Assembly: GCA_026708325.1 (NCBI GenBank)
Contig: JAPOVC010000018.1
Location: 62,001-126,000, forward strand
Reading direction: 5' to 3'
Length of the DNA stretch: 64,000 nucleotides
Source: Anaerolineaceae bacterium
GTDB lineage: Bacteria; Chloroflexota; Anaerolineae; Aggregatilineales; Phototrophicaceae
Below, in pieces: positions 1-64,000 of the stretch. A program made the translations under genes and the position numbers. The notes under the pieces are model-generated. The model was not told the origin of the DNA. It saw only the letters and a program-made list of their open reading frames with translations, and searched no databases. Position 1 is the stretch's first letter; every line of letters begins with the position of its first letter.

Positions 1-731
1 GGATTCCACGCGAAGACTTCCTCGGTCATGGCGTCGTTCTGCAGTTGCGCGTAGAACTTGACGGCCTCAATGGTCTCGGGCGAGTTGAGCACGACGTTTT
101 CGTTCTCGTCCTGCACACTGCCGCCCCAGGACCAGATGGCCGCGCGTGTGGCCATGCGGCTGTCCAGCTCGGGGCTCAGGCCGAGGCCGAGCGGCACGCC
201 GAGGTTGTCCTTGATGTACACGCCGCCGTCATACAGTTCCTGCCAGGTGGAGGGGCCGTCCGGCAACCCCGCCTGTTCCCACAGGCTGGCCTAGTAGTCG
301 CCGGGGTCCGGAATGTAGCCGTGCGTGAAACCGTAGTAGGTGTCGGCCAGCGGCAGAAAGCTTGTCGCCTGGCAATTGGAGGTGCGTTCGCCATGCGCTT
401 CGGCGGCCGCCGCGTTGACGTCGTTGAGCGGGTGCAGGCCCTCGATGAAGGCCGCGGGCGGGAAGGCCATCTCGATCAGGGTGTGGCCTTCACCGGCGTC
501 GATGGCCGCGGAGAGGGCGGCCGGCAATTCGCCGACGGACACGTGGTCGACGGTCACGTTGGCGCCGTTTTCAGTACCCCAGTCCACTGCCCAGCCGTCA
601 AACCATTCGTCGTAGCGGGGCACGAAATGGCTCCATTGCAGAATCGAAATGTCCACCGCGTCCTGGGCCAGCGCTGCCGGCGCGAGGACGAGTACGCTCG
701 CCAGCAACAAGAACACAATTTTGCGCTTCAT
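1..731 (-). pseudogene. ABC transporter solute-binding protein, interrupted by in-frame TAG and cut by window edge
   Basis: The first part (731 down to 291) encodes a signal peptide (MKRKIVFLLLASV then an AQD cleavage region) and the N-lobe of a type-1 extracellular solute-binding protein, probably for a sugar or oligosaccharide. A TAG stop at 291-293 follows GDY. The same frame then continues without a stop to the window edge with family-like sequence (ASLWEQAGLPDG, STWQELYDGG, then VLNSPETIEAVKFY), so one codon interrupts a single gene. The start at 731 is supported by AGGAGG at 737-743; an upstream TTG at 749 lies inside that ribosome-binding site. A possible -10 (TATACG, 759-764) and an inverted repeat lie upstream. 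The stop may be a real nonsense mutation or a base error. The permease genes would be expected beyond base 1. Confidence 0.8.
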
Positions 732-768
732 AAGTAGCCTCCTGTTCAAGCGCCTGTTCGTATACCCG

Positions 769-790
769 GGCCGGGATTTATTGCCCGGCC
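769..790. promoter_or_regulatory. Inverted repeat beside the -10 of the solute-binding protein gene (candidate operator)
   Basis: Perfect 7-base arms GGCCGGG (769-775) and CCCGGCC (784-790) flank an 8-base AT-rich centre. On the minus strand the repeat ends five bases upstream of a TATACG -10 candidate (759-764) that serves the solute-binding gene starting at 731. The position would overlap the spacer and -35 zone, as repressor operators for LacI-type sugar regulators often do. A transcribed hairpin is less likely because the repeat lies upstream of the inferred start of transcription. No regulator gene is visible here. Confidence 0.4.
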
Positions 791-901
791 AGTTCCTGCA
801 AGTGGAATTGTAACGCAGGGCGGGACGCGGCGCATGGAATCGACCGGGGCCTGGTGAGCCAGTCTGGCGGCATCCCGCTTCCCCGTTCTCGCGCCGTCCC
901 T

Positions 902-1187
902 CAGAACAGCCGTTTGGCCAGGCCCGGCGCTCCCTGCTTCCAGGGGACGCGCTGCGTCACGCCGGAAGACGAGGCAAAGCGCTCCAGGTTGGCCACGTAC
1001 CAGTCGTAGTTGCGGATCAGCGCCTCGCGGTTGGAGTAACGCGGTTGCCAGCCCGGCGCGTTTTGCGCTTTCTCGATCGAGACGAAGGAATCGCGCAGCG
1101 CAGTCTCGTAGGCCCAGGGGTAGAGCGGGGAGAGACCTGGACGGTCCGGCAGGCGCAGGGCCCACAAGGCAGGCGCCACCGGCAGCG
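902..1187 (-). pseudogene. Partial 3' duplicate of the adjacent epimerase gene
   Basis: This stretch repeats 1197-1482, the last third of the neighbouring epimerase gene. By direct alignment from 912 I count about 14 mismatches and no gaps over 276 bases. It still reads open from a GTG at 1179 to TGA at 901 (about 92 residues, including NYDWYVANLERFASSSGV) but lacks the Rossmann domain and catalytic residues. It begins directly after the stop codon of the full gene, so it looks like a tandem segmental duplication or the remnant of a second paralogue that lost its 5' end. No promoter or ribosome-binding site is visible, and a function is unlikely. Confidence 0.8.
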
Positions 1188-1195
1188 AGCCGGAT

Positions 1196-2263
1196 TTAGA
1201 AGAATCGTTTGGCCAGGCCCAGCGCCCCCTGCTTCCAGGGGACGCGGTGCGTCACGCCGGAAGAGGAGGCAAAGCGCTCCAGGTTGGCCACGTACCAGTC
1301 GTAGTTGCGGATCAGCGACTCGCGGTTGGAGTAACGCGGTTGCCAGCCCAGCGCGTTTTGCGCTTTCTCGATCGAGACGAAGGAATCGCGCACCGCGGTC
1401 TCGTAGACCCAGGGGTAGAGCGGGGAGAGGCCCAGACGGTCCAGCAGGCGCAGGGCCCACAAGGCCGGCGCCACCGGCAGCGGGATGACGCGTTTGCCAT
1501 GGCCGGCATGGTCCAGCACCGCCTGAAAGTCCTCGCGGAAGCTGCCGAAACGTTCGGCGCCGATGTTGAAGGTCGTGTTCACAGGCTCCGGCGGCAGGGT
1601 CGCGCAAAGCCAGATGGCCTCGCAGAGGTCCTCGACGTCCAGATACTGGTAAAGGTTCGCGCCGCGGCCGGGGATGGGAAAGTGGTGGCCCTCGCGCGCC
1701 CAGTCGTAGAGCAGCGCGAACACGCCCAGGCGTTCCGGCCCGATGAAGGACTTGGGCCTCAGCACGGGCAGGCAAAATCCCTCGCCGCGCGCCTGCTCGC
1801 AGAGGCGCTCGGCCTCGATCTTGGCCTCGCCGTAGGGCCCCACGCCAATCAGTGCGTCGGCTTCGCTCAGGGGATGGTGGTCCGGTACGCCGTAGACGGC
1901 GGTGGAGGAGATATGAATCAGGCGCGCGACATCGGCGGCGCGCGCGGCGGCGATGACCTGACGCGTGCCCTCCACCTCGGTCGAAAAAATATCCTCCCGA
2001 CTGTAGAGCGGCAGGGCCGCCGCACTGTGCACGACGACATCGACGTCGCGCATGGCCCGGTCCAGCGTCGCGCGCTCGCGGACATCGCCGCGCACATGGC
2101 GTACCCGATCGCGCTCCGGGTAGTCGAATTCCAGCAGGTCCAGCGTGGTCACTCGTTCGCCGCGCGCCAGCAGGAGGCGCGCCAGGTTGATGCCCAGAAA
2201 GCCCGCGCCACCCGTGATTAGCCAGGACCGACCGGCCACCGGCGACTCCCCTGTCTTTCGCAT
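1196..2263 (-). CDS. NAD-dependent epimerase/dehydratase (extended SDR)
   Basis: An extended short-chain dehydrogenase of about 355 residues. It has the N-terminal nucleotide-binding glycine motif GGAGFLG, the HSAAALP segment, the ISSTAVYG active-site strand with catalytic S/T, and PYGEAK as the YxxxK pair. This fits nucleotide-sugar epimerases or 3-beta-HSD-like enzymes, and the substrate cannot be read from sequence. The ATG at 2263 (MRKTGESPVAG) is preferred: an extended -10 (TGCTACAAT, 2274-2282) lies 10 bases upstream, which excludes the more upstream ATG and TTG starts and predicts a nearly leaderless mRNA. The 3' third is duplicated downstream at 902-1187. Confidence 0.85.
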   Translation of the reverse strand: MRKTGESPVAGRSWLITGGAGFLGINLARLLLARGERVTTLDLLEFDYPERDRVRHVRGDVRERATLDRAMRDVDVVVHSAAALPLYSREDIFSTEVEGTRQVIAAARAADVARLIHISSTAVYGVPDHHPLSEADALIGVGPYGEAKIEAERLCEQARGEGFCLPVLRPKSFIGPERLGVFALLYDWAREGHHFPIPGRGANLYQYLDVEDLCEAIWLCATLPPEPVNTTFNIGAERFGSFREDFQAVLDHAGHGKRVIPLPVAPALWALRLLDRLGLSPLYPWVYETAVRDSFVSIEKAQNALGWQPRYSNRESLIRNYDWYVANLERFASSSGVTHRVPWKQGALGLAKRFF

Positions 2264-2273
2264 AAGCGGCGGC

Positions 2274-2282
2274 ATTGTAGCA
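2274..2282 (-). promoter_or_regulatory. Extended -10 promoter of the epimerase gene
   Basis: The minus strand reads TGCTACAAT here, an extended -10 (TGn plus TACAAT). The ATG at 2263 follows after 10 bases, so transcription would begin about 3-4 bases before the start codon. No Shine-Dalgarno sequence is present, consistent with a leaderless or nearly leaderless transcript. No good -35 box is seen. Confidence 0.45.
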
Positions 2283-2329
2283 CAGGGGTAGTGGTCGGGA
2301 GATTGAGGCAAGGCACCATAAATTCACGC

Positions 2330-2357
2330 TTGACTCGACCCGCCCCCTGCGTATACC
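2330..2357 (+). promoter_or_regulatory. rho promoter (TTGACT-N16-TATACC)
   Basis: A -35 box TTGACT (2330-2335) and a -10 box TATACC (2352-2357) are separated by 16 bases. Transcription would start near 2364, giving a leader of about 170 bases before the rho ATG at 2533. It is one of the best vegetative-type promoters in the window. The long leader suggests regulation after initiation. Confidence 0.65.
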
Positions 2358-2436
2358 ATGGTGGTGAGGCAGTGACCGCTGCCTGTTTCCCCGCGACAAG
2401 CGACGTTTTTCACCAGGCTTGAACAAAACATTAGGC

Positions 2437-2529
2437 ATGACCCCGTACGACGGGCCTGCACCCGTATCCGCGACCGGAATCAATAGCCGCCTGCCGCATT
2501 TCGCCGCAGCGCTGTCAGGAACAGGTTGA
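2437..2529 (+). CDS. Short leader ORF upstream of rho (30 codons)
   Basis: An ATG at 2437 opens a 30-codon frame (MTPYDGPAPVSATGINSRLP and onward) ending in TGA at 2527-2529, three bases before the rho start codon. Its ribosome-binding site is weak (TTAGG close to the ATG). A small hairpin, CCCGT-ACG-ACGGG, sits at its beginning. E. coli also has a short leader ORF (rhoL) before rho and autoregulates rho by early termination in the leader, so the position is suggestive; the peptide sequence itself is not recognised. It may be a chance ORF. Confidence 0.3.
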   Translation: MTPYDGPAPVSATGINSRLPHFAAALSGTG

Positions 2530-2532
2530 CTC

Positions 2533-3834
2533 ATGGACATTGCACAGCTTGACAAAAAGAACCTCGGGGAATTGCGCAAGATTGCGCGCAAATCCGAAAT
2601 CAACGGCTTCAGCCGCCTCAAGAAACCGGACCTGATACTTTCATTGCTGCGCCACGAGGCCGAAAAGCGCGGCCACCGCCTGCGCGGCGGCGTGCTGGAC
2701 AGCGTCGACGACGGCATCAACTTCCTGCGCGCCGAGAAGTATCTGCCCGGCCCCAATGACGTCTACGTCAGCCAGACGCAGATCCGTCGCTTCGGGCTCC
2801 GCGCCGGCGACATGGTCATCGGTCAGGTGCGTTCCCCGCGCGACAACGAGAAGTATCACAGCCTGCTGCGGGTCGAGGCCGTCAATGGCATGAACCCGGA
2901 AAAGGCCCGCCATCGCGCCCGCTTCGAACACCTCACGCCGATATTTCCGGAAGTCCGCTTCAATCTGGAGACCAACCCGCGCATCCTTTCCACGCGCCTG
3001 ATCAATCTCATTGCCCCCATCGGGCGCGGCCAGCGCGGCCTCATCGTCTCGCCGCCCAAGGCCGGCAAGACCACCGTGCTCAAGGAAGTGGCCAACGCCA
3101 TCAGCCAAAACTATCCCGACGTCCACCTCATGACCGTGCTCATCGGCGAGCGGCCGGAAGAAGTCACCGACATGGACCGCTCGGTCGATGCGGAAGTCAT
3201 CGCCTCCACTTTCGATGATCCGGTGCAACATCACGTCAAGGTGGCCGAGATGGCCCTCGCGCGCGCCCGCCGCCTGGTGGAGAGCAAGCGCCACGTGGTC
3301 ATCCTGCTCGACAGCATCACCCGCCTGGCGCGCGCCTACAACCTGGTGGTGCCGACCAGCGGCCGCACGCTATCCGGCGGCCTCGATCCCTCGGCGGTGC
3401 ATCCGCCCAAGCGCATATTCGGCGCCGCCCGCAACGTCGAGGAAGGCGGCAGCCTGACCATCATCGCCACCTGTCTCATCAACACCGGCAGCAAGATGGA
3501 TGACGTCATCTACGAGGAATTCAAGGGAACCGGCAACATGGAACTGCACCTCAGCCGCAAGCTGCAGGAGCGCCGGGTCTTCCCCGCCTTTGACATCGAA
3601 CAGTCCTCCACGCGTCGCGAGGAACTGCTGCTCGGGCCCGACCTGACCCAGCGCGTCTACACCCTGCGCCGCATGATTTCGCACCTCGCCGATGACGACA
3701 ACGTCACCTACGCGAACGCCTACGAGCAATTGCTGAACCAGTTCCGCCGCAGCGACAGCAACGAGGAATTTCTCGATTCGCTGCCGGGCTCGGGCGCGCC
3801 CGTCAATAACAACCGCAGTCGTCGTTTCGCCTGA
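2533..3834 (+). CDS. rho: Transcription termination factor Rho
   Basis: A 433-residue hexameric RNA-dependent ATPase that ends transcription at rut sites. Domain order is a Rho N-terminal helical domain (about 5-45), a cold-shock-like RNA-binding domain (about 50-118) and a RecA-type ATPase. The Walker A motif PPKAGKTT is at 174-181, followed by [23 protein letters not shown] (Walker B and Q-loop region) and the GGLDPSA and [11 protein letters not shown] segments. The length is normal for compact Rho proteins, without the large N-terminal insert seen in Actinobacteria. The ATG at 2533 follows AGGAACAGG. The 3' end overlaps the convergent acetyltransferase gene by 32 bases. Efficient Rho would fit the scarcity of intrinsic terminators in this window. 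Confidence 0.97.
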
Positions 3835-4606
3835 CAGCCGACGGCGGCGTGGCTATCCCGAAGTACTTCTGCAACAACTGTTGAAACCCGGCCTCGTCGG
3901 CAAGGTCCTGTTCCTGGCGCTCGCCGTTTTCCGTCACAATGAATCTTCGGTCGCCGAGGGTGATGCGTCCCGTCGGCGTGGCGAGGGAACAGACGCGCTG
4001 CTGCGTGAAATTTGAATCCGGCGAGCGCTGGTGGTACTCGCAGCCCGGCGTGAAGTCCCGCAGTTGCCGCGGCTGAAGCCGAAAGCGGTACTCTGCTTGC
4101 CAGTCACCGCCTGCCGTACGGCTGGAGTGGACCCCCTCGCAGCCGTCGTGCTGCACCCGCCAGGTCCCTTCCGGTCGCTCCTGCGCGCCCGCTTCATCCA
4201 GCAGTAGCGGTTCGCGGAAGCTCTCGCCGAAGCCCACGTCCGCCAGCCAGCGTTGCTCCAGCGTGACCAGCAGGACCAGATGGTCCCAGGGCCTGCCGGT
4301 TTCCCAGGTTTTCGCCTGCACGCGCGCCTCCAGCAGGTCGACCTGAAAGCCCAGCGCGCGCAACACGGCCGCAAACAGCCCGTTCTGCTCGTAGCAGAAT
4401 CCGCCGCGCCGCTGCGTCACGATCTTGTCGAACAGCCGCGTCTCGTCCAGCGCAATCGGCCGGCCCCAGTGGATGTCGAGGTTCTCGAAGGGAATCGCCA
4501 GCAGGTGGGCGCGGTGCAGCCGCTTCAGCGTGGCCAGCGTCGCCGGCAGCGGGCCGGCGTCCCCGATGCGCGCGCAGTAGGCCGGGATGTCGATGCCGGG
4601 TGCCAT
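3803..4606 (-). CDS. nat: Arylamine N-acetyltransferase
   Basis: A 267-residue enzyme that moves an acetyl group from acetyl-CoA to arylamines or hydrazines. The catalytic cysteine lies in RRGGFCYEQNGLF (C71 counting from the chosen Met), with histidine in WDHLVLLV and aspartate in ADVGFGES completing the Cys-His-Asp triad. AIPFENLDIHWG is a further family signature. The start at 4606 is chosen because family members begin close to the YCARIG helix and because a CATACT -10 candidate ends six bases upstream, implying a leaderless mRNA; no Shine-Dalgarno sequence is visible. The stop lies inside the last codons of rho (32-base tail-to-tail overlap). Confidence 0.92.
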   Translation of the reverse strand: MAPGIDIPAYCARIGDAGPLPATLATLKRLHRAHLLAIPFENLDIHWGRPIALDETRLFDKIVTQRRGGFCYEQNGLFAAVLRALGFQVDLLEARVQAKTWETGRPWDHLVLLVTLEQRWLADVGFGESFREPLLLDEAGAQERPEGTWRVQHDGCEGVHSSRTAGGDWQAEYRFRLQPRQLRDFTPGCEYHQRSPDSNFTQQRVCSLATPTGRITLGDRRFIVTENGERQEQDLADEAGFQQLLQKYFGIATPPSAVRRNDDCGCY

Positions 4607-4612
4607 GGCAAC

Positions 4613-4618
4613 AGTATG
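4613..4618 (-). promoter_or_regulatory. -10 box of the N-acetyltransferase gene
   Basis: CATACT on the minus strand is six bases upstream of the ATG at 4606. Transcription would then start at or next to the A of the start codon, predicting a leaderless transcript. No convincing -35 box is seen. Confidence 0.35.
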
Positions 4619-4671
4619 GCGCATGTGCCGCGGCTTTGCCCGCCCGGTCGACATACCGCGGACACCTGTAC

Positions 4672-4921
4672 GGGCCGCGAGGGCACCAGCCCGAAGCATC
4701 CCGCAGGGGCGACTTATCAAGTCGGCCGCGCCCCCGACATTTCACAGGTGGGCGACATGATATGTCGCCCGTACAACAGCCTGCAATCCGCGCGGGGGTA
4801 GCGAAAGCGCAAGCTCGAAGCATCCCGCAGGGGCCGCGAGGGCCCCAGCTCGAAGCATCCCCCAGGGACGACTTGTCAAGTCGCCCGCCTCGTCGCCCCT
4901 ACGGCACAGGTCGGACGCGGT
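4672..4921. repeat. Cluster of short palindromic repeats (GCGAC-type REP-like modules)
   Basis: This gap holds several modules that recur across the window. Examples are GACTTATCAAGTC near 4711, GGGCGACATGATATGTCGCCC at 4749-4769 (near-perfect palindrome) and GACTTGTCAAGTCGCCCGCC near 4872. They are mixed with two copies of AGCTCGAAGCATCCC linked to GCAGGGG. The same building blocks reappear at 12.3-12.9, 16.85-16.98, 27.4-27.9, 29.1 and 50.4-50.6 kb. Reading frames through them are chance ORFs. Confidence 0.8.
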
Positions 4922-4963
4922 ACAGGGTTTGAGGTGAGGGCGGTCCGGAACGCCGCAGGTTGG

Positions 4964-5123
4964 CCCTCACCCTAAATCCTTTCCCGCTAAGTCGCGGGAG
5001 CCCTTCCCTCAGGGAGATCGGGAGAGTAACTGGAGCAACCCCTGTGTGGCTAAAGCCCCTCTCCCTGAGGGAGAGGGGTTTGGGGTGAGGGCGAGAACCC
5101 GGGTGAACGCCTCGCAGCCTTAC
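4964..5123. repeat. CCCTCTCCCTGAGGGAGAGGG-type repeat element
   Basis: An element of about 160 bases made of CCCTCACCCTAAATCC, a GTCGCGGGAGCCCTTCC arm, and the palindrome CCCTCTCCCTGAGGGAGAGG near 5058, ending in GGTGAGGGCGAGAACCCGGG and a GCAGCCTTA tail. The same module order occurs in inverted orientation at 12395-12530 and again at 27675-27840. It is non-coding, and the palindromes could form hairpins in RNA. It sits between nat and efp, just ahead of the efp promoter. Confidence 0.8.
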
Positions 5124-5181
5124 CCCACCGCCCGCGCCGCCGGCACGGCTGCGGTGCCCCTGCAAGCCCTGCGGCCACTCT

Positions 5182-5189
5182 GCTATACT
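5182..5189 (+). promoter_or_regulatory. efp promoter (-10 TATACT)
   Basis: GCTATACTGG occurs here with TATACT at 5184-5189. The core is identical to -10 boxes upstream of the MutS-like gene, the site-2 protease, the DFR-like reductase and tRNA-Cys. The start codon is 37 bases downstream of the box. The -35 is weak. Confidence 0.5.
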
Positions 5190-5225
5190 GGCCGTCGCAA
5201 ATCAGATCGAAGAGCGGGAACCACC

Positions 5226-5786
5226 ATGGCGATTGACGTCAACCAGCTCCGCCGGGGCACCACCTACAGCGAGGACGGCGAACTCTTCCGGGTGCTCAAT
5301 TACTCGCACAACAAGACCGGCCGCGGCGGGGCCACCATCCGCGTACTGGTGCGCAACCTGCGCAGCGGCGCCCAGGTCGAGCGCACCTACAATTCCGGCC
5401 GCCGCGTCGATGACATCCGCGTCGAGGCCTTCGAGGTCGAATACCTCTACGATGATGGCGAGTTTCTGACCTTCATGGACACGCAGACCTGGGACCAGCC
5501 GCAGATGAACCGCGCCATCTTCGGCGACGACGTACGCTTCCTCAAGGCCAACCTGCCCGTCAAGCTGCTGCGCTATGGCGAGGAAGTCATTGACTACGAG
5601 TTGCCCGGCAGCGTCGATTTCGAGGTCGCTGACAGCGAGGTGGCCGTCGCCGGCGACACCGCCAACAACCCCACCAAACTGGTCACCATTGAGACCGGTT
5701 TGCAGGTTCGCGTGCCGCTCTTCGTCAACGTGGGCGATACCATCCGCGTCAAGACCGAGGACGGCAGTTACGTCACGCGCGTCTGA
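5226..5786 (+). CDS. efp: Translation elongation factor P
   Basis: A 186-residue factor that rescues ribosomes stalled at polyproline stretches. It has the three usual parts: a KOW-like N-terminal domain (about 1-65), a central OB domain, and a C-terminal OB domain with the signature DTANNPTKLVTIETG and the ending VPLFVNVGD. The loop tip reads NKTGRGGAT, so the residue matching the modified lysine of E. coli EF-P (K34) is arginine (R33). Arginine-type EF-P is known from proteobacteria, where EarP rhamnosylates it; no earP is seen here. The ATG at 5226 is chosen because the longer frame upstream runs through repeats and the promoter. The gene overlaps the convergent SDR gene by 14 bases. Confidence 0.96.
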   Translation: MAIDVNQLRRGTTYSEDGELFRVLNYSHNKTGRGGATIRVLVRNLRSGAQVERTYNSGRRVDDIRVEAFEVEYLYDDGEFLTFMDTQTWDQPQMNRAIFGDDVRFLKANLPVKLLRYGEEVIDYELPGSVDFEVADSEVAVAGDTANNPTKLVTIETGLQVRVPLFVNVGDTIRVKTEDGSYVTRV

Positions 5787-6531
5787 TGCCCAGGTGCTCG
5801 CCGCCGTTGACGCGAATCGCCTCGCCGCTGACGTAGTCCGCGCCCGCCAGAAAACGCACCGCCAGCGCCACGTCCTTCGCCGAACCGCTGCGCCCCAGCG
5901 GCGTCGCCGCGGTCACCGCCTGCCAACGCTCCGCGCTCATGCCCGCCGAGGGCAATACCGGCCCCGGGATGACGGCGTTGACGCGGATCTCCGGCGCCAG
6001 TTCCAGCGCGCTCACCTGGGTCAGGGCCCATAGCGCGGCCTTGCTGACGCCGTGGTGCGCGTAGGCCTGCCAGGGGCCGTCCACGCCGCGATCGAGAATG
6101 TTGATGATGACGCCGCCCGCCGGCTGCTGCGCCCGCATCCGCCGCGCCGCGGCCTGGGTGCAGAGGAAGGGCGCGCGCAGATTGACGGCCATGACGCGTT
6201 CCCAGTCCTCCAGGCTGACCTCCTGCAGACGGCGCTGCTGAAAAAGGGCGGCGCTGTTGACCAGGATGTCGAGGCGGCCGAAGTGACGCTCCAGCCCGGC
6301 GAACAGGTCCTCGACGCCCGCCGCGTCGCCGAGGTCGGCCTGTTGCGCCGCCGCCCGCACCCCCTGCGCGCGAATGGCGCCCAGCGTCGTCTCGACGCTG
6401 GCGGGATCGCTGCTGTGGTAGTGGATGAGGACATCGGCGCCGCCGGCCGCCAGTTCCAGCGCGATCGCCTCGCCGACGCGTTTGGCGCCGCCGGTGACCA
6501 GCGCGACCTGGCCGGCCAGCGCCGGGGTCAT
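5773..6531 (-). CDS. SDR-family oxidoreductase (pteridine-reductase-like), last gene of the cox operon
   Basis: A classical short-chain dehydrogenase of 252 residues. It has TGGAKRVG as the cofactor motif (arginine suggests NADPH), DILVNSAALF, NILDRG, and the C-terminal VNAVIPGPVLPSAG, which resembles pteridine reductase or FolM-like enzymes. The catalytic YxxxK position reads HGVSK: histidine stands where tyrosine is normal, with a tyrosine two residues earlier (AYAHHGVSK). The start codon overlaps the coxD stop in an ATGA, so it is likely translationally coupled to the oxidase operon. The 3' end overlaps efp by 14 bases. The activity and substrate are uncertain because of the altered active site. 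Confidence 0.85.
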   Translation of the reverse strand: MTPALAGQVALVTGGAKRVGEAIALELAAGGADVLIHYHSSDPASVETTLGAIRAQGVRAAAQQADLGDAAGVEDLFAGLERHFGRLDILVNSAALFQQRRLQEVSLEDWERVMAVNLRAPFLCTQAAARRMRAQQPAGGVIINILDRGVDGPWQAYAHHGVSKAALWALTQVSALELAPEIRVNAVIPGPVLPSAGMSAERWQAVTAATPLGRSGSAKDVALAVRFLAGADYVSGEAIRVNGGEHLGIRRA

Positions 6532-6878
6532 GTGTAGCCGGTGGGCGGGGCCGCCAGCAGGTAAAGCATGGCCGCCAGCGCGATCAGCAGCGGCAGGATC
6601 AACACCCAGGTGAAAAGGCGACTGTCCGTCTTCAGGTGCATGTAGTACATCACCACCAGCGTGGCCTTGATGACCGCGAAGGCCAGCAGCAGCGGGATCA
6701 GCAGCACGCCCTCCGGCAGGCCGCCGATGAGGATCTCAATCACCGTCGCCACGGCCAGCAGGCCGAAAACGACCGTATAGATGCCGCCCTGGACTGTGAT
6801 TTCGCGACCGAAGACGGTGGTGGTGTCGCTGAGGAAGGCGTCGTGCGCGTCGTGTGAGCCCTGCTGTTCGTCCGTCAT
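6528..6878 (-). CDS. coxD: Cytochrome c oxidase subunit IV (prokaryotic type)
   Basis: A 116-residue protein with three predicted membrane helices (about 31-50, 56-78 and 86-108) and an N-terminal soluble stretch rich in His and Asp. The sequence ATLVVMYYMHLK followed by a charged turn is the usual mark of the small subunit IV of caa3/bo3-type oxidases. It follows coxC by nine bases with GAGGG upstream of its ATG, and its stop overlaps the SDR start. It probably helps assemble or stabilise the oxidase in the cytoplasmic membrane. Confidence 0.9.
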   Translation of the reverse strand: MTDEQQGSHDAHDAFLSDTTTVFGREITVQGGIYTVVFGLLAVATVIEILIGGLPEGVLLIPLLLAFAVIKATLVVMYYMHLKTDSRLFTWVLILPLLIALAAMLYLLAAPPTGYT

Positions 6879-6887
6879 CAGCCGCCC

Positions 6888-7481
6888 TCAGATCAGGTAA
6901 ATGATGGTGAAGAGGAAGATCCAGACGACATCGACGAAGTGCCAGTACAGGCCGAAGATCTCGATGCCAAGGAAATTGCGCGCGTTATACACGCCCTTGC
7001 GCGCCTGCTTCATGACGTACAGCGCCCAGAGCACGCCGACGATGACGTGCGCGCCATGGAAGGCCGTCGGCGCGTAGAAGCGCATACCGTATTCGTTGCC
7101 CAGATGAATGCCGGCGTGGCCCAGTTCGGTGTATTCCACGCCCTGCAGGGCGACGAAGATGGTCCCCAGCAGGGCCGTCAGCCCGATCCAGCGCACCGTG
7201 CCCTGCGGGTTGTCCTTCTGCGCCTCGCGCAGGCCCAGCACCATGGCCCAACTGCTGGCCAGCAGCAGGAAGGTGTTGATGCTCACCAGGGTCAGGCCCA
7301 GTTCCTCCTGCACGTGCTGCACCGACTCGGCGTTGTTCAGGCGGTAGACGGCGTAGACGGCGATCAGGGTGCCGAAGATGACCACTTCCGAGGCAAGGTA
7401 GAGCCACATGCCCAGCTTGTAGTTGTCGATGGTCTCCGCCGAGGGTGCCGCCGGCCCGTGATCCAGGGTCGCTTCGCTCAT
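6888..7481 (-). CDS. coxC: Cytochrome c oxidase subunit III
   Basis: A 197-residue five-helix subunit III of the caa3 type. Marks are LGMWLYLASEVVIFGTL near the start, GVEYTEL, AFHGAHVIVGV and a final GLYWHFVDVVWIFLFTIIYL. The start has GAGGAAG upstream. It follows the unknown membrane gene by 12 bases. A second, more divergent subunit III-like protein is encoded earlier in the same operon (8747-9313). Confidence 0.95.
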   Translation of the reverse strand: MSEATLDHGPAAPSAETIDNYKLGMWLYLASEVVIFGTLIAVYAVYRLNNAESVQHVQEELGLTLVSINTFLLLASSWAMVLGLREAQKDNPQGTVRWIGLTALLGTIFVALQGVEYTELGHAGIHLGNEYGMRFYAPTAFHGAHVIVGVLWALYVMKQARKGVYNARNFLGIEIFGLYWHFVDVVWIFLFTIIYLI

Positions 7482-7493
7482 GCGCTTCCTCGC

Positions 7494-8714
7494 TTACTGC
7501 AATGCGTTGGGCAAACGCCGCAACTGAATGGCCGCCCAGCCGGCGCCCCGGCCCAGCCAGTCCTTCAGGAATTTCGGCCGCAGCACCAGCGCCGTGATCA
7601 TCAGGGCATTGCCGGCCGAGATGCCGAAGAGCAGGGGCGGCGCGAAGGGCACCACCAGCCCGATTAGCACGAAGTAGAAGAGTGGCAGCAAAATGCCGGA
7701 AACGATCGTGAACCAGAGGGCGGCGCGCATGCCCGTCGCCGCCAGCGCCAGCAACAACACCAGGTTGAAGATGGCCGCCGTCGTCGGGTTGAACTGGCTC
7801 ACGATCAGCCAGATGACGACGAAATCGATGACGTTCAGGGTCAGGCCCACGACCGTCAGAATCACCAGCGCGCGGATGACCCAGGCCCAGTGCAACTGCC
7901 GTGCCACGACGCGGATGACCAGGCCCAGCAGCAGCAGACTCCAGGTGAACACCGCTGCCGCGCCGATGAAGAAGGACAGCGTGACAAACTCGTTGGTGAC
8001 CGGCGTGCCCACCAGGCGGTCCAGTGCGGCGAAGACGGCCACCACCGCCGCGACCAGGATCCCCTGGCGCAGCAGCGCGGGGGTGCTGCCCGCCACGTCG
8101 CCGGAGAGCAGTTCCGTTTGCAGCGGCGTGTGCCCGGTGTCGCCGACGGTCTTCACGCCGTTGTGCAGGGCGTGCATCAACAGGCCGAGGGCGCCGGCCG
8201 CGATAGCCAGGGAAAGAAACATGAAGAGGGTGAAGGCCACCAGCAGGGTCAGTTGCGTCATCTCGAAGGTCGCTTCACCCACGTGCAGCTGCACCACGCC
8301 GATCGAGGCGAAGTCGGCCAGCGGGTCGCCGGAAATGCGCAGGCCGGGGCCATCGGGCAGCAGGGCAAAGGCGGCGATGACGACCAGCAGCAGGATCAGC
8401 AGCGAACTGCTCAGCCACAGCCAGCCGCCGAGCACGCGGTCCGGGTCGTCTTCGGCTTCGTCATCCGCCGCTTCGTGGGCGTGCTCCTCCTCGCCCTCTT
8501 CCGGCTCGTGGGCGTGCGTATTCATCAGCGGGTCGAAGGCGCCCATGCCGTAGATGAAGCCGGCGGCCGCCAGCGCCGTGCCCAGCACGATGCCCAGCTG
8601 CGGCTCCATGTAGGGCTGCAGACTCTGCAGGTAGCGGATCACCACCAGGAGGCCCATACCGGCCAGAAAGCCGAGGATGCCCATCGGCAGCGCGCGGCCC
8701 GGTCCAGGTTGCAT
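7494..8714 (-). CDS. Multi-pass membrane protein of unknown function within the cox operon
   Basis: A 406-residue protein that I do not recognise. It has two N-terminal hydrophobic segments, then a His/Glu/Asp-rich loop (residues about 65-92: HAHEPEEGEEEHAHEAADD and onward), then about eight further membrane helices ending near PLLFGISAGNALMITALVL. The start is secure: AAGGAGG lies just upstream of the ATG. It sits between the two subunit III-like genes with gaps of 12 and 32 bases, so it is co-transcribed with the oxidase. The acidic, histidine-rich loop could bind copper or another metal, or act as an assembly factor; this is inference. It lacks the heme-copper histidine pattern of subunit I. 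Confidence 0.8.
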   Translation of the reverse strand: MQPGPGRALPMGILGFLAGMGLLVVIRYLQSLQPYMEPQLGIVLGTALAAAGFIYGMGAFDPLMNTHAHEPEEGEEEHAHEAADDEAEDDPDRVLGGWLWLSSSLLILLLVVIAAFALLPDGPGLRISGDPLADFASIGVVQLHVGEATFEMTQLTLLVAFTLFMFLSLAIAAGALGLLMHALHNGVKTVGDTGHTPLQTELLSGDVAGSTPALLRQGILVAAVVAVFAALDRLVGTPVTNEFVTLSFFIGAAAVFTWSLLLLGLVIRVVARQLHWAWVIRALVILTVVGLTLNVIDFVVIWLIVSQFNPTTAAIFNLVLLLALAATGMRAALWFTIVSGILLPLFYFVLIGLVVPFAPPLLFGISAGNALMITALVLRPKFLKDWLGRGAGWAAIQLRRLPNALQ

Positions 8715-8746
8715 TCACTCCTCCTTCAGCGGGGCAGCGGCCCGGC

Positions 8747-9313
8747 TCAGATCAGATACAAAACCGGGAAAAACAGGAGCCACGCGACCACGACGAAATA
8801 CCACAGGCTGGTCGCGCCCTCCGCCGGCCACAGGTTCTGCGCCGAGACGCGGCCGGCGTCTGCGCCCCGCGCAATCATACTCATAAACAGGCCGATTGCC
8901 AGCGCATGCAGCAGATGAAAGGCCGTCATCATGCGAAACACGTCGCTGTAAATGCCTGAGGTCGGAATGCTCAGCCACTCGTAAGCCATCACCAGCACGA
9001 AGAGCGCGCCGAGCCCCAGCGCTGCCCGCCACTGCCTGCGGAAGGCGGCCCGCCTGCCCGCCGCCAGATCCCGCGTCGCTGCCCGCGCCAGCCAGGCGCT
9101 GGCCAGCAGGCCCAGGGTCACCAGGCCAGGCAGCAGCGCGGAGGGCGAGCTCACGCCCGGCGGCGGCCAGCTGGGGTGGTTGCCGCGCAACTGCCAGTTA
9201 ACGATGACCAGGCAGACGAAGACCAGGATCCAGGAGATTTGAAAGATGGTCATTCCGGTGCGCCGGTTGCGTTGCTGCAGCAGCTCCGCGGGCGTCAGTG
9301 ACTCCTGAGACAT
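8747..9313 (-). CDS. Second heme-copper oxidase subunit III-like protein
   Basis: A 188-residue protein with five hydrophobic helices. It resembles subunit III at FRMMTAFHLLHALAIGLFM and the C-terminal SLWYFVVVAWLLFFPVLYLI, but is more divergent than the coxC product. The usual early subunit III glutamate region is not conserved. It directly follows coxA (10-base gap) and precedes the unknown membrane protein. It may form part of the oxidase complex, replace subunit III in a variant, or be a remnant of a second oxidase. Confidence 0.8.
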   Translation of the reverse strand: MSQESLTPAELLQQRNRRTGMTIFQISWILVFVCLVIVNWQLRGNHPSWPPPGVSSPSALLPGLVTLGLLASAWLARAATRDLAAGRRAAFRRQWRAALGLGALFVLVMAYEWLSIPTSGIYSDVFRMMTAFHLLHALAIGLFMSMIARGADAGRVSAQNLWPAEGATSLWYFVVVAWLLFFPVLYLI

Positions 9314-9323
9314 GGCCGTCCCG

Positions 9324-11000
9324 TCACGCCCCGGCGCTTTCCTCAGGCGCCGGGAAGCGCCGGTCGACCGCGTCGAGGTAGGCGCCGGACTCGTCGGAAC
9401 CGTAGCCGTAGGGGTCGTCGAAGGGCACCGGGTCGCCGCGGAAGTTCCAGGGCGGCGGCGGCGAGGTCGTGGCCCACTCCAGGGTCAGGGCGCGCCAGGG
9501 GTTGCCACCGACGCGTTCGCCATGGTTCAGGCTGCGCAGGATGTTATACATGAAAATCAGCGACGAGATGCCCAGCAGGAAGGCGGCGAGGCTGATGACG
9601 GTGTTGATGTTGGTGAACTGGGGATCGTACATGGCCACCCGCCGCGGCAGCCCGAGGGCGCCGGCGATGTGCTGCGGCACGAAGGTGAAGAAGGTGCCGA
9701 TATAGGTCGTCACAAAGTGCAGCTGGCCCAGACGCTCGTTCATGCGCCGTCCGGTCATCTTGGGGAACCAGTGGTAGATGCCGGAGAAGATCAGAAAGAC
9801 GCTGCCGCCAAAGAGCACGAAATGGAAGTGGCCGACCACGAAGTAGGTGTCGTGCAGGTGAATGTCGATCGGCACGGCCGCCAGGAAAATGCCGCCGATG
9901 CCGCCGAAGACGAAGAGCGTGATGAAGCCCAGGGCGAAGAGCATGGCCGCGGTGAAGCGGATCTTGCCGCCCCAGATCGTGCCCAGCCAGCTGAAAATCT
10001 TGATGCCCGTCGGCACGGCGATGATCATCGAGGTGATCATAAAGGGGATGCGCAGCGCCGGCTGCAGGCTGGTGAACATGTGGTGCGCCCAGACGGTGAA
10101 GCCCACCAGCGCGATCGACATGCTGGAGAGGCCGATGGCGCGGTAGCCGAAGACCGGCTTGCGCGCGTGTACCGCGAGCACCTCGGAGACCATGCCGAAG
10201 CCGGGCAGGATCATGATGTAGACGGCCGGGTGACTGTAAAACCAGAAAACGTTCTGCCACAGCAGGACGTCGCCGCCGCTGCCGGGGTCAAAGAAGCTGG
10301 TGCCGGCCGTGCGATCGAGGATCAGCAGGGTCAGGCCGCCGGTGAGGAAGGGCGTCGCCAGCACCTGGATGATGGCCGTCGCCAGCACTGCCCACACGAA
10401 GAGCGGCATCTTCCAGAGGGTCATGCCCTCCGGACGCATGTTGCGGATGGTGACCACAAAATTGATGGCGCCGAGGATGGAGGACACGCCCAGCAAATGC
10501 AGCGACATGGCCCACATCGTCTGCCCGTCCGGGCTGAACAGCGTGCTCAGCGGCGGATAGGCGGTCCAGCCGGCTTCCGGCGGGCCCACCAGCCAGCCGG
10601 CGATCATCAGCAGGCCCGCCGGCGGGATCAGCCAGAAGGCGAAGGCGTTCAGCCAGGGGAAGGCCATGTCCTTGGCGCCCAGCATCAGGGGCACCAGGTA
10701 ATTGCCGAAGCCGGCCATCATCGGGATGATCCACAGGAAGATCATCACCGAGCCGTGAATCGTCATCAGGGCGTTGTATTGCGTGCCGTCCGCCATCAGG
10801 TCCAGCGCGGGCGTCAGCAACTCCCAGCGGATGAGCATGGCCATCGTGCCGCCCACGATGAAGAAGAAGAGCGACGAGGCCATGTACTGCAGGCCGATGA
10901 CCTTGTGATCCAGAGACCAGCGCAGCAGGTCGGCGGCGCGAATGGCCGCGCCCTCCGCGCTGCGGGTACCGAGGCCGGGAGTGGCGGTTATGGTGGCCAT
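9324..11000 (-). CDS. coxA: Cytochrome c oxidase subunit I (A2-type)
   Basis: The 558-residue catalytic subunit, with twelve helices expected. Heme and copper ligands are visible: H in MTIHGSVMIF (low-spin heme), HPAVY (CuB His and cross-linked Tyr), the WAHHMF histidine pair (CuB), and HDTYFVVGHFHFVL (high-spin and low-spin heme). Helix VI reads FWFYSHPAVY: the glutamate of A1 oxidases is absent and the YS pair typical of A2 enzymes is present. The D-channel entrance (AKDMAFPWLN) and the helix VIII lysine region (PTGIKIFSW) remain. The ATG has AAGGGGG upstream. It reduces O2 and pumps protons in the cytoplasmic membrane. Confidence 0.97.
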   Translation of the reverse strand: MATITATPGLGTRSAEGAAIRAADLLRWSLDHKVIGLQYMASSLFFFIVGGTMAMLIRWELLTPALDLMADGTQYNALMTIHGSVMIFLWIIPMMAGFGNYLVPLMLGAKDMAFPWLNAFAFWLIPPAGLLMIAGWLVGPPEAGWTAYPPLSTLFSPDGQTMWAMSLHLLGVSSILGAINFVVTIRNMRPEGMTLWKMPLFVWAVLATAIIQVLATPFLTGGLTLLILDRTAGTSFFDPGSGGDVLLWQNVFWFYSHPAVYIMILPGFGMVSEVLAVHARKPVFGYRAIGLSSMSIALVGFTVWAHHMFTSLQPALRIPFMITSMIIAVPTGIKIFSWLGTIWGGKIRFTAAMLFALGFITLFVFGGIGGIFLAAVPIDIHLHDTYFVVGHFHFVLFGGSVFLIFSGIYHWFPKMTGRRMNERLGQLHFVTTYIGTFFTFVPQHIAGALGLPRRVAMYDPQFTNINTVISLAAFLLGISSLIFMYNILRSLNHGERVGGNPWRALTLEWATTSPPPPWNFRGDPVPFDDPYGYGSDESGAYLDAVDRRFPAPEESAGA

Positions 11001-11010
11001 GGCGTCCCCC

Positions 11011-12168
11011 TTATCCCATTCCCATGTCTGTCATCATGTCGGGCAGCATGTCCACGTTGCAGGCGGACTCGCCGCTGGCGGTCAGCGTGCAGAGGTAGGC
11101 GACGATGTTCAGCGCCTCGTCCAGCGGCATGTAGTTGGCTTCTTCAGGGTCCTGGTACTGGTGTTGCGGCATGAGGTTGTCGTAACCCGGCACCAGGAAC
11201 TCGCCGGGGAAGAAGAGCGAACGCAGCAGATAGCGCTCGACTTCCATGCCCGGCACACGCGTGGCGGCGCGGTCGGCCACGCCGTCCAGGTTGGGCGCGA
11301 CGATGGCATCCCAGCCCAGGGCCTCCAGGGTGTGGCATCCGGCGCAGGCGTAGAGCCCGGCCACGCCACCGGCGGTCATCAACAGCTCGCCGCCCTCGGC
11401 CGGGTCATCCGGCGGGTTGAGGATGATGTAGGCCTCGTCGTCGAACCAGTCGAGGAAGCTGGCCTCGTCCTCGTGGACCACGATGCTGGCGTGCATGTCG
11501 CCGTGTCCGCTGCCGCAGAGTTCGGCGCAGACCACCGGATACTCGCCCGCCAGAATTGGCGTGAAACGCGCCTCGGTGCTGCGCCCGGCCAGCAGGTCCT
11601 GCTTGATGCGCATCGAGGGCACCCAGAAGGCATGGTTGACGTCGGCCGTCTCCAGGTGGAGGACGACCGGTTGCCCGACCCAGGTGTGCAGTACGGTCGA
11701 ATTGACCCGCTGCGTCTCGCCCGGGATGTCATAGGAGAAGGACCACAGGAAACGGGCGCCGCGCGCTTCCACCACCTGCGGGTTGTCCTGCGCCGTCGTG
11801 ATGTTGACCCACACCTGGAAGCTGATGATGCTCAGGATGACCACGGTGATCGACGGGATCAGCGTCCAGACGAATTCCAGCGTGCTGTTGCCGTGCATGG
11901 CGGCGCCGTCGCTGTCGTCGCCGGGTCGGGCGCGGAAGCGAATGACGGAATAGATGACGGCGCCCTGCACCAGCAGCCAGATGGACCCACCCAGGGCCAT
12001 CAGGATCTTGAAGAGTTCGTCCACCTGGACCGCCTCGGCGGAGGCCGCCGGCGGCAGCACCAGCGGCGTCGCCTCGGCGATGATCAGGCCGCCGACCACC
12101 AGCAGCACGAAGGCCACCAGGATCCAGACCACTGTCATCAGGCTGTTGGAGTTGTTGCCTGGGTTCAT
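11011..12168 (-). CDS. coxB: Cytochrome c oxidase subunit II with fused cytochrome c domain
   Basis: A 385-residue caa3-type subunit II. It has two N-terminal helices, a cupredoxin domain with the CuA motif CAELCGSGHGDMH plus the upstream histidine in NHAFWVPSM, and a C-terminal cytochrome c domain with CAGCH heme attachment and a likely axial Met in NLMPQHQY. The start at 12168 (MNPGNNSNS) is chosen because the only good promoter (-10 at 12233-12238) would start transcription near 12226; the longer frame starting at 12243 begins upstream of that. It is the first gene of the operon. Electrons enter at CuA or through the fused heme c. Confidence 0.96.
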   Translation of the reverse strand: MNPGNNSNSLMTVVWILVAFVLLVVGGLIIAEATPLVLPPAASAEAVQVDELFKILMALGGSIWLLVQGAVIYSVIRFRARPGDDSDGAAMHGNSTLEFVWTLIPSITVVILSIISFQVWVNITTAQDNPQVVEARGARFLWSFSYDIPGETQRVNSTVLHTWVGQPVVLHLETADVNHAFWVPSMRIKQDLLAGRSTEARFTPILAGEYPVVCAELCGSGHGDMHASIVVHEDEASFLDWFDDEAYIILNPPDDPAEGGELLMTAGGVAGLYACAGCHTLEALGWDAIVAPNLDGVADRAATRVPGMEVERYLLRSLFFPGEFLVPGYDNLMPQHQYQDPEEANYMPLDEALNIVAYLCTLTASGESACNVDMLPDMMTDMGMG

Positions 12169-12232
12169 GCGCTGCGGTCTCTCCGGGACGCCGCTCCCCC
12201 GCGCGCCCGCGGCGGGGCGGAGGGATTGTTCT

Positions 12233-12260
12233 ATATTACACAAGTTCTGCCGCTACGCAA
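12233..12260 (-). promoter_or_regulatory. Promoter of the cox operon (TTGCGT-N16-TAATAT)
   Basis: On the minus strand, -35 TTGCGT (12255-12260) and -10 TAATAT (12233-12238) are 16 bases apart. This implies a leader of about 58 bases before coxB at 12168. No other promoter is apparent within the seven-gene operon, whose gaps are at most 32 bases. Confidence 0.55.
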
Positions 12261-12332
12261 CGGGAAAGGGGAGCGGCGAGTTTGATGGATTTCAGAATTT
12301 TTTTGTGTCAGTACACGGATTGGGAAATGTTG

Positions 12333-12880
12333 TACGGGCGACTTGTCAAGTCGCCCGCCTGCGGACATGCTGACGAGGCGGGCGATGGGGTAAGGCTGCG
12401 GGGCGTTCGCCCGGGTTCTCGCCCTCACCCTAAATCCTTTCCCGCTCAGTCGCGGGAGCCCTTCCCTCAGGGAGAGGGACTTTAACCGCACAGGTCTTGC
12501 TCCAGTTATTCTCCCCCTCTCCCTGAGGGAAGGGATCCTGTCCCCCCCAAGACGGCAAAGGGTCTTTCAAAGGCTCGTTGGAGGAGGCAGGGAATCAAGT
12601 CTTTGTCGCCCTGTTTTTCTCCCCCTCTCCCTGAGGGAGAGGGGGTTGGGGGGTGAGGGCCGCCCTATGGCGTTCTGGCCCGCACTCACCCCTCAACCCT
12701 GTCCCACGTCCGACCTGTACCGCAGGGGCGCAATTCCATGTCGCCCGCCTGCGGACATGCCGATGAGGCGGGCGATCTGATAGATCGCCCCTGCACAGAT
12801 TGGGGGAATGGGGAATGTTGTACGGGCGACATATCATGTCGCCCGCGGGTACATCATGTCGCCCGCGGGCACAGCACGCC
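12333..12880. repeat. Composite intergenic repeat block between coxB and the enolase-family gene
   Basis: About 550 bases without a credible gene. Left part: GGGCGACTTGTCAAGTCGCCC (palindrome near 12338). Middle: inverted copies of the CCCTCTCCCTGAGGGAGAGGG element seen at 4964-5123 (CCCTCACCCTAAATCC near 12423, palindromes near 12466, 12512 and 12622). Right part: GGCGGGCGATCTGATAGATCGCCC near 12770, GGGCGACATATCATGTCGCCC near 12825, and two neighbouring copies of TCATGTCGCCCGCGGG. The block is the largest repeat cluster in the window and separates two minus-strand operons. Confidence 0.85.
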
Positions 12881-12909
12881 GTCCGGCGCATGCAGGGCGG
12901 CCTGTAGCG

Positions 12910-14004
12910 TCAATCGAATCGCCGCAACAAATCGTCCTCGACCTGCGTCAGCGCCCTTTCCACCTGCGCCAGTTGCACATGGCCGTCCTCAACCGGCAGG
13001 AGGCCCTCGTAGTGGTCCTCGATGCGCAGGTAAAAACTGCCCTCGACCGGGTAGGCGACGCCTTCGCGCGCGCCAAGAAGCAGGGCGTGCAGGCAGCCGA
13101 TCGTCGAGCCCGCCTGCGAGCCGACCATGATGCCCTTGCCCCGCGCCAGCGCCGCCGCTTCCATCGCCAGCGCCTCGCTGAAGCCGTTGCGCGCCGTCTT
13201 GATGTTGAGAATGTCGAAGCTGTCCTGGGCCAGTTCGCGCTCCAGTTCCGCCAGGCTGAAGGCCGAGTCGTCGGCGATCAGCGGCAGCGGGCTGTCGGCG
13301 CGCAGGGCCGCCCGTTCCTGCAATTGCGTCACCGGCAGGGGTTCCTCACACCAGAGCACGTCCAGCTGCGCCAGCGCCGCCAGCCGCGCCGGGGCATTTT
13401 CCGCGCTGAAACACTCGTTGACGTCGGCGTAAAGCGTCACCGCGTCGCCGACCATGTCGCGCAGTTCGCGCAGGGTACCCAGGTCGCGCGCGAAGGCCCG
13501 GCCCACCTTGACCTTCAGAACGCGTACGCCGGCGGCGACCGCCTCCTGCGCCTCCTGCAGCACGGCCTCGCGCTCGCCGCTGCTGACGATGCTGCTGACG
13601 CGAATGGTCGGCCGCGCGGCTTCGATCAAATGCGCCAGGGAGATGCCGCGCGAACGCGCCAGGGCGCCGTGCAGCGCCAGGTCCAGCGCGCCGCGGGCCG
13701 TGTGGTTGTTGCGGATGGCCGTCAGGGAGGCCTGCAGCCGCGCCAGGTCCCCGGGGTCCCGCAGCGGCTGACCAACCAGACGCGGCGCCAGTTCCTGCTC
13801 GATGATGGCGGCGATCGACTCGACCGTCTCGCCGTAGATGCCTGGCCGCGGCGGGGCCTCGGCGACGCCGCGCGCGCCGTCCGCCAGTTCGACGCCGACC
13901 AGCACGTGCGTCGGTTGCGCCAGGCTTTGGCCACGCCCCCAGTGCAGCGCGCGTTTCAGCCGCAGCGGATATGGCTGGATGAAGACCCGCCTTACCGTCG
14001 TCAT
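12910..14004 (-). CDS. Enolase-superfamily enzyme (mandelate racemase/muconate-lactonizing type)
   Basis: 364 residues with the MR/MLE barrel pattern. It has a KxK base motif (VLKVKVGRA, about 163-171), metal ligands in ADVNE, WCEEP and IADDS, and the second-side lysine in NIKTARNG. The N-terminal capping domain is present. This arrangement fits dipeptide epimerases, muconate cycloisomerases and related enzymes; specificity cannot be assigned. Its ATG overlaps the stop of the upstream P-loop gene (ATGA), so the two products are made together. The last gene of the trmO-gatA-P-loop-enolase set. Confidence 0.88.
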   Translation of the reverse strand: MTTVRRVFIQPYPLRLKRALHWGRGQSLAQPTHVLVGVELADGARGVAEAPPRPGIYGETVESIAAIIEQELAPRLVGQPLRDPGDLARLQASLTAIRNNHTARGALDLALHGALARSRGISLAHLIEAARPTIRVSSIVSSGEREAVLQEAQEAVAAGVRVLKVKVGRAFARDLGTLRELRDMVGDAVTLYADVNECFSAENAPARLAALAQLDVLWCEEPLPVTQLQERAALRADSPLPLIADDSAFSLAELERELAQDSFDILNIKTARNGFSEALAMEAAALARGKGIMVGSQAGSTIGCLHALLLGAREGVAYPVEGSFYLRIEDHYEGLLPVEDGHVQLAQVERALTQVEDDLLRRFD

Positions 14005-14819
14005 GGCGCTTCCCCGGCGAAGAAAAACTCGCCGACCGCGCGGGCCGCCCCTTCCGGCGTGAGTTCGTCCATGGCGAGGCAGCGATAGTTGGCGGCCTCG
14101 CCTCCCCAGGGGCGATCGCCGTAGTTGCGCGCCTCGGCGGCGGCGATGGCCAGGGCGCGGGCGCTGATCTTTCCGGCGGCCAGCAGTTGCCGCGCCGCTT
14201 CGCGCTGCGCCGCGGGCAGATGCCCCAGGTCGGCGTCACCCGTCGCCAGCGCGTCGAAGGCGTCGTCGCGGCCGCTCAGACGCTGCAGGCGCGTGAGCGG
14301 GTCCAGCCACAGTTCCGCGATGCGCCAGCGGGGATGGCGACGCAGGGCCTCGCCGATCTCGCGCGCGCCGCGCAGGCCTTCGTTGAGCAGCGCTGTCTCT
14401 CCGTCGTGGCGGTAATGCAACCAGCTGAAGGCCGTCGCCGAGCCGCCATGACAGATCTCCTGCGCGAAGAGCTGCGTCCAGCGAAAACGCTCGCTGCGGT
14501 CGCGCACCGGGGTGACGGCCGTCGCGCTGTAGACCTGGGCCGCCGGGATGATGATCAGGTCGGCCAGGTCGCGGCGCGCGGGCAGGTCGTCGCGATACTG
14601 CCAGCGCCCGGCGCTGCGCAGGGCCGCCAGCGTGGTGGACTTGCCGCTGCCGGTCAGGCCGCAGAGCATGCGCAGCGGCAGGTCGGCCAGGGGCGTGTAG
14701 CCTGCTGCAGGCGCCAGGCGCACCTTCGGCCAGCGTTCCTGCAGGCGCGCCCGCAGCCCGTCGCCCAGGCGCGGCCAGACCTCGTTGAGATAGAAGGTTC
14801 GGGCCGCGTCCGCGTCCAT
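14001..14819 (-). CDS. P-loop NTPase/kinase-like protein of unknown function
   Basis: 272 residues with a clear Walker A motif, CGLTGSGKSTTL (about 53-64), followed by a short strand-rich region and a helical C-terminal half. LADLIIIPAAQVYSA might carry the second strand of the nucleotide fold. I do not recognise the family. It starts five bases after the gatA stop and overlaps the enolase-type gene by four bases. A small-molecule kinase acting with the enolase-family enzyme is possible, but so is a nucleic-acid or tRNA role, given trmO and gatA upstream. Confidence 0.75.
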   Translation of the reverse strand: MDADAARTFYLNEVWPRLGDGLRARLQERWPKVRLAPAAGYTPLADLPLRMLCGLTGSGKSTTLAALRSAGRWQYRDDLPARRDLADLIIIPAAQVYSATAVTPVRDRSERFRWTQLFAQEICHGGSATAFSWLHYRHDGETALLNEGLRGAREIGEALRRHPRWRIAELWLDPLTRLQRLSGRDDAFDALATGDADLGHLPAAQREAARQLLAAGKISARALAIAAAEARNYGDRPWGGEAANYRCLAMDELTPEGAARAVGEFFFAGEAP

Positions 14820-14824
14820 GGCGC

Positions 14825-16294
14825 TCAGGCGTGCAGGGGAGGCCGCCGCTGCCAGTCAGTGGCCTGCTCGTAGGCGTGGCCGACGCGTAACGCCAGCGCC
14901 TCGCCGAGGGATGGCGCGATCAGCTGGAATCCGATCGGCAGGCCCTGGTCGTCGAAACCGCAGGGCAGGTTCAGGCCGACGATGCCGGCCAGGCTGGGCG
15001 GCAGGGTGAAAATGTCCTGCAGGTACATCTGCAGCGGGTCGTCGCTGTTCTCGCCGAGGCGGAAGGCGGTGGTCGGCGTCGTCGGCGCGGCGATCAGGTC
15101 GACCTCGCGGAAGGCCTCGTCGAAGTCGCGTTTGATCAGCGTGCGCACCGCCTGGGCCTTGCCGTACCAGGCGTCGTAGTAGCCCGCCGAGAGCACGTAG
15201 GTTCCAATCATGATGCGCCGCTTGACCTCCGCGCCGAAGCCCTCGCCGCGGGTGGCACGCCAGGTCGGCCACATGCCCTCGCGTTCGACGCGCTGGCCGT
15301 AGCGCACGCCGTCGTAGCGCGCCAGGTTGGCGCTGGCCTCCGCCGGCGCGATGATGTAGTAGGTCGCCACGCTGTGCTCGCTGTGCGGCAGGTCGACCGG
15401 GCGCAGCTCTGCCCCCAGCTCTTCGAGTTGCGCGATGGCGGCGCGCACGGCCCTCTCCACTTCCGGCTGCAGGCCCTCGCCGAAGTACGCCTCCGGGATG
15501 CCGACCTTCAGACCGCGAATGTCGCCGGTCAACGCCGCCAGGTAGTCCGGCACCTCCGCCGGCAGACTGGTCGCGTCGCGCGGGTCGTGGCCGGCGATGA
15601 CCTGCAGCAGACGCGCCAGGTCCTCCACGCTGCGCGCCATCGGACCCGGGCAGTCCAGCGACGAGCCGAAGGCGATCAGTCCGTGGCGCGAACAGCGGCC
15701 GTAGGAGGGCTTCAGCGCCGGAATGCCGCAGAAAGCGCCCGGCTGCCGGATGCTGCCGCCGGTATCGCTGCCCAGCGCCCCGGCCACCATGCCCGCCGCG
15801 ACGGCCGCCGCGCTGCCGCCGCTGCTGCCGCCGGGCACGCGCGCCAGGTCCCAGGGGTTGTGCGTGGGGAAGTAACCCGAATTGGCGGTTGTGGAGCCCA
15901 TGGCGAATTCGTCCATGTTGAGCTTGCCCGGGAAGACGGCGCCGGCCGCTTCCAGGCGTTCCACCACTGTGGCCGAAAAGGGCGGACGATAGCCGCGCAG
16001 GATATTGGAGCCGCAGGTGGTCTCGATTCCCCTGGTGGAAAAGACGTCCTTGATCCCCAGAGGGATGCCGGCCAGCGGCCCCGCTGTGCCGTCGCGATAT
16101 GCCTGGTCGGCGCGTTCGGCGGCCGCCAGCGCCAGCTCCGGCGTGAAGCTCAGCCAGGCCCGCAGCTGCGGGTCCATCGCTTCCGAGCGCTCGAGATACG
16201 CCTGCGTCAGCTCCACGGCGGAGAGCTGCCCTTCACGCAGCAACTTCAGCGTGTCGCCTGTGCCCAGGAAGGTGACGTCGGCCAGGTCGTCCAT
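14825..16294 (-). CDS. gatA: Asp-tRNA(Asn)/Glu-tRNA(Gln) amidotransferase subunit A
   Basis: A 489-residue amidase-signature protein. The Ser-cisSer-Lys triad is visible: K in GIPLGIKDVFSTRG, serines in PGGSSGGSAAAVA and GSDTGGSIRQPG. Length and C-terminal motifs (AAPTTPTTAFRLGE, MYLQDIFTLPPSLAGI) fit GatA better than generic amidases. With GatB and GatC, which are not in this window, it releases ammonia from glutamine to amidate Glu-tRNA(Gln) or Asp-tRNA(Asn). It lies 19 bases after trmO and five before the P-loop gene. No strong Shine-Dalgarno sequence precedes the ATG. Confidence 0.94.
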   Translation of the reverse strand: MDDLADVTFLGTGDTLKLLREGQLSAVELTQAYLERSEAMDPQLRAWLSFTPELALAAAERADQAYRDGTAGPLAGIPLGIKDVFSTRGIETTCGSNILRGYRPPFSATVVERLEAAGAVFPGKLNMDEFAMGSTTANSGYFPTHNPWDLARVPGGSSGGSAAAVAAGMVAGALGSDTGGSIRQPGAFCGIPALKPSYGRCSRHGLIAFGSSLDCPGPMARSVEDLARLLQVIAGHDPRDATSLPAEVPDYLAALTGDIRGLKVGIPEAYFGEGLQPEVERAVRAAIAQLEELGAELRPVDLPHSEHSVATYYIIAPAEASANLARYDGVRYGQRVEREGMWPTWRATRGEGFGAEVKRRIMIGTYVLSAGYYDAWYGKAQAVRTLIKRDFDEAFREVDLIAAPTTPTTAFRLGENSDDPLQMYLQDIFTLPPSLAGIVGLNLPCGFDDQGLPIGFQLIAPSLGEALALRVGHAYEQATDWQRRPPLHA

Positions 16295-16313
16295 CGTGAA
16301 CGCGGGCTGCGGG

Positions 16314-16763
16314 CTAGAAGTAGCCCTGCATCAGGCGCAGGAACCAGAAGGGCGTCAGGGCGCCGGAGACGTTGTCGTAGACTTCCGCCCAGGGCTTGAT
16401 ATCCAGCACGGGCGTGCCGTCGATGGCATCGAGGCGGCGCACCGTCAGCACGTTGTCGGCCACGGCGATGATTTCGGCGGCGGAGACCCCGATGCCGTTG
16501 GGGCGCACACGGTCGCGTTGGGCGAAAACGCCCAGTTCGGGCATGTCGGCGCGGTCCCGCGGGCGATGCACCAGGTCCTTCTCAAGGTCGAAGCTGGCCT
16601 CGTGCATGGAATAGACCACCATCACGTGCGACCACTGATCGATGCCTTGCAGGCCGGGCGCCAGCTCCGGCCGCAGGTGAATCTCGGCGACGACGTCGCC
16701 CCAGCTCTCGTCCAGGGCTTCCGTGACCGGTGAGCGAACCACGCCCACGGCTTCGATCTGCAT
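16314..16763 (-). CDS. trmO: TrmO/TsaA-family tRNA (t6A37) N6-methyltransferase
   Basis: A 149-residue beta-barrel SAM-dependent methyltransferase of the TsaA/VirR family. Marks are GVVRSPV near the start, QWSHVMVVYSMH, RPNGIGVSAAEI and LDIKPWAEVYD (matching the family DxKPY segment). E. coli TrmO methylates t6A37 of tRNA-Thr. The start at 16763 is chosen from a GAGGAC ribosome-binding site and family length; the longer frame would begin in repeat DNA. It heads the trmO-gatA-P-loop-enolase set. Confidence 0.88.
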   Translation of the reverse strand: MQIEAVGVVRSPVTEALDESWGDVVAEIHLRPELAPGLQGIDQWSHVMVVYSMHEASFDLEKDLVHRPRDRADMPELGVFAQRDRVRPNGIGVSAAEIIAVADNVLTVRRLDAIDGTPVLDIKPWAEVYDNVSGALTPFWFLRLMQGYF

Positions 16764-16846
16764 GACCAGTCCTCGCTCTTGCCTGCGGGTCAGTGTAGCG
16801 ATGCGCGCGGGAGGAGTCCAGACGGGGCGGGCGGGCGCCGAACGCT

Positions 16847-16978
16847 GTACGGGCGACATATCATGTCGCCCGCTGATACACCATGACGCCTTCGGGCGTT
16901 GAGTTTACGGCGGGCGATCTGATAGATCGCCCGTACACCGTGGCATTTTGTAGGGGCGATTTATCAAATCGCCCGTCA
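16847..16978. repeat. Palindromic repeat cluster
   Basis: Three modules are close together: GGGCGACATATCATGTCGCCC (16852-16872), GGGCGATCTGATAGATCGCCC near 16913, and GGGCGATTTATCAAATCGCCC near 16953. Each is a near-perfect palindrome around a variable TA-rich centre, flanked by GTAC or GTAGG. CGCCTTCGGGCG near 16890 is a further small hairpin. The cluster separates the FAD oxidoreductase end from the trmO start. Confidence 0.85.
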
Positions 16979-18400
16979 CGCCGTCACCCCCAGCCTCTTC
17001 AGCACGGCCTGCGCCGCGTGCCAGCCGCACATGCCGTGCACACCGCCGCCCGGCGGCGTCGACGAGGAACAGAGCCAGATGTCCGGCGCCGGCGTGGCGT
17101 AGGGCCGCAGCGCATTGACCGGACGGGCGAAGTGCTGCGCCAGGTCCTGCACGCCGCCGCCGATGTCGCCGCCAACGAGGTTGGGGTTGTGGGCTTCCAG
17201 TTGCGGCGCGTTGAGGCTGTGCCGCGCCAGCACCCGCTCGCGGAAACCGGGCGCGAAGCGTTCGATCTGCGCCTCGATGCGCGCCGTCATGTCGACCGCG
17301 CTGCCATGCGGCACGTGGCAATAGGCCCAGGCCGTATGCTGCCCCTCCGGCGCCCGCCTGTCGTCGAAGAGGCTTTGCTGGCCCAGGATCACGAAGGGCC
17401 GGTCACTGACCTGGCCGCGCCAAACCCTGCTCAGCGAGTCCGCGATGTCGTCGCTGGAGCCGCCCAGATGCAGCGTGCCCGCCCGCCGGCATTCGGCCGC
17501 CGCCCAGGGGATCGGCGCCGCTAGGGCGTAGTCGAGCTTGAAGACTCCCGGGCCGTAACGGTAGCGCGCCAGCGCGCGGCGGTAACGCGGCGGAAAGCGA
17601 TTCCCGGCGAGGCGCAGGAGCTGCCGCGGCGTCACGTCAAGGAGATACGCGCGCGCCGGCGGCAGGTCATCGACGACAATCACTTCCTCGCCCGTGACGA
17701 TCTCGCCACCCAGTGAGAGCAGATGCGAGCCCAGCGCCTGGGCCAGGGCCTGCGCGCCGCCGCGCGGCGAGGGCCAGCCGACGCTCTGCGCCAGCGCCGC
17801 CAGCAGGAGGCCGAAAGCGCCGGAAGGCGAGCGTTGCAGCGGCAAAACGCCATGGGCGGCGTTTCCGGCCAGCAGGGCCCGGGCCTCCCCGCCGCGCAGC
17901 AGACGCCGCGCCAGGGTCGCAGCGGGCAACAGGGCCGGCAGGGCGAAACGGGCCAGCGTGAGCGGTCGCCGTGGCCGGTGCAGCGGCGCCAGCAGCTCCT
18001 CGAACAGCGCGTCGTGCTGCCTCACCAGCGGGCCGAACAGCCGCCGCCAGGTCTTCCCGTCACGACCCAGGGCGGCCGCCGTGGCCGCCAGCGAGCGCTG
18101 CAGCTTCAGCGCCCGGGCGCCCTCCAGGGGGTGGGCCAGCGGCAGCGGCGGCTGCACCCACTCCAGACCATGGCCCGCCAAAGGCAGGGCGCGCAGAAAG
18201 GGCGAGGCCAGCGCCAGGGGATGGACCGCCGAGCAAAGGTCATGCGTGAAGCCCGGCAGGGTCAGTTCGGCGGAGCGCAGGCCGCCGCCGATCTCCGCCT
18301 GCGCTTCGTACACGCGCACTTGCAGGCCTCCTTGCGCCAGGGCGATGGCGGCCGCCAGGCCGTTGGGTCCGGCGCCGACGACGATGGCGTCGGGGTTCAC
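16976..18400 (-). CDS. FAD-dependent oxidoreductase (phytoene-desaturase/PYROXD2-like)
   Basis: A 474-residue flavoprotein. It has the dinucleotide-binding motif VVGAGPNGLAAAIAL at the N-terminus, the GGGLRSAELTLPGF segment and the C-terminal flavin motif SSTPPGGGVHGMCGWHAA. These place it with the carotenoid-isomerase/phytoene-desaturase-like amine-oxidase fold group, whose members in bacteria act on diverse lipids. Its ATG overlaps the preceding epimerase stop (ATGA). The substrate is unknown. It ends in repeat DNA. Confidence 0.88.
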   Translation of the reverse strand: MNPDAIVVGAGPNGLAAAIALAQGGLQVRVYEAQAEIGGGLRSAELTLPGFTHDLCSAVHPLALASPFLRALPLAGHGLEWVQPPLPLAHPLEGARALKLQRSLAATAAALGRDGKTWRRLFGPLVRQHDALFEELLAPLHRPRRPLTLARFALPALLPAATLARRLLRGGEARALLAGNAAHGVLPLQRSPSGAFGLLLAALAQSVGWPSPRGGAQALAQALGSHLLSLGGEIVTGEEVIVVDDLPPARAYLLDVTPRQLLRLAGNRFPPRYRRALARYRYGPGVFKLDYALAAPIPWAAAECRRAGTLHLGGSSDDIADSLSRVWRGQVSDRPFVILGQQSLFDDRRAPEGQHTAWAYCHVPHGSAVDMTARIEAQIERFAPGFRERVLARHSLNAPQLEAHNPNLVGGDIGGGVQDLAQHFARPVNALRPYATPAPDIWLCSSSTPPGGGVHGMCGWHAAQAVLKRLGVTA

Positions 18401-19401
18401 AGCTGGCGGGCGAGGGCCAGTTCGTCGCCGCGGCGGGCGTAGGAAGGCGGCGCTGGCGGCGCCTGCCGCTCAACCTCTCGCACGATGTCGGCCAGACAGG
18501 CCGCCAGCGGCGTGTAGCGCATTCCGAGTTCAGCCACACTGCGCGCGTTGTCCAGTTCCGACATCCAGGTTTCGCTGAAAGGCGAACAACCAGGCAACAG
18601 GCCCGCGCCTTCCAGTTCGGCCCGGGGGACCTCGACCAGGGGCGCCGGTCTGAGTCCCGCGACCTCGGCCAGCAGGGCCAGCCAGTCGGCGAGGCTGACG
18701 GTCTCGTCCTGGCTGATGTTGAAGACCTCGCCGCGCCCCGGCCCGCGCGCCAGCAACGCCAGGATGGCCTGCACCACGTCAGCGGCGTAGACGTGACGCA
18801 GCGGATACTGTGGCGCGTCCGGCACCAGCACCGGCCCGCCGTCGCGCAGGCGCAGCAGATAGCTGTACAGGCGCAGGAAGTGGTCCCGCGCGCTGTTGAC
18901 CATGGGCAGACGCAGCGTGCTGACCGGCAGAGCCCGCTCCTGCCAGGCGCGCGCCAGCAGGTCCTCGGCCTCGCGCTTTTCGACGCCATACAGCCATTCT
19001 TCATGATCGAAGCTGCCTGGCGTGGGCTCGGGCATGGCGCTGCCGAGATCGTAATCGTCCTCATGGAAGGGTCGCTGCAGACCCTCGCGCACCAGATAGA
19101 CCTGACCTGTGCTGATAAACACATAGTGTCCCGTGCGGCCGGCCAGTTGCGCGATGCTGCGCCGCGCCTGCGCGCCGTCGTAAAGCACCATGTCGACCAC
19201 CGCGTCATGGTCCGCCAGGGCCAGGGCCGGTTCCAGCCCGTCCGGCGCGTTGCGGTCGCCGCGGACGCGCGTCACAGCCGCGGGCAGGTCGTCCCGCGTT
19301 CGTCCGCGATTGAAGACCGTCACCGCATGCCCTGCCTCCAGCAGGGCCAGGGCCAGCATGTGGCCCACGTTACGCGTTCCGCCGATGATGAGGATGTTCA
19401 T
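18397..19401 (-). CDS. NAD-dependent epimerase/dehydratase-like protein
   Basis: 334 residues with an atypical SDR motif GGTRNVGHMLALALLEAG, FNRGRT after the second strand, VFISTGQVY (catalytic strand) and YGVEK as YxxxK. RHVYAADVVQAIL is the usual cofactor-side loop. The sequence resembles isoflavone-reductase or CSP41-like SDRs found in bacterial sugar metabolism. It is coupled to the FAD gene by a four-base overlap and follows the flippase by 36 bases. Probably modifies a sugar nucleotide or the glycan handled by its operon. Confidence 0.85.
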   Translation of the reverse strand: MNILIIGGTRNVGHMLALALLEAGHAVTVFNRGRTRDDLPAAVTRVRGDRNAPDGLEPALALADHDAVVDMVLYDGAQARRSIAQLAGRTGHYVFISTGQVYLVREGLQRPFHEDDYDLGSAMPEPTPGSFDHEEWLYGVEKREAEDLLARAWQERALPVSTLRLPMVNSARDHFLRLYSYLLRLRDGGPVLVPDAPQYPLRHVYAADVVQAILALLARGPGRGEVFNISQDETVSLADWLALLAEVAGLRPAPLVEVPRAELEGAGLLPGCSPFSETWMSELDNARSVAELGMRYTPLAACLADIVREVERQAPPAPPSYARRGDELALARQL

Positions 19402-19437
19402 GGGCGATCCCGACCTTTCCCGGAGTTGTGGAGCGTT

Positions 19438-20865
19438 TCAGACCTGCCCGGCAGCGGCTTCCTGCTCCGCGTGAATGTGACGGTAGAGGGTCGGCAGGGT
19501 CAGAAGGACCGTCAGGCTGATAGAGATCAGATACAGGGCGTTGATGATCCAGACGCCGCCGTTCGCGCCGGTCTCCATGACCAGCCAGGCGCCCGGCGGC
19601 AGGATGAGCAGCAGCAACAGCACGCGCATCCAGACCATGCGCATCACCAGGTCCAGCGCGCGATACAGCGGGCCGAAGATGCCGCCCAGCGTGGTCGCCA
19701 GGCCGAAGACCGCCAGCGCCGGGATCAATGGCAGCACCGGTCGCCACTTCTCGCCGAAGAGCGGCACCATCACTAGTGGGGCGACCAGCAACAGGGCCGC
19801 ATAGACCAGCACACCGCCCAGCAGCAGCGCCAGCAATACGCGCCGGAAATTGAACCAGAGCCGTATGAAATTGCCGCGTCCCACTGCCTGCGGAACGATC
19901 GCCTGCATGTTGTCCTGCACGCCCTGGGTCAGGATGCTGCTGCGGTCGATCAGGCGCAGGCCCAGATGTACGTAACCGGCGGCGGCCTGCCCGGCCAGCA
20001 CGCCGACCAGCTGCACCGGCAGAAACTGGAAGAGCCCGGAGAGATTCTTGTCGAGGGCGTTGGCCAGGCCGAAGCGCCAGTAGCCGCGAAGCGAAACCCG
20101 GACGCTGCGCCGCAGCACCGCCCCTGGTGACGGCCACAGCTCCTCGTCGCTGCGCCGGTGACGCAGGTAAAGCGCCAGGCCCAGTAGCGTCGCCACGACG
20201 GAGAAGAGCACCCGCGCCGCCACCTGGGCGGCGGCCGTCGCCCAGAGCAGGGCCGCCAGCACCTGCAGGGCGGTCAGCACCACCTGGTTGACGGTCATCA
20301 ACAGGGCCGCCTGGCGCATGGCGCGGTGGGCGCGGAAGCAGGACTGGACCAGCAGGTAAAACGGATCGAAGAGCAGAATCAACGCCAGCCAGGCGGCCAG
20401 CGAGCCGACCGCGCTGTTGCCCACGGTGCTGAAGCCGGCCAGGATGGCGAAATCCAGCCCGTATCCTGGCAGCGGGACGACGGGGTCGCGGTACAGCAGC
20501 GCCGCCAGCGCCGGCCCGAGGACCGCCAGCACCGCCAGGCTGGACAGCGCCCAGAACAGGGTGACCTTGATGGTGACCGCCAGCAGATCGAGGACTTCTT
20601 CCCGGTCGCCCCGGGCCACCGCCGCCGGCAAGAGCGCATCGACGCTGACCGCCATGCCGCTCAGGTTCAGCGTGCGCCAGATGTTGAGAAAGGTGAGCGC
20701 GAGGGCGAAGAGGCCGTAGTTGAAGGGGCCCAGACGCGCGGGCACGAAGACCCAGGCGATCATCCCCAGACCCACCACCGCCAGGCGCCCCAGTTGCAGG
20801 GTCAGCGTGTCGCGCACAAACTTGCGTCGCAGAAACTCGCGCAGCGCCGTTGTCAGGGACTTCAT
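19438..20865 (-). CDS. Polysaccharide flippase (Wzx/MurJ-like MATE fold)
   Basis: A 475-residue membrane protein with about 12-14 helices. It starts with a short amphipathic stretch and TLTLQLGRLAVVGLGMIAWVFV, as in the polysaccharide biosynthesis family, and has the LGPFNYGLFALAL element typical of Wzx-type flippases. It would move lipid-linked glycans across the membrane. Its start overlaps the glycosyltransferase stop by one base (TGATG), which suggests coupling. The context (GT4 upstream, epimerase downstream) supports surface glycan export. Confidence 0.88.
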   Translation of the reverse strand: MKSLTTALREFLRRKFVRDTLTLQLGRLAVVGLGMIAWVFVPARLGPFNYGLFALALTFLNIWRTLNLSGMAVSVDALLPAAVARGDREEVLDLLAVTIKVTLFWALSSLAVLAVLGPALAALLYRDPVVPLPGYGLDFAILAGFSTVGNSAVGSLAAWLALILLFDPFYLLVQSCFRAHRAMRQAALLMTVNQVVLTALQVLAALLWATAAAQVAARVLFSVVATLLGLALYLRHRRSDEELWPSPGAVLRRSVRVSLRGYWRFGLANALDKNLSGLFQFLPVQLVGVLAGQAAAGYVHLGLRLIDRSSILTQGVQDNMQAIVPQAVGRGNFIRLWFNFRRVLLALLLGGVLVYAALLLVAPLVMVPLFGEKWRPVLPLIPALAVFGLATTLGGIFGPLYRALDLVMRMVWMRVLLLLLILPPGAWLVMETGANGGVWIINALYLISISLTVLLTLPTLYRHIHAEQEAAAGQV

Positions 20866-21986
20866 CAGGCCGCCAGTCGCCGGTAGTGCGCGATCAGGTC
20901 TTCAGCGACTCGCTCCCAGGTCTGTTGCCGCGCCCGCGCGCGTCCGGCCGCGCCCATGCGCTGCGCCCGCTGCGGGTCGCGCAGCAGGCCCGTGATGGCC
21001 GCCGCCAACGCCACTTCCACATTCTGCTGGGGCAGCAGCAGGCCGGTCTCGCCTTCCACCACGGCGTCCTCTGTGCCGCAGTCACGGGTGCCAATGACGG
21101 GCAGGCCGGCCGCGCTGGCCTCCAGGTGCGCCAGGCCGAAGCCTTCAAAGCGCGGCCCGATGTTCAGCGCGGGCAGGGCGAAGACCTGCGCCGCCGCGTA
21201 CCAGCCGAGCAGGGTCGTCTCGTCCACCTGGCCTGTCAGCTTCACCCGCTGTTCCAGATCGAGGCGGCGGATTTCGCCACGCAGACGCCCGACGTAGTCC
21301 GGCGCGTCGTCCAGGTTGCCGACGATGACGCAACGCGCCTGCGGCAGGTCGGCAGCCACCTGCGCCATGGCCCGCACAAGTTGCAGCGTGCCCTTGCGCG
21401 CCTTGGGCGTACCCACGGAGAGTACCGTCGGGCCCTCCGTGGCCTGCGGCGGGACCGGCCGGTCGAAACGCCTGGCGTCGATGCCGTTGGGAATCACCAG
21501 GGGCTGCGCGCCCGGCAGCAATTCCCGCGCGACCTGCGCCGTGTAGCGGCTGACGCAGACCAGTTGCGATCGCGCCAGCGCCCGGCGCCAAAGCATGCCG
21601 GCCGGCCAGGGGCGCTGCGTCAGCAGGCGCAGGTAACTGCCGTGGGCCGTCACCAGATGCGGGCGCCGGCCCGCGACCCGCAGACCGCTGACGGCGCAGG
21701 GCTCGATCATGCTGTGCAGCAGGTCGCAACTGCGCAAGGCTCGCGCCACGGCAGGGCTCGCCAGCAGGCTGCGCGCCAGAGTCTGCCGCGCGGCCGGCAC
21801 GACGTCGGGCAACAAACGACGCTGTTCCAGAGTTTCATGGGGCGGGCTGTTGCGGGCGCTGACCACGATGAGCGGCAGCCCGGCGCGTTGCAGCGCCAGC
21901 AACAGGTCATGGCTGTAACGCGCCCAGCCATGGCGCTGGCCGATATCGCCGGTCAGAAAGCCGACCTGCGGCAGCGACCCGGCCAC
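20865..21986 (-). CDS. Glycosyltransferase family 4
   Basis: A 373-residue GT-B enzyme. The N-terminal domain has GHGWARYSHDLLLAL and VTAHGSYLRLL, and the C-terminal domain has VLSVGTPKARKGTLQLVRAM, PNGIDARRF and a donor-binding region EGFGLAHLEASAAGLPVIG with the EX7E pattern. It transfers a sugar from a nucleotide donor to a glycan, probably the one exported by the adjacent flippase. It lies four bases after the MutS-like gene. Confidence 0.93.
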   Translation of the reverse strand: MAGSLPQVGFLTGDIGQRHGWARYSHDLLLALQRAGLPLIVVSARNSPPHETLEQRRLLPDVVPAARQTLARSLLASPAVARALRSCDLLHSMIEPCAVSGLRVAGRRPHLVTAHGSYLRLLTQRPWPAGMLWRRALARSQLVCVSRYTAQVARELLPGAQPLVIPNGIDARRFDRPVPPQATEGPTVLSVGTPKARKGTLQLVRAMAQVAADLPQARCVIVGNLDDAPDYVGRLRGEIRRLDLEQRVKLTGQVDETTLLGWYAAAQVFALPALNIGPRFEGFGLAHLEASAAGLPVIGTRDCGTEDAVVEGETGLLLPQQNVEVALAAAITGLLRDPQRAQRMGAAGRARARQQTWERVAEDLIAHYRRLAA

Positions 21987-21990
21987 GGAC

Positions 21991-23715
21991 TCAGCCAGCC
22001 TCCCCGCGCTCCGCCTCCGGCGTCAACCCGTTGCGCGCCAGCAACTGCGCGCGCAGTTGCTCGAAGCTGATGCCATAGTGCGCCGCGATTTCCCGCGCGT
22101 GGCTGTGGCCCAGGGGCGGACCCGGCACGATGCGAAAGGTGCGCTGTACCATGGCGCCGTCATCGTCGACCTCGCGCACCTGCGCCACCAGGCTCACGAC
22201 CTCGCTGTCGCCCCCGGTCTCCTCGTTGATGCCCTCCGCGTCCGCTGCCAGTTCGTGCAGGTGGGTGGCGAAGAGGGCCCGCGCGCCCAGCAGACGCAGC
22301 GCCCGCAGGATGTCGCGCGCCAGCCAGAAGCTTTCGCCAGCGCTGGTGCTGGCCAGCGATTCGTTGAAGAGCAGCAGGCTGTGACGCGTGGCCTGGCCGA
22401 AAATGGCCGCCAGGCGCTGCGCCTCCTCGCCCAGGCGGCCGCTGGCGAGCTGCGGGTTCTCGGCGCTGGCGAAGTGCGTGAAAAGCCCGTCAACGGGGCT
22501 CATGCGCGCCGCTTCTGCCGGCAGATACAGGCCGGCCTGAAAGAGCACCTGCGCCAGGCCCAGCGCTTGCGTCCAGGTGGTCTTGCCGCCGCGGTTGGGC
22601 CCGGTCAGGATGTAGATGCGGCCGGCGGCGCCGAAGTCGGCGTCGTTGCCGACGATCTCCCCGTCCAGCGCGCGCGCGCGGCCGGCCGGCGCCAGTTGCA
22701 GGGCCAGGTTGAGGTTGACCAGGCCGCGCAGGACGCTCACACGCGCCTCCGGCGGGGCCGGTTGCGGCCGGCACAGGGGCAGGTCGCAGGCGCGCAAATG
22801 CTCGATCAGGCGCAGGGCGCCGAGGAAAAAGGCGATCTCCGGCTGCAGCAGCAGCAGGTCCCGTCCGCTCATGCGCGTGTAACGGCGCAGGGCGGCGGCC
22901 AGGGGCCGGCAAATCTCGTTCAGTACGTCGTTCAGGTCACGAAACAGCGGCTCCAGCAGGGGGCTGTCGCCTTCTTTCAGACGCGCGCCGCGGCCCTCGC
23001 CATCCCCGGCGCGGTGCAGCGGGCCGATGCCTTTCTCACCGGGACGCGCGCCGCCAAGACGTTGAAAAAGAGAGAGCGTGTCGCCGCGAAAGGGTTGCTG
23101 GTGAACGGCCAGCAGCGTGGCCTCGGCCGGGCGCAACTGCCCGTCCAGGTTGATGCCGATGGTGATGGCCCGCAGGCTGCGAATCTGCTCCAGCAGGTCG
23201 GGCAGTTCCCCCTGCAGGTCCTGAAACAGCGGGTCCGCGGCGAGGGCCGCCGTCTGCTCGCGCAGGGCGCGCAGGGCTTCGGAGCGTAGCGCCGGGCCGG
23301 CCTCGGCCAGCAGGTCGCTCAGCAGCGTCACGCAGTCGACCAGGCTTTCCAGCTCGCCCAGGCGCCAGGTCACCTTCTGCAACTCGTCCTGGTTCCACTG
23401 CGGCCGCGCCATGTATTCCTGCAGGGTCTGCAGAATGGCGAGCGCCGAACCAAGCCCGGCAGCCAGCGCCGGACTGTTCAGCAGGTCCTCGATAACGTCG
23501 AGGCGCCAGTTGATGTGGGCCGGGTCCTGCAGGGGTTGCAGCAGGATATCCTGCGTGCTGCGGCGCCAGCGGGGTTCGAGGACCAGCAGCGAGAGCAGCG
23601 GGTCCAGGTTCAAGTCCGCCGTGTGCCAGCGCGCGGCGGGGACGGGCGCTGGCGGGTCGTCACGCCGCGGCCAAAGCAGGCTCGCCGCGCCTTCCCTGCC
23701 CGTGTCGTCTGCCAT
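21991..23715 (-). CDS. MutS-like ATPase (C-terminal MutS domain, mismatch-recognition domain absent)
   Basis: 574 residues. The N-terminal half is helical and matches the MutS core/lever region. The C-terminal half carries the ATPase: LTGPNRGGKTTWTQ as Walker A (MutS normally has GPNMGGKST), then LLLFNESLASTSAGE, where the Walker B aspartate is replaced by asparagine. ATHLHEL is the switch histidine. There is no mismatch-binding N-terminal domain. This matches MutS-related proteins of unclear role, not a mismatch-repair MutS. The ATG at 23715 follows an extended -10 and a GCAGGGA site. It is the first gene of an operon with glycan genes, which is unexpected. Confidence 0.85.
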   Translation of the reverse strand: MADDTGREGAASLLWPRRDDPPAPVPAARWHTADLNLDPLLSLLVLEPRWRRSTQDILLQPLQDPAHINWRLDVIEDLLNSPALAAGLGSALAILQTLQEYMARPQWNQDELQKVTWRLGELESLVDCVTLLSDLLAEAGPALRSEALRALREQTAALAADPLFQDLQGELPDLLEQIRSLRAITIGINLDGQLRPAEATLLAVHQQPFRGDTLSLFQRLGGARPGEKGIGPLHRAGDGEGRGARLKEGDSPLLEPLFRDLNDVLNEICRPLAAALRRYTRMSGRDLLLLQPEIAFFLGALRLIEHLRACDLPLCRPQPAPPEARVSVLRGLVNLNLALQLAPAGRARALDGEIVGNDADFGAAGRIYILTGPNRGGKTTWTQALGLAQVLFQAGLYLPAEAARMSPVDGLFTHFASAENPQLASGRLGEEAQRLAAIFGQATRHSLLLFNESLASTSAGESFWLARDILRALRLLGARALFATHLHELAADAEGINEETGGDSEVVSLVAQVREVDDDGAMVQRTFRIVPGPPLGHSHAREIAAHYGISFEQLRAQLLARNGLTPEAERGEAG

Positions 23716-23750
23716 GCGCGTCGTTCCCTGCCGACCCTGCCGCCGGCGCC

Positions 23751-23759
23751 AGTATAGCA
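23751..23759 (-). promoter_or_regulatory. Extended -10 promoter of the MutS-like operon
   Basis: The minus strand reads TGCTATACT, an extended -10 match with TATACT. The start codon at 23715 is about 35 bases downstream. It probably drives all five genes down to 16976, as gaps are at most 36 bases. Confidence 0.55.
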
Positions 23760-23814
23760 CAGCGCCCTGTGATGACTGGTCGCAAAGGGTCTGTAGCAAT
23801 GGCATGGGGCGCGT

Positions 23815-23823
23815 GGTACCATC
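23815..23823 (+). promoter_or_regulatory. Extended -10 promoter of the FHA gene
   Basis: TGGTACCAT forms TGn plus TACCAT. The FHA start codon at 23859 lies 35 bases downstream with AGGGGA before it. TACCAT -10 boxes also precede the PP2C-like gene and the nucleotidyltransferase gene. Confidence 0.45.
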
Positions 23824-23858
23824 CCGCCAATCGCAGCAACGCACAGGGGATCAGCGCC

Positions 23859-24557
23859 ATGCAACAGGGGAGCGACCGTTTTCGTCTGGTTGTTCGCAGG
23901 GGCCCCACACCCAGCCACAGTTGGGACCTTGAAGGCGAACTGGTCACTGTCGGGCGCGACGTCAGCAACGACATCGTCATCAACGACGCCGAGGCCAGCC
24001 GGCAGCACCTGCGATTGCGCCGCCGCCGTGGCGGCGGCTACGTGCTGGAAGACCTCGGTTCCACCAACGGCACCTTTGTCAATGGCCAGCGCCTGAGTGG
24101 CGCGCGTTCGCTGCACAATGGCGACATGATCGGCATGGGCGAAACGGTCACCCTGGCCTACGAGCGCGTGCCGGGCACCGAAGGCATCGCCGTGGCGACC
24201 GGCCCATGGTCGCGCGGACCGGCGAGCGATGAGCAACCCGAGGCGGAAGCTGCGCCCCTGCCGGCCGCCCCCGAAGCGGCGGAAGTGCCCGCGCCCGCCC
24301 GTCAGGTGGTGGCGCGCGAGGTCCTGGAAGAACCGGCGCCGGCTTACGATTACGACCCCTACGACCTGCCGGAAGAGGAGGAAGAGCCGCGCCGCAACAC
24401 CATGCGCTGGATTGGCATCGGCTGCATCGTGTTGTTGCTGCTCTGTTGCTGCTTTACCCTGGCTGCCGTGGTGTTGATCGACCAGGCATGTCTGTGGGGC
24501 AGGATCCCCGTCCTGTCTGACGTCTTGCAGGCTCTGGGCTTCTATTTCACCTGCTGA
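23859..24557 (+). CDS. FHA-domain membrane protein
   Basis: 232 residues. An N-terminal forkhead-associated domain (about 8-100) shows the expected GRDVSNDIVIND (phosphothreonine-binding arginine and Ser/Asn), SRQHLRLR, and LGSTNGTFVNGQRL motifs. A proline, alanine and glutamate-rich linker follows, then one membrane helix (IGIGCIVLLLLCCCFTLAAV) close to a short C-terminal tail. It should bind a phosphorylated partner at the membrane. The start at 23859 has AGGGGA upstream. No Ser/Thr kinase gene is in this window, but a PP2C-like protein follows two genes on. Confidence 0.92.
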   Translation: MQQGSDRFRLVVRRGPTPSHSWDLEGELVTVGRDVSNDIVINDAEASRQHLRLRRRRGGGYVLEDLGSTNGTFVNGQRLSGARSLHNGDMIGMGETVTLAYERVPGTEGIAVATGPWSRGPASDEQPEAEAAPLPAAPEAAEVPAPARQVVAREVLEEPAPAYDYDPYDLPEEEEEPRRNTMRWIGIGCIVLLLLCCCFTLAAVVLIDQACLWGRIPVLSDVLQALGFYFTC

Positions 24558-24566
24558 AGCGCGCCG

Positions 24567-25145
24567 CTACTCCAGTTCGTCCAGCTGTGAACGCGCAATG
24601 CGATAGTGGTAGTTCTCGCGCGAGGCGGTCAGACGACCTTCCTCGATCCATTGCAGGATGTCGTCCTCGCTGACTTCCATATAGAGCGCCGCCTCGCTCA
24701 GCGACATCACGCTCGGGAAGGTCTCGCGCCGGTTGCCGGGACGCATCGACAATCCGGGCAGGTTGAGCCCGCCCGTTCGCGCAGGGGCGGCGGGCCGACC
24801 CGTCGCGCGCTGTTCGCGCGCCTCATCCTGCAGTTCTCCCAGCAGGCCCGGCAGTCGCGGCGCGTTCGGCGATTCGCCCAGCAGGAACCAGGCGAGAACG
24901 GCCACCAGCACCATGCCCAGGAACTCGAGCAGACCGATCACGCCCTGGGCGAAGGAGATGGCGCTGGCGTTGCGGCCAAAGGCCAGCGGCACAAAGAGTC
25001 CGTTCAACAGCAATGACATCAGCGCCGGCAGGGTCAACAGGACTCCCGCCGCGCGTACGTGCCGTCCTGCCGTCCTGAGCGATCCGTAATCGACCCGTTG
25101 CCGCGCGATCAGGACGATTCCGATCAACAGCAGGATGAGTGCCAT
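24567..25145 (-). CDS. Membrane protein with C-terminal HTH (excisionase-like) domain
   Basis: 192 residues. The N-terminal half has three hydrophobic helices (about 1-14, 33-55 and 68-90). The C-terminal 50 residues, VMSLSEAALYMEVSEDDI and then IEEGRLTASRENYHYRI, match an excisionase/MerR-type helix-turn-helix. This suggests a membrane-tethered DNA-binding regulator. The start has AAGGAAA upstream. It converges with the FHA gene (nine-base gap) and is divergent from the PP2C-like gene, so it is placed to regulate its neighbours. The function is inferred from domain layout. Confidence 0.8.
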   Translation of the reverse strand: MALILLLIGIVLIARQRVDYGSLRTAGRHVRAAGVLLTLPALMSLLLNGLFVPLAFGRNASAISFAQGVIGLLEFLGMVLVAVLAWFLLGESPNAPRLPGLLGELQDEAREQRATGRPAAPARTGGLNLPGLSMRPGNRRETFPSVMSLSEAALYMEVSEDDILQWIEEGRLTASRENYHYRIARSQLDELE

Positions 25146-25280
25146 CGCGATTTCCTTCGTCTTGAACCCCTGCTGCCAGTGTACACGATGTGGCCTCGCT
25201 TCGCCGCCCCCGGCCGCTCCTGTTCAGCCGGAATTAATGATTGAACGGGGGTCACTCCTTATGCTCCGCCAATGCGGATT

Positions 25281-25308
25281 TTGAATGCGCCACAAAATGC
25301 AGTACCAT
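25281..25308 (+). promoter_or_regulatory. Promoter of the PP2C-like/propeller gene (TTGAAT-N16-TACCAT)
   Basis: The -35 box TTGAAT (25281-25286) and -10 TACCAT (25303-25308) are 16 bases apart, with the ATG at 25338 about 30 bases downstream. The 192-base gap 25146-25337 holds no other recognisable element. Confidence 0.55.
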
Positions 25309-25337
25309 GCACCGGGCTGGTGAATGCGGGACAGACC

Positions 25338-27437
25338 ATGGCTTTCGATTTCGAGGCGTTGGCAGGGCACCTGCATGTCGTGGGCGGACGGGTGATCAAC
25401 GCCGGCCCGCCCGGTTACCTGGTGGAATCGGCGCCGCAGCGCGCAGCGCGCGGCCGTGAAATGGACACCTTCTTCGGCCTTGTCCTGCCCGGAGGGGGCC
25501 GGCCGGCCCCGGCCGCCTTTTACGAGCGCATGGTGCAGGTCGCCGCCGAGGACTATTTTGAGAGCAGCGGCAGCGTGACCGCCGGCCTGCGCACCCTGCT
25601 GAACAACCTCAACGACAACCTGTATCGCCACAACCTGCAGCACGAAACCCGCTTCGAGGCCTGGATGCTCTGCGCCGTGCTGCACGGCAGCGACGTCTTC
25701 CTCGCCCGCGTGGGTGGCGGTGCGGCCCTGCTGCAGGTGGATGACCACATCAGCCCCTTCCCGGCCGAGGCGGAAGGGGGCTTCTCGCCCCCGGGTCTGC
25801 CGCTCGGCGCCCAGGCGGAGCCGGACGTCCGCATGACGCACTACAGCCTGAGCAGCGGCGCCCGGCTCGTCATGGGCGACAGCAACTTTGAAGAACTGTT
25901 GCGCGTCGAGGACAACGGCTCGATGGACGCGCTGGACGGCGCCGATCTGGCCCAGGTGATCCTCGGCTTCCGCCGCCTGACGCGCGACAGCCTCAGCCTC
26001 ATGGCCGTCGAATTTGTGCCGCCGGACGCGCCCTCCGGCATTGCCGCGCGTGAAGCGCTCAGCTCGCGGCGCGAGGCCGTTGCGCCGGAAAGCGACGCGC
26101 CGGAGGCGGAGCCCGCGGCGATGGGTGCCGGGCAGGTGCGCCGCAGCGCCGGCAGCGCCGCTCTGCGCCTGGCGGACGGGATGGACCGCCTCGGCAACGT
26201 GGTCGAGCGCATCGCCGGCCGTGAAGGCGACCCGGAGGCCAGCCGCCTGGCGCGCCTGGCCAACACGGGCAGCATCGTCCTGATCCCGATCGCCGTGGTG
26301 CTGCTGGCGCTGGTCATGTGGCTGGGCGGCGCCGGCAGCAGCGAATACGAGCGTTGCGTCGAGGAGGCCTGGCAGGGCGCCCGTCTGGCGCGCAACATCG
26401 CCTCCGCCGACGTCAGCGGCACGCTCTCCGGCTGGGCCGCCGTCCAGACGACCGTCGAGCGCTGCACCGCCATGCGCCCCGAGGAAATCGACGTCGCCCT
26501 GGTTGAACTGCGGCGCGAGGGCCAGGCGATTGTCGACCGTCTCAATGACATCGAACGTCGTGAAATCTTCGTCGTGGAGGCCTTCCCCAACGCCATCCTG
26601 ACCGACATCGTGCTGCGCGGGGACGATCTCTACGTGCTCGATTCCGCCAACCAGCAGGTCTACCGCATCACGCTCAATGAGAGCGGGCTTGGCATCGTGC
26701 CCGGCTCGCGCCAGCCGGTCGCCACCATGCGCCGCGGCGCGCAGGTGGACCTCTTCACCATCGATACCCTGGTCGGCCTCACCTGGTCCGAGGACGGCAG
26801 CGGGCTCAGCCAGAACAACGTGTTGCTGGCCCTCGACGAGGCCGGCGTGCTGGTCGAGTATTCGCCCACCTTCCTCGCGCGCGGCGTGCAGGGCTTGCTG
26901 GGCACCGAGCAATGGCGCACGCCGAAACGCGTGACCTCCTGGCGCGGCCGCATTTACATCCTTGACCCCGGCGCCGAGCAGATCTGGCGCTACGATCCGC
27001 TCAGCGGCGCCTTCGCCGGCGCGCCGATCGGCTACTTCGCCGGCGCCAACCGGCCCCTGCTGGCGCAGGCCGTCGACTTCGCCATCGACGATTCCGGTCG
27101 CGTCTACGTGCTCTTCTCGGATGGCGTCATCGCCCTCTTCCGCGCCGGTGAGGAAATCCGCTTTGGCTATGCCGGCTTCCCGCCCGGGCAGGAAATGCGC
27201 CACGCCGACGCGATGTTCCTCAACACCGACCCCGTCGCCCCGGCCATCTACATCGTCGACCGCGAGAGCCGCACCATTTTCGAGACCTCGCTGGCGGGCA
27301 CCTTCATCAACAGTTACCGCACCTTCGACGAAACGCTCTTCGCCAGTCTGGCGGGCATCGCCGTGGACGAAAACCGCAACCTGATGTACGTGCTCTCCGG
27401 CAACTCGGTGCTGGCCTTCAACAAACAGGACGCCTGA
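25338..27437 (+). CDS. Degenerate PP2C-like domain, membrane helix and extracytoplasmic beta-propeller
   Basis: 699 residues. The N-terminal part (about 1-245) has the look of a PPM/PP2C-type phosphatase fold: LYRHNLQHETRFEAWML, DVFLARVGGGAALL and DSLSLMAVEF near its end. The metal-binding DGMGG-type motif is missing, so it is probably a pseudophosphatase. A membrane helix follows at about 312-332 (SIVLIPIAVVLLALVMWLGG). The C-terminal part (about 400-695) has repeated strand motifs such as DIVLRGDDLYVLDSANQQVY, GRIYILDPG and IYIVDRESRTIF, typical of an NHL/YncE-type beta-propeller. The start is set by the promoter at 25281-25308. It is probably a receptor-like protein sensing outside and binding partners inside. 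Confidence 0.75.
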   Translation: MAFDFEALAGHLHVVGGRVINAGPPGYLVESAPQRAARGREMDTFFGLVLPGGGRPAPAAFYERMVQVAAEDYFESSGSVTAGLRTLLNNLNDNLYRHNLQHETRFEAWMLCAVLHGSDVFLARVGGGAALLQVDDHISPFPAEAEGGFSPPGLPLGAQAEPDVRMTHYSLSSGARLVMGDSNFEELLRVEDNGSMDALDGADLAQVILGFRRLTRDSLSLMAVEFVPPDAPSGIAAREALSSRREAVAPESDAPEAEPAAMGAGQVRRSAGSAALRLADGMDRLGNVVERIAGREGDPEASRLARLANTGSIVLIPIAVVLLALVMWLGGAGSSEYERCVEEAWQGARLARNIASADVSGTLSGWAAVQTTVERCTAMRPEEIDVALVELRREGQAIVDRLNDIERREIFVVEAFPNAILTDIVLRGDDLYVLDSANQQVYRITLNESGLGIVPGSRQPVATMRRGAQVDLFTIDTLVGLTWSEDGSGLSQNNVLLALDEAGVLVEYSPTFLARGVQGLLGTEQWRTPKRVTSWRGRIYILDPGAEQIWRYDPLSGAFAGAPIGYFAGANRPLLAQAVDFAIDDSGRVYVLFSDGVIALFRAGEEIRFGYAGFPPGQEMRHADAMFLNTDPVAPAIYIVDRESRTIFETSLAGTFINSYRTFDETLFASLAGIAVDENRNLMYVLSGNSVLAFNKQDA

Positions 27438-27444
27438 CGCCCCC

Positions 27445-27925
27445 CTGTACGGGCCGCGAGAGCGCAAGCTCGAAGCATTCCGCAGGGACGAATGGTCAAA
27501 TCGCCCGCATCCACAAATGGCAGCGCCGTGTACGGGCGACAAATCTTGTCGCCCGACCGCTTAACCAGCCACACGCGGGCGACTTGATATGTCGCCCGTA
27601 CAACAAACCGGGATGCGGGCAGGGGTAGCGAGAGCCCAGACTCGAAGCATCCCGCCGGGACGAATGGTCAAACCGCCCGCCCTCACCCTAAATCCTTTCC
27701 CGCTCAGTCGCGGGAGTCCTTCCCTCAGGGAGAGGGACTTTGACCACAAAGGGGTTGCCCCGCATTTCTCCCCCTCTCCCTGAGGGAGAGGGGGTTGGGG
27801 GGTGAGGGCGAGAACCCGGGCGAACGCCCCGCAGCCTTGCCATATCGCCCGCCTCGTCGGCATGTCGCCCCTACAACAATCCGCGATGCGGGCAGGGACG
27901 ATTGATCATATCGCCCGCCCTGTCT
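27445..27925. repeat. Composite repeat block between the PP2C-like gene and the LCP gene
   Basis: About 480 bases without a credible gene. Modules include AGCTCGAAGCATTCCGCAGGG near 27470, GGGCGACAAATCTTGTCGCCC near 27534, GGGCGACTTGATATGTCGCCC near 27577, a CCCTCACCCTAAATCC element near 27682, the palindrome CCCTCTCCCTGAGGGAGAGG near 27772 with GAGAACCCGGGCGAACGCC, and GATTGATCATATCGCCCGCC near 27899. The order is similar to that at 12333-12880. Confidence 0.85.
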
Positions 27926-27941
27926 CGCAGCCCTTTTCCTG

Positions 27942-27947
27942 TATACT
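27942..27947 (+). promoter_or_regulatory. -10 box of the LCP gene
   Basis: TATACT lies 36 bases before the ATG at 27984, directly after the end of the repeat block. The -35 region falls inside repeat-derived sequence and is weak. Confidence 0.4.
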
Positions 27948-27983
27948 GCGCGCGTCCTTTCCCGGCGGTCATGAAGGGTGACC

Positions 27984-29069
27984 ATGCGCATACCGGTCTG
28001 GTTGTTCATCGCGGGGGTGCTGGGCACCATGGCGGCCACGGCACTGGTAGCCGGGCTCGCCTGGTTCGGAATCCGCCAACTCTCGCTGCAGGCCGCCCTG
28101 GCAGGCATCGAACTGCCCCCCCTGGCCCTCAACCTGCAGCAGGCGCCCACGCCCTTTCCCACGCTCGCGCCCGCCGTGCAGACCCGCGCGGAAGCGCCGC
28201 CCGCCGCGACCCTGCCCGCCGTCATGCCTCCCGCGCTGGAGGACCCGCGCGCGCGCAACATCCTGCTGCTGGGTATCGACCAGCGCGCCGGCACGGTCAG
28301 CGACGAACGTTACTTCCGCAGCGACACCCTGCTGGTCGTCCGCATTGAACCCCTGCGCCAGAGCCTGGCGATGCTGTCCGTCCCGCGCGACCTGTGGCTG
28401 CCCTTCGCCGATGGCGGCCCGCCCGGGCGCATCAACAGTGCCAACAGCCGCGGCGACAGCCAGGGTTACCCCACCGGCGGCCCGGGCCTGACCGCCGACA
28501 CCCTGCAGGAAAGCTTCGGCCTGCGCATCGACAATTATTTGCTGGTCAATTTCGACGCCTTCCTCACGGCCGTCGACCTGCTGGCGCCGGAAGGCGTGGA
28601 AGTCTGCATCGAGCAGCGCATCGACGACCCCCATTATCCCGACGGCAACTACGGGACCATCCTGGTGACCTTCGAGCGCGGCTGTCAGCCGCTGGACGCG
28701 GAGCGTCTGCTGCAATACGCCCGCACGCGCGCCACCCGCGGGGCGGACTTCGACCGCGCCCGGCGCCAGCAACAGGTGTTGATCGCCATGTTGCGCCACA
28801 TCGCCAGCCTGGAGGGCATCGGTCGCCTCATCAGTCAGGCGCCGGTCCTGTGGCAGGAACTGGGCAGGAGCTTCCGCACGGACCTCAGCCTGGATGAAAT
28901 CCTGCAGCTTGGGATGTTGCTGCGTGGCATCCCGGAGGAAAATCTTCGCCAGGGCGTGATCGACAACCAGGTGGTGCGCTTCGGCACGACCGCCAACGGG
29001 GACCACGTACTCTACCCGGACAACGTGGCCATTCGCGCCCTGATCCAGGAGGTCTTCGGCAACGGCTGA
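27984..29069 (+). CDS. LytR-CpsA-Psr (LCP) family protein
   Basis: 361 residues. An N-terminal membrane helix (WLFIAGVLGTMAATALVAGL) is followed by a Pro/Thr/Ala-rich linker (about 55-85) and an LCP catalytic domain. The domain starts with NILLLGIDQRAG, has SDTLLVVRI, SVPRDLWLP and RINSANSRG, and the later RTRATRGADFDRARRQQ arginine-rich motif. LCP enzymes transfer lipid-linked glycans onto peptidoglycan or other wall polymers outside the membrane. The ATG at 27984 has AAGGGTG upstream. It may use the glycans built by other clusters in this window. Confidence 0.92.
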   Translation: MRIPVWLFIAGVLGTMAATALVAGLAWFGIRQLSLQAALAGIELPPLALNLQQAPTPFPTLAPAVQTRAEAPPAATLPAVMPPALEDPRARNILLLGIDQRAGTVSDERYFRSDTLLVVRIEPLRQSLAMLSVPRDLWLPFADGGPPGRINSANSRGDSQGYPTGGPGLTADTLQESFGLRIDNYLLVNFDAFLTAVDLLAPEGVEVCIEQRIDDPHYPDGNYGTILVTFERGCQPLDAERLLQYARTRATRGADFDRARRQQQVLIAMLRHIASLEGIGRLISQAPVLWQELGRSFRTDLSLDEILQLGMLLRGIPEENLRQGVIDNQVVRFGTTANGDHVLYPDNVAIRALIQEVFGNG

Positions 29070-29074
29070 CCGGC

Positions 29075-29135
29075 CGGGGGCAGCGAGAGCGCAAGCTCGA
29101 AGCATCCCTCAGGGATGATTGTCAGATTGCCCGTC
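29075..29135. repeat. Short repeat fragment between LCP and LLM genes
   Basis: GCGAGAGCGCAAGCTCGAAGCATCCC and GGATGATTGTCAGATTGCCCGTC are degraded versions of the modules at 4672-4921 and 50447-50640. The fragment occupies nearly all of the 64-base gap between two convergent genes. Confidence 0.7.
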
Positions 29136-29976
29136 AGACTGCGGGAGGGCCCTGCCGGATGCGTCGACGGATCGCGCCTTCGTGCGCTGCATTGTCGGCG
29201 GCCCGCCACATGGTCTCCAGCCACCAGGTCGCGCCCGCCGCCCGCCAGGCGGCCAGTGTGGCGCTGGCGACGTCGGGGTCCGCGCCGGGCGTCTCTCCCT
29301 CCACAATGACGTCGTATGCGCCGGCAGACGGGCGCTGTGAGCGGACCCGCGGCAGGCCTTCGCGCAGGTCTGCCACGCTGGCCTGCTGCGCCTGGCGACT
29401 GCCATCCGCAGTCCGCTCAATGACCTGGGGCAGCAGCCCGTCATACTTCAGGGCCCGCCGCATCGACCTCTGGCTGCCCAGGGCGCCCACGACCCAGATC
29501 GGGATGCGTGGCTGCTGCAAGGGCGGCGGCGGTGGCGCGAAATCCGTTTCACGCACCTGATAGTGTTTCCCCTGCCAGCTGAAGGGCTGCCCGCGCCACA
29601 GGCCGTTGATAATCTCGAGTCCCTCATCCAGCAGCTCGGCGCGCGTCCGCCGGTCCGTCACCTCGCCGAAGGCTTCAAATCCGCTGTCGATAGCGCCCAG
29701 ACCAACCGACAAGATCACACGCCCGCCACTGAGTCGGTCCAGTGTGGCGCTTTCGCTGGCCAGTTTCCACGGGCGCATGCGCGAAAGTGGGCTAAGCATC
29801 GTTCCCAGTCGAATGCGCTCTGTGCGCATGGCGGCGGCCGTGAGACAGACCCAGGCATCCACGCCCCACACCGGCTCCCACACGAAAAAGCCATCCCAGC
29901 CGGCCAGTTCGGCCTCGCGCGCCAGGTCGGCGGCCAGGGCAGCATCGCCACCCGGAAGCACGAATCCCCGCTTCAT
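29134..29976 (-). CDS. LLM-class flavin/F420-dependent oxidoreductase
   Basis: A 280-residue luciferase-like monooxygenase-fold protein. Features are GWDGFFVWEPVWG, MRTERIRLGTMLSPLSRMRPWKLA, the SATLDRLSGGRVILSVGLG segment, and FSWQGKHYQVRET followed by a proline run. These match F420- or FMN-dependent LLM reductases common in Chloroflexota and Actinobacteria. It starts five bases after the cyclophilin stop, so the two genes form a pair. The substrate is unknown. Confidence 0.9.
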   Translation of the reverse strand: MKRGFVLPGGDAALAADLAREAELAGWDGFFVWEPVWGVDAWVCLTAAAMRTERIRLGTMLSPLSRMRPWKLASESATLDRLSGGRVILSVGLGAIDSGFEAFGEVTDRRTRAELLDEGLEIINGLWRGQPFSWQGKHYQVRETDFAPPPPPLQQPRIPIWVVGALGSQRSMRRALKYDGLLPQVIERTADGSRQAQQASVADLREGLPRVRSQRPSAGAYDVIVEGETPGADPDVASATLAAWRAAGATWWLETMWRAADNAAHEGAIRRRIRQGPPAV

Positions 29977-29981
29977 GGCCT

Positions 29982-30587
29982 TCAGCTTTCGCGGATGGTC
30001 ACCGAGCGCAACTGGTCGCCCTGCTCGATGGCGTCGACGACCCTCTGTCCCTCGCCCGTGACCGCGCCGAAGACCGCGTGGCGCCCGTCCAGGTGGGGCG
30101 TCGGCACGTGCGTGATGAAGAACTGCGAGCCGTTGCTGTCGGGGCCGGCGTTGGCCATGCTGAGGATGCCGGCGCGGTCGTGCTTCAGCGCCAGCGCCGA
30201 CTCCTCGTCAGCGAAGCGGTAGCCGGGCCCGCCCCGACCGCTGGCCGTGGGGTCGCCGCCCTGGGCCATGAAGGGCGGGTCCTTGATGACGCGGTGGAAG
30301 ACTGTGCAGTCGTAAAAGCCCTCGCGCGCCAGAAAGACGAAGTTGTTGACGGTGACGGGCGCTTCACTGGCGAAAAGCTCGACTTCGAAAGAGCCGCGGT
30401 CGGTGTCGAAAATGGCCGTCCAGGACTTTTCGGCGTCGATCTGCATGGCGGGCGGGGCATCGTATTGCTGAATGATTTTCTCCTGTTCGCAGTTGACGGC
30501 CCCCTCCGGCGTGGGGGTCTTCGGCAGGCCGGTGGTGCAGGCCGTCAGCAGGAGAAATGCGATCAGAAGGCGGGGGGTCCCGGGCAT
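29982..30587 (-). CDS. Lipoprotein peptidyl-prolyl cis-trans isomerase (cyclophilin)
   Basis: 201 residues. The N-terminus has a lipobox (IAFLLLTAC), so the mature protein should be anchored outside the membrane by lipidated C17. The cyclophilin domain has [56 protein letters not shown] and [11 protein letters not shown]. The catalytic arginine in FHRV is present. It would fold secreted proteins. AGGA lies upstream of the ATG. Confidence 0.93.
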
Positions 30588-30666
30588 GTGATTTCCTGGT
30601 CCTGTGCTGGCGCGTCGTCATGGCGGCAGGTGTTGCGTCCACACCGGGACGGCAATAGCTGCGCGC

Positions 30667-30672
30667 TATACT
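30667..30672 (+). promoter_or_regulatory. -10 box of the DFR-like reductase gene
   Basis: TATACT within GCGCTATACTGGCATC. It implies transcription from about 30679 and a leader of about 65 bases before the GTG at 30744. Confidence 0.4.
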
Positions 30673-30743
30673 GGCATCATGACCCGTCCCCGCCATTCCT
30701 GCAATGCAAAACCGCGTCGACGCAACCCCGCCTGGCGGGCCGC

Positions 30744-31772
30744 GTGAAGGCCCTCGTCACCGGCGCCACCGGCTTCGTCGGCTCGCACGTGGCGCGCGCC
30801 CTGGTCGAGGCCGGCCACGAGGTCCGCGTACTGCATCGCCGCAGTTCGCGCCTGGACGCCCTGCAGGGCCTGGACTGCGAGACGGTCATCGGCGACGTGC
30901 TGGAGCGCGAGGCCCTCGCGCAAGCCTGTCGGGGCTGCGAACTGGTCTTCCACGTGGCGGCGGTGGCGGCCTACTGGCGTACCGAACGCTCGCAGATGTA
31001 CGCCATCAACGTGGAGGGCACCCGGCGGGTGCTGGCCGCCGCGCGCGCGGCCGACGTGCGCCGCGTGGTCTTCACCAGCAGCGCCGCCTCCCTCGGTCTG
31101 CGCCGCGATGGCCGCCCCGTCGATGAATCGGCGCGCTTCAATGTGTATCCGCACCGCTTCCCCTACGGCCACAGCAAGCACCTGGCCGAGCGCTGCGTGC
31201 AACACGCCGTGAAGGAGCAGGGCCAGGACGTCGTCATCGTCAACCCGGTCATCGTGACGGGCCCGGGCGACCTGAACCTCATCTCCGGCCGCTTTGTCAC
31301 GGAAATGCAGCGCCTGCAATGGCTGATCCCGGTCAGTTCGGGCGGCGTGGGCGTGGTCGACGTGCGCGACGTGGCCCGCTGGCACCTGGCGGCGGCGGAA
31401 CGCGGCCGCTGCGGCGAGCGCTACATCCTCGGCAACGCCAACTACAGCCTGCGCGAGTGGTACGCGCTTTGCGCCCGGGCCGTCGGCGTGGCGCCGCCGC
31501 TGTTGCAACTGCCGGATGCGGCGCTGCCGCTCCTGGCCGGCCTGGTGGCCCTGGCGCGGCGACTTGGCATGCAGCCGCCCGCCGATCCCTCGCAGATCCG
31601 CATGGGCGGGCGCCGTCTGCACTTCGTCTACGACAAGGCGCACAGAGACCTGGGCCCGCCACAAATTGACATGTTGCAGAGTTTGCAGGATACGACCGAC
31701 TGGTACCGTGCGCGCGGCTTGCTGCAGGAGGGGCGCCTGGGTCGCCTGCTGCGGGCCCTGCGCCCCGGCTGA
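30744..31772 (+). CDS. NAD(P)-dependent reductase/epimerase (dihydroflavonol-reductase/HpnA-like SDR)
   Basis: 342 residues. GATGFVGSHVARALVEAGHEV is the cofactor motif (cut here as family-typical TGATGFVG), with LHRRSSR, VFHVAAVAAYW, VVFTSSAASLGL and the YGHSK active-site pair. VNPVIVTGPGDLN is typical of the DFR/hopanoid-associated epimerase group. The GTG at 30744 (VKALVTGATG) is chosen because the frame extends far upstream, past the -10 at 30667 and antisense to the cyclophilin. The Shine-Dalgarno sequence is weak. It converges with the next gene after six bases. Confidence 0.87.
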   Translation: MKALVTGATGFVGSHVARALVEAGHEVRVLHRRSSRLDALQGLDCETVIGDVLEREALAQACRGCELVFHVAAVAAYWRTERSQMYAINVEGTRRVLAAARAADVRRVVFTSSAASLGLRRDGRPVDESARFNVYPHRFPYGHSKHLAERCVQHAVKEQGQDVVIVNPVIVTGPGDLNLISGRFVTEMQRLQWLIPVSSGGVGVVDVRDVARWHLAAAERGRCGERYILGNANYSLREWYALCARAVGVAPPLLQLPDAALPLLAGLVALARRLGMQPPADPSQIRMGGRRLHFVYDKAHRDLGPPQIDMLQSLQDTTDWYRARGLLQEGRLGRLLRALRPG

Positions 31773-31778
31773 GCGCGG

Positions 31779-32129
31779 CTACTCGCCTTCGCCGACCGGT
31801 TCGCGATTGGTGGTGATGCTGGTCCAGGCGAGGCGGTCGCTGCGCAGGTGGGCGTAGACCGGCTTTTCGTTGCGCAAGAGGTCCACCAGGACGGAGATAT
31901 CGCGGAAGGGCAGATAGATGGTGCCCTTGCGACCTTCCAGATCGACCAGGGGCTGCGGGAAGGGCGAGCCTTCCTCAAGGAAATAGACGTCCAGCATGGC
32001 GTCCTCGCCGAGGCAGCGCACGATGCCGCGCAGCAGAATCTCCTGGCCGTCGACGTCCATGCGCTCCAGCTGGCGCAGGACGACCATGTATTCGCGGATT
32101 TCGAAGATATCGCTGCCCCTGGCGCTCAC
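31779..32129 (-). CDS. Conserved-looking small protein of unknown function
   Basis: 116 residues, not recognised. It is soluble, mostly beta-like, with EIREYMVVLRQLERMDVDG, LDVYFLEEGSPFPQP and KGTIYLPFRDISVLVDLL. There are no cysteines apart from one and no nucleotide motifs. A GTG at 32129 is chosen because GGGAGGA sits seven bases upstream; an earlier TTG at 32147 has no such site. It follows the small two-helix membrane protein by 14 bases and is probably co-transcribed with it. Confidence 0.7.
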   Translation of the reverse strand: MSARGSDIFEIREYMVVLRQLERMDVDGQEILLRGIVRCLGEDAMLDVYFLEEGSPFPQPLVDLEGRKGTIYLPFRDISVLVDLLRNEKPVYAHLRSDRLAWTSITTNREPVGEGE

Positions 32130-32143
32130 GGGATGTCCTCCCG

Positions 32144-32431
32144 TCAACCGCCCTGGTCGCCGGCCGTGGCGGGACTCTCAACGTCTTCTTCTTCTTCGTC
32201 CCGGTCTTCCCAGCTGATGATCCAGACGCAGGCGCCGGCCACCAGGGTGGATGCCGTCATCAGGGCGATCCACTGGCCGGGTAGCAGACCGACGTCGCGC
32301 GCTTCCCAGGCGAGCATGGCATCCATGCCGCCGGCCAGTACGATCCAGGCCGAAAGCCGCGGGTGACGCAATGCCAGTTGCGTGACGGGCCAGGCCTCAA
32401 TGCGGGTCAGCAGGGAATTGAGCCGATCCAT
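32144..32431 (-). CDS. Small membrane protein with two helices
   Basis: 95 residues, not recognised. It has two hydrophobic segments (about 27-42 and 51-73) and an acidic tail with EDRDEEEEDVES. The ATG has GAAGGAG upstream, and TATGCT further upstream may be its -10. It is paired with the unknown soluble protein downstream. Confidence 0.7.
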   Translation of the reverse strand: MDRLNSLLTRIEAWPVTQLALRHPRLSAWIVLAGGMDAMLAWEARDVGLLPGQWIALMTASTLVAGACVWIISWEDRDEEEEDVESPATAGDQGG

Positions 32432-32554
32432 CCGTCCACTCCTTCAGGCTGGCACGCAGCATACCGTGGCAGGGCGGGGGCGGCAAGGACAACTTGCGAC
32501 TGACCCGCCCCCGCGGTCATAATCGCCGTATTCGACGGCGATGGAGTTTCTCTC

Positions 32555-32908
32555 ATGACCGCAGTCATCCGCATGCTCGGCGACTCCCTGCGCGCGTTGT
32601 TTGGCGGGGGCGGCCAGCCTGGTGCGGACCGCGACGGACGCGCCCTCTGGGTCTACGTGCGGCCGCATCGCTGTGACGATGTTCTGCGTGTACGCATCGA
32701 CATGATGAATGATCTGAGCCAGCGCGACGACGGCGACGGCTACCACGTGCGCAAGCTGGCCAGCAGCGCCAACTATCGCTGCAACCAGGTCGAACTGGAA
32801 CTGGACTTCGACCGCCGTCGCCGCATCGAGCGCCGCGAGGCCCATGGCGGCAGCTTCGTTGAACGCGAGGACTGGGAGGCCTGGCAGGCGGCGCAGTCCT
32901 CCTCCTGA
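32555..32908 (+). CDS. Small soluble protein of unknown function
   Basis: 117 residues, not recognised. There is a glycine-rich turn near residue 17, VYVRPHRCDDVLRVRIDMMN, then YRCNQVELELDFDRRRRIER and an acidic, tryptophan-containing tail. Two cysteines are spaced about 35 apart. The codon bias resembles neighbouring genes. GGAG lies nine bases before the ATG. It stands alone between a divergent pair and the channel gene. Confidence 0.65.
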   Translation: MTAVIRMLGDSLRALFGGGGQPGADRDGRALWVYVRPHRCDDVLRVRIDMMNDLSQRDDGDGYHVRKLASSANYRCNQVELELDFDRRRRIERREAHGGSFVEREDWEAWQAAQSSS

Positions 32909-32977
32909 ATCCCGCATACAACGGGAAAGGGTGTTTCGTCCAGGCGTGCCCGCAAAGGTCCCGCCTGGTTAATCTTC

Positions 32978-32986
32978 TGGTATAAA
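32978..32986 (+). promoter_or_regulatory. Extended -10 promoter of the potassium channel gene
   Basis: TGGTATAAA (TGn plus TATAAA) lies 30 bases before the ATG at 33017. No clear -35 is needed for an extended -10. The start codon lacks a strong Shine-Dalgarno sequence. Confidence 0.5.
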
Positions 32987-33016
32987 CGACCAAAACTATT
33001 GCCCCTGGCGTAACCA

Positions 33017-34084
33017 ATGGGCCTCAGGTCATATCTCGGCAACATGCTGAACGACCCGGTGCGGGGTCTGCAGATCTCGCTCCTGATGATCGTGCTGCTG
33101 ATCATCTTCGGCGCCTTCGGCTACATGATCATCGAGCGCATGACGCCGATCGACGCGCTCTACATGACCATCATCACCGTCACGACCGTGGGTTTTGGCG
33201 AGATCACGCCTCTCAGCGTGCCTGGCCGGGTCTTCACCTCGCTGTTGATTCTGACGGGCATCGTCACCGCCACCAACGCCCTCGGCAACATGGCCAGCAT
33301 TCTGCTGGGCCAGCACCTCTGGCAGTCCTTACGGGAGCGTCGCATGAAAACCGAACTGGAAGCCTTGCACAATCACTACATCATTTGCGGCTTTGGTCGC
33401 ATGGGCGATCAGGTCGTTCGTGAACTGGGGGAACGCGGCCACGTTTTCGTGGTGGTCGACATGGACAGCGAGGTCCATCACCAGTTTCTGGAAAGCAACG
33501 TTCTGCACGTCATCGGCGACGCCACGGACGACAACGTGCTGATCGCCGCCGGCATCGAAAGGGCGGCGGGCCTGGTGGCATCGCTGGACAACGACCCCGA
33601 TAACATGATGGCCGTGCTGACGGCCCGTGGCCTCAATCCCGACCTGCACATCGTGACGCGCGCCACCAGCGTGGAGGCCGAAAGCAAATTGCATCGCGCC
33701 GGCGCGGACCACGTCATCAGCCCCTGGCAGACCGGCGGCCACCGCATGACCATGGCCCTGCTCAAACCGGTCGTGCACGAGTTTATGGACCTGCTGCTCG
33801 AACCCGGCTTTCAACCGGGCTGGGAACTGGGGCAAATCCCGATTGAAGAGGACTCGCAACTGGCCGGGCACAGCGTTGCCGAGGCCGGCCTCTACCAGAC
33901 CAGCGCCGTGACCGTGCTCGGCGTCCGCCACGTGGACGGCGAAATCACCCTGATCCCCAGCCCGCAACGCGTGTTGCGCAACGGCGAGACCATCATCGTC
34001 ATCGGGCCGCCCGATTCCATCCGCCGCGTCGAAAGTGTCGCGGACCTGCAGCCGGTGATCAGGCGGACAAGAGTGGCTCGATGA
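33017..34084 (+). CDS. Two-helix potassium channel with RCK (TrkA-N/TrkA-C) domains
   Basis: 355 residues, MthK-like. The first membrane helix (ISLLMIVLLIIFGAFGYMI), a pore loop with the selectivity filter TVTTVGFGE, and a second helix (LLILTGIVTATNALGNMA) come first. An RCK domain follows, with a Rossmann start IICGFGRMGDQVVRELGERG and the later GDATDDNVL, then a TrkA-C domain (about 270-345). It should conduct K+ with gating by a bound ligand such as Ca2+ or a nucleotide. The 3' end overlaps the GT39-like gene by 26 bases. Confidence 0.94.
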   Translation: MGLRSYLGNMLNDPVRGLQISLLMIVLLIIFGAFGYMIIERMTPIDALYMTIITVTTVGFGEITPLSVPGRVFTSLLILTGIVTATNALGNMASILLGQHLWQSLRERRMKTELEALHNHYIICGFGRMGDQVVRELGERGHVFVVVDMDSEVHHQFLESNVLHVIGDATDDNVLIAAGIERAAGLVASLDNDPDNMMAVLTARGLNPDLHIVTRATSVEAESKLHRAGADHVISPWQTGGHRMTMALLKPVVHEFMDLLLEPGFQPGWELGQIPIEEDSQLAGHSVAEAGLYQTSAVTVLGVRHVDGEITLIPSPQRVLRNGETIIVIGPPDSIRRVESVADLQPVIRRTRVAR

Positions 34085-35543
34085 CGCCCAGCAGCAGCCA
34101 GAGACTGAAGGGCGCCAGCAGGACGACCGGCAGCAGCGTCAGCCAGGGCAGTCGGCCAGGCAGCAGCCGCGTCCGCCAGGCATCCAGGCCGCGGGCCAGC
34201 AGCAGCGCCAGGGGCAACAACGCCGGATACAGATAACGCCCCTGCAGTTGCACAAACTCAAGGTTGTAGAAGAGGTAGGCCAGCGCCGTCAGGCCGATGA
34301 CCAGCCACAACGCCCTGTGCAACTGGCGCAGCCCGCGCCCCGGGCGGGGCCGCCCTGCCAGCAGCAGACCGCTGACGGCGGCCAGACTCAGGGCCAGCGG
34401 GGGCAGCAGCAGACGCCCCTGCAGGGGCAGCGCCATCCAGCCGAACTGACCCCAGAAGCTGGTGAAGGTGTCGCGCAGGGCGCGCTGCGCCCAGGCGGCC
34501 ACGCCCAGGTCCGCGACAAGGTCGGCGCTGCGCAACTGGTCCACCACCACGCGGTCGTGGGCGGCCAGGCCCAGCAGGTCCGGCCAGCCATAAACGGCCA
34601 GATTGCGCGCCCACCACAGCCCGCCGATCAGGAGCGCCGGCAGGAGCAGGCAGGCCAGCCCGCCCAACAGCAGTTGCTGTGCCGGCCGCCGTCGCCCGAG
34701 GCCCGCCGGCCACAGCCGCAGCAGCAGGACCAGGGGCAGGAGACCGGCGACGAAGTAGCCGCCCGGCTTGGTGACCAGCAGCAGCCCGGCCAGCAACCCC
34801 ATGAACCACAGCGGCCAGAGGGCCTGTCGGCCGCTGTGCCACAGCCACAGCCCGACGCCCGTCAGCGCCAGGAAGAGCAGCGCCGCCGCGAAGGTAATGA
34901 GCCCGTAGAGCAGCAGCAGAACGCAGAGTACCAGGGCCGGCGGCAGCAGCGCGCGCGCCAGGCGCTGCAGGCCGGCGCGGTCGCCGCGCAGCCAGCGCGC
35001 CAGCGCCACCAGCGCCAGGCCGATCAGCACTTCGTTGAGGCTGTCGTTGTTGACCGCGCTCATCATCGCCAGGTGTTGCGGCAGAAAGGCGACGAAGGCC
35101 GCCGCCGTCAGTGCCAGCCAGGGTCGACCGGGCAGGGCCGCCCGCGCCAGCGCGTGGGCGCAATACACCACACCCGCGCCCGGCAGCGCCGAAAAGAGGC
35201 GCAGCGCCAGCAGGCTTCCGGCGCTCCATTCGTAAACGAGGGCCGCCAGCAGGTAATAGAGCGGCGGCTGGTGGTCCTCATATTGCAGGGGGGCGAGGGT
35301 CTCCGGCGTGGCGCCGGCGAAGCGTTCGCCCGTCAACCGGGCCAGCAGCGCCTGGTCCCAGTCGCCGGGCTCGATGACGGGGCAGCAGCGGGGCGCCGGG
35401 GCCTCGTGCAGCTGACGCAGCACGTTGTAGTGCGCCGGTTCGTCGGGCGCCTGCCAGGCGGGCGTGCGCGCAGCGAAGAGCGCTGCCAGCAGCAGGTACG
35501 CGACCAGCAGGAAGGCGAGGGCGGCCCTTTCGTTCAGGCGCAC
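34059..35543 (-). CDS. GT39/ArnT-like integral membrane glycosyltransferase
   Basis: About 494 residues with 11 or more hydrophobic helices. The first periplasmic loop has APDEPAHYNVLRQL, with the acidic pair expected for polyprenyl-phosphate-sugar glycosyltransferases, and later EDHQPPLYYLLAALVYEW. It most likely transfers a sugar from a polyprenyl carrier on the outer face. The start is uncertain: a GTG at 35543 (VRLNERAALAFLL) puts the first helix in the usual place, while the frame is open to a TTG at 35609 without a good ribosome-binding site. The 3' end overlaps the channel gene. Confidence 0.82.
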   Translation of the reverse strand: MRLNERAALAFLLVAYLLLAALFAARTPAWQAPDEPAHYNVLRQLHEAPAPRCCPVIEPGDWDQALLARLTGERFAGATPETLAPLQYEDHQPPLYYLLAALVYEWSAGSLLALRLFSALPGAGVVYCAHALARAALPGRPWLALTAAAFVAFLPQHLAMMSAVNNDSLNEVLIGLALVALARWLRGDRAGLQRLARALLPPALVLCVLLLLYGLITFAAALLFLALTGVGLWLWHSGRQALWPLWFMGLLAGLLLVTKPGGYFVAGLLPLVLLLRLWPAGLGRRRPAQQLLLGGLACLLLPALLIGGLWWARNLAVYGWPDLLGLAAHDRVVVDQLRSADLVADLGVAAWAQRALRDTFTSFWGQFGWMALPLQGRLLLPPLALSLAAVSGLLLAGRPRPGRGLRQLHRALWLVIGLTALAYLFYNLEFVQLQGRYLYPALLPLALLLARGLDAWRTRLLPGRLPWLTLLPVVLLAPFSLWLLLGVIEPLLSA

Positions 35544-35635
35544 GGCTTGTATCCATCGGCGGCGCGCCGGTTGACAGCGCGCCTCTTCCGGTGCAGGCTT
35601 GCGAAACAACGGGAAACAGTGAGGAAGGCCCTGTC

Positions 35636-35968
35636 ATGGCAGCCAACATGGTCCGGCCCAACGCGGAAGTCGCCGCCCGCATGCACGCCCTCATGGCGGA
35701 CCAGGCGGCGCAGCCCGGAAAGATGTTCGGCTCGCCCTGTTACAAGGTGAACGGCAAGATGGCGCTGGGCGTCTTTGGCGACGGAATCGTGCTCAAGCTT
35801 GGCGAGACCCGCAGCCGCGCCCTGATCGAGTCCGGCGCCGCGCAGTCCTTCGAGCCCATGCCCGGCAGGGCCTGGCGCGAATGGGTGCTGCTGACCGGGG
35901 GCTTCGAGGACGCCGGGCCGCTGCTGGCCGAGGCCGTGGCCTTTGTGCGGCGCGAAACCGCCGGGTGA
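35636..35968 (+). CDS. TfoX N-terminal domain protein
   Basis: 110 residues matching the TfoX/Sxy N-terminal domain. GKMFGSPCYKVNGKMALGVF is followed by GIVLKLGE and RAWREWVLL. There is no C-terminal TfoX helix domain. In gammaproteobacteria TfoX regulates competence; stand-alone N-domains are widespread with unknown roles. The ATG at 35636 has AGGAAGG upstream. Confidence 0.88.
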   Translation: MAANMVRPNAEVAARMHALMADQAAQPGKMFGSPCYKVNGKMALGVFGDGIVLKLGETRSRALIESGAAQSFEPMPGRAWREWVLLTGGFEDAGPLLAEAVAFVRRETAG

Positions 35969-35995
35969 ACCCGGGCTGTGACCGCGGGGACGCCG

Positions 35996-37198
35996 GTGAA
36001 CGATCCCCTGCTGGCCTGGCGGCCTGAATTTCCCGTCCTTGAGCGCTGTCACTATCTGGTCAGCCATTCGCTGGGCGCCATGCCGCGCGGCGTGCGCGAC
36101 AGTCTGGCGGCCTACGCCGACAGCTGGGACCGGCACGGCGTACGCGCCTGGAACGAGTCCTGGTGGACGCTGGGGCGCGAGGTGGCGGACAGCATCGCGC
36201 CGCTGCTGAACGCGCCGTCCGGCAGCCTCGTGCTGCAACAGAACGCCAGCATCGCCAACAGCATCCTCTTCTCCGCCCTTGATTTCAGCGATCCGCGGCG
36301 CAATCGCGTCGTCATCAGCGACATGGACTTCCCTTCGGACAGCTTCGCGTTGCGGCAGTGGACGCCGCCGGGCGTGGAAATCTGCATGCTGCGCTCGCCG
36401 GACGGCATCGGCCTCGATATCGATGAGTTGCTGGCCGCAATCGACGAACGCACGCGCCTCGTCAGTTTGTCGCACGTCCTGTTTCGCTCCGGCTGCATCC
36501 TGCCGGCGCGCGACATCGTCTCCAGGGCGCAGGCGGTCGGCGCGCAGGTGCTGCTCAACGGTTACCACAGCGTGGGCGTCATTCCGGTTGACGTGACCGC
36601 GCTTGAAGTGGATTTCTACGTCGGCGGCACCCTGAAGTGGCTCTGTGGCGGGCCAGGCGGGGTCTTTCTCTACGTGCGACCGGACCTGTTGGCCGGGCTG
36701 CAGCCGAAGGTCAGCGGCTGGCTGGCCCTGCAACAGCCCTTCGCCTTTGACAGCGAGCACTTCCCGCTGCGCGAGGACATCGGCCGGCTGCAGAACGGCA
36801 CGCCCGGCATCGCCTCGCTGCACGCCATTCGGCCGGGCATTGACATTGTGCGCAAGGTGGGGGTGGCGGCCATCCGCGAAAAGTCGCGGCGCCAGACGGC
36901 GCTGCTGGTCGACCTGGCCCGACGCGCGGGACATGCCCTGGGCTCGCCGGCGGAAGCGGAACGCCGCGCAGGCACGGTCACGGTCATGCCGGCCCACGCC
37001 TGGGAGGTCTCGCGGGAGTTGCTGGCGCGCGATTATGTCATTGACTACCGTGAGGGCGCCGGCATCCGTATCGCGCCCCATTTCTATTCCAGCGACGGGG
37101 AAGTGCGCGGTGTCATGCAGGCTGTCGACGACATTCTTGCGGAAGGCAGCTGGCGGCGCCACAGCGCGCAGGGGCCGGATCACGGTAGCGCCACCTGA
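35996..37198 (+). CDS. Class V aminotransferase/kynureninase-like PLP enzyme
   Basis: About 400 residues of fold-type I PLP enzyme. The PLP lysine is in VGGTLKWLCGGPG (K214 from the chosen start), and SHSLGAMP and NGTPGIASLHAI are present. The position that normally holds the aspartate contacting the PLP pyridine nitrogen reads LLNGYHSVG, so it is asparagine (N188). This would weaken PLP activation. The start is uncertain: a GTG at 35996 with GGGGA upstream is chosen, with another GTG at 35978. The family suggests C-S or C-C lyase or aminotransferase activity, but the substrate is unknown. Confidence 0.85.
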   Translation: MNDPLLAWRPEFPVLERCHYLVSHSLGAMPRGVRDSLAAYADSWDRHGVRAWNESWWTLGREVADSIAPLLNAPSGSLVLQQNASIANSILFSALDFSDPRRNRVVISDMDFPSDSFALRQWTPPGVEICMLRSPDGIGLDIDELLAAIDERTRLVSLSHVLFRSGCILPARDIVSRAQAVGAQVLLNGYHSVGVIPVDVTALEVDFYVGGTLKWLCGGPGGVFLYVRPDLLAGLQPKVSGWLALQQPFAFDSEHFPLREDIGRLQNGTPGIASLHAIRPGIDIVRKVGVAAIREKSRRQTALLVDLARRAGHALGSPAEAERRAGTVTVMPAHAWEVSRELLARDYVIDYREGAGIRIAPHFYSSDGEVRGVMQAVDDILAEGSWRRHSAQGPDHGSAT

Positions 37199-37210
37199 AG
37201 CGCGCGCGCC

Positions 37211-38752
37211 TCAACGGGCGAAATCCACCGCCCGCGTCTCGCGGATGACCTGGACCTTGATCTGGCCGGGATACTGCATGGTCTCCTCGATCTTGCGCGC
37301 CACGTCGCGCGAGAGTTGCAGGGCCTGCAGGTCATCGACGTCGTCCGGCCGGATGATGATGCGCACTTCGCGGCCGGCCTGCAGGGCGTAGCTCTGGTCC
37401 ACGCCATCGAAGCTGGCGGCGATTTCCTCCAGGGTCTTCACGCGCTTGATGTAGGATTCGAGGCTCTCGCGCCGGGCGCCGGGCCGGGCGCCGGAGATGG
37501 CGTCGGCGGCCTCGACGATGTAGGCCTCCACGTAGGCCGGTTCGACCTCGTGATGGTGGCTGGCGACGCAGTTGACCACGTTTTCGCGCACGCCATGACG
37601 CTTGATGAAGTCCGCGCCCAGCAGGGCGTGCGTGCCCTCCACCTCGTGGTCGATGGCCTTGCCGATATCGTGCAGCAGGCCGCCGGCGCGCGCCACGTCG
37701 ACGTCCGCGCCCAGTTCCCCGGCGATCATGCCGGCGATGTGCGCGGTCTCGATGGCGTGGGCATGCATGTTCTGGCCGTAACTGGTGCGGAACTTCAGCC
37801 TTCCCAGCAGTCTGATGATCTCCGGATGCAGGCCGGGGACGCCGGCCTCGAAGGCGGCCCGTTCGCCTTCCTCGCGGATGGTCTGGTTCACTTCTTCGGT
37901 GGCATCCTCGACCAGCTTCTCGATTCGGGCGGGATGGATGCGTCCGTCCGTCACCAGTTTGCCCATCGCCTGGCGCGCCACCTCGCGCCTGACGGGGTTG
38001 AAGCTGCTGATGGTGACGGCCTCGGGTGTGTCGTCGACCACCACGTCAACGCCGGTGGCCAGCTCGAAGGCGCGAATGTTGCGACCGTTGCGCCCGATGA
38101 TGCGCCCCTTCATGTCGTCCGAGGGCAGGGGCACCACGCTGACCGAAATCTCGCTCACGTGCTCGCTGGCCAGGCGTTGCACCGCCAGCGAGATGATGTT
38201 GCGCGCCCGTGTGTCGGCTTCCTCGCGCGCGCTGGCCTCGACCTGGCGAATGATGCGCGCCATGTCGTTGCGGGAATCGTTTTCGACGACCGCCATCAGT
38301 TCCTCGCGCGCTTCCTCCTGCGTCATGCGCGCGATGCGCTCAAGTTCGGTCTTGCGCTCATCTTCCAGTTTGCCCAGCCTGTTTTCGCGTTTGTCCAGCC
38401 GGCTCTGTCGCTTGTTCAGGTTCTGGTCGCGCTGCTCAAGACGGTCCAGGCGCGTGTCCTGTTGCGTTCTGCGCTGCTGCAAACGGTCCGCCTCGCGGTC
38501 CAGTTCGCGCCGGCGCCGGTTGGCCGTCCGCTCGGATTCCTCCAGCAAGACGCGGGCCTTTTCGGTGGCTTCGGCGATGGTGGCCGCGGCGTCGCGCGCG
38601 GCTTCATCGCGCGTGGCCTGGTTCTGGGTTTCGGCCAGCGTGCGCCAGTTTTCCACCTGGGCGTCCTGGTGCCGACGTAGCAGCAGAAGAGAGACGATGG
38701 CGCCCAGGGCCACGCCGATGAGCAGCGTCGCCGAGGGGATCAGGTGTTCCAT
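37211..38752 (-). CDS. rny: Ribonuclease Y
   Basis: 513 residues, the usual RNase Y build: an N-terminal membrane helix (SATLLIGVALGAIVSLLLL), a long coiled coil rich in Glu, Arg and Gln (about 30-190), a KH domain with GRIIGRNGRNIRAFE, and an HD domain with AGGLLHDIGKAID and CVASHHHEVEP. It starts bulk mRNA decay at the membrane. The ATG at 38752 is preferred to the longer frame because AGGAGG is upstream and family members begin with the membrane helix. The start overlaps recX by 13 bases. Confidence 0.96.
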   Translation of the reverse strand: MEHLIPSATLLIGVALGAIVSLLLLRRHQDAQVENWRTLAETQNQATRDEAARDAAATIAEATEKARVLLEESERTANRRRRELDREADRLQQRRTQQDTRLDRLEQRDQNLNKRQSRLDKRENRLGKLEDERKTELERIARMTQEEAREELMAVVENDSRNDMARIIRQVEASAREEADTRARNIISLAVQRLASEHVSEISVSVVPLPSDDMKGRIIGRNGRNIRAFELATGVDVVVDDTPEAVTISSFNPVRREVARQAMGKLVTDGRIHPARIEKLVEDATEEVNQTIREEGERAAFEAGVPGLHPEIIRLLGRLKFRTSYGQNMHAHAIETAHIAGMIAGELGADVDVARAGGLLHDIGKAIDHEVEGTHALLGADFIKRHGVRENVVNCVASHHHEVEPAYVEAYIVEAADAISGARPGARRESLESYIKRVKTLEEIAASFDGVDQSYALQAGREVRIIIRPDDVDDLQALQLSRDVARKIEETMQYPGQIKVQVIRETRAVDFAR

Positions 38753-39414
38753 GTCGGGTAGTCCTCCTGCCTGCTGGCAGGGAAGGCCTGTTCGTCTTCC
38801 CTGGCTTCTGTCAATAGTTCTTCCACGACCTCGCGACACAGGTCGGCCTCGAAGCCACGCCGCTGCAGGCTGTCCCACAATTTGCGCCGCAGCTTCTCCG
38901 GAGTCTCTCCCCGTCGCCGGCGCAGACTCCTGCGCGCCGCGCGCCGGGCCGCGTCCAGACTGTCCACGTCGACCAGCGCGCTTTCGATGATCTCTGTCGC
39001 CACGCCCTTTTGACGCAGCTCGTAGCCCAGCGCGCGGCGACCCATGGGCCGAAAACGCAGCCGGTCTTCCACCCAAAAGCGGGCAAAGGCGACATCATCC
39101 AGCCATCCCTGTTGCGTCATGCGTTCCAGCGCTGCGGCGATGGCATCGTCTGTAAAGCCCTTGCGCCCCAGGTTGCGGCGCACTTCCGCCACGCTGCGCG
39201 GCCGGTAGGCAAGGAAGCGGGCCGCCTTGTCAATGGCGCGAAGGACCTCGTCCTCCTGCTGCAGGCGGGCGACCGCCGCCTCGTCCAGGGGCTGACCGAC
39301 GCCCAGACCGGCTGCCAGGGTCGATGCCAGACTGAAGGCGCGGTCGCCATCCAGAAAGACGTCAACCCGATCGCGTTTGCGTTTGTCGGCCTGCAAGGCG
39401 GTGATCGTCGCCAT
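38740..39414 (-). CDS. recX: Regulatory protein RecX
   Basis: 224 residues. RecX three-helix repeats are visible: AARFLAYRPRSVAEVRRNL, GWLDDVAFARFWVEDRL and KLRRKLWDSLQRRGFEADL. RecX binds RecA filaments and limits recombination. recA itself is not in this window. It shares 13 bases with rny. The ATG at 39414 lacks an obvious Shine-Dalgarno sequence. Confidence 0.92.
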   Translation of the reverse strand: MATITALQADKRKRDRVDVFLDGDRAFSLASTLAAGLGVGQPLDEAAVARLQQEDEVLRAIDKAARFLAYRPRSVAEVRRNLGRKGFTDDAIAAALERMTQQGWLDDVAFARFWVEDRLRFRPMGRRALGYELRQKGVATEIIESALVDVDSLDAARRAARRSLRRRRGETPEKLRRKLWDSLQRRGFEADLCREVVEELLTEAREDEQAFPASRQEDYPTWNT

Positions 39415-39770
39415 GAAATTGTTGCCCGGGAACGCACAAGGCCGCGGCCGGAATCATCACGGTTGCGGCCTTCAGCAGTCCCTGCCGATGCGTTGCGAAA
39501 CGTTGTGTCGGGCGTTTCGTTGTTGCTGGAAACCTCGATCCGTTCCGGGAAGCCTGCTTGTACGATCCTCTCTTCAGACAGCCAGGTTCCCTTGACCGGT
39601 TACAACTTTCACCTCACGCACGCCGGAAGGCCTGCGTTCACGTTGGCACCACAACTCGTGTCGTTATGTTACTGTTAACACATTAACACGACATGCAATG
39701 GCTCGCCAGGCGATTGGTATTCTATGGACGGGCCGGTCCCGCTTCCGGCGCACGCAGGCAAGGAAAATCG
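39415..39770. other. Intergenic region between recX and the NAD(P)-binding protein gene
   Basis: 356 bases between divergent genes, with lower GC than the surroundings. It holds a direct repeat TTAACAC-A-TTAACAC (39675-39689), a possible TATTCT -10 near 39719 for the plus-strand gene, and no repeat modules of the window-wide family. I see no RNA gene. A regulator site or an unrecognised small RNA could be here. Confidence 0.4.
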
Positions 39771-40547
39771 ATGGCTGAAGGACCGCAGGCCCCGCGCGTG
39801 CTCGTCACCGGCAGCAGCTTTCCCGGCGCCGGCGTTGCCGCGGCCCTGCTGGCGGAAGGCGCCCGCGTCTCCCTCCTGCAACGGGACCACGATTACCCCC
39901 TGCCGGAACCCCTGGCGAGCAACGTCAGTCCGCTCGTCGCCGACGTCTGGAACCCCGCCAGCCTGAGCGGGCGGGCCCGCGGCCATCACCTGACGATTCA
40001 CACCGTAGGCAGCATGGTCGCCGACCCGGCGCGCGGCCTCAATCACCACTGGCTCAATTTTGTTTCCGCGCGCAACGTGGCCAACATGTGCGTCAGCGAC
40101 GGTTGTCCGCGCCTGGTGTTGCTCAGCTGCGCCCGCGCGCCATGGATCAACCGCGGCTACGTGCGCGCCAAGCGCGCCGCCGAGGACTACTGTCTGCGGG
40201 TCGGTCTGGAGACGCTGATCATTCGCGCGCCGCTGACCTGGATTCGTGGCCAGCGCCGTCAACCCATCTTCTGGCTGATGACTCTGCTCGGCAGCGTGCC
40301 GCCGACCTCCTGGCTCGGTTTCGGCCGCAGCGCACCGCTGCAATTCGATATCTTCGCGCGGGGTGTGGCGCGCATCGCCCTGTACCCGAAACCCGGCCAG
40401 CAGTTGTACTGGCGCCGGGACCTGCGCCGTCGCAACAGCAACCGCGAAGCCCGACATTACATGCCGCCGGCGCTTCCCGAAGCGGAGTCGGAGCCCGATG
40501 AGGAAGACGTCCCCTTCGGCTGGCTGCCGCCGGCTTCCGATGCCTGA
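39771..40547 (+). CDS. NAD(P)-binding (atypical SDR, NmrA-like) protein
   Basis: 258 residues. VLVTGSSFPGAGVAAALLAEG is a glycine motif close to the SDR type. LTIHTVGSMVADP, LVLLSCARAPW and YVRAKRAAEDYCLRVG (YxxxK-like) follow. The tail (about 235-258) is acidic. The start at 39771 has AAGGAAA upstream; the frame is open to 39693. The substrate is unknown. It ends five bases before the convergent acyltransferase. Confidence 0.78.
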   Translation: MAEGPQAPRVLVTGSSFPGAGVAAALLAEGARVSLLQRDHDYPLPEPLASNVSPLVADVWNPASLSGRARGHHLTIHTVGSMVADPARGLNHHWLNFVSARNVANMCVSDGCPRLVLLSCARAPWINRGYVRAKRAAEDYCLRVGLETLIIRAPLTWIRGQRRQPIFWLMTLLGSVPPTSWLGFGRSAPLQFDIFARGVARIALYPKPGQQLYWRRDLRRRNSNREARHYMPPALPEAESEPDEEDVPFGWLPPASDA

Positions 40548-40552
40548 GAGCG

Positions 40553-41659
40553 TTACAGCCGGTGCCGGTCTCCCGGTTCCTCCACACGCCACCCGGCGGT
40601 CCCGGCCAGTCGGTAACGCCGCAGGGGTCGCAGTCGCGCCAGGCGCTCGTGCCGGGCGGCCTGGCTGAGCCGCAGTTGCAGCTGACGCAGGCCGGCGTCC
40701 ATCTCCGCCGCATCGGCATAGCCAAAGCGGTAAGACAGGAAGTGCGGGTGATCGTCGAGAAAGGCGAGGGCGTGCTCCAGGGCCGTCTGCAATTCTGCCG
40801 TCGCCTGGGGCCGGCCGACCTGTAGCAGGGCCTGGACCGGCAGGCGCATGTTGCGCGTCATCACGTCCAGCAGCACTGGCGTATGAAAAAAGCGACCCGG
40901 CCCGGCGGCGTGCTCCAGGTCGGCTGCCTGCAGGGAGTCCTCGTCGGCGCCCAGCTCCAGTATGCAATCGAAATGTTCGTCCTGTATGCGCTGGCTGGCG
41001 CGGCGCTCCGCCTCGGGGATGAGGGCCGCGATCTGGTCCATGATGTGGGTTGCGGCCGCGCCCAGCGCCTGCTTGCGCGATAAGCCGGGCAGGTCCACGC
41101 GGACGGGCGGCAGGGGCTGACCGATGTTCATGGTCAGCCGTGGCCGTTTCAGCGCGAGCACGGCGCCCAGCGCGCCTTCCATCCCGCCGAAGCCGATCGG
41201 CAGCACCGGCGCGCCGCTGTGATAGCTCAGCCAGGCCACGCCGGTATGGGCGCGTTTCAGCACCGGCGACCAGATGCCGCCTTCCGGGAATATGCCGACC
41301 ACGCCCCTCTGGCGCAGAATGTCCAGCGGCAACCGCATTTCATGACGCCGGGCGTTGCCGCGGTCCACCGGCAGGAAACCCCAAAGCCTGACGATCCAGG
41401 CGTAGCGCGGGTCCATGGGGATGTCGCCGGTGCCGATGACCTCGATTTCCCAGGGCGTCAGCAACACCATCAGCACCACTTCCATCAGCGCCACGTGGTT
41501 GCCCACCAGAATCAGCGGGCCGCGGGCCGGCAGGTTGGCGCGGCCCTGTACCTCGGTGCGCGTCAGCAGGCGGAGGGCGAGCCGCCCGAGGGGGCGCAGC
41601 GCACGGCGCAGCAGCACCCGGCGCGGATAGCGGATGCTGTAGTCACTTTCTCCACTCAT
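40553..41659 (-). CDS. PlsC-type 1-acyl-glycerol-3-phosphate acyltransferase-like protein
   Basis: 368 residues. The acyltransferase domain (about 40-225) has LILVGNHVALMEV, where the usual NHX4D ends in glutamate, VDRGNARRHEMRL, and GIFPEGG. A C-terminal extension of about 140 residues is helical and not recognised. It would acylate lysophosphatidate or a related lipid in phospholipid synthesis. GGCGGAG lies before the ATG. Confidence 0.85.
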   Translation of the reverse strand: MSGESDYSIRYPRRVLLRRALRPLGRLALRLLTRTEVQGRANLPARGPLILVGNHVALMEVVLMVLLTPWEIEVIGTGDIPMDPRYAWIVRLWGFLPVDRGNARRHEMRLPLDILRQRGVVGIFPEGGIWSPVLKRAHTGVAWLSYHSGAPVLPIGFGGMEGALGAVLALKRPRLTMNIGQPLPPVRVDLPGLSRKQALGAAATHIMDQIAALIPEAERRASQRIQDEHFDCILELGADEDSLQAADLEHAAGPGRFFHTPVLLDVMTRNMRLPVQALLQVGRPQATAELQTALEHALAFLDDHPHFLSYRFGYADAAEMDAGLRQLQLRLSQAARHERLARLRPLRRYRLAGTAGWRVEEPGDRHRL

Positions 41660-41701
41660 GGTCTCCGCCGGGGCCGGACGCCGCAGGGTCGCGGGCGACC
41701 C

Positions 41702-43015
41702 CTAAAGCGACAACACACGCGCCGCACCGGGCAGGGGGACGACCACGTGGCGCGTATCCACCACCAGCGCGCTGTGGTCGGCGACCTGCTGCCAGTCGAT
41801 GGCGCTGTGGTCGGTGATGACGACCACACAATCCGCCGCAGCCAATTCCGCCGCATCCAGGGGCTGGCTGTACAGGCACTGTCCGTCCGGCAGGCGCAGC
41901 TGCGGCACCTGCGGGTCGTGGTAGCGGACGGCGGCGCCCTTCTCCATGAGCAGGGCCAGCACGTCCAGCGCGGGGCTTTCGCGGACGTCATCCACGTCGC
42001 GCTTGAAGGCCACGCCAAGCACGAGGACGCGCGCGCCGCGCACGGCCTTGCCCTCGTCGTTGAGCGCGTCGCTGATGCGTTGCGCGACGTGCAGGGGCAT
42101 GGCGGTGTTGATTTCGCTGGCCACCTCGATGAAGCGGGCATTGTAGTTGAGGGTCTTCAGCTTCCAGCTGAGGTAGTGGGGATCGACCGGGATGCAATGG
42201 CCGCCCAGGCCCGGGCCGGGGAAGAAGGGCATGAAACCGAAGGGCTTGCTGGCCGCCGCCTCGATCACCTCCCACACGTCGATGTTGAGGCGGTTGCACA
42301 TCAGTGCCATCTCGTTGACGAGGCCGATGTTGACGGCGCGGAAGGTGTTTTCCAGCAACTTGGTCATCTCGGCCACGGTGGGCGAACTGACCGGCAGGAC
42401 CTGGTCGACGGCGGTGGAGTAGAGCGCCACGGCGACTTCGGTACAGGCCGTCGTGATGCCGCCGACAATGCGCGGCGTGTTGCGCACGCCAAACTCCGTA
42501 TTGGCGGGATCGATGCGCTCGGGTGAAAAGGCCACGAAGATGCTCTCGCCGGCCACGAGTCCGCGTTCCTGCAGGCGCGGCAGGATGATCTCGCTGGTGG
42601 TGCCGGGCCAGGTGGTGCTCTCCAGCACGATCAACTGGCCGGCGCGGCAGACCTCGACGAGCGCCTCCAGGGCGTGCAGGATATAGGACATGTCGGGGTC
42701 GCGCGTCTTGCGCAGGGGGGTGGGCACGCAGATGCTGATGGCGTCGGCGGCGGACAGCGCCCGGTAGTCGTCGGTGGCGCAGAGCCGGCCGGCCGCGACC
42801 AGCGGCGCGACCGTTTCATGGGCGACGCCAGGGATGTAACTGCGGCCTTCATTGAGTTGGGCCACCTTGTCCAGGTCCAGGTCCAGGCCCGTGACCCGAA
42901 AGCCGGCGCGGGCAAATTCAAGCGCCAGCGGCAGCCCGACATAGCCCAGGCCCACAATGCCGATGCGGGCGCTGCGGGCCTGGAGTTTTTCCAGCAACTT
43001 TTCGCGATGATTCAC
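41702..43015 (-). CDS. Nucleotide-sugar dehydrogenase (UDP-GlcNAc/ManNAc 6-dehydrogenase type)
   Basis: 437 residues. The NAD motif GIVGLGYVGLPLALEFARAG leads, followed by ICVPTPL, VLESTTWPGTT, SPERIDPANTEF, and the catalytic cysteine in GLGGHCIPVDPHYLSWK. GVAFKRDVDDVRESPAL marks the C-terminal nucleotide-sugar domain. The ending of the cysteine motif (PVDPHYL) is typical of the UDP-HexNAc branch. It makes a uronate donor for surface polysaccharide. The GTG at 43015 with AGGGA upstream is chosen because the ATG at 43054 falls within the -10. Confidence 0.92.
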   Translation of the reverse strand: MNHREKLLEKLQARSARIGIVGLGYVGLPLALEFARAGFRVTGLDLDLDKVAQLNEGRSYIPGVAHETVAPLVAAGRLCATDDYRALSAADAISICVPTPLRKTRDPDMSYILHALEALVEVCRAGQLIVLESTTWPGTTSEIILPRLQERGLVAGESIFVAFSPERIDPANTEFGVRNTPRIVGGITTACTEVAVALYSTAVDQVLPVSSPTVAEMTKLLENTFRAVNIGLVNEMALMCNRLNIDVWEVIEAAASKPFGFMPFFPGPGLGGHCIPVDPHYLSWKLKTLNYNARFIEVASEINTAMPLHVAQRISDALNDEGKAVRGARVLVLGVAFKRDVDDVRESPALDVLALLMEKGAAVRYHDPQVPQLRLPDGQCLYSQPLDAAELAAADCVVVITDHSAIDWQQVADHSALVVDTRHVVVPLPGAARVLSL

Positions 43016-43045
43016 TTTGTCATTCCCTGACCGCCGCGCGCGCGA

Positions 43046-43051
43046 AGTATA
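43046..43051 (-). promoter_or_regulatory. -10 box of the nucleotide-sugar dehydrogenase gene
   Basis: TATACT on the minus strand, 30 bases before the GTG at 43015. It rules out the upstream ATG at 43054, which would precede the transcript start. Confidence 0.45.
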
Positions 43052-43083
43052 CACGAAATGCGGCGGCCAGGGTCCGGCTGGCC

Positions 43084-44274
43084 CTAGACGTCGGGCGCGG
43101 GCGCCAGCGCCTCCTCCGGCAGTTGCCGGGCGAACTGCTCCAGCCAGGCTTCCATGTCGAAGTCGGGGTGGAACTGTTCCATCATGGCTTCCATCAGGGC
43201 CTCGACGTCAACGTCCTCGCCCAGGCGCTCCTGCAAGGCTTCCAGGTCCATCATGCCGCCTGGTGGCAGCATGCGCCCGCGAAAGCCAAAGGGCGGCATG
43301 CTCCCGCCCGCGCCGAGAGTCACGTCGAGTTCCATGCTCTCGCCGGCCCGCAGCAATTCCAGTTGCAGGGTCTCGCCCGGGTCGTAGGCCAGCAGCCGCT
43401 CACGCAGGGTGCGGCGGGCATCGACCGGGTCGCCCTCCACCGCCACGACGATGTCCTCCGCCAGCAGACCGGCGGCCTCCGCCGGCGATTCCGGCAGCAC
43501 GCGCAGGATCAGGGCGCCCTCCTGCTGCGTCAGTTCGCGCTCCGCGGCGAGGTCCGCGTTCAGGTCCATGTATTCCACGCCCAGCAGGGGCTGACCGGCT
43601 TCCATGCGGAATTCGAAGTCTTCCGGCAGGACCGGCATGCCCTCGCGCGGCATCATGCGCTCGCGGCGGCCCGTGGTGGCTTCGAGTGTCAACTGTTCGC
43701 CATCGCGTTCGACGCCCAGGGCAATGGCGGCGCCCGGCTCCAGCGCGCGGATCAGTTCAGCGGCCTGCAGGGGCGTGTCAACGCTTTGGTCGTTGATGCT
43801 GCGCAACAGGTCGCCTGTCTGCAGCCCGGCCTGGGCCGCCGGTGATTCCGGCAGCACGTCCTGCACCAGCACACCCGCCTCGCCGCTCACCAGGCTGACG
43901 CCCAGGAAAGCGCTGTCGCGGAAGGCCTGCCAGCGGAGGACCGGCGTCGTCGCGCTCCCCAGGGTGACGTCGAGTTCCAGTTCTTCCCCGTCCCGCAGGA
44001 CGGTCAGGGAGATTTGCTCGCCGATGGCCAGCGCCTGGATCGTTGCCGCCAGTTCCTCCGGCGCCACGTCGGCGCCGTTGACCCCGGTGATGAGGTCATC
44101 CACCAGCAGCCCGGCGTCTTCCGCCGGCGATCCGGCCTGCACCTCGCGCACGAGGGCGCCGTCGTCCTCCACCGAATAGGCGATGCCGAGGAAGGGGCGT
44201 TCGCCCGTTTCCTGGGCCATGACTGCGCCGCCCAGGAGCAGCGTCAGGACCAAAATAGCAGGAATAATGCGCAT
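43084..44274 (-). CDS. Secreted protein with three PDZ domains
   Basis: 396 residues with a signal peptide (LVLTLLLGGAVMAQ). Three PDZ repeats follow (about 25-110, 120-205 and 228-325), with the ligand loop forms FLGIAYS, FLGVSLV and LLGVEYM and the GSPAEDAGL, ESPAAQAGL and ESPAEAAGL turns. A Met/Glu-rich tail (EALMEAMMEQFHPDFDMEAW) ends it. There is no HtrA or other protease domain. It may bind C-terminal tails of exported proteins. AGGAGGG precedes the ATG. Confidence 0.88.
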   Translation of the reverse strand: MRIIPAILVLTLLLGGAVMAQETGERPFLGIAYSVEDDGALVREVQAGSPAEDAGLLVDDLITGVNGADVAPEELAATIQALAIGEQISLTVLRDGEELELDVTLGSATTPVLRWQAFRDSAFLGVSLVSGEAGVLVQDVLPESPAAQAGLQTGDLLRSINDQSVDTPLQAAELIRALEPGAAIALGVERDGEQLTLEATTGRRERMMPREGMPVLPEDFEFRMEAGQPLLGVEYMDLNADLAAERELTQQEGALILRVLPESPAEAAGLLAEDIVVAVEGDPVDARRTLRERLLAYDPGETLQLELLRAGESMELDVTLGAGGSMPPFGFRGRMLPPGGMMDLEALQERLGEDVDVEALMEAMMEQFHPDFDMEAWLEQFARQLPEEALAPAPDV

Positions 44275-44360
44275 GTCTGTCCCTCCTGTTACCGCTTCGT
44301 ATCGTTTTTACGCAGCGACTTTAGGAAAGGTGTAAATGTCCGCTTAGCGTTCGGTGAGAG

Positions 44361-45392
44361 TCAGCGCTCGTCCTCGTTGTCGCTGCCCCGCATGCGGCGC
44401 GAGAGAAAGTCGCCCATCAAACCGGACATCAGCATGCTGGAGGGTGAGGGCAGGTCGGACTTGCGGTCATCGGCGTCCCAGCGGTTGTTGCTGCGACGGT
44501 TGATCCAGGCGCTGTATTCCTCTTCGGCGCCGGTCAGGAGGGCTTCCAGGGCATCGCGGTCGCCGTCGGCCAGCGCCCCGCGAGCCTGCTGCAGGGTGAC
44601 CAGCAGGTCATCGAGCCAGCGCAACAGGGGTTCGCGGTTGTGCAGCCACTGGTCGCGCAGGTCATCAGGATGCCGGTCGAAGAGCTGGTGCGTCAGGCGG
44701 CCGAAGGGCGGGTTGGTCAGGCGTTGCAGGTCGTTCCAGCCCGGGCTGTGCGACAGGCAGTGGAAACTGGCCACGCCCAGCAGCGCGGGCAGATCGACCG
44801 TGGCAGCGCTCAGGATGTCGTGCTCCATGGCGTCCATGAAATGCGGCGTCGCGCCCAGCAGGGTGCTGAAGTCGCTGGCCAGTTCCACTGCCGCGCGCGA
44901 GCAGTCGGGCGCCGGCATCAGCAGCATGTTGCCGTCGTCGAAGAGGTCTTCCGCGGCGTGGTCGGCATCGTCGACGCCATCAAAGAGGTAACGGGCGTTG
45001 ACGACCGGCGTCACCTGCACCAGATGCGCGTCTTCGGGCAATTGCTCCTGCGCCAGTCGCGAAGCCGGCGCTTTCAGTTGCGCCATGTCGAGTACGACCG
45101 CGCCCGGCTGCAGGTTGCCCGCCAGGGCCTGCCATGCCGGACCTTGCTCTGGCAGCGGCAGGGCCAGCACGACGATATCGCGGTCGCGCGCGGCGCTGGC
45201 CAGGTTGCGCTCGATCCTGTCGCAGATGCCGGCGCGTTTCGCCGTTTCCAAAATGCCTGGCCGCGGGTCAGCCCCGCGGACGTCAAAGTGTTGCGGCGCC
45301 CGCTTGCTGCGGTTGCAGCGCCGCAGCGCCAGCGCGACCGAACTGCCCGTGCGGTCCAGACCGATAATCGTCACGGTGATGGTTTTGGCCAT
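44361..45392 (-). CDS. Prephenate/arogenate dehydrogenase-like protein (TyrA-like)
   Basis: 343 residues. The N-terminal Rossmann domain has IIGLDRTGSSVALAL (a variant GxGxxG), DIVVLALPLPEQ, and VVLDMAQLKAP. The helical second half has PTPVVN-like QVTPVVNARY, HDILSAATVDLPALLGVA (matching the EHDxxxAxxSHLPH region of TyrA, modified), and an acidic tail. Altered active-site residues leave tyrosine synthesis unproven. It is a possible paralogue with another substrate. ATG 45392 has GGAG upstream. Confidence 0.75.
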   Translation of the reverse strand: MAKTITVTIIGLDRTGSSVALALRRCNRSKRAPQHFDVRGADPRPGILETAKRAGICDRIERNLASAARDRDIVVLALPLPEQGPAWQALAGNLQPGAVVLDMAQLKAPASRLAQEQLPEDAHLVQVTPVVNARYLFDGVDDADHAAEDLFDDGNMLLMPAPDCSRAAVELASDFSTLLGATPHFMDAMEHDILSAATVDLPALLGVASFHCLSHSPGWNDLQRLTNPPFGRLTHQLFDRHPDDLRDQWLHNREPLLRWLDDLLVTLQQARGALADGDRDALEALLTGAEEEYSAWINRRSNNRWDADDRKSDLPSPSSMLMSGLMGDFLSRRMRGSDNEDER

Positions 45393-45418
45393 GGGCACAC
45401 TCCTGCCTGCTGCCCTCC

Positions 45419-45424
45419 ATTATA
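45419..45424 (-). promoter_or_regulatory. -10 box of the TyrA-like gene
   Basis: TATAAT on the minus strand, 26 bases before the ATG at 45392. TTGACC lies 20 bases further upstream, a spacing longer than usual, so the -35 call is uncertain. Confidence 0.45.
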
Positions 45425-45446
45425 GCGATTGCCTGGCTGCGTCCGG

Positions 45447-45950
45447 TCAATTGCGCTCGTCCGCCGCGCGCAAGCGCGCCAGCTCTTCGTCGTCGACCGC
45501 TTTCCCCTCGTGGTTTTCGATCAGCCAGGCGGCGCGCTCGCTGGCGCCCGCCGCGCGCGCCATCCGCGCCCCCCAGGCGGGGTGCTGTTCGTGTAGCAAA
45601 AAGGGCCGCACCAGCGGGTCGGCTTCGCTGCCCCGGGCCAGCCGCCGCGCCAGGGCCGGCGCCAGCCGGGGCAAAACCACCACCAGGACACGTTGCCACA
45701 GGGGGAAGGGCCAGCGCGTCTTGCCCAGGTCGTGCAGCAGGGCGGCCACCGCCAGGTCAGGCCCTGGTGAGTCTTCAGCCTGCAGCGCGCGCAGCACGCG
45801 CAAACTGTGCAATTGTTCGCTGCGACGCAGGCGCCCGAAGCACTGCTGCAATTCCGGCGAAAGGTGCCGCTCCGCCAGCGCCTGGTCGACCGGCCGGGAG
45901 AAGGCCAGCAGGGCGTTCAGCCCCTGGCGCAGGCGACGCCCGGCGCCCAC
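45447..45950 (-). CDS. HD-domain protein
   Basis: 167 residues. Metal-binding HD motif is AALLHDLGKTRWP (about 73-85), with H in QLHSLRVLRAL earlier and LIENHEGKAVDD later. This matches HDIG-type phosphohydrolases; the substrate may be a nucleotide or cyclic dinucleotide. The GTG at 45950 starts one base after the site-2 protease stop, suggesting coupling. Confidence 0.85.
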   Translation of the reverse strand: MGAGRRLRQGLNALLAFSRPVDQALAERHLSPELQQCFGRLRRSEQLHSLRVLRALQAEDSPGPDLAVAALLHDLGKTRWPFPLWQRVLVVVLPRLAPALARRLARGSEADPLVRPFLLHEQHPAWGARMARAAGASERAAWLIENHEGKAVDDEELARLRAADERN

Positions 45951-45951
45951 C

Positions 45952-46611
45952 TTAACCCAGCAGCAGGCGCGTAAAGCGGAAGGCCGGCCCGCTGATCAAC
46001 ATGCCGAAGAGATTGAAGATGCCGCTGAAACTGAGCAGGATCAGGGCGAAGAAGGCGTACTGGCTGTACTGGCGCCATTGCGCGCTGCCCCAGGTCCAGG
46101 CCTGCTGCGCGGGCAGCAGGGCGTAGACCACGTGCCAGCCATCCAGCGGAAAGAGCGGCAGCAGGTTGAAGAGGCAGAGCAGCACGTTGATGAAGACGAT
46201 GGTCCAGATCATGGTGGCCACCGGCCGCACCAGCGCCAGCGGCAAGGCGCCCGAGCGCAGCAGGGGCTCCATCATCTGGTAGAGCAGAGCGAAGAGCAGG
46301 GCCAGCAGCAGGTTGGCCAGGGGGCCGGCCGCCACCGCCGCCAGAAAGCCGTAGCGCGGGTTGCGCATGCGCTGCGGCGAGATCGGGGCGGAGCCGAGGA
46401 TGCCGAAGCCAAGCAGCGCGAACATCAGCCAGCCCAGCCAGTTGATGTGCACCAGCGGGTTCAGCGTGAGACGGCCCTGTTGCGCCGGCACCGGGTCGCC
46501 CATCCGGTGCGCGACGTAGTTGTGGGCGAATTCGTGCACCGTCATGCCCAGTCCGACGGCCACGATGGCGCCCAGAATCCCTTCCAGCGAAAGGTTGCCG
46601 AGCAACAGCAC
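45952..46611 (-). CDS. Site-2 protease family (M50) membrane metalloprotease
   Basis: 219 residues with about six helices. The zinc site is MTVHEFAHNYVAHRMGD (HExxH, early helix) plus LLPLFPLDGWHV (the aspartate of the NPDG-type motif). Such proteases cut within membranes and release regulators. Rseop-like PDZ domains are absent, though a PDZ protein lies nearby. A GTG at 46611 has GGGAG upstream. It is coupled with the HD protein. Confidence 0.92.
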   Translation of the reverse strand: MLLLGNLSLEGILGAIVAVGLGMTVHEFAHNYVAHRMGDPVPAQQGRLTLNPLVHINWLGWLMFALLGFGILGSAPISPQRMRNPRYGFLAAVAAGPLANLLLALLFALLYQMMEPLLRSGALPLALVRPVATMIWTIVFINVLLCLFNLLPLFPLDGWHVVYALLPAQQAWTWGSAQWRQYSQYAFFALILLSFSGIFNLFGMLISGPAFRFTRLLLG

Positions 46612-46646
46612 GGGATGCTCCCTGCTTCAGGTTGGCCAACTCCGGC

Positions 46647-46655
46647 AGTATAGCA
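46647..46655 (-). promoter_or_regulatory. Extended -10 promoter of the site-2 protease/HD operon
   Basis: The minus strand reads TGCTATACT, the same as upstream of the MutS-like gene. The GTG at 46611 is 35 bases downstream. Confidence 0.5.
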
Positions 46656-46685
46656 TGGTCCCTGTGCAGTCCGGCATGACTGCGC

Positions 46686-46691
46686 TATACT
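46686..46691 (+). promoter_or_regulatory. -10 box of the DUF951/glycosyltransferase operon
   Basis: TATACT 22 bases before the ATG at 46714. It is divergent from the site-2 protease promoter, with about 30 bases between the boxes. Confidence 0.45.
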
Positions 46692-46713
46692 TTTTTGGCG
46701 GGCGGAGGCAGCC

Positions 46714-46911
46714 ATGGCCGACGTGCATGAGGTTCAGGTCGACGACCGCGTGCAGCTTCGCAAGCCACATCCCTGTGGCAGCGACATCTGGGTCGTCTAC
46801 CGCATCGGGGCGGACATCGGTCTGCGTTGCAGCGGTTGCCGGCGCAGGGTGTTGTTGACGCGGAGGGAATTCGCCAAACGCGCGAAACGGCTCCTGCGTG
46901 GGCCGCTGTGA
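46714..46911 (+). CDS. DUF951 family small protein
   Basis: 65 residues. RKPHPCGSDIWVVYRIGADI and RCSGCRRRVLLTRREF are the DUF951 signature, with three cysteines (C21, C39, C42) that could bind metal. DUF951 is common in Firmicutes and Chloroflexota; its function is unknown. GGAGG lies before the ATG. It is followed after 37 bases by the glycosyltransferase, so they are probably co-transcribed. Confidence 0.92.
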   Translation: MADVHEVQVDDRVQLRKPHPCGSDIWVVYRIGADIGLRCSGCRRRVLLTRREFAKRAKRLLRGPL

Positions 46912-46948
46912 TCCCGGCCCAGGATACCAACGCGCGGAAACACGAGGC

Positions 46949-48181
46949 ATGTTGCTCCAGACTGACGAGACAAGACGTATCCTCATCCTGATGTCCGATA
47001 CCGGCGGCGGACACCGCGCCGCCGCCGAGGCCATCCGCGAGGCGCTTTATCGGCAGCCCGGGCCGGAAGCCGTCGCCGTCGAGCTGGTGGACGTCTTCCG
47101 CGATTACTCGCCGGCGCCCTTCAAGTACCTGCCGGAGATCTACCCCTGGTGGGTGAACAACAGCAAGCAGTCCTGGGGCGCCGGTTACAAGCTTTCCAAT
47201 ACGCGCCAGCGCGCCCGCATCCTTTCCACCACCATCTTTCACACCCTTGAACTGGGTCTCAAGCGCCTGCTGCGGGAACACCCCGCGGACGTCATCGTCT
47301 GCGTGCACTCGGCCCTGGCACGCCCCACCATGAAGGCCATGCAAAGCCTGCCGGGCCGCGCCTCCTTTGTGGTGGTCGTGACGGACCTCGTCTCCACCCA
47401 CCACATGTGGTACGAGCGGCGCGCCGAACGCACGCTGGTGCCTACGGCGGCGGCTTTTGCGCGCGGCCTGGAAAACGGCATGACGCAGGAACAGTTGCGG
47501 CTCACGGGCCTGCCGGTGCACCCGAATTTCATCGACGGCCTGACCGACAGGGCCAGCGCGCGCGCGCGGCTGGAGCTTGATCCGCATTGTCCGGTCGTGT
47601 TGCTGGTGGGTGGCGTGGACGGCATGGGCCCGGTCTACCGCACGGCGCTGGCCATCAACGAACGGCGGCCACAATGCCAGTTGCTGGTCATCACCGGCCG
47701 CAACGCGACCCTGCGCCAGCGTCTGCAGTCGGTGATCTGGAACCAGCCGACCCGCATCTACGGCTTCCGCCGCGACATGCCGGTGGTGCTGGCGGCGACT
47801 GACATCATCGTCACCAAGGCGGGTCCGGCCACCATCAGCGAGGCCTGCATCGCCGGCGTCCCGCTCATCCTCTACGACGCCATCCCGGGTCAGGAGAGCG
47901 GCAACGTCGACTGGGTCATTGAGCATGGCGTCGGCGTCTTCACGCCCGACCCGCGCGAGATCGGCGACACGCTGCTCGCCTGGCTGGCGGAGGGGTCGGA
48001 GGGCCTGCAGCGTCGCTCGCAGCGGGCGCGCGCCCAGGCCCGCCCCAACGCCGTCTTCGAGATCGCCGCCGACATCTGGCACCTGGCGCAGCAGGGGCCA
48101 CAGGCCACTCGCGGCAAACCCCTGCGCCACGGCATCGAGGACCTGGCCGCAGCCACGCTGCGTCGGGCGCGGGACCACTAG
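46949..48181 (+). CDS. MGDG-synthase/UgtP-like glycosyltransferase (GT28)
   Basis: 410 residues of GT-B fold. MSDTGGGHRAAAEAIREAL is the family N-terminal glycine loop, and VFRDYSPAPFKYLPEIYPWW is close to MGDG synthases. The C-terminal domain has VLLVGGVDGMGP, VTKAGPATISEACIAGVPLI, and QESGNVDWVIEHGVG. It should transfer galactose or glucose to diacylglycerol, making a glycolipid. The ATG at 46949 is preferred to the longer frame; its ribosome-binding site is weak. Confidence 0.92.
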   Translation: MLLQTDETRRILILMSDTGGGHRAAAEAIREALYRQPGPEAVAVELVDVFRDYSPAPFKYLPEIYPWWVNNSKQSWGAGYKLSNTRQRARILSTTIFHTLELGLKRLLREHPADVIVCVHSALARPTMKAMQSLPGRASFVVVVTDLVSTHHMWYERRAERTLVPTAAAFARGLENGMTQEQLRLTGLPVHPNFIDGLTDRASARARLELDPHCPVVLLVGGVDGMGPVYRTALAINERRPQCQLLVITGRNATLRQRLQSVIWNQPTRIYGFRRDMPVVLAATDIIVTKAGPATISEACIAGVPLILYDAIPGQESGNVDWVIEHGVGVFTPDPREIGDTLLAWLAEGSEGLQRRSQRARAQARPNAVFEIAADIWHLAQQGPQATRGKPLRHGIEDLAAATLRRARDH

Positions 48182-48229
48182 CCGATCACCCGTCACATTC
48201 TTGCATGGCAGCCACAAGGTGCCCCGAAA

Positions 48230-49030
48230 ATGACAATCTGCGTAAGCGTAAAGACTCGTGACGGCATCGTGTTGGGCACGGACAGCATGTCGACGGTGAC
48301 GCTTTTCGGTACCGAAGGTCAGTCAATGGCACAGAAGACTTACAGCAATGCCCGGAAGCTCGTGCAGATAGGTGAACTCCCTGTTGGCGTCTTCACTTAC
48401 GGCCTGGGCAATTTGGGGTCTCGTACGGTTATAAGCCACATACTTGAATACAGTCGGACACTCGAATTCGGCAATGACTGGAGAGTAGAAAGCATTGCTG
48501 CGGGTTTGTCAGAGCACATGTCGCGGGAATACAGTGCGATACACGCTGACGTCGAGCCTGGCCCGGTTCTCGGTTTGCATGTAGCCGGGTACTCAGACGG
48601 TTCTTCCCTGTCGGAAGAGTGGGAAATTGAGTTCCCTGACTCGCCCGGCCCGAATCTTGAGATGGACAGCCATGAGTTCCGGGTAAACTGGGAGGGAGCA
48701 ACACTTCCGTTCGGGCGGCTGTTTCATGGATTCGACCCCGGGATAATAAGGATTTTACTGGAGGAAGGTGTCGAACAGAATTTGCTTCAGAAATCGTTGA
48801 CCGAATCTCCGCTCGTGCCACAAGTGTCATTTTCTGCAATGCCTTTGCAGGATGCCATCAACTTCGCTGTTTACGTTTTGCGGACGACGATCGGTTTCAC
48901 CTCGTTTGAAGCAGGACCGGCGACCTGTGGTGGTCCGCTTCAGATTGCTGTAATATCAGAAGAAGATGGATTTCAGTGGGTGAGCAGGCCAGAATTCAGG
49001 ATTCCGGAGGACACCAATGAGTGGGCCTGA
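48230..49030 (+). CDS. Proteasome/HslV-like Ntn hydrolase, stand-alone
   Basis: 266 residues. The start MTICVSVKTRDGIVLGTDSM resembles HslV and proteasome beta subunits. If Met is removed, Thr1 becomes N-terminal and Asp falls exactly at position 17 (GTDS), as in the catalytic set T1-D17-K33; a lysine in NARKLVQIGELPVGV (K42) could match K33 after a short insertion. TYGLGNLG fits the following beta-turn. The rest is not recognised. Base composition is visibly lower in GC than neighbouring genes, with more A/T third positions, which suggests transfer. The last codons overlap the next small gene by 14 bases. No partner ATPase or alpha subunit is nearby. The peptidase role is inferred. Confidence 0.75.
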   Translation: MTICVSVKTRDGIVLGTDSMSTVTLFGTEGQSMAQKTYSNARKLVQIGELPVGVFTYGLGNLGSRTVISHILEYSRTLEFGNDWRVESIAAGLSEHMSREYSAIHADVEPGPVLGLHVAGYSDGSSLSEEWEIEFPDSPGPNLEMDSHEFRVNWEGATLPFGRLFHGFDPGIIRILLEEGVEQNLLQKSLTESPLVPQVSFSAMPLQDAINFAVYVLRTTIGFTSFEAGPATCGGPLQIAVISEEDGFQWVSRPEFRIPEDTNEWA

Positions 49031-49226
49031 ACGACGGAACGCACTTGACAAATGGAAGTACAACCAGTCTGGCAAGCCGAGACTTACCGGCAAGCCCGTT
49101 TCCACAGTCGTGATTCTTGACAAAAAATACTCCCAGTCCGGCCCCTTCGTGCCGGGCGAACGCGTGAGTCGGCTTTATCCACCGTTGATTCCGAAGCAGA
49201 AGAAAGACAGGGACCGGCAGGCCTGA
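49017..49226 (+). CDS. Small basic protein overlapping the proteasome-like gene
   Basis: 69 residues, not recognised. It has WKYNQSGKPRLTGKP, then VSTVVILDKKYSQSGPF, and a basic tail KQKKDRDRQA. It starts 14 bases inside the proteasome-like gene in another frame with GGAGG upstream, so the two are likely to be translated together. It shares the lower GC of its neighbour. It may be a substrate, adaptor or cofactor; this is inference only. Confidence 0.6.
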   Translation: MSGPERRNALDKWKYNQSGKPRLTGKPVSTVVILDKKYSQSGPFVPGERVSRLYPPLIPKQKKDRDRQA

Positions 49227-49297
49227 CCGGCCCCTTCACCATCCCACGGACACAAGACTGACCGAAGCGGATTCGCGTTGCAGCGGGCGCAACCTGA

Positions 49298-49326
49298 TTG
49301 CAGCCCGCATGGTTCCCATGTACCAT
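49298..49326 (+). promoter_or_regulatory. Promoter of the nucleotidyltransferase gene (TTGCAG-N17-TACCAT)
   Basis: The -35 box TTGCAG (49298-49303) and -10 TACCAT (49321-49326) are 17 bases apart. The ATG at 49365 is 38 bases downstream with GGGAGG before it. Confidence 0.55.
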
Positions 49327-49364
49327 GCGAACCCATTGTTCATCATCGCGGGAGGCGCTGACGT

Positions 49365-50444
49365 ATGAAGGCGGTCATCCTCGCGGCGGGTCAGGGGACC
49401 CGCCTGCGCCCGGTCACTCTCACCATGCCCAAACCACTGGTGCCGGTCGCCAACAAGGCCCTCATCGAATACGCCATCGACCTGTTGCGCGAGGCCGGCC
49501 TGGCCGACATCGGCATCGTCGTCAACAGTCTGGATTCGCCCATTCCGAAGCAGCTGGGCGATGGTCGCCAGCTGGGCGTGCGCCTCGAATACATCGTGCA
49601 GGAGGTACAACGGGGTCTGGCCCATGCCGCCAGCCTGGCGCAGCCCTTCACCGGCGACGAGCCCTTCTGCATGTTCCTCGGCGACAACGTCTTCAAGGAC
49701 CGCCTCGCCGACCTGCTGGCCAACTTCCCTGATTCCGGGGCCGAGGCCACCGTCGCGCTGACCGAGGTGCCGGACCCGGAACGCTTCGGCATTGCCGAAC
49801 TGGACAGCGATTGCGGCCGCATCCGGCGCGTGGTGGAAAAGCCGCAAAATCCGGTTTCCAACCTCGCCATCTCCGGTGTCTATCTCTTCCGTCCCTCGAT
49901 CTACGAGGCGATCGGCAACATCCAGCCCTCCTGGCGCAACGAACTGGAGATCACCGACGCCATCGGGTGGCTCATCAGCCAGGGCAAGCAGGTCCAGCCC
50001 TACATCCTGAAGGGCTGGTGGATCGACGCCGGCAAGCCCGAGTCCATCATCCTCGCCAACCAGGTGCTGCTGGGCGAACTGCCCTACACGCCGCCGCCGA
50101 GCAACCGCGACCAGGTCTGTGGCGATTCCGAGGTTTCGCACCGGGTACTGATCGGCCGTGACAGCCAGATCATCAACAGCGTGGTGCGCGGTCCCGTCAT
50201 CATCGGCGACAAGGTGTGCATTCGCAACAGCTACGTCGGTCCCTACACGGCGATCGGCGACAACGTGGTCGTAGAGGGCAGCGAGATCGAGGACAGCATC
50301 GTCATGAAGGACTGCGTCATCCGCAACATGCCGGGCCGCATCGATTCCAGTCTGTTGGCGGACAATTCGCAGGTCACCTCGGCCGAGCACGTGCCCGCCG
50401 CCCATCGGCTGATTCTGGCCGAGAACAGCTACGTGCAACTCTGA
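49365..50444 (+). CDS. Sugar-1-phosphate nucleotidyltransferase (RmlA/GlmU-like, long form)
   Basis: 359 residues. LAAGQGTRLRPVTLTMPKPL is the nucleotide-binding start, MFLGDNVFKD the metal-binding DN, and VVEKPQNP, GVYLFRP and WWIDAGKPESI follow. The C-terminal third (about 245-345) has hexapeptide repeats (VRGPVIIGDKVCI, SYVGPYTAIGDNVVV, EDSIVMKDCVI) forming a left-handed beta-helix. It matches the long glucose-1-phosphate thymidylyltransferases. It makes an NDP-sugar for surface glycans. Confidence 0.93.
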   Translation: MKAVILAAGQGTRLRPVTLTMPKPLVPVANKALIEYAIDLLREAGLADIGIVVNSLDSPIPKQLGDGRQLGVRLEYIVQEVQRGLAHAASLAQPFTGDEPFCMFLGDNVFKDRLADLLANFPDSGAEATVALTEVPDPERFGIAELDSDCGRIRRVVEKPQNPVSNLAISGVYLFRPSIYEAIGNIQPSWRNELEITDAIGWLISQGKQVQPYILKGWWIDAGKPESIILANQVLLGELPYTPPPSNRDQVCGDSEVSHRVLIGRDSQIINSVVRGPVIIGDKVCIRNSYVGPYTAIGDNVVVEGSEIEDSIVMKDCVIRNMPGRIDSSLLADNSQVTSAEHVPAAHRLILAENSYVQL

Positions 50445-50446
50445 CA

Positions 50447-50640
50447 GGGCGGGCGATCCAATCATTCGCCCTTGCAAATGCACGCTGTACGGGCGACATA
50501 TCATGTCGCCCGCCTGTGACCTGCCGATGCGGCGGGTGATCTGATGTATCGTCCCTGAGGGATGCTTCGAGCTTGCGCTCTCGCAACCCCTGCAAAAGAC
50601 GGGGTGTAGGGGCGACATACCATGTCGCCCGCTTACCAAA
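50447..50640. repeat. Palindromic repeat cluster
   Basis: Modules: GGGCGATCCAATCATTCGCCC near 50450, GGGCGACATATCATGTCGCCC near 50491 (identical core to 12825 and 16852), GGGTGATCTGATGTATCGTCCC near 50533, the inverted GGGATGCTTCGAGCTTGCGC near 50560, and GGGCGACATACCATGTCGCCC near 50612. It separates the nucleotidyltransferase from the Mo-oxidoreductase gene. Confidence 0.85.
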
Positions 50641-50712
50641 TGCCCTTGAGGGCCGGGTCAGAGGCGGCTCTCCAGGTTAAACTCATACGCAGGAGACAGG
50701 GAAGGGGTAGCC

Positions 50713-51915
50713 ATGTCCGGCATGAATCGACGCGACTTTATGAAGCACGTCGCCGCGCTGGCGGCGCTTTCTCAACTGCCTGGCCTGCCGGCCGCAGTCG
50801 CGCAAATCGAGAAGGACGAGGAACTGCTGGCGCTCCTGCGCGAACTGGGCAAGCATGAGGACATGACGGTCTATCGCGCCAGTCCCCTGAACGCAGGCTC
50901 GCCGCTTGAGCCGCTGCGCGCCACGCAGGAGACGCCGGCGGACATCTTCTACCTGCGCAACCACGCGCCGGTGCCCGCCCTGGACGCGGACAGTTGGCGC
51001 CTCGAGGTCGACGGGCTGGTGGAGCGTCCGCTGTCCCTGTCCCTGGCGGACCTGCAGCGCGACTTTCCGCGCCACGAACTGGAGGCCACCCTGCAATGCG
51101 CCGGTTTTCGCCGCCAGGAGATGCTCAACGAGGAGAATGCCTACGGCGCGTTGCTGTGGTGCAGCGACGCCATCAGCAACGGGCGCTGGGGCGGCGTGCG
51201 CCTGCGCGACGTGCTGGAGGCGGCGGGCGTCCAGGGGGAGGCGCAACACCTGGCAGCGCTGGGCCTCGACGAGATCGAGGAGGGCAGAGTGACCTTCGGT
51301 TTCGGCGGCTCGATCCCTCTCCACAAGGCGCTCGGCGAAGAGCTGCTGCTGGCCTACGAACTGAACGGCGCGCCGCTGCCGGCCGCCCATGGCTGGCCCC
51401 TGCGTCTGGTGGTGCCCGGCTACATCGGCGCCCGCAGCGTCAAGTGGCTGGGCCGCCTCACGCTGCAGGCCGGGGAGTCCGACAATTATTACCAGCAGCG
51501 CGCCTACAAGGTCTTCCCGCCCGACGTGGAAAGCGACATGACCGAAACTGGCGCGGCCGAGCCCCTCGGTGACCTGGTTGTCAACTCGGTCTTCATCACG
51601 CCGGCGGCGGATGCCGAATTGGCGGCCGGGCCGCAACTGTTGCGTGGAATCGCCATTGCCAGTCAGCCGCTTGCCATGGTCGAACTCTCGCTGGATGGCG
51701 GGGAAAGCTGGCAGGAGGCCGGACTCTCCGGAGCGGGCCGCTGGAGCTGGCGCTTTTGGGAAGCGGAAGTGGAACTGGCTCCCGGCGATTACGAACTGGT
51801 CGTGCGCGCGCGCGACCAGGCGGGCAATGTACAACCGCCCACGGTCGAGGAAATCTGGAACTTCAAGGGCTACATGACCAACCACTGGCAGCGTCGCAGC
51901 GTCACTGTCCGCTGA
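50713..51915 (+). CDS. Molybdopterin-dependent oxidoreductase (sulfite-oxidase family), Tat-exported
   Basis: 400 residues. The N-terminus MNRRDFMKHVAALAALSQL is a Tat-type signal. The Mo-cofactor domain has LRNHAPVP, WRLEVDGLVERPLSLSLADL, the catalytic Cys in TLQCAGFRR, and GYIGARSVKWL. A C-terminal Mo-co dimerisation domain of Ig type (about 285-400) follows, with VELSLDGGESW. It probably oxidises sulfite or a related compound outside the membrane. No heme partner is adjacent. GGAAGGGG lies before the ATG. Confidence 0.93.
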   Translation: MSGMNRRDFMKHVAALAALSQLPGLPAAVAQIEKDEELLALLRELGKHEDMTVYRASPLNAGSPLEPLRATQETPADIFYLRNHAPVPALDADSWRLEVDGLVERPLSLSLADLQRDFPRHELEATLQCAGFRRQEMLNEENAYGALLWCSDAISNGRWGGVRLRDVLEAAGVQGEAQHLAALGLDEIEEGRVTFGFGGSIPLHKALGEELLLAYELNGAPLPAAHGWPLRLVVPGYIGARSVKWLGRLTLQAGESDNYYQQRAYKVFPPDVESDMTETGAAEPLGDLVVNSVFITPAADAELAAGPQLLRGIAIASQPLAMVELSLDGGESWQEAGLSGAGRWSWRFWEAEVELAPGDYELVVRARDQAGNVQPPTVEEIWNFKGYMTNHWQRRSVTVR

Positions 51916-52034
51916 GCGACGGGCCTGAATCCGACGCGCCCGGCCTCAACGTTAACCGCTCCTGCCCGGTTGCCGACGCTTGCCAACGGCCAATACCGCG
52001 TTAGACTGGGCCTACGGGCGAGCAGGCGACTCTG

Positions 52035-52361
52035 ATGACTCTGGACACAACGCTGTCGCTGGATGTAGTCATTGCGGTCATTGCGATACTGGCGATATTC
52101 GCCGTTGAGTGGCGTCTGGACGCAAAGATCAATGAGTTGCGCAGAGAACTCAGGGGCGAAATCAAGGAGTTCCGCAACGAAATCAGGGGCGAAATCGCTG
52201 ACCTTGCACGAGAAGGCGCCGGGACACGAACCGAACTCAGGGGCGAGATCGCTGGCCTCAGACGTGAAGGCGCCGGGTTGCGCAACGAAATCAGGGACGA
52301 GATCGCCGAGACGCGCAACGGACTCAAACACGACTTCCAGCGCATGGAGTCCGAAAGTTAG
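52035..52361 (+). CDS. Membrane-anchored coiled-coil protein with 18-residue repeats
   Basis: 108 residues. An N-terminal helix (DVVIAVIAILAIFAVEW) is followed by a charged coiled coil. Two tandem 18-residue units read RGEIADLAREGAGTRTEL and RGEIAGLRREGAGLRNEI, flanked by shorter RGEIKEFRNEI and RDEIAETR units. The DNA is correspondingly repetitive (54-base period). The family is unknown. A hairpin terminator lies 110 bases downstream. The opposite-strand frame of similar length is judged a shadow because the membrane helix and repeats are only sensible on this strand. Confidence 0.65.
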   Translation: MTLDTTLSLDVVIAVIAILAIFAVEWRLDAKINELRRELRGEIKEFRNEIRGEIADLAREGAGTRTELRGEIAGLRREGAGLRNEIRDEIAETRNGLKHDFQRMESES

Positions 52362-52470
52362 GGCACTCCCGTCCTTCTGAAAGCGACCATCCGCCCGGCG
52401 CGGTGACGAAGCTGCTGCGAGCGGGTTCGCAACGCCGCCAGGTTGGCAGCGTGACAGGCGTTCCGGTACG

Positions 52471-52503
52471 GGCGGCTCCCTGGCGGGGCCGCCTCTTTAT
52501 TTT
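52471..52503 (+). terminator. Intrinsic terminator downstream of the coiled-coil gene
   Basis: GGCGGC (52471-52476) pairs with GCCGCC (52488-52493), followed by TCTTTATTTTG. It overlaps the stop codon of the convergent PfkB gene. It is one of only two clear intrinsic terminators in the window. Confidence 0.65.
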
Positions 52504-53528
52504 GCTTCGCCAGGAGCGGCGGCGTGCCGGGGGGGACGGTCGGCCCCGGCTGCAGCGCCCAGCGATTTGCGCAGTTCCTCCGGGTCGGGCGCGTAATTCC
52601 CCACGCGCTGCACCACAAGGCCGCTGGCGACGTTGGCCAGGGCGACGGCCGTCGGCCAGTCTGCCCCGGCCGCTCGCGCCAGGGTCATCACCGCGATGGC
52701 CGTGTCGCCCGCGCCGGTGACGTCGTAGACGTCGCTGACGACCGGCGCCGGGCAATGCCCGACCTCACCCGTCGCCGTGGCGAGCGTGGCGCCCTGCGGC
52801 CCGCGGGTGATGACCATCGCGCCGGTCACGCGCAGTCGCTTGCCCAGGTCGCGCGCGGCGGCGGCGAAATCCGCGTCCGTCGTCAGGGAGCGACCCAGCC
52901 AGCCGGCGGCCTCCTCCGCATTGCACTTGACCAGGCTGAAGTCATGGTACTTGTCCAGCTCGCCCTGGGCGTCAACCGACAGCAGGGTTACGCCCGCACG
53001 GCGCAACTCCTCCACCAGGTCCGGCGTCAGCAGACCGATGCAATAGTCGGAGACCAGCAGGGCATCCACCGCGTCGGCCAGCGCCTTCACCCGGGCCAGC
53101 AGCCGGTCTGCGCTCTCCTGCGACAGGGCTGCCCGCGAGAGGGTATCGATGCGCGCCAGTTGCTGCGGATAGCGCAGACCCATCTGCGCCATGATGCGCA
53201 GCTTGAGCGTGGTGGCGCGCCCGGCCTCGCAAATCAGCGCCGCACAGTCGATGTCCTGCGCCTGCAGGCTCTCGCGCAGTTGCTGCCCGGCGTCGTCATC
53301 GCCGGTGACGCCGGCCAGCAGCGCCTGGCTGCCGAGGCGTGCGATGGTGACTGCCGGGTTGGCCGCGCCGCCGGGGATGTAACGCCGGCTCTCGAACTCC
53401 AGCACCGGCACGGGCGCCTCGCGGCTCATGCGCGTCGGGCGGCCGCTGACGTACTCGTCGAGCAGCACGTCGCCGACGACCAGCACCCGTTGACCCGCCA
53501 GGCGTGAGACCCATCCCTGCAGGGACAA
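52497..53528 (-). CDS. PfkB-family sugar kinase (RfaE/HldE N-domain type)
   Basis: 343 residues. VLVVGDVLLDEYVSG, PGGAANPAVTIARLG and VYDVTGAGDTAIAVM (catalytic GAGD) show a ribokinase-fold enzyme. PTRMSREAPVPV matches heptose-7-phosphate kinases (RfaE domain I). It has no cytidylyltransferase domain. It would phosphorylate a heptose or other sugar for glycan synthesis. The start is a TTG immediately after the DinB stop. It belongs with the GT9-GT26 cluster upstream. Confidence 0.88.
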   Translation of the reverse strand: MSLQGWVSRLAGQRVLVVGDVLLDEYVSGRPTRMSREAPVPVLEFESRRYIPGGAANPAVTIARLGSQALLAGVTGDDDAGQQLRESLQAQDIDCAALICEAGRATTLKLRIMAQMGLRYPQQLARIDTLSRAALSQESADRLLARVKALADAVDALLVSDYCIGLLTPDLVEELRRAGVTLLSVDAQGELDKYHDFSLVKCNAEEAAGWLGRSLTTDADFAAAARDLGKRLRVTGAMVITRGPQGATLATATGEVGHCPAPVVSDVYDVTGAGDTAIAVMTLARAAGADWPTAVALANVASGLVVQRVGNYAPDPEELRKSLGAAAGADRPPRHAAAPGEAK

Positions 53529-54011
53529 TCAGATCACCATCACCTGGTCGTTGACGCCGGCCACCTGCCGCAGGTATTCCGTCTGACCGGCGTGATAGCC
53601 GTCATGCCAGACCAACTCAAGCAGGCACTCGCGCAGATCGTCGCCATAATCGCAGCCTTCAGCCTTCAGTTGCGCCTCGCTGAGTGCGGCCAGCGCCACA
53701 GCCAGGCGATCCTGAGAGCGGCGCAGGTCGGCAAGGAGGGTCTCCAGGGGGACGGCCTCATCGTCGGCCTGCATCGCGTCACTACCGTAACCATAGGGTC
53801 TGTAGTGCTGCGGTTCCCGGAGCGGCTCCGCGCCCGCCAGTTTCAGCATGACGTCGCGGTACAGCATGATATGACCCAGCACCCAGTTGAGGCAGTTGCC
53901 GCGAAAGGGCAGTTGCAACATGCTGTCGGCATGCGTCAGGCCTTCCGTCTGGACCTCGATGACTTCCAGATTGCGAGCCAGCAAATGAGTCATTTCCCCG
54001 GCTGAAATCAT
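53529..54011 (-). CDS. DinB-family protein (paralogue 1)
   Basis: 160 residues of four-helix bundle. Histidines expected to bind a metal are in NWVLGHIML and WHDGYHAGQ. GLTHADSMLQLPFRGNCLNW is shared exactly with the next gene upstream, so they are recent paralogues. Proteins of this DinB/YfiT group include thiol-dependent transferases. The start lies 17 bases after the other paralogue. Confidence 0.9.
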   Translation of the reverse strand: MISAGEMTHLLARNLEVIEVQTEGLTHADSMLQLPFRGNCLNWVLGHIMLYRDVMLKLAGAEPLREPQHYRPYGYGSDAMQADDEAVPLETLLADLRRSQDRLAVALAALSEAQLKAEGCDYGDDLRECLLELVWHDGYHAGQTEYLRQVAGVNDQVMVI

Positions 54012-54028
54012 GAAGAATCCTCCCCGGG

Positions 54029-54508
54029 TTAGATCACCTTGTCGTTGACGCCGCTCAACTGACGCAGGTACTCGGTCTGGCCCGTGTGGTAGCTGTCGTG
54101 CCAGGTCATGAAGGCCAGACGCTTGCGCAGCGTGTCGTCGCGTTCATTGTCGAAAGGCGAATCCAGGGCCTCGTCATCCAGAGACTCCATGACCTCCGCC
54201 AGACGCTCCTGCGAGTTTTGCAGGTCGGCCAGAATGCTTTCCATGGGCACGGAGTCGGCATCCGCCGTCATCGCCTCGCTGCCAAACATGTAGGGCGCGG
54301 ACTTGTCGGCGTCCCAAAGCGTCTCCGCGCCGGCGATGCGCAGCATGTAGTCGCGGCTGACCAGCATGTGGCCCAGCACCCAGTTGAGGCAATTGCCGCG
54401 GAAGGGCAACTGCAGCATGCTGTCGGCATGCGTCAGTCCCTCTGTCTGCATTCCCACGACCCGCAGGTTTTGGGCCAGCATGGTCGTCATGTCACTCGCT
54501 GTAATCAT
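54029..54508 (-). CDS. DinB-family protein (paralogue 2)
   Basis: 159 residues, closely related to the preceding entry: GLTHADSMLQLPFRGNCLNW is identical, and NWVLGHMLV with WHDSYHTGQTEYLRQL carries the metal histidines. The middle (about 65-130) diverges. The ATG at 54508 has GGGGAGA upstream. A gap of 17 bases to paralogue 1 suggests co-transcription. Confidence 0.9.
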   Translation of the reverse strand: MITASDMTTMLAQNLRVVGMQTEGLTHADSMLQLPFRGNCLNWVLGHMLVSRDYMLRIAGAETLWDADKSAPYMFGSEAMTADADSVPMESILADLQNSQERLAEVMESLDDEALDSPFDNERDDTLRKRLAFMTWHDSYHTGQTEYLRQLSGVNDKVI

Positions 54509-54562
54509 GGCATTCTCCCCAGGTCCACGTATGCTTCGAGTCTGGCACAAATTGCGAATGAA

Positions 54563-56371
54563 TCAAGCCTGCGCGCGGGCACGCCGCTCCATCAGCACGG
54601 CAAGCACAAAGCGCGGCAGGCGCAGCATGCGGCGCAGGCGCCAGGGTTGCAGCGCCAGACGGAAGAGCCATTCCAGCCCGCGCCGCCGCAGCCATGCTGG
54701 TGCGCGCCGCACGTCGCCGGCCAGAAAATCGAAGGCGCCCCCCACGCCCATGGCCATGCCGACCTGCAGGCGCGGCAGGTTGCGCGCGATCCACTTGTCC
54801 TGACGCGGCGCGCCCCAGGCCACGAAGAGCAGGTCCGCCTGGCTGGCGTTGACGCGCGCCACGATGTCGTCTTCCTCGTCCGCCGCCGGGCTGCCGCTGA
54901 AGGTGCCGGCAATTTGCAGGCCGGGGAAGCGGGATTGCAGGGCCTGGGCCGCCCGCTCCGCCACGCCCGGCGCCGCGCCCAGCAGAAAGAGGCGCCAGCC
55001 GCGCGAGGCGGCGCGCTGCGCCAGCAGGGGCAGGCCGTCCGCGCCGGTGATGCGACCCGGCAGGGTCCTTCCCTGGCGACGGGCAGCCCACAGCAGTCCC
55101 GCGCCGTCCGCCACACAGAGGTCCGCCCGCTGCAGGATGTGGCGAAAGTTCGCGTCGCCGCGGGCGGCCATCATGAATTCGGGGTTCATGGTGCAGACCT
55201 GGCGCGCCCGCCGTGGCCGCGCCCTCATCCAGGCGTCGACCAGCGCCAGCCATTGCGCCGTGCCCAGCCCGTCTACCGGCAGGCCGAGGATGTGGATGCG
55301 GCCTGGTGGAGGCGGACCGGGGCCATCCCGCGCCGGCGCCGGCGACTCGCCGCGAAGCAGGGCGCGCGCCGCCTCCAGCACCTGCGGCACGGTAACCATG
55401 CGCATGCAGGTGCGCGCCTCGCAGCCGCGGGGCAGGCCCAGGCTGTGGCCGACGTAGCCGCAAGGGCTGCAGACCGGCGCGCTGCGCAACACGACGCCGC
55501 GGCCGCCAGGCGTCCAGGGCCCCCAGGCGGAGGCATTGCCCGGCCCCATGATGGCCAGCACCGGCGCGCCGGCGGCCGCAGCCAGATGCATCACGCCGCT
55601 TTCCGCGCCGATGAAGAGCGCCGCCCCGGCGAGCACCTGCGCCAGTTGGGGCAGGGTCGTCTGGCCCGTCAGGTCGATGACCGCGCTGCGCAGGGCCGCG
55701 CGCAGGGCCTGGTTGTCGTCGTCGGGGCCGCCGACCAGCACCAGTTGCGCACCGCTTTCCTCGCGCAAACTGTCCGCCACCTGCGCGAATCGCTCCGGCG
55801 CCCAGCGACGGGCCGGATTTGAAGCGCCGCCGCCGGCGTGCAGGGCGATGTAACGGCCTGGCGGCAGGGGCTGCGGCAGGGCCCCGCGCGCCACCACCGC
55901 CGGTCGGGGACGCGGGTCGGCGCCGGCCCGGGCGGCCAGTTGCAGCCAGTATTCCGCCTGATGCATGGCGCCGAAGCCCTCATCCTCCACCCTTTCTGTG
56001 AGGAACCAGGCGTTGCCGTTGTCGAGGCCGATGCGCCGTCCCGCACGCGCCGCCAGGGCGACCAGCGCGAACTTGAAGGTGCCGCGCCAGAGCGTGAAAT
56101 GGTGCAAATAAATCACGAGGTCCTGCGGGCCGGGCGCCAGCATGCGTCGCAGGTTGTCCGGTCGCAGAAAGCCGAAAGGGTGGCTGCCGCTGGCGCGCTC
56201 GAGCGTGACGATCGCATCCACGAGGCCGCTGCCGGCCACCAGCGGCGCGGCGTGGGCGCCGGTGAGCAGGGTCAGCCGCGCGTCGGGGCGGGCGGCGCGC
56301 AGGGCCGCCAGCGCCGGTGTGGCCAGCACCAGGTCGCCCACGTCGGCCAGTTGCACCACCAGAATGCGCAT
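54563..56371 (-). CDS. Fusion of GT9 heptosyltransferase-like and GT26 (WecG/TagA/CpsF) glycosyltransferase
   Basis: 602 residues. The N-terminal domain (about 1-345) is a GT9-type heptosyltransferase: VVQLADVGDLVLATPALAAL, ALHAGGGASNPARRW, FIGAESGVMHLAAAAGAP. After a proline-rich linker (about 346-362) comes a GT26 domain (about 363-600) with ILGLPVDGLG, TMNPEFMMAARGD, GITGADGLP-like RITGADGLPLL, and VAWGAPRQDKWIARN. The two are usually separate proteins. Fusion suggests consecutive sugar transfers on one lipid-linked glycan. It overlaps the GT4 gene by one base (TGATG). Confidence 0.92.
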   Translation of the reverse strand: MRILVVQLADVGDLVLATPALAALRAARPDARLTLLTGAHAAPLVAGSGLVDAIVTLERASGSHPFGFLRPDNLRRMLAPGPQDLVIYLHHFTLWRGTFKFALVALAARAGRRIGLDNGNAWFLTERVEDEGFGAMHQAEYWLQLAARAGADPRPRPAVVARGALPQPLPPGRYIALHAGGGASNPARRWAPERFAQVADSLREESGAQLVLVGGPDDDNQALRAALRSAVIDLTGQTTLPQLAQVLAGAALFIGAESGVMHLAAAAGAPVLAIMGPGNASAWGPWTPGGRGVVLRSAPVCSPCGYVGHSLGLPRGCEARTCMRMVTVPQVLEAARALLRGESPAPARDGPGPPPPGRIHILGLPVDGLGTAQWLALVDAWMRARPRRARQVCTMNPEFMMAARGDANFRHILQRADLCVADGAGLLWAARRQGRTLPGRITGADGLPLLAQRAASRGWRLFLLGAAPGVAERAAQALQSRFPGLQIAGTFSGSPAADEEDDIVARVNASQADLLFVAWGAPRQDKWIARNLPRLQVGMAMGVGGAFDFLAGDVRRAPAWLRRRGLEWLFRLALQPWRLRRMLRLPRFVLAVLMERRARAQA

Positions 56372-57456
56372 CAGGTCGCGCCCGCCGCGTCCTGCAGGGC
56401 GAGCAGCGTCGCGCGCGCCGCGCGCTCCCAGCTGAAGCGGGCCGCCCGGGCCTGGCCGGAACGGACCAGGCGATTGCGCAGGGCCCTGTCTTTCTGCAGG
56501 CGCGTCATCTGCCGCGCGATGCCCTTCACGTCCCCCGGCTCGACCAGCAGGGCGGCGTCCCCGGCCAGTTCCGGCAGGCTGGATGTCACACTGGTGATGA
56601 CCGGCGTGCCGCAGTGCATGGCCTCCAGCACGGGAAAACCGAAGCCCTCGTGCAGCGAGGGAAAGAGCAGCGCGCGCGCGCCGGCGTAGAGCGCGCCGCG
56701 GTCTTCATCGTCGATGTAACCGGGCAGGTACACGTCTTCCAGCCCTGCGAACTCCCTGTTGTCAAGGAGCCAGCCGCGGCCGCCCGCCAGCACCAGCGCC
56801 GCGTCATCGTCGGGGTTGGTCGTGCGCCAGCGCTGCCAGGCGGCGACGATGGTCGGCAGGTTCTTGCGCGGTTGCAGCGTGCCCAGAAAGAGATAGTAGC
56901 GTGGCGGCAGGTCATATTTGCGGCGCAGGGCCGACGCGTCGCCGATCGGGAGCGGGGTCAGGCCGGGGTACACCACGCGGATTTTCTCCGGCGCGATTTC
57001 GCAGAAATCACAGAGATCGTCCGCCGTCGCCTGGCTGTCGGCCAGCACGAGGCTGGCGCGCTGCGCGCTGTGCCGCGTCGACCACGCCAGATAGCGGCGC
57101 GCGCGCGGCGGGTGCGCGTCGGGGAAGTGGTGAAAGCCGAGGTCGTGCACGGTGACCAGCGCCGGCCCGGGCAGAAAGAGCGGCAGGCTGTGGGCCGGCA
57201 CGAAGCTGACGTCCGGGCGCAGCGCGTAAAGCGCCGCCGCCAGGCGCAGATGAGTCCACAGGCGCGGCAGGGGAATGACGTGCTGCACGACGTGGCGCCC
57301 GCTGAACAGGCCCGCGGGCGGGTCGTCGCGGAAGAAGAGGTGGTACTCGTGTTCCGGGCCAAGCCGCAGCAGGGCGCGGATGAGTTCGCGACTGTAGTGT
57401 TCGGTCCCGGTGGCGCGCGCGACCGTGGCGCGGCTGGCGTCGATGGCAACGCGCAT
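56371..57456 (-). CDS. Glycosyltransferase family 4
   Basis: 361 residues of GT-B fold. TGTEHYSRELIRALL and TVHDLGFHHFPDAHPP lie in the N-domain; YLFLGTLQPRKNLPTIVAAW and PSLHEGFGFPVLEAMHCGTPVI (EX7E) in the C-domain. It is the first gene of the minus-strand cluster that continues with the GT9-GT26 fusion. ATG 57456 has GGGA upstream. Confidence 0.93.
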   Translation of the reverse strand: MRVAIDASRATVARATGTEHYSRELIRALLRLGPEHEYHLFFRDDPPAGLFSGRHVVQHVIPLPRLWTHLRLAAALYALRPDVSFVPAHSLPLFLPGPALVTVHDLGFHHFPDAHPPRARRYLAWSTRHSAQRASLVLADSQATADDLCDFCEIAPEKIRVVYPGLTPLPIGDASALRRKYDLPPRYYLFLGTLQPRKNLPTIVAAWQRWRTTNPDDDAALVLAGGRGWLLDNREFAGLEDVYLPGYIDDEDRGALYAGARALLFPSLHEGFGFPVLEAMHCGTPVITSVTSSLPELAGDAALLVEPGDVKGIARQMTRLQKDRALRNRLVRSGQARAARFSWERAARATLLALQDAAGAT

Positions 57457-57503
57457 GCTCAGTGTCCCGGCTGCCGCGGGCCGCGGACGGTCGGCGCTGA
57501 CGC

Positions 57504-57532
57504 TTGTCGCTGTGTGCCCAAATCGCTATACT
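57504..57532 (+). promoter_or_regulatory. tRNA-Cys promoter (TTGTCG-N17-TATACT)
   Basis: The -35 box TTGTCG (57504-57509) and -10 TATACT (57527-57532) are 17 bases apart. Transcription would start near 57539, two bases before the mature tRNA. Confidence 0.65.
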
Positions 57533-57540
57533 GAAGCATC

Positions 57541-57611
57541 GGCGACGTAGCCAAGTGGCAAGGCAGAGGTCTGCAAAACCTTTATCACCGGTTCGATTCC
57601 GGTCGTCGCCT
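57541..57611 (+). tRNA. tRNA-Cys (anticodon GCA)
   Basis: The acceptor stem GGCGACG (57541-57547) pairs with CGTCGCC (57604-57610), and the discriminator is U (57611), as usual for tRNA-Cys. The anticodon loop CTGCAAA gives GCA. The T arm has GGTTCGATTCC. CCA is not encoded. At 71 bases it is of normal length. The anticodon stem ends in a G-U pair. Promoter and terminator are adjacent, so it is a single-gene unit. Confidence 0.95.
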
Positions 57612-57626
57612 TATCTGCGCGCCCGC

Positions 57627-57655
57627 GCCCGCCATTTCTGGCGGGCCTTTTTCTT
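57627..57655 (+). terminator. Intrinsic terminator of tRNA-Cys
   Basis: GCCCGCC (57627-57633) pairs perfectly with GGCGGGC (57640-57646) around a six-base loop, followed by CTTTTTCTT. The T tract touches the stop codon of the convergent sufE gene. Confidence 0.85.
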
Positions 57656-58109
57656 ATGCGCCGGCCGATTGCGCGCCGAGTTCCTCGCGCGCCGCATGGG
57701 TCACCATGGTCACGAGACCCATCAGCCCCTGGCCCTTGCCCATCGAGACCTCGCGACCGAAGATCTTCAGCACGATGTCCTGCGGGATGGCCGCCACCTG
57801 TTGCAGGGGCGCGCCGGAGCAACAGTCGTTGAGGATGACGGCCAGGGCCATGGCCGAGAGGCCCTGGGGATTGAGCACGTCGAAGCGGAAATCCAGGACA
57901 CCGCCGTCCGTCGGCAGGGCCCAGACGAAGGCATCGGATTCGCAGGCCGGCACGCGATGCGCCTCGTCGTAGGGGGGCGCCGCCACGTCGGGCGGCACCC
58001 GCACCTCGTCAAAGCGGTCGGCCGCATCGATCAGCCATGCGACGCGCTCGTTGCGGTCGCTGATGAAGGAGAAGTCCTCCAGCAGCTCGTCCAGCCTGTC
58101 CGGAATCAT
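57654..58109 (-). CDS. sufE: SufE-family sulfur acceptor protein
   Basis: 151 residues. The sulfur-accepting cysteine is in HRVPACESDAFVWA, and LNDCCSGAPLQQVAAIP and VSMGKGQGLMGLV are family features. SufE takes sulfur from a donor (normally SufS) and passes it on for Fe-S assembly. The start at 58109 fits family length. It follows the sulfurtransferase by 10 bases, so the sulfur source here could be that enzyme. Confidence 0.9.
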   Translation of the reverse strand: MIPDRLDELLEDFSFISDRNERVAWLIDAADRFDEVRVPPDVAAPPYDEAHRVPACESDAFVWALPTDGGVLDFRFDVLNPQGLSAMALAVILNDCCSGAPLQQVAAIPQDIVLKIFGREVSMGKGQGLMGLVTMVTHAAREELGAQSAGA

Positions 58110-58119
58110 GGTCTGTCGC

Positions 58120-58986
58120 TCAGCGCTCGATCGGAACGTTGACCAGGTTGCCCCATTCCGTCCAGCTGCCGTCGTAGTTACGCACCTGGTCATAGCCCAT
58201 CAGGTACTTCAGCGCGAACCAGGTGTGGCTGCTGCGCTCACCGATGCGGCAGTAGGTGATGACGTCGTCGTCCGGGCTCAGGCCCTGTTCTTCCTCATAG
58301 ATCGCGCGCAGGTCGGCCGCGTTGAGGAAGGTGCCATCCTCGGGATTGGTGGCGCGGCTCCAGGGGACGCTGTTTGCGCCCGGAATGTGACCGCCGCGCA
58401 GGGCGCCTTCCTGCGCGGAACCGGGCATGTGCAGCAGTTCACCGCTGAACTCCTCCGGGCTGCGCACGTCCACCATGCGCCTGCCGGCCTCGACGTGGGC
58501 CAGCACGTCTTCACGGAAGGCGCGCTCGGTCTCGTCGTCACGCACGGGCGCACGGTAATCCGTGTGGGCATAAACGGGCACCTCGCGCACCAGTTCCCGG
58601 CCTTCCAGTTCCCACTTTGTGCGGCCGCCGTCCATCACGCGCGCGTTGTCATGGCCGTAGAGCAGGAAGACCCACAGGGCGTAGCAGGCCCACCAGTTGC
58701 TGCGGTCGCCGTAAAACACCACGGTCATATCGCGCGTAATGCCGTTGCGCGACATCAGCGACTCGAAACCGGACTGGTCGAGGTAGTCGCGCCGGAGTTG
58801 GTCGTTCAGGTCCACCGTCCAGTCGATCTGGACGGCGCCGGGGATATGGCTGGAGGGATAGAGCAGCGGGTCCTCGTTGGATTCAACGATGCGGACCTGG
58901 GGGTCATCCAGGTGCTCCGCGACCCACTCTGTGGAAACGAGCTTCTCGGGGTGCACGTAACCCCGATCCTCGATATTCTGGCTCAT
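58120..58986 (-). CDS. sseA: Sulfurtransferase with two rhodanese domains
   Basis: 288 residues. The N-terminal rhodanese domain (about 12-140) is inactive in type, with the [15 protein letters not shown] region in place of an active-site loop. The C-terminal domain (about 155-285) has the active cysteine loop [10 protein letters not shown], which suits thiosulfate sulfurtransferase; mercaptopyruvate enzymes usually have CGTGVT-like loops. AAGG is upstream of the ATG at 58986. It is in an operon with sufE. Confidence 0.92.
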
Positions 58987-59110
58987 AAACCTTCGCTCCT
59001 CGTTTGCCTCACTGGCGAACAACGTTTCCATCATAACTGACCGGCAGTCCTGCGACAACAGCGCGCCGCGCCGCCCGGATCCCGCCCCTTGCCGCCCGGC
59101 GCGCCCGGCG

Positions 59111-59130
59111 GCATGATGCAGCCATCATGC
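59111..59130. promoter_or_regulatory. Inverted repeat spanning a start codon
   Basis: GCATGATG (59111-59118) and CATCATGC (59123-59130) form perfect 8-base arms with a four-base loop. The ATG at 59127 lies in the right arm. In mRNA the hairpin would hide the start; as DNA it could bind a regulator. No Shine-Dalgarno sequence is visible beside it. Confidence 0.5.
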
Positions 59131-60209
59131 ATTTCACTGTCCACCCCACACTCGACATTTTGCGCGAACTCTATACGGAGCCGCGCCATCCGCGGGAGAC
59201 CCTCCGCCGCGCCGGCCCGCTGCTCCTCGATCCCGGCACGGCCATCGAGCCGCTGTACCGCGCCCGCGGCATCCACGGGGTTCGCTGGCCGGCTCTCGAG
59301 GTCATGGAACTCGTGGGCTGCGATGGAATGGAAGCCTGCGTGGGCGCCCAGGGCTGGGGCCTGTTCAACCCGGCGCGCAGCCTGGAGGCCTCCGCCTGGG
59401 AATTCGCCCGTTACGAGGCACTCGATTATCGCGCGCAGGTGAGGGCCCTCCTTGAGCGGCTTCAGCGCCTGCTGGCCCTGCCTGACGGGCAGGTCGATTG
59501 CCTGCTGCTGCCCTGCGATTCGGCCAACCGCTCCCTGATGCTCTTCGGTCACGGGCTCAGCGTCTACGGCGCCGTGCCCGGCCTGATTCTGCTGCGGCTC
59601 TGGCCAGGCGGCGCTGTCCAGGAGCGTCTGCCGGCGGCGCTGGCGCGCGCCTGGGCCCAGACCCTGCGGCATCTCGTCCATGGCCGCGAGACGCAGCGCA
59701 ATCTGGCGGATTTCCTGGTGATGGAAGGCATCGCCGCGGCCCTGAGCCGGCGTCTGCTGCCGGACCTGCCGCAGCCCTGGCTGGCGTGCTTTCGCAGACC
59801 GGCCGACTGGAACGAGGAACTGACGCGCATCGCGCTCCGCTGGTACGACTGCCCGGACTACAGCGACCTGGTCAGCAACGTCTATGGCGCGCAGGTCGTC
59901 ATGGGCCAGGACCGCCCGCCGCCGGCCCGCCCGCTGGACCCCGATACGCTCGCGCTGTGCAGCGCCGTCCTCGCCGACATGCTGGATGACGACCGGCCAT
60001 TGACCCACGCCAGGGCCCTCTACGGCGACGGCTTGCTGGCGCTCAAGGGGCATCCGGCAGCCGGCATGCCGGACTGGGCCGGCTTCGAGGTCGGCTACCG
60101 CCTCGTCGAGGCCTGGCTGGCACGGAGCGGCGCGACTCTGGCCGAGGCGTTGCGCGCGCCGTCGGCGCAGATCATCGCGGAGTCGCGCTTCCTCGAGTCG
60201 CCGCTGTGA
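59127..60209 (+). CDS. DUF2268-like protein lacking the zinc-protease HExxH
   Basis: 360 residues. The second half matches DUF2268-type predicted Zn-proteases: ARAWAQTLRHLVHGRETQRN, LADFLVMEGIAAALSRRL and the C-terminal FEVGYRLVEAWLARSG with SAQIIAESRFLESPL. The expected HExxH reads RHLVHG, so the catalytic glutamate is missing and the protein may be a non-catalytic relative. An 8-base inverted repeat spans the start codon. It converges with mutY (38-base overlap). Assignment to the family rests on motif resemblance. Confidence 0.7.
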   Translation: MHFTVHPTLDILRELYTEPRHPRETLRRAGPLLLDPGTAIEPLYRARGIHGVRWPALEVMELVGCDGMEACVGAQGWGLFNPARSLEASAWEFARYEALDYRAQVRALLERLQRLLALPDGQVDCLLLPCDSANRSLMLFGHGLSVYGAVPGLILLRLWPGGAVQERLPAALARAWAQTLRHLVHGRETQRNLADFLVMEGIAAALSRRLLPDLPQPWLACFRRPADWNEELTRIALRWYDCPDYSDLVSNVYGAQVVMGQDRPPPARPLDPDTLALCSAVLADMLDDDRPLTHARALYGDGLLALKGHPAAGMPDWAGFEVGYRLVEAWLARSGATLAEALRAPSAQIIAESRFLESPL

Positions 60210-61287
60210 GCCAGTTGGCGATGAGCGCGCGCTCGGCTCCGCCAAAGCTGTAGGCGCCCAGTTCCTCCGGCTGTACCCAGGCAGTCTCGGGAGACCGCGA
60301 TTCCTCCGGCCCGCAGACCAGGGCGCACTCCCAGGCGTGCAGGGTGATGCGGAAATGGGTGAAGCCGTGTTGTACCGGCGCCAGGGCCGTCCCCGGCCGC
60401 ACGGCCAGCGCCAGGGTCTCGCGCAAACAGCGTTGCAGGGCCGCCTCCAGGCTGGCGTCCTCCGCCATCGCGCGACCGCCGGGGAAAGTCCACAGGCCGC
60501 CCAGCAGCCCATCCTCCGGTCGCCGTTGAATCAATATCTCTCCCTGCGCGTTGCGCAGCAGGGCGACGACCAGGTCGTGATGCGGCCTTTCGGGGCGGGG
60601 ACGGCGGCGCGGCAATTCATTCTGGCGACCGCGGTCACGCGCCAGGCAACCCTTTTGCAGCGGACAGCGCGGACAGTCCGGCTGACGGGGCCGGCAGACG
60701 CGACGGCCCAGTTCCATCAGGGCCTGGTTCCAGGCGCCGGGCCGCGTGGGGTGCAGCCAGTCCTGCGCCAGCGCCCACAACTTCCGCTGCGTCGCTGACC
60801 GCGTAATGTCCTCGTCAAGGTCGGTCAGGCGGGCGAAGACGCGCATGACGTTGCCATCCAGCACCGGCGCGGCCTCAGCGAAGGCGATGCTGGCGATGGC
60901 GCCGGCGCTGTAGCGGCCGATGCCGGGCAGTTTTTGCAGTTCGGCCGCGCGGCGTGGCAGGAAGCCACCGTGTTCCTGCATGACCTGGCGCGCGGCGCGC
61001 TGCAGGTTGCGCGCGCGGCTGTAGTAGCCCAGCCCCTCCCAAAGCTTGAGCACTTCATCCAGGTCGGCGGCGGCGAGGGAGGCGATATCCGGGAAGCGCC
61101 TCAGGAAGCGTTCGTAGTAGGGGATGACGGTGTTGACCTGCGTCTGCTGCAGCATGACTTCGGCCAGCCAGATGGCGTACGGGTCCCGTGTCCGACGCCA
61201 GGGCAGGTCGGCGGCCTCGCGTTCGTACCAGTCCAGCAGGCGGCTGTCGGGTCGCGGGTCGACGGGAGTGGCGGTGGCAGATTGCAT
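60172..61287 (-). CDS. mutY: A/G-specific adenine glycosylase MutY
   Basis: 371 residues. HhH-GPD domain: LAEVMLQQTQV (catalytic Glu), LQKLPGIGRYSAGAI hairpin, and VLDGNVMRV with the catalytic Asp. The 4Fe-4S cluster is CX6CX2CX5C within RRVCRPRQPDCPRC and PLQKGC. A C-terminal NUDIX-like domain (about 240-365) with GGLWTFPGG recognises 8-oxoG. It removes A opposite 8-oxoG. The start at 61287 is seven bases from a TATTGT -10, so leaderless. It overlaps the convergent gene by 38 bases. Confidence 0.95.
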   Translation of the reverse strand: MQSATATPVDPRPDSRLLDWYEREAADLPWRRTRDPYAIWLAEVMLQQTQVNTVIPYYERFLRRFPDIASLAAADLDEVLKLWEGLGYYSRARNLQRAARQVMQEHGGFLPRRAAELQKLPGIGRYSAGAIASIAFAEAAPVLDGNVMRVFARLTDLDEDITRSATQRKLWALAQDWLHPTRPGAWNQALMELGRRVCRPRQPDCPRCPLQKGCLARDRGRQNELPRRRPRPERPHHDLVVALLRNAQGEILIQRRPEDGLLGGLWTFPGGRAMAEDASLEAALQRCLRETLALAVRPGTALAPVQHGFTHFRITLHAWECALVCGPEESRSPETAWVQPEELGAYSFGGAERALIANWLTAATRGSATPR

Positions 61288-61293
61288 AGCGTG

Positions 61294-61300
61294 TACAATA
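61294..61300. promoter_or_regulatory. Overlapping divergent -10 boxes for mutY and the TPR gene
   Basis: Only 19 bases separate the two start codons. On the plus strand TACAAT (61294-61299) ends seven bases before the TPR ATG; on the minus strand TATTGT (61295-61300) ends seven bases before the mutY ATG. Both would give leaderless mRNAs. Simultaneous RNA polymerase binding would be excluded. Confidence 0.5.
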
Positions 61301-61306
61301 CCGCCC

Positions 61307-62509
61307 ATGCGCGTTCTCACGCCCCTTTTGCTCCTGCTGCTCACGCCCCTGGCCCTCCAGGCCCAGGCGGAGGCCGACGATGTGCCCGCCCTGGCGACCC
61401 AGGTGGCGCGCGACCTGGCCGACGCCGGGCGCGCCCTGGACCAGGCCTTCAATCTGCTGGGCCTGCTGGAGTCCTTCGGTTTCGTGGTGACGGTGGTCGG
61501 CGGCGCGGCGGCGATTTTTGGCGTCACGCGCTTCATCGCCGCCCAGAACCAGCTGCGCGAATCGCGGCAGAAATTCGAGCAGGAGATCGCCAGTTCGCGC
61601 CGTCTGCTGCAGGAAGAGACGCGCCAGCGCGAGGAGGCCTTCGCGAGTCTGCAGGGCTCGCTGCAGGGCTCGCTGGAGAAATCCACCGGCGACGCCACCC
61701 GCGCCCTGTCCTTCCTGCCCCTCGGCGAGCGGCAGTACCGCTCCGGCGACCTGAGCGGCGCCCGCGCCATCTACGAAAGGGCGCTGCAACTGGACCCGCG
61801 CAACCCCGTCATCAACTATCGCATGGGCTACACCTGCTCGCAGGCCGGCGCGCTCGACGAGGCCGAGACCTTCCTGCGCCAGGCCCTCGCCAGCGAACCC
61901 GATTTCGCGCCGGCGCTGGCCAGCCTCGGCTACGTGTATCGCCGCCGCGCAGAGCAGTTGCCGGAGGGCGTGGAACGCGCCCGCGCTTTCAACGAGGCCG
62001 AGCGCCATTTGACGCAGGCCCTGGCGCTGCTGCCCAACCTGGTGGACGACGACGGCGAGTCCTGGTGGGGCTCGCTGGGCGGGCTTTACCGTCGTCGCGG
62101 CCAGTTGCAGGAGGCCGTCCACGCCTACCGCGAGGCGGCGCGCGTCACCCCCGCCTCGTCCTACGCCTGGGTCAACCTGGCGCTGCTGGGCATGCAGCAG
62201 GATGGCGCTGACGCCATGCGCGACACCTGGCGCCAGGCGCAGCAACTGGCCGCTGCCGAAACGCGCGCCGACGTCGACAACTACTGGGGCTACGCCGACC
62301 TGGTGACGACCAGCCTGGCGCTCGGCGATACCGAAGAGGCGGAGGATGCCCTGAGGGCCTTCTTCCGCACGATCCCGGCGGAGGCCAGCCAGGTGCCGCA
62401 GGTGCTGCGCGACTCACTGGAGCAACTGGCGGCGTCCCTGCCTGAGGAGCGTCGTGCCGCGGTCCATGCGGCGATCGACCGCATCGAGACGCAGGTCAGC
62501 GGCGAATAG
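61307..62509 (+). CDS. TPR-repeat membrane/secreted protein
   Basis: 400 residues. There is a signal peptide (LLLLLLTPLALQAQA), one membrane helix (about 48-70, LGLLESFGFVVTVVGGAAAIFGV), a coiled coil (about 78-120) and TPR repeats (about 130-390), e.g. ARAIYERALQLDPRNPVINY and AHAYREAAR-like AVHAYREAARVTPASSYAW. TPRs bind partner proteins. No enzymatic motifs are seen. The ATG at 61307 follows TACAAT by seven bases. Confidence 0.87.
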   Translation: MRVLTPLLLLLLTPLALQAQAEADDVPALATQVARDLADAGRALDQAFNLLGLLESFGFVVTVVGGAAAIFGVTRFIAAQNQLRESRQKFEQEIASSRRLLQEETRQREEAFASLQGSLQGSLEKSTGDATRALSFLPLGERQYRSGDLSGARAIYERALQLDPRNPVINYRMGYTCSQAGALDEAETFLRQALASEPDFAPALASLGYVYRRRAEQLPEGVERARAFNEAERHLTQALALLPNLVDDDGESWWGSLGGLYRRRGQLQEAVHAYREAARVTPASSYAWVNLALLGMQQDGADAMRDTWRQAQQLAAAETRADVDNYWGYADLVTTSLALGDTEEAEDALRAFFRTIPAEASQVPQVLRDSLEQLAASLPEERRAAVHAAIDRIETQVSGE

Positions 62510-62518
62510 GGGCCGGAC

Positions 62519-64000
62519 TCAACCCGCCCACGGCGCGCGCCAGATACGCACGGTGAAATCCAAACCGGTCGATGCCAGCCGGGCCCCGTCAGGAGACCAG
62601 GCGACCCGGTTGATCGTGCCGGTATGTCCCGTCATTTGTGCCAGACGCTCGCCGGTGGCTGCGTCAAACAACGCCACCAGGGCGGGGTGCGTTGTGGCAA
62701 AGGAATTGGTCTCGCTCTGGTTGGCGGTGGCGATGTAGTTGCCGTCCGGTGACCAGGCGAGGTCATTTACGGCCGAGCCATCCGGATTCGCCGAAGTCTG
62801 CCAAACTACACTGGCGTCAGTGTAGGCGGAGTTGGGTTTCCACAACGTGAGAGAAAGATTGCTGCCACTGGCGAGGTAGTCCCCGTCTGGTGACCAGGCC
62901 AGGCTGGTAACGTAGCCGGCCCTGGCCAGGAATTCAGTCAACAACGCCCCGACTCGCACCTCATAAATGCGGATCGTGGCAGTAAAAGTGCCATTCGGGA
63001 GTTCGATTTCGCTGACAATGGCAAGGAGACCTCCGTCCGGCGACCAGTCCATTGCCTTGCCACTGCCCAGACGAGCAGTGAATCGAGAAATCAGATTCAC
63101 TCTGTCTGTTACCCGCCACACATCTATCCTGGAGGGGGCCTCTCTGGAAGGCCCGGCTGTTACGACAGCGAGTTGCGTCCCGTCCCGTGACCAGTTGATG
63201 AGGCCAGGCGACTGTTCCGGCTTCAGTGCAAACAATTCTCGGCCAGTCTGGTTGTCGAGGATGATCACGGAGTCACCGCAGATGCAGGCCCTGCGAGTTC
63301 CGTCCGGCGAAGGGAAGTGGTCATACTCCCACTCTTCTACAGGGTTTTCAGGCTCACCTGCCAGGCGCCAAACCAGGCCCTTCGGGTAAAACACCTCCCC
63401 TGGCAAGAACAATGGGTGGCCCGGGCTGGCGAACAAGACCTGGCCGTTCGGCCACCACGACAAGCGGTGGTTGCCACTCAAGACGGGGTGGCCGGGCACA
63501 GTGAATCCCTCGATCCTGCCTTCCGTGGCGCCGCTGTTTACATCCCGCACTGTGATGTCCCCGGCCAGGGTGCGTGTCACGAGAAAGCAGCAATCGGGTG
63601 TCAGGGCCAGGTCAAGCACGCCGCTGTCGTAATCCAGATCGACTGGTACGCCTTCAGAGAAATTCCAGATCTTTACCAGATTGCTTTCGTCCGCCGCGGC
63701 AATGGAGCTTCCGTCCGGAGACCAGGCGATCGCCCTGACATCCGCTTCCTGGTCCAGCGAGGCGAAAAAGCCAAAGTCGCCGAAACCCCAGTGATACAGC
63801 ATGGTCCGCTTGTCCCCGATCACCGCGATGCTGTTGCCATCCGGAGACCAGGCCAGACCCTTGTCCAGGTGGTCCGCGTTCCTGGTATGGAGAATGTGGC
63901 CGCTGCGCGCATCCAGAATATGAAACGCGCCCTCTCGATCGCCCAGGGCGATGTGGGCGCCGTCCGGGGACCAGGACAGCATGTTGACCTGCAGTTCCGG
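62519..64000 (-). CDS. WD40-like beta-propeller protein, incomplete at its N-terminus
   Basis: At least 493 residues; the frame stays open to the window edge, so the start lies beyond 64000. Repeats of the SPDG kind recur about every 40-50 residues: SWSPDGAHIALGD, AWSPDGNSIAVIG, AWSPDGSSIAAAD, AWSPDGDYLASGS, AWSPDGNYIATAN, AWSPDGARLASTG. They form one or more WD40/TolB-like propellers. The C-terminus is FTVRIWRAPWAG. It may be attached to an upstream domain outside this window. It converges with the TPR gene (nine-base gap). GC is slightly lower than its neighbours. Confidence 0.88.
   Translation of the reverse strand, partial: PELQVNMLSWSPDGAHIALGDREGAFHILDARSGHILHTRNADHLDKGLAWSPDGNSIAVIGDKRTMLYHWGFGDFGFFASLDQEADVRAIAWSPDGSSIAAADESNLVKIWNFSEGVPVDLDYDSGVLDLALTPDCCFLVTRTLAGDITVRDVNSGATEGRIEGFTVPGHPVLSGNHRLSWWPNGQVLFASPGHPLFLPGEVFYPKGLVWRLAGEPENPVEEWEYDHFPSPDGTRRACICGDSVIILDNQTGRELFALKPEQSPGLINWSRDGTQLAVVTAGPSREAPSRIDVWRVTDRVNLISRFTARLGSGKAMDWSPDGGLLAIVSEIELPNGTFTATIRIYEVRVGALLTEFLARAGYVTSLAWSPDGDYLASGSNLSLTLWKPNSAYTDASVVWQTSANPDGSAVNDLAWSPDGNYIATANQSETNSFATTHPALVALFDAATGERLAQMTGHTGTINRVAWSPDGARLASTGLDFTVRIWRAPWAG

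What the first reader, a model, noticed from the sequence alone, without database searches (positions are those of the whole stretch)
48230..49226. Stand-alone proteasome-like Ntn hydrolase with an overlapping small partner in a lower-GC island
Seen: MTICVSVKTRDGIVLGTDSM, where Met removal would expose Thr1 and put Asp at position 17; a candidate lysine follows in NARKLVQ. The next 69-codon gene starts inside it with its own GGAGG. Both are visibly lower in GC than the flanking glycosyltransferase and nucleotidyltransferase genes. Known: HslV and proteasome beta subunits use Thr1, Asp17 and Lys33. Inference: a transferred two-gene unit, perhaps a self-compartmentalised peptidase with a cofactor or substrate. 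No ATPase partner is nearby.
Basis: partly seen in the sequence, partly recalled or inferred. Interest (0 to 1): 0.65.

Follow-up and report, generated by a model that had tools for sequence, protein, structure and literature searches.

The report
Proteasome-like enzyme paired with antitoxin-like protein
The window holds an intact proteasome-type enzyme and a small overlapping partner gene, and across bacteria and archaea this same pair often heads an operon that also carries a bacterial self-poisoning toxin, which suggests that these enzymes are dedicated controllers of toxin-antitoxin switches.

Summary
ORF 48230-49030 is a real proteasome-superfamily Ntn hydrolase: AlphaFold pLDDT 94, all top PDB matches are 20S proteasome or Anbu, and Thr/Ser2, Asp/Glu18 and Lys43 are present in 131 of 131 non-redundant relatives. 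The 69-codon partner overlaps its stop and is under purifying selection (dN/dS 0.11). The family corresponds by its insertions to the uncharacterised PMI proteasome homologs (PMI-2-like), for which no genomic context has been reported.

New here: a small, fast-evolving ORF directly follows most members. In 36 of 105 short-form loci a third gene follows, and Pfam calls it a type II toxin: 12 Fic/Doc, 12 PIN, 8 RelE/ParE, 4 MazF. Only one toxin ORF lies elsewhere in the 1.26 Mb of flanks. Toxin-linked partners are longer and carry a toxin-specific C-terminal tail. One tail is 56% identical to that of an ordinary ParE antitoxin with a different N-terminus.

Best reading: a protease-antitoxin(-toxin) module. 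The hydrolase controls the partner, which is the antitoxin where a toxin is present. The window holds the reduced two-gene form, without a toxin. Within the genus the unit is decaying. Proteolysis, target and trigger are inferred, not shown.

The parts
48230..49030 (+). Proteasome-like Ntn hydrolase, 266 aa (PMI-2-like by its insertions)
   Evidence: T/S2, D/E18, K43 in 131/131; pLDDT 94.1, pTM 0.90; Foldseek: 20S proteasome and Anbu, E 1.8e-8; profile hits proteasome subunits; dN/dS 0.10
48233..48235 (+). Codon of Thr2, N-terminal nucleophile (Thr1 after Met removal)
   Evidence: Thr 97, Ser 34 of 131 relatives
48281..48283 (+). Codon of Asp18 (Asp17 of the proteasome)
   Evidence: Asp 127, Glu 4 of 131
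48356..48358 (+). Codon of Lys43 (Lys33 of the proteasome)
   Evidence: 131 of 131
48401..48403 (+). Codon of Gly58 (candidate oxyanion-hole Gly47 equivalent)
   Evidence: 105 of 105 short-form members, 20 of 26 long-form
48728..48844 (+). Residues 167-205: insertion with two extra helices between helix H3 and helix H4
   Evidence: Secondary structure of model; insertion site as described for PMI-2 to PMI-6 in PMC8665760
49006..49010 (+). GGAGG ribosome-binding site of the partner gene, inside the hydrolase ORF
   Evidence: Sequence
49017..49226 (+). Small partner, 69 aa, antitoxin-like position; no toxin gene follows it here
   Evidence: (dN/dS 0.11 over 58 codons)

Best explanation
The pair is the minimal form of a protease-controlled toxin-antitoxin-type module. 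The first gene makes a proteasome-superfamily peptidase that uses Thr1 after Met removal. The overlapping small gene makes its dedicated client. In relatives with a third gene, the client has a toxin-specific C-terminal tail that neutralises a Doc, VapC-like, RelE/ParE or MazF toxin. Its N-terminal part is mostly disordered and takes the place of the usual antitoxin DNA-binding domain; it would be held and cut by the hydrolase, so that the hydrolase sets antitoxin level and releases the toxin on a signal. In the window the toxin is absent and the partner is of the short, tail-less length, so hydrolase and client remain as a reduced unit that is still under selection in this species. Shown: fold, catalytic residues, operon order, toxin identity by Pfam, selection on the partner, one tail match to an ordinary antitoxin. 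Inferred: proteolysis, the partner as substrate, neutralisation, the trigger, and what the toxin-less form does.
For: Fold and active site. A small RBS-led downstream ORF in 87 of 134 members against 48 of 496 control genes in the same loci (odds ratio 17, p 1e-37). The third gene is a Pfam type II toxin in 36 loci: Fic 12, PIN 12, ParE/RelE 8, PemK 4. HMMs of those toxins find 36 ORFs just downstream of the hydrolase and one elsewhere in 1.26 Mb. Toxin state changes at least 20 times on the hydrolase tree, with swaps between close sisters (L046 PIN next to L061 MazF), so toxins are exchanged while the hydrolase stays. Toxin-linked partners are longer than toxin-less ones (median 90 against 63 aa, p 8e-7). 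The tail of the L045 partner (residues 62-97) is 56% identical to the tail of a Kovacikia plasmid antitoxin-like protein whose N-terminus differs and whose toxin is 51% identical. A Doc-clade partner is predicted disordered at residues 1-46 with a confident C-terminal helix at 47-70. Precedent: the orthocaspase MaOC1, next to a TA pair, cleaves its antitoxin (PMC7935541).
Against: The window has no toxin gene: 138 nt separate the partner from a nucleotidyltransferase gene. Most toxin-less members keep the pair, so a toxin is not essential to it. Partners match no Pfam antitoxin. No cleavage or binding was tested. An Acetobacteraceae/Roseomonadaceae/Noviherbaspirillum clade has no clear partner. 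The window partner has no detected sequence similarity to any toxin-linked partner.
Confidence: 0.57

Rival explanations
1. The hydrolase works without proteolysis of the antitoxin, as a holder or stabiliser, like the SecB-type chaperone of TAC systems: it binds the client segment and its loss lets the antitoxin be degraded by housekeeping proteases.
For: Three-gene layout and client-specific extension resemble TAC/CmdTAC (PMC6377645, PMC11618068). The partner N-terminus is predicted disordered.
Against: Nucleophile, acid and lysine kept in 131 of 131 members, which pure binding would not require.
Confidence: 0.13
2. The small partner is an inhibitor, assembly factor or gate of the peptidase, and the peptidase is the effector; the toxins are occasional add-ons.
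For: The pair is kept without any toxin in most loci, the window included, and in the whole long-form class. The partner is under purifying selection with no toxin.
Against: Four unrelated toxin families sit at exactly the same place after the partner, and partner length goes with toxin presence.
Confidence: 0.15
3. The hydrolase is a transpeptidase (connectase-like protein ligase) that joins the small partner to targets, as a tagging system.
For: Connectase is in the same superfamily and is a ligase (PMC8665760). The small disordered partner next to a proteasome-type gene recalls Pup.
Against: No shared C-terminal or internal ligation motif among the partners. No ligase or Pup genes recur nearby.
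Confidence: 0.05
4. A phage structural peptidase with its scaffold or substrate, spread by prophages.
For: Several members lie in viral contigs next to lysis, tail or head genes.
Against: In L155 a separate HK97-type prohead protease is present just upstream and the pair looks like inserted cargo before the capsid gene (read by eye). Many members, the window included, have no recognisable phage genes around them.
Confidence: 0.05
5. In this genus the unit is simply a decaying remnant of a three-gene module, with no present function.
For: One congener has a nonsense codon, another a deletion that removes most of the hydrolase plus a frameshift in the partner.
Against: Both window ORFs are intact and dN/dS is 0.10-0.11 against the nonsense-bearing congener.
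Confidence: 0.1

Closest known systems
PMI proteasome homologs (Proteasome homolog with Multiple Insertions), PMI-2 for the short form and PMI-4 for the 417-449 aa form (Fuchs, Alva and Lupas 2021, PMC8665760)
   Same: Proteasome fold, Thr/Ser1-Asp17-Lys33, H3/H4 insertion, wide spread in bacteria and methanogenic archaea, phage members in the long form
   Different: That paper reports no genomic context or co-occurrence suggestive of function; here a small partner gene and, often, a type II toxin gene follow. Direct sequence assignment to PMI-2 could not be tested
HslV, Anbu, BPH, 20S proteasome beta
   Same: Fold and active-site residues
   Different: No match to Pfam PF00227, extra helices between H3 and H4, no ATPase gene, separate operon partner
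Type II toxin-antitoxin modules (phd/doc, vapBC, relBE/parDE, mazEF)
   Same: In 36 relatives a small gene followed by a Pfam type II toxin; one antitoxin tail match to an ordinary ParE antitoxin
   Different: A hydrolase gene stands first, the partner has no known antitoxin DNA-binding domain, and the window lacks the toxin
Toxin-antitoxin-chaperone (TAC) systems and CmdTAC
   Same: Third gene that would control antitoxin stability through an extra antitoxin segment
   Different: A peptidase fold in place of a SecB-like chaperone; hydrolase first in the operon
MaOC1 orthocaspase with adjacent ParDE-like pair (PMC7935541)
   Same: A protease gene next to a TA pair, whose antitoxin it cleaves
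   Different: Unrelated cysteine protease, described in one cyanobacterium

Membership tests
Proteasome-like Ntn hydrolases | Thr/Ser directly after initiator Met as nucleophile | tested here: met
   Thr2 in window; 97 Thr and 34 Ser of 131
Proteasome-like Ntn hydrolases | Asp17 and Lys33 equivalents | tested here: met
   Asp18 (127 Asp, 4 Glu) and Lys43 (131 of 131)
Proteasome-like Ntn hydrolases | Proteasome-type alpha-beta-beta-alpha fold | tested here: met
   pLDDT 94.1 model, best PDB matches 20S proteasome and Anbu, E 1.8e-8
Proteasome-like Ntn hydrolases | Measured peptidase activity | not testable with these tools
   Needs biochemistry
PMI-2 | Insertion between helices H3 and H4 | tested here: met
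   Helices at 171-178 and 183-191 between H159-166 and H206-224
PMI-2 | No long S3/S4 insertion (PMI-5/6) and no long pore-loop insertion (PMI-3/4) | tested here: met
   Short turn 27-31; 8 residues between H2 (ends 105) and the next strand (114)
PMI-2 | Clusters by sequence with the PMI-2 reference WP_137109689.1 | not testable with these tools
   Reference sequence not held
HslV / Pfam Proteasome PF00227 | Match to the family profile | tested here: not met
   No Pfam match for the protein; no PF00227 match in the whole genome
HslV | HslU-type ATPase next to it | tested here: not met
   No ATPase seen in the ORFs read at 44-53.5 kb; none recurs around relatives
Type II toxin-antitoxin module | Toxin gene next to the small gene | tested here: not met
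   Window: next gene is a nucleotidyltransferase. Met in 36 relatives
Type II toxin-antitoxin module | Antitoxin with known DNA-binding domain | tested here: not met
   No Pfam antitoxin match for the window partner or for 10 relatives' partners
Type II toxin-antitoxin module | Partner neutralises the toxin | not testable with these tools
   Needs growth assays

The most novel reading that the evidence does not exclude
Short-form PMI-type proteasome homologs are the sensor-protease of a new class of toxin-antitoxin modules: a constant hydrolase plus a modular client protein, whose tail can be exchanged to neutralise Doc, PIN, RelE/ParE or MazF toxins, so that one proteolytic switch drives many toxins. 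The two-gene forms, such as the window, are the same switch wired to a host or phage target.
Probability: 0.45. Interest if true: 0.9.

Novelty: new variant of a known kind. Interest (0 to 1): 0.77.

Why it matters
The many uncharacterised proteasome homologs had no functional clue, and their discoverers reported no informative gene neighbourhood (PMC8665760). A constant proteasome-type peptidase that heads operons with four unrelated toxin families gives a direct, testable function. It would also answer, in one family, the open question of what releases toxins from antitoxins: a dedicated protease in the operon instead of Lon or Clp.

Tried and rejected
Pfam, NCBIfam and PADLOC searches of both window proteins gave nothing; PHROGs gave only an unknown family, phrog_5990. 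phmmer of the single hydrolase against PDB gave chance hits; the profile was needed. tblastn of the hydrolase against plasmids and phages gave none. tblastn of five partners against plasmids gave one informative hit, for L045. A look at C-terminal extensions for natural hydrolase-partner fusions found none. An artificial fusion to mimic co-folding was not attempted. A Pup-like tag was considered and rejected for lack of a common C-terminus. A capsid-maturation role was considered and rejected as the general explanation because L155 already has a prohead protease. The apparent 'solo' members were kept as real exceptions.

Full report
OBSERVATION. The second starts 14 nt before the end of the first, behind GGAGG at 49006-49010. 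The pair has GC 0.534, the lowest ~1-kb stretch of the window (mean 0.675), with GC3 0.58 and 0.66 against 0.87-0.88 for the neighbouring glycosyltransferase and nucleotidyltransferase genes.

IDENTITY OF THE FIRST GENE. No Pfam, NCBIfam or PADLOC family matched. Relatives were found in 15 of 399 other genomes sampled from the phylum, in 80 kept loci of GTDB genomes from many phyla including methanogens, and in viral contigs. A profile of 11 relatives hits proteasome alpha and beta chains in the PDB (best E 2e-4; nearly all hits up to E = 1 are proteasome subunits). An AlphaFold model from 96 sequences has pLDDT 94.1 and pTM 0.90, and Foldseek returns 20S proteasome and Anbu subunits (E 1.8e-8, probability 1.0, TM-score about 0.52 by query and 0.66 by target). 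In 131 non-redundant, near-complete relatives position 2 is Thr (97) or Ser (34), directly behind the start codon; position 18 is Asp (127) or Glu (4); position 43 is Lys in all. Met removal before Thr/Ser is established knowledge. The residues match Thr1, Asp17 and Lys33. Gly58, invariant in the short form, is the candidate for Gly47.

SUBFAMILY. The model has two extra helices between H3 and H4 and no other large insertion. Fuchs, Alva and Lupas (PMC8665760) describe H3/H4 insertions in PMI-2 to PMI-6, with further insertions in PMI-3 to PMI-6. The pattern here is that of PMI-2; a longer class of relatives (417-449 aa; the window protein itself matches phrog_5990, a 427-position profile of this length) resembles PMI-4. 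Sequence assignment to their clusters could not be tested. They state that they found no genomic context suggestive of a function.

THE SMALL PARTNER IS A FAMILY TRAIT. A small ORF (40-140 aa, with a ribosome-binding motif, starting -62 to +50 nt from the stop) follows 87 of 134 non-redundant members but only 48 of 496 control genes in the same loci (odds ratio 17, p 1e-37). The partners differ widely in sequence and are recognisable only within clades. They are real genes: between the window and its congener L031, dN/dS is 0.10 for the hydrolase and 0.11 for the partner, and the partner ratio is 0.10-0.31 in the other pairs that could be measured. The partner usually evolves faster than the hydrolase (for example 47% against 76% identity for L133/L136; L063/L086 and L070/L083 are exceptions).

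TOXIN GENES IN THIRD PLACE. A scan of neighbour families showed Doc-like and PIN genes recurring just after the partner, and reading all third genes showed more. Pfam confirms a type II toxin in 36 of 105 short-form loci: Fic/Doc 12, PIN 12, PemK/MazF 4, ParE/RelE types 8. HMMs built from these toxins find 36 ORFs within 520 nt downstream of the hydrolase on its strand and one elsewhere in 1.26 Mb of flanking DNA. Because the HMMs were built from those 36, the informative number is the single hit elsewhere. L044 shows a further ParE-like frame by eye that Pfam was not asked about.

MODULARITY. On the hydrolase tree (quick IQ-TREE, 105 rows) the toxin label needs at least 20 changes; RelE-type and MazF-type toxins are scattered one by one, and the sisters L046 (PIN) and L061 (MazF) differ in toxin. 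The window row groups with L032 (Doc) and L033 (RelE) at support 91, not starred, on a long branch. Toxin-linked partners have median length 90 aa, toxin-less ones 63 aa (p 8e-7); the window partner has 69. The tail of the L045 partner (62-97) is 56% identical to the tail of a 72-aa protein on a Kovacikia plasmid, followed there by a protein 51% identical to the L045 toxin; the N-terminal parts differ and no hydrolase is annotated beside the Kovacikia pair. So the tail is the toxin-specific part and the N-terminus is what changes when the hydrolase is present. Partners match no Pfam antitoxin. In the MSLGI-type clade, 5 of 10 partners share W-x6-hydrophobic/R-x-[IV]-x2-Y, with and without toxin, against 0.015 expected in shuffles; the pattern was chosen after looking at these sequences, so this is suggestive only. 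A Doc-clade partner is predicted disordered over residues 1-46 with a confident helix at 47-70.

GENUS HISTORY. The congener G446 (L031) has the pair at the same site with a nonsense codon in the hydrolase and a shorter partner C-terminus. G447 has the same flanks (93% identity at the upstream gene end), but most of the hydrolase is deleted and the partner is frameshifted. The 95 other genomes of the family lack the unit; one of them matched only 35 bases at the flanking gene. The unit was therefore probably acquired before the genus split, which fits its low GC, and is being lost. The nonsense codon sits in a metagenome assembly and could be an error. The window genome has no other proteasome-family gene at Pfam level.

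MECHANISM. Shown: a catalytically equipped proteasome-type fold, an operon with a selected small partner, and toxin genes of four families in third place in a third of the short-form relatives. Inferred: the partner is the client of the hydrolase and, where a toxin follows, its antitoxin; cutting or loss of the client releases the toxin. The orthocaspase MaOC1, which lies beside a TA pair and cleaves the antitoxin (PMC7935541), shows that such a mechanism exists with an unrelated protease. TAC and CmdTAC show a third protein that controls antitoxin stability, in TAC through an added antitoxin segment, and are the model for the non-proteolytic rival. In the window no toxin is present, so the local function is open: a reduced unit with another target, an anti-addiction remnant, or a pair in which the peptidase itself is the effector.

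LIMITS. The sample is biased towards relatives close to the window (80 best of 224). Gene calls are ORF-based. The 'solo' clade of Acetobacteraceae, Roseomonadaceae and Noviherbaspirillum is unexplained. Literature was searched only in the open library; no paper linking these hydrolases to TA operons was found.

Noticed in passing
L155:2181-6804: In a GTA- or prophage-like head operon the long-form hydrolase and its small partner are inserted between an HK97-type prohead protease and the major capsid gene.
   Followed up: partly
L132, L133, L136, L139, L141, L153: Long-form (427 aa) members with partners that share a KDFF/KDFL motif, beside an opposite-strand gene that looks like a phage antitermination protein; no toxin gene found.
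   Followed up: partly
L113, L115, L117, L118, L035, L049: Firmicute members lie beside phage endolysin and baseplate genes, a usual place for prophage cargo, with 45-64 aa partners (44 aa in L117).
   Followed up: partly
L068, L072, L074, L077, L082, L085, L088-L091, L094-L097, L069, L104, L105: A Pseudomonadota clade (mainly Acetobacteraceae/Roseomonadaceae and Noviherbaspirillum) keeps the hydrolase with no clear small partner.
   Followed up: partly
L031:6001-6801: The congener's hydrolase has one in-frame nonsense codon although dN/dS with the window is 0.10: recent loss, assembly error or readthrough.
   Followed up: partly
L047:6879-7544 and L043:2598-2978: Third genes after hydrolase and partner that were not assigned to a toxin family by Pfam (222 and 127 aa); candidates for new toxin types.
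   Followed up: no
L078, L080, L099, L109 partners: Actinobacterial partners are low-complexity and share a short [VT]Y...GAA-like motif.
   Followed up: no
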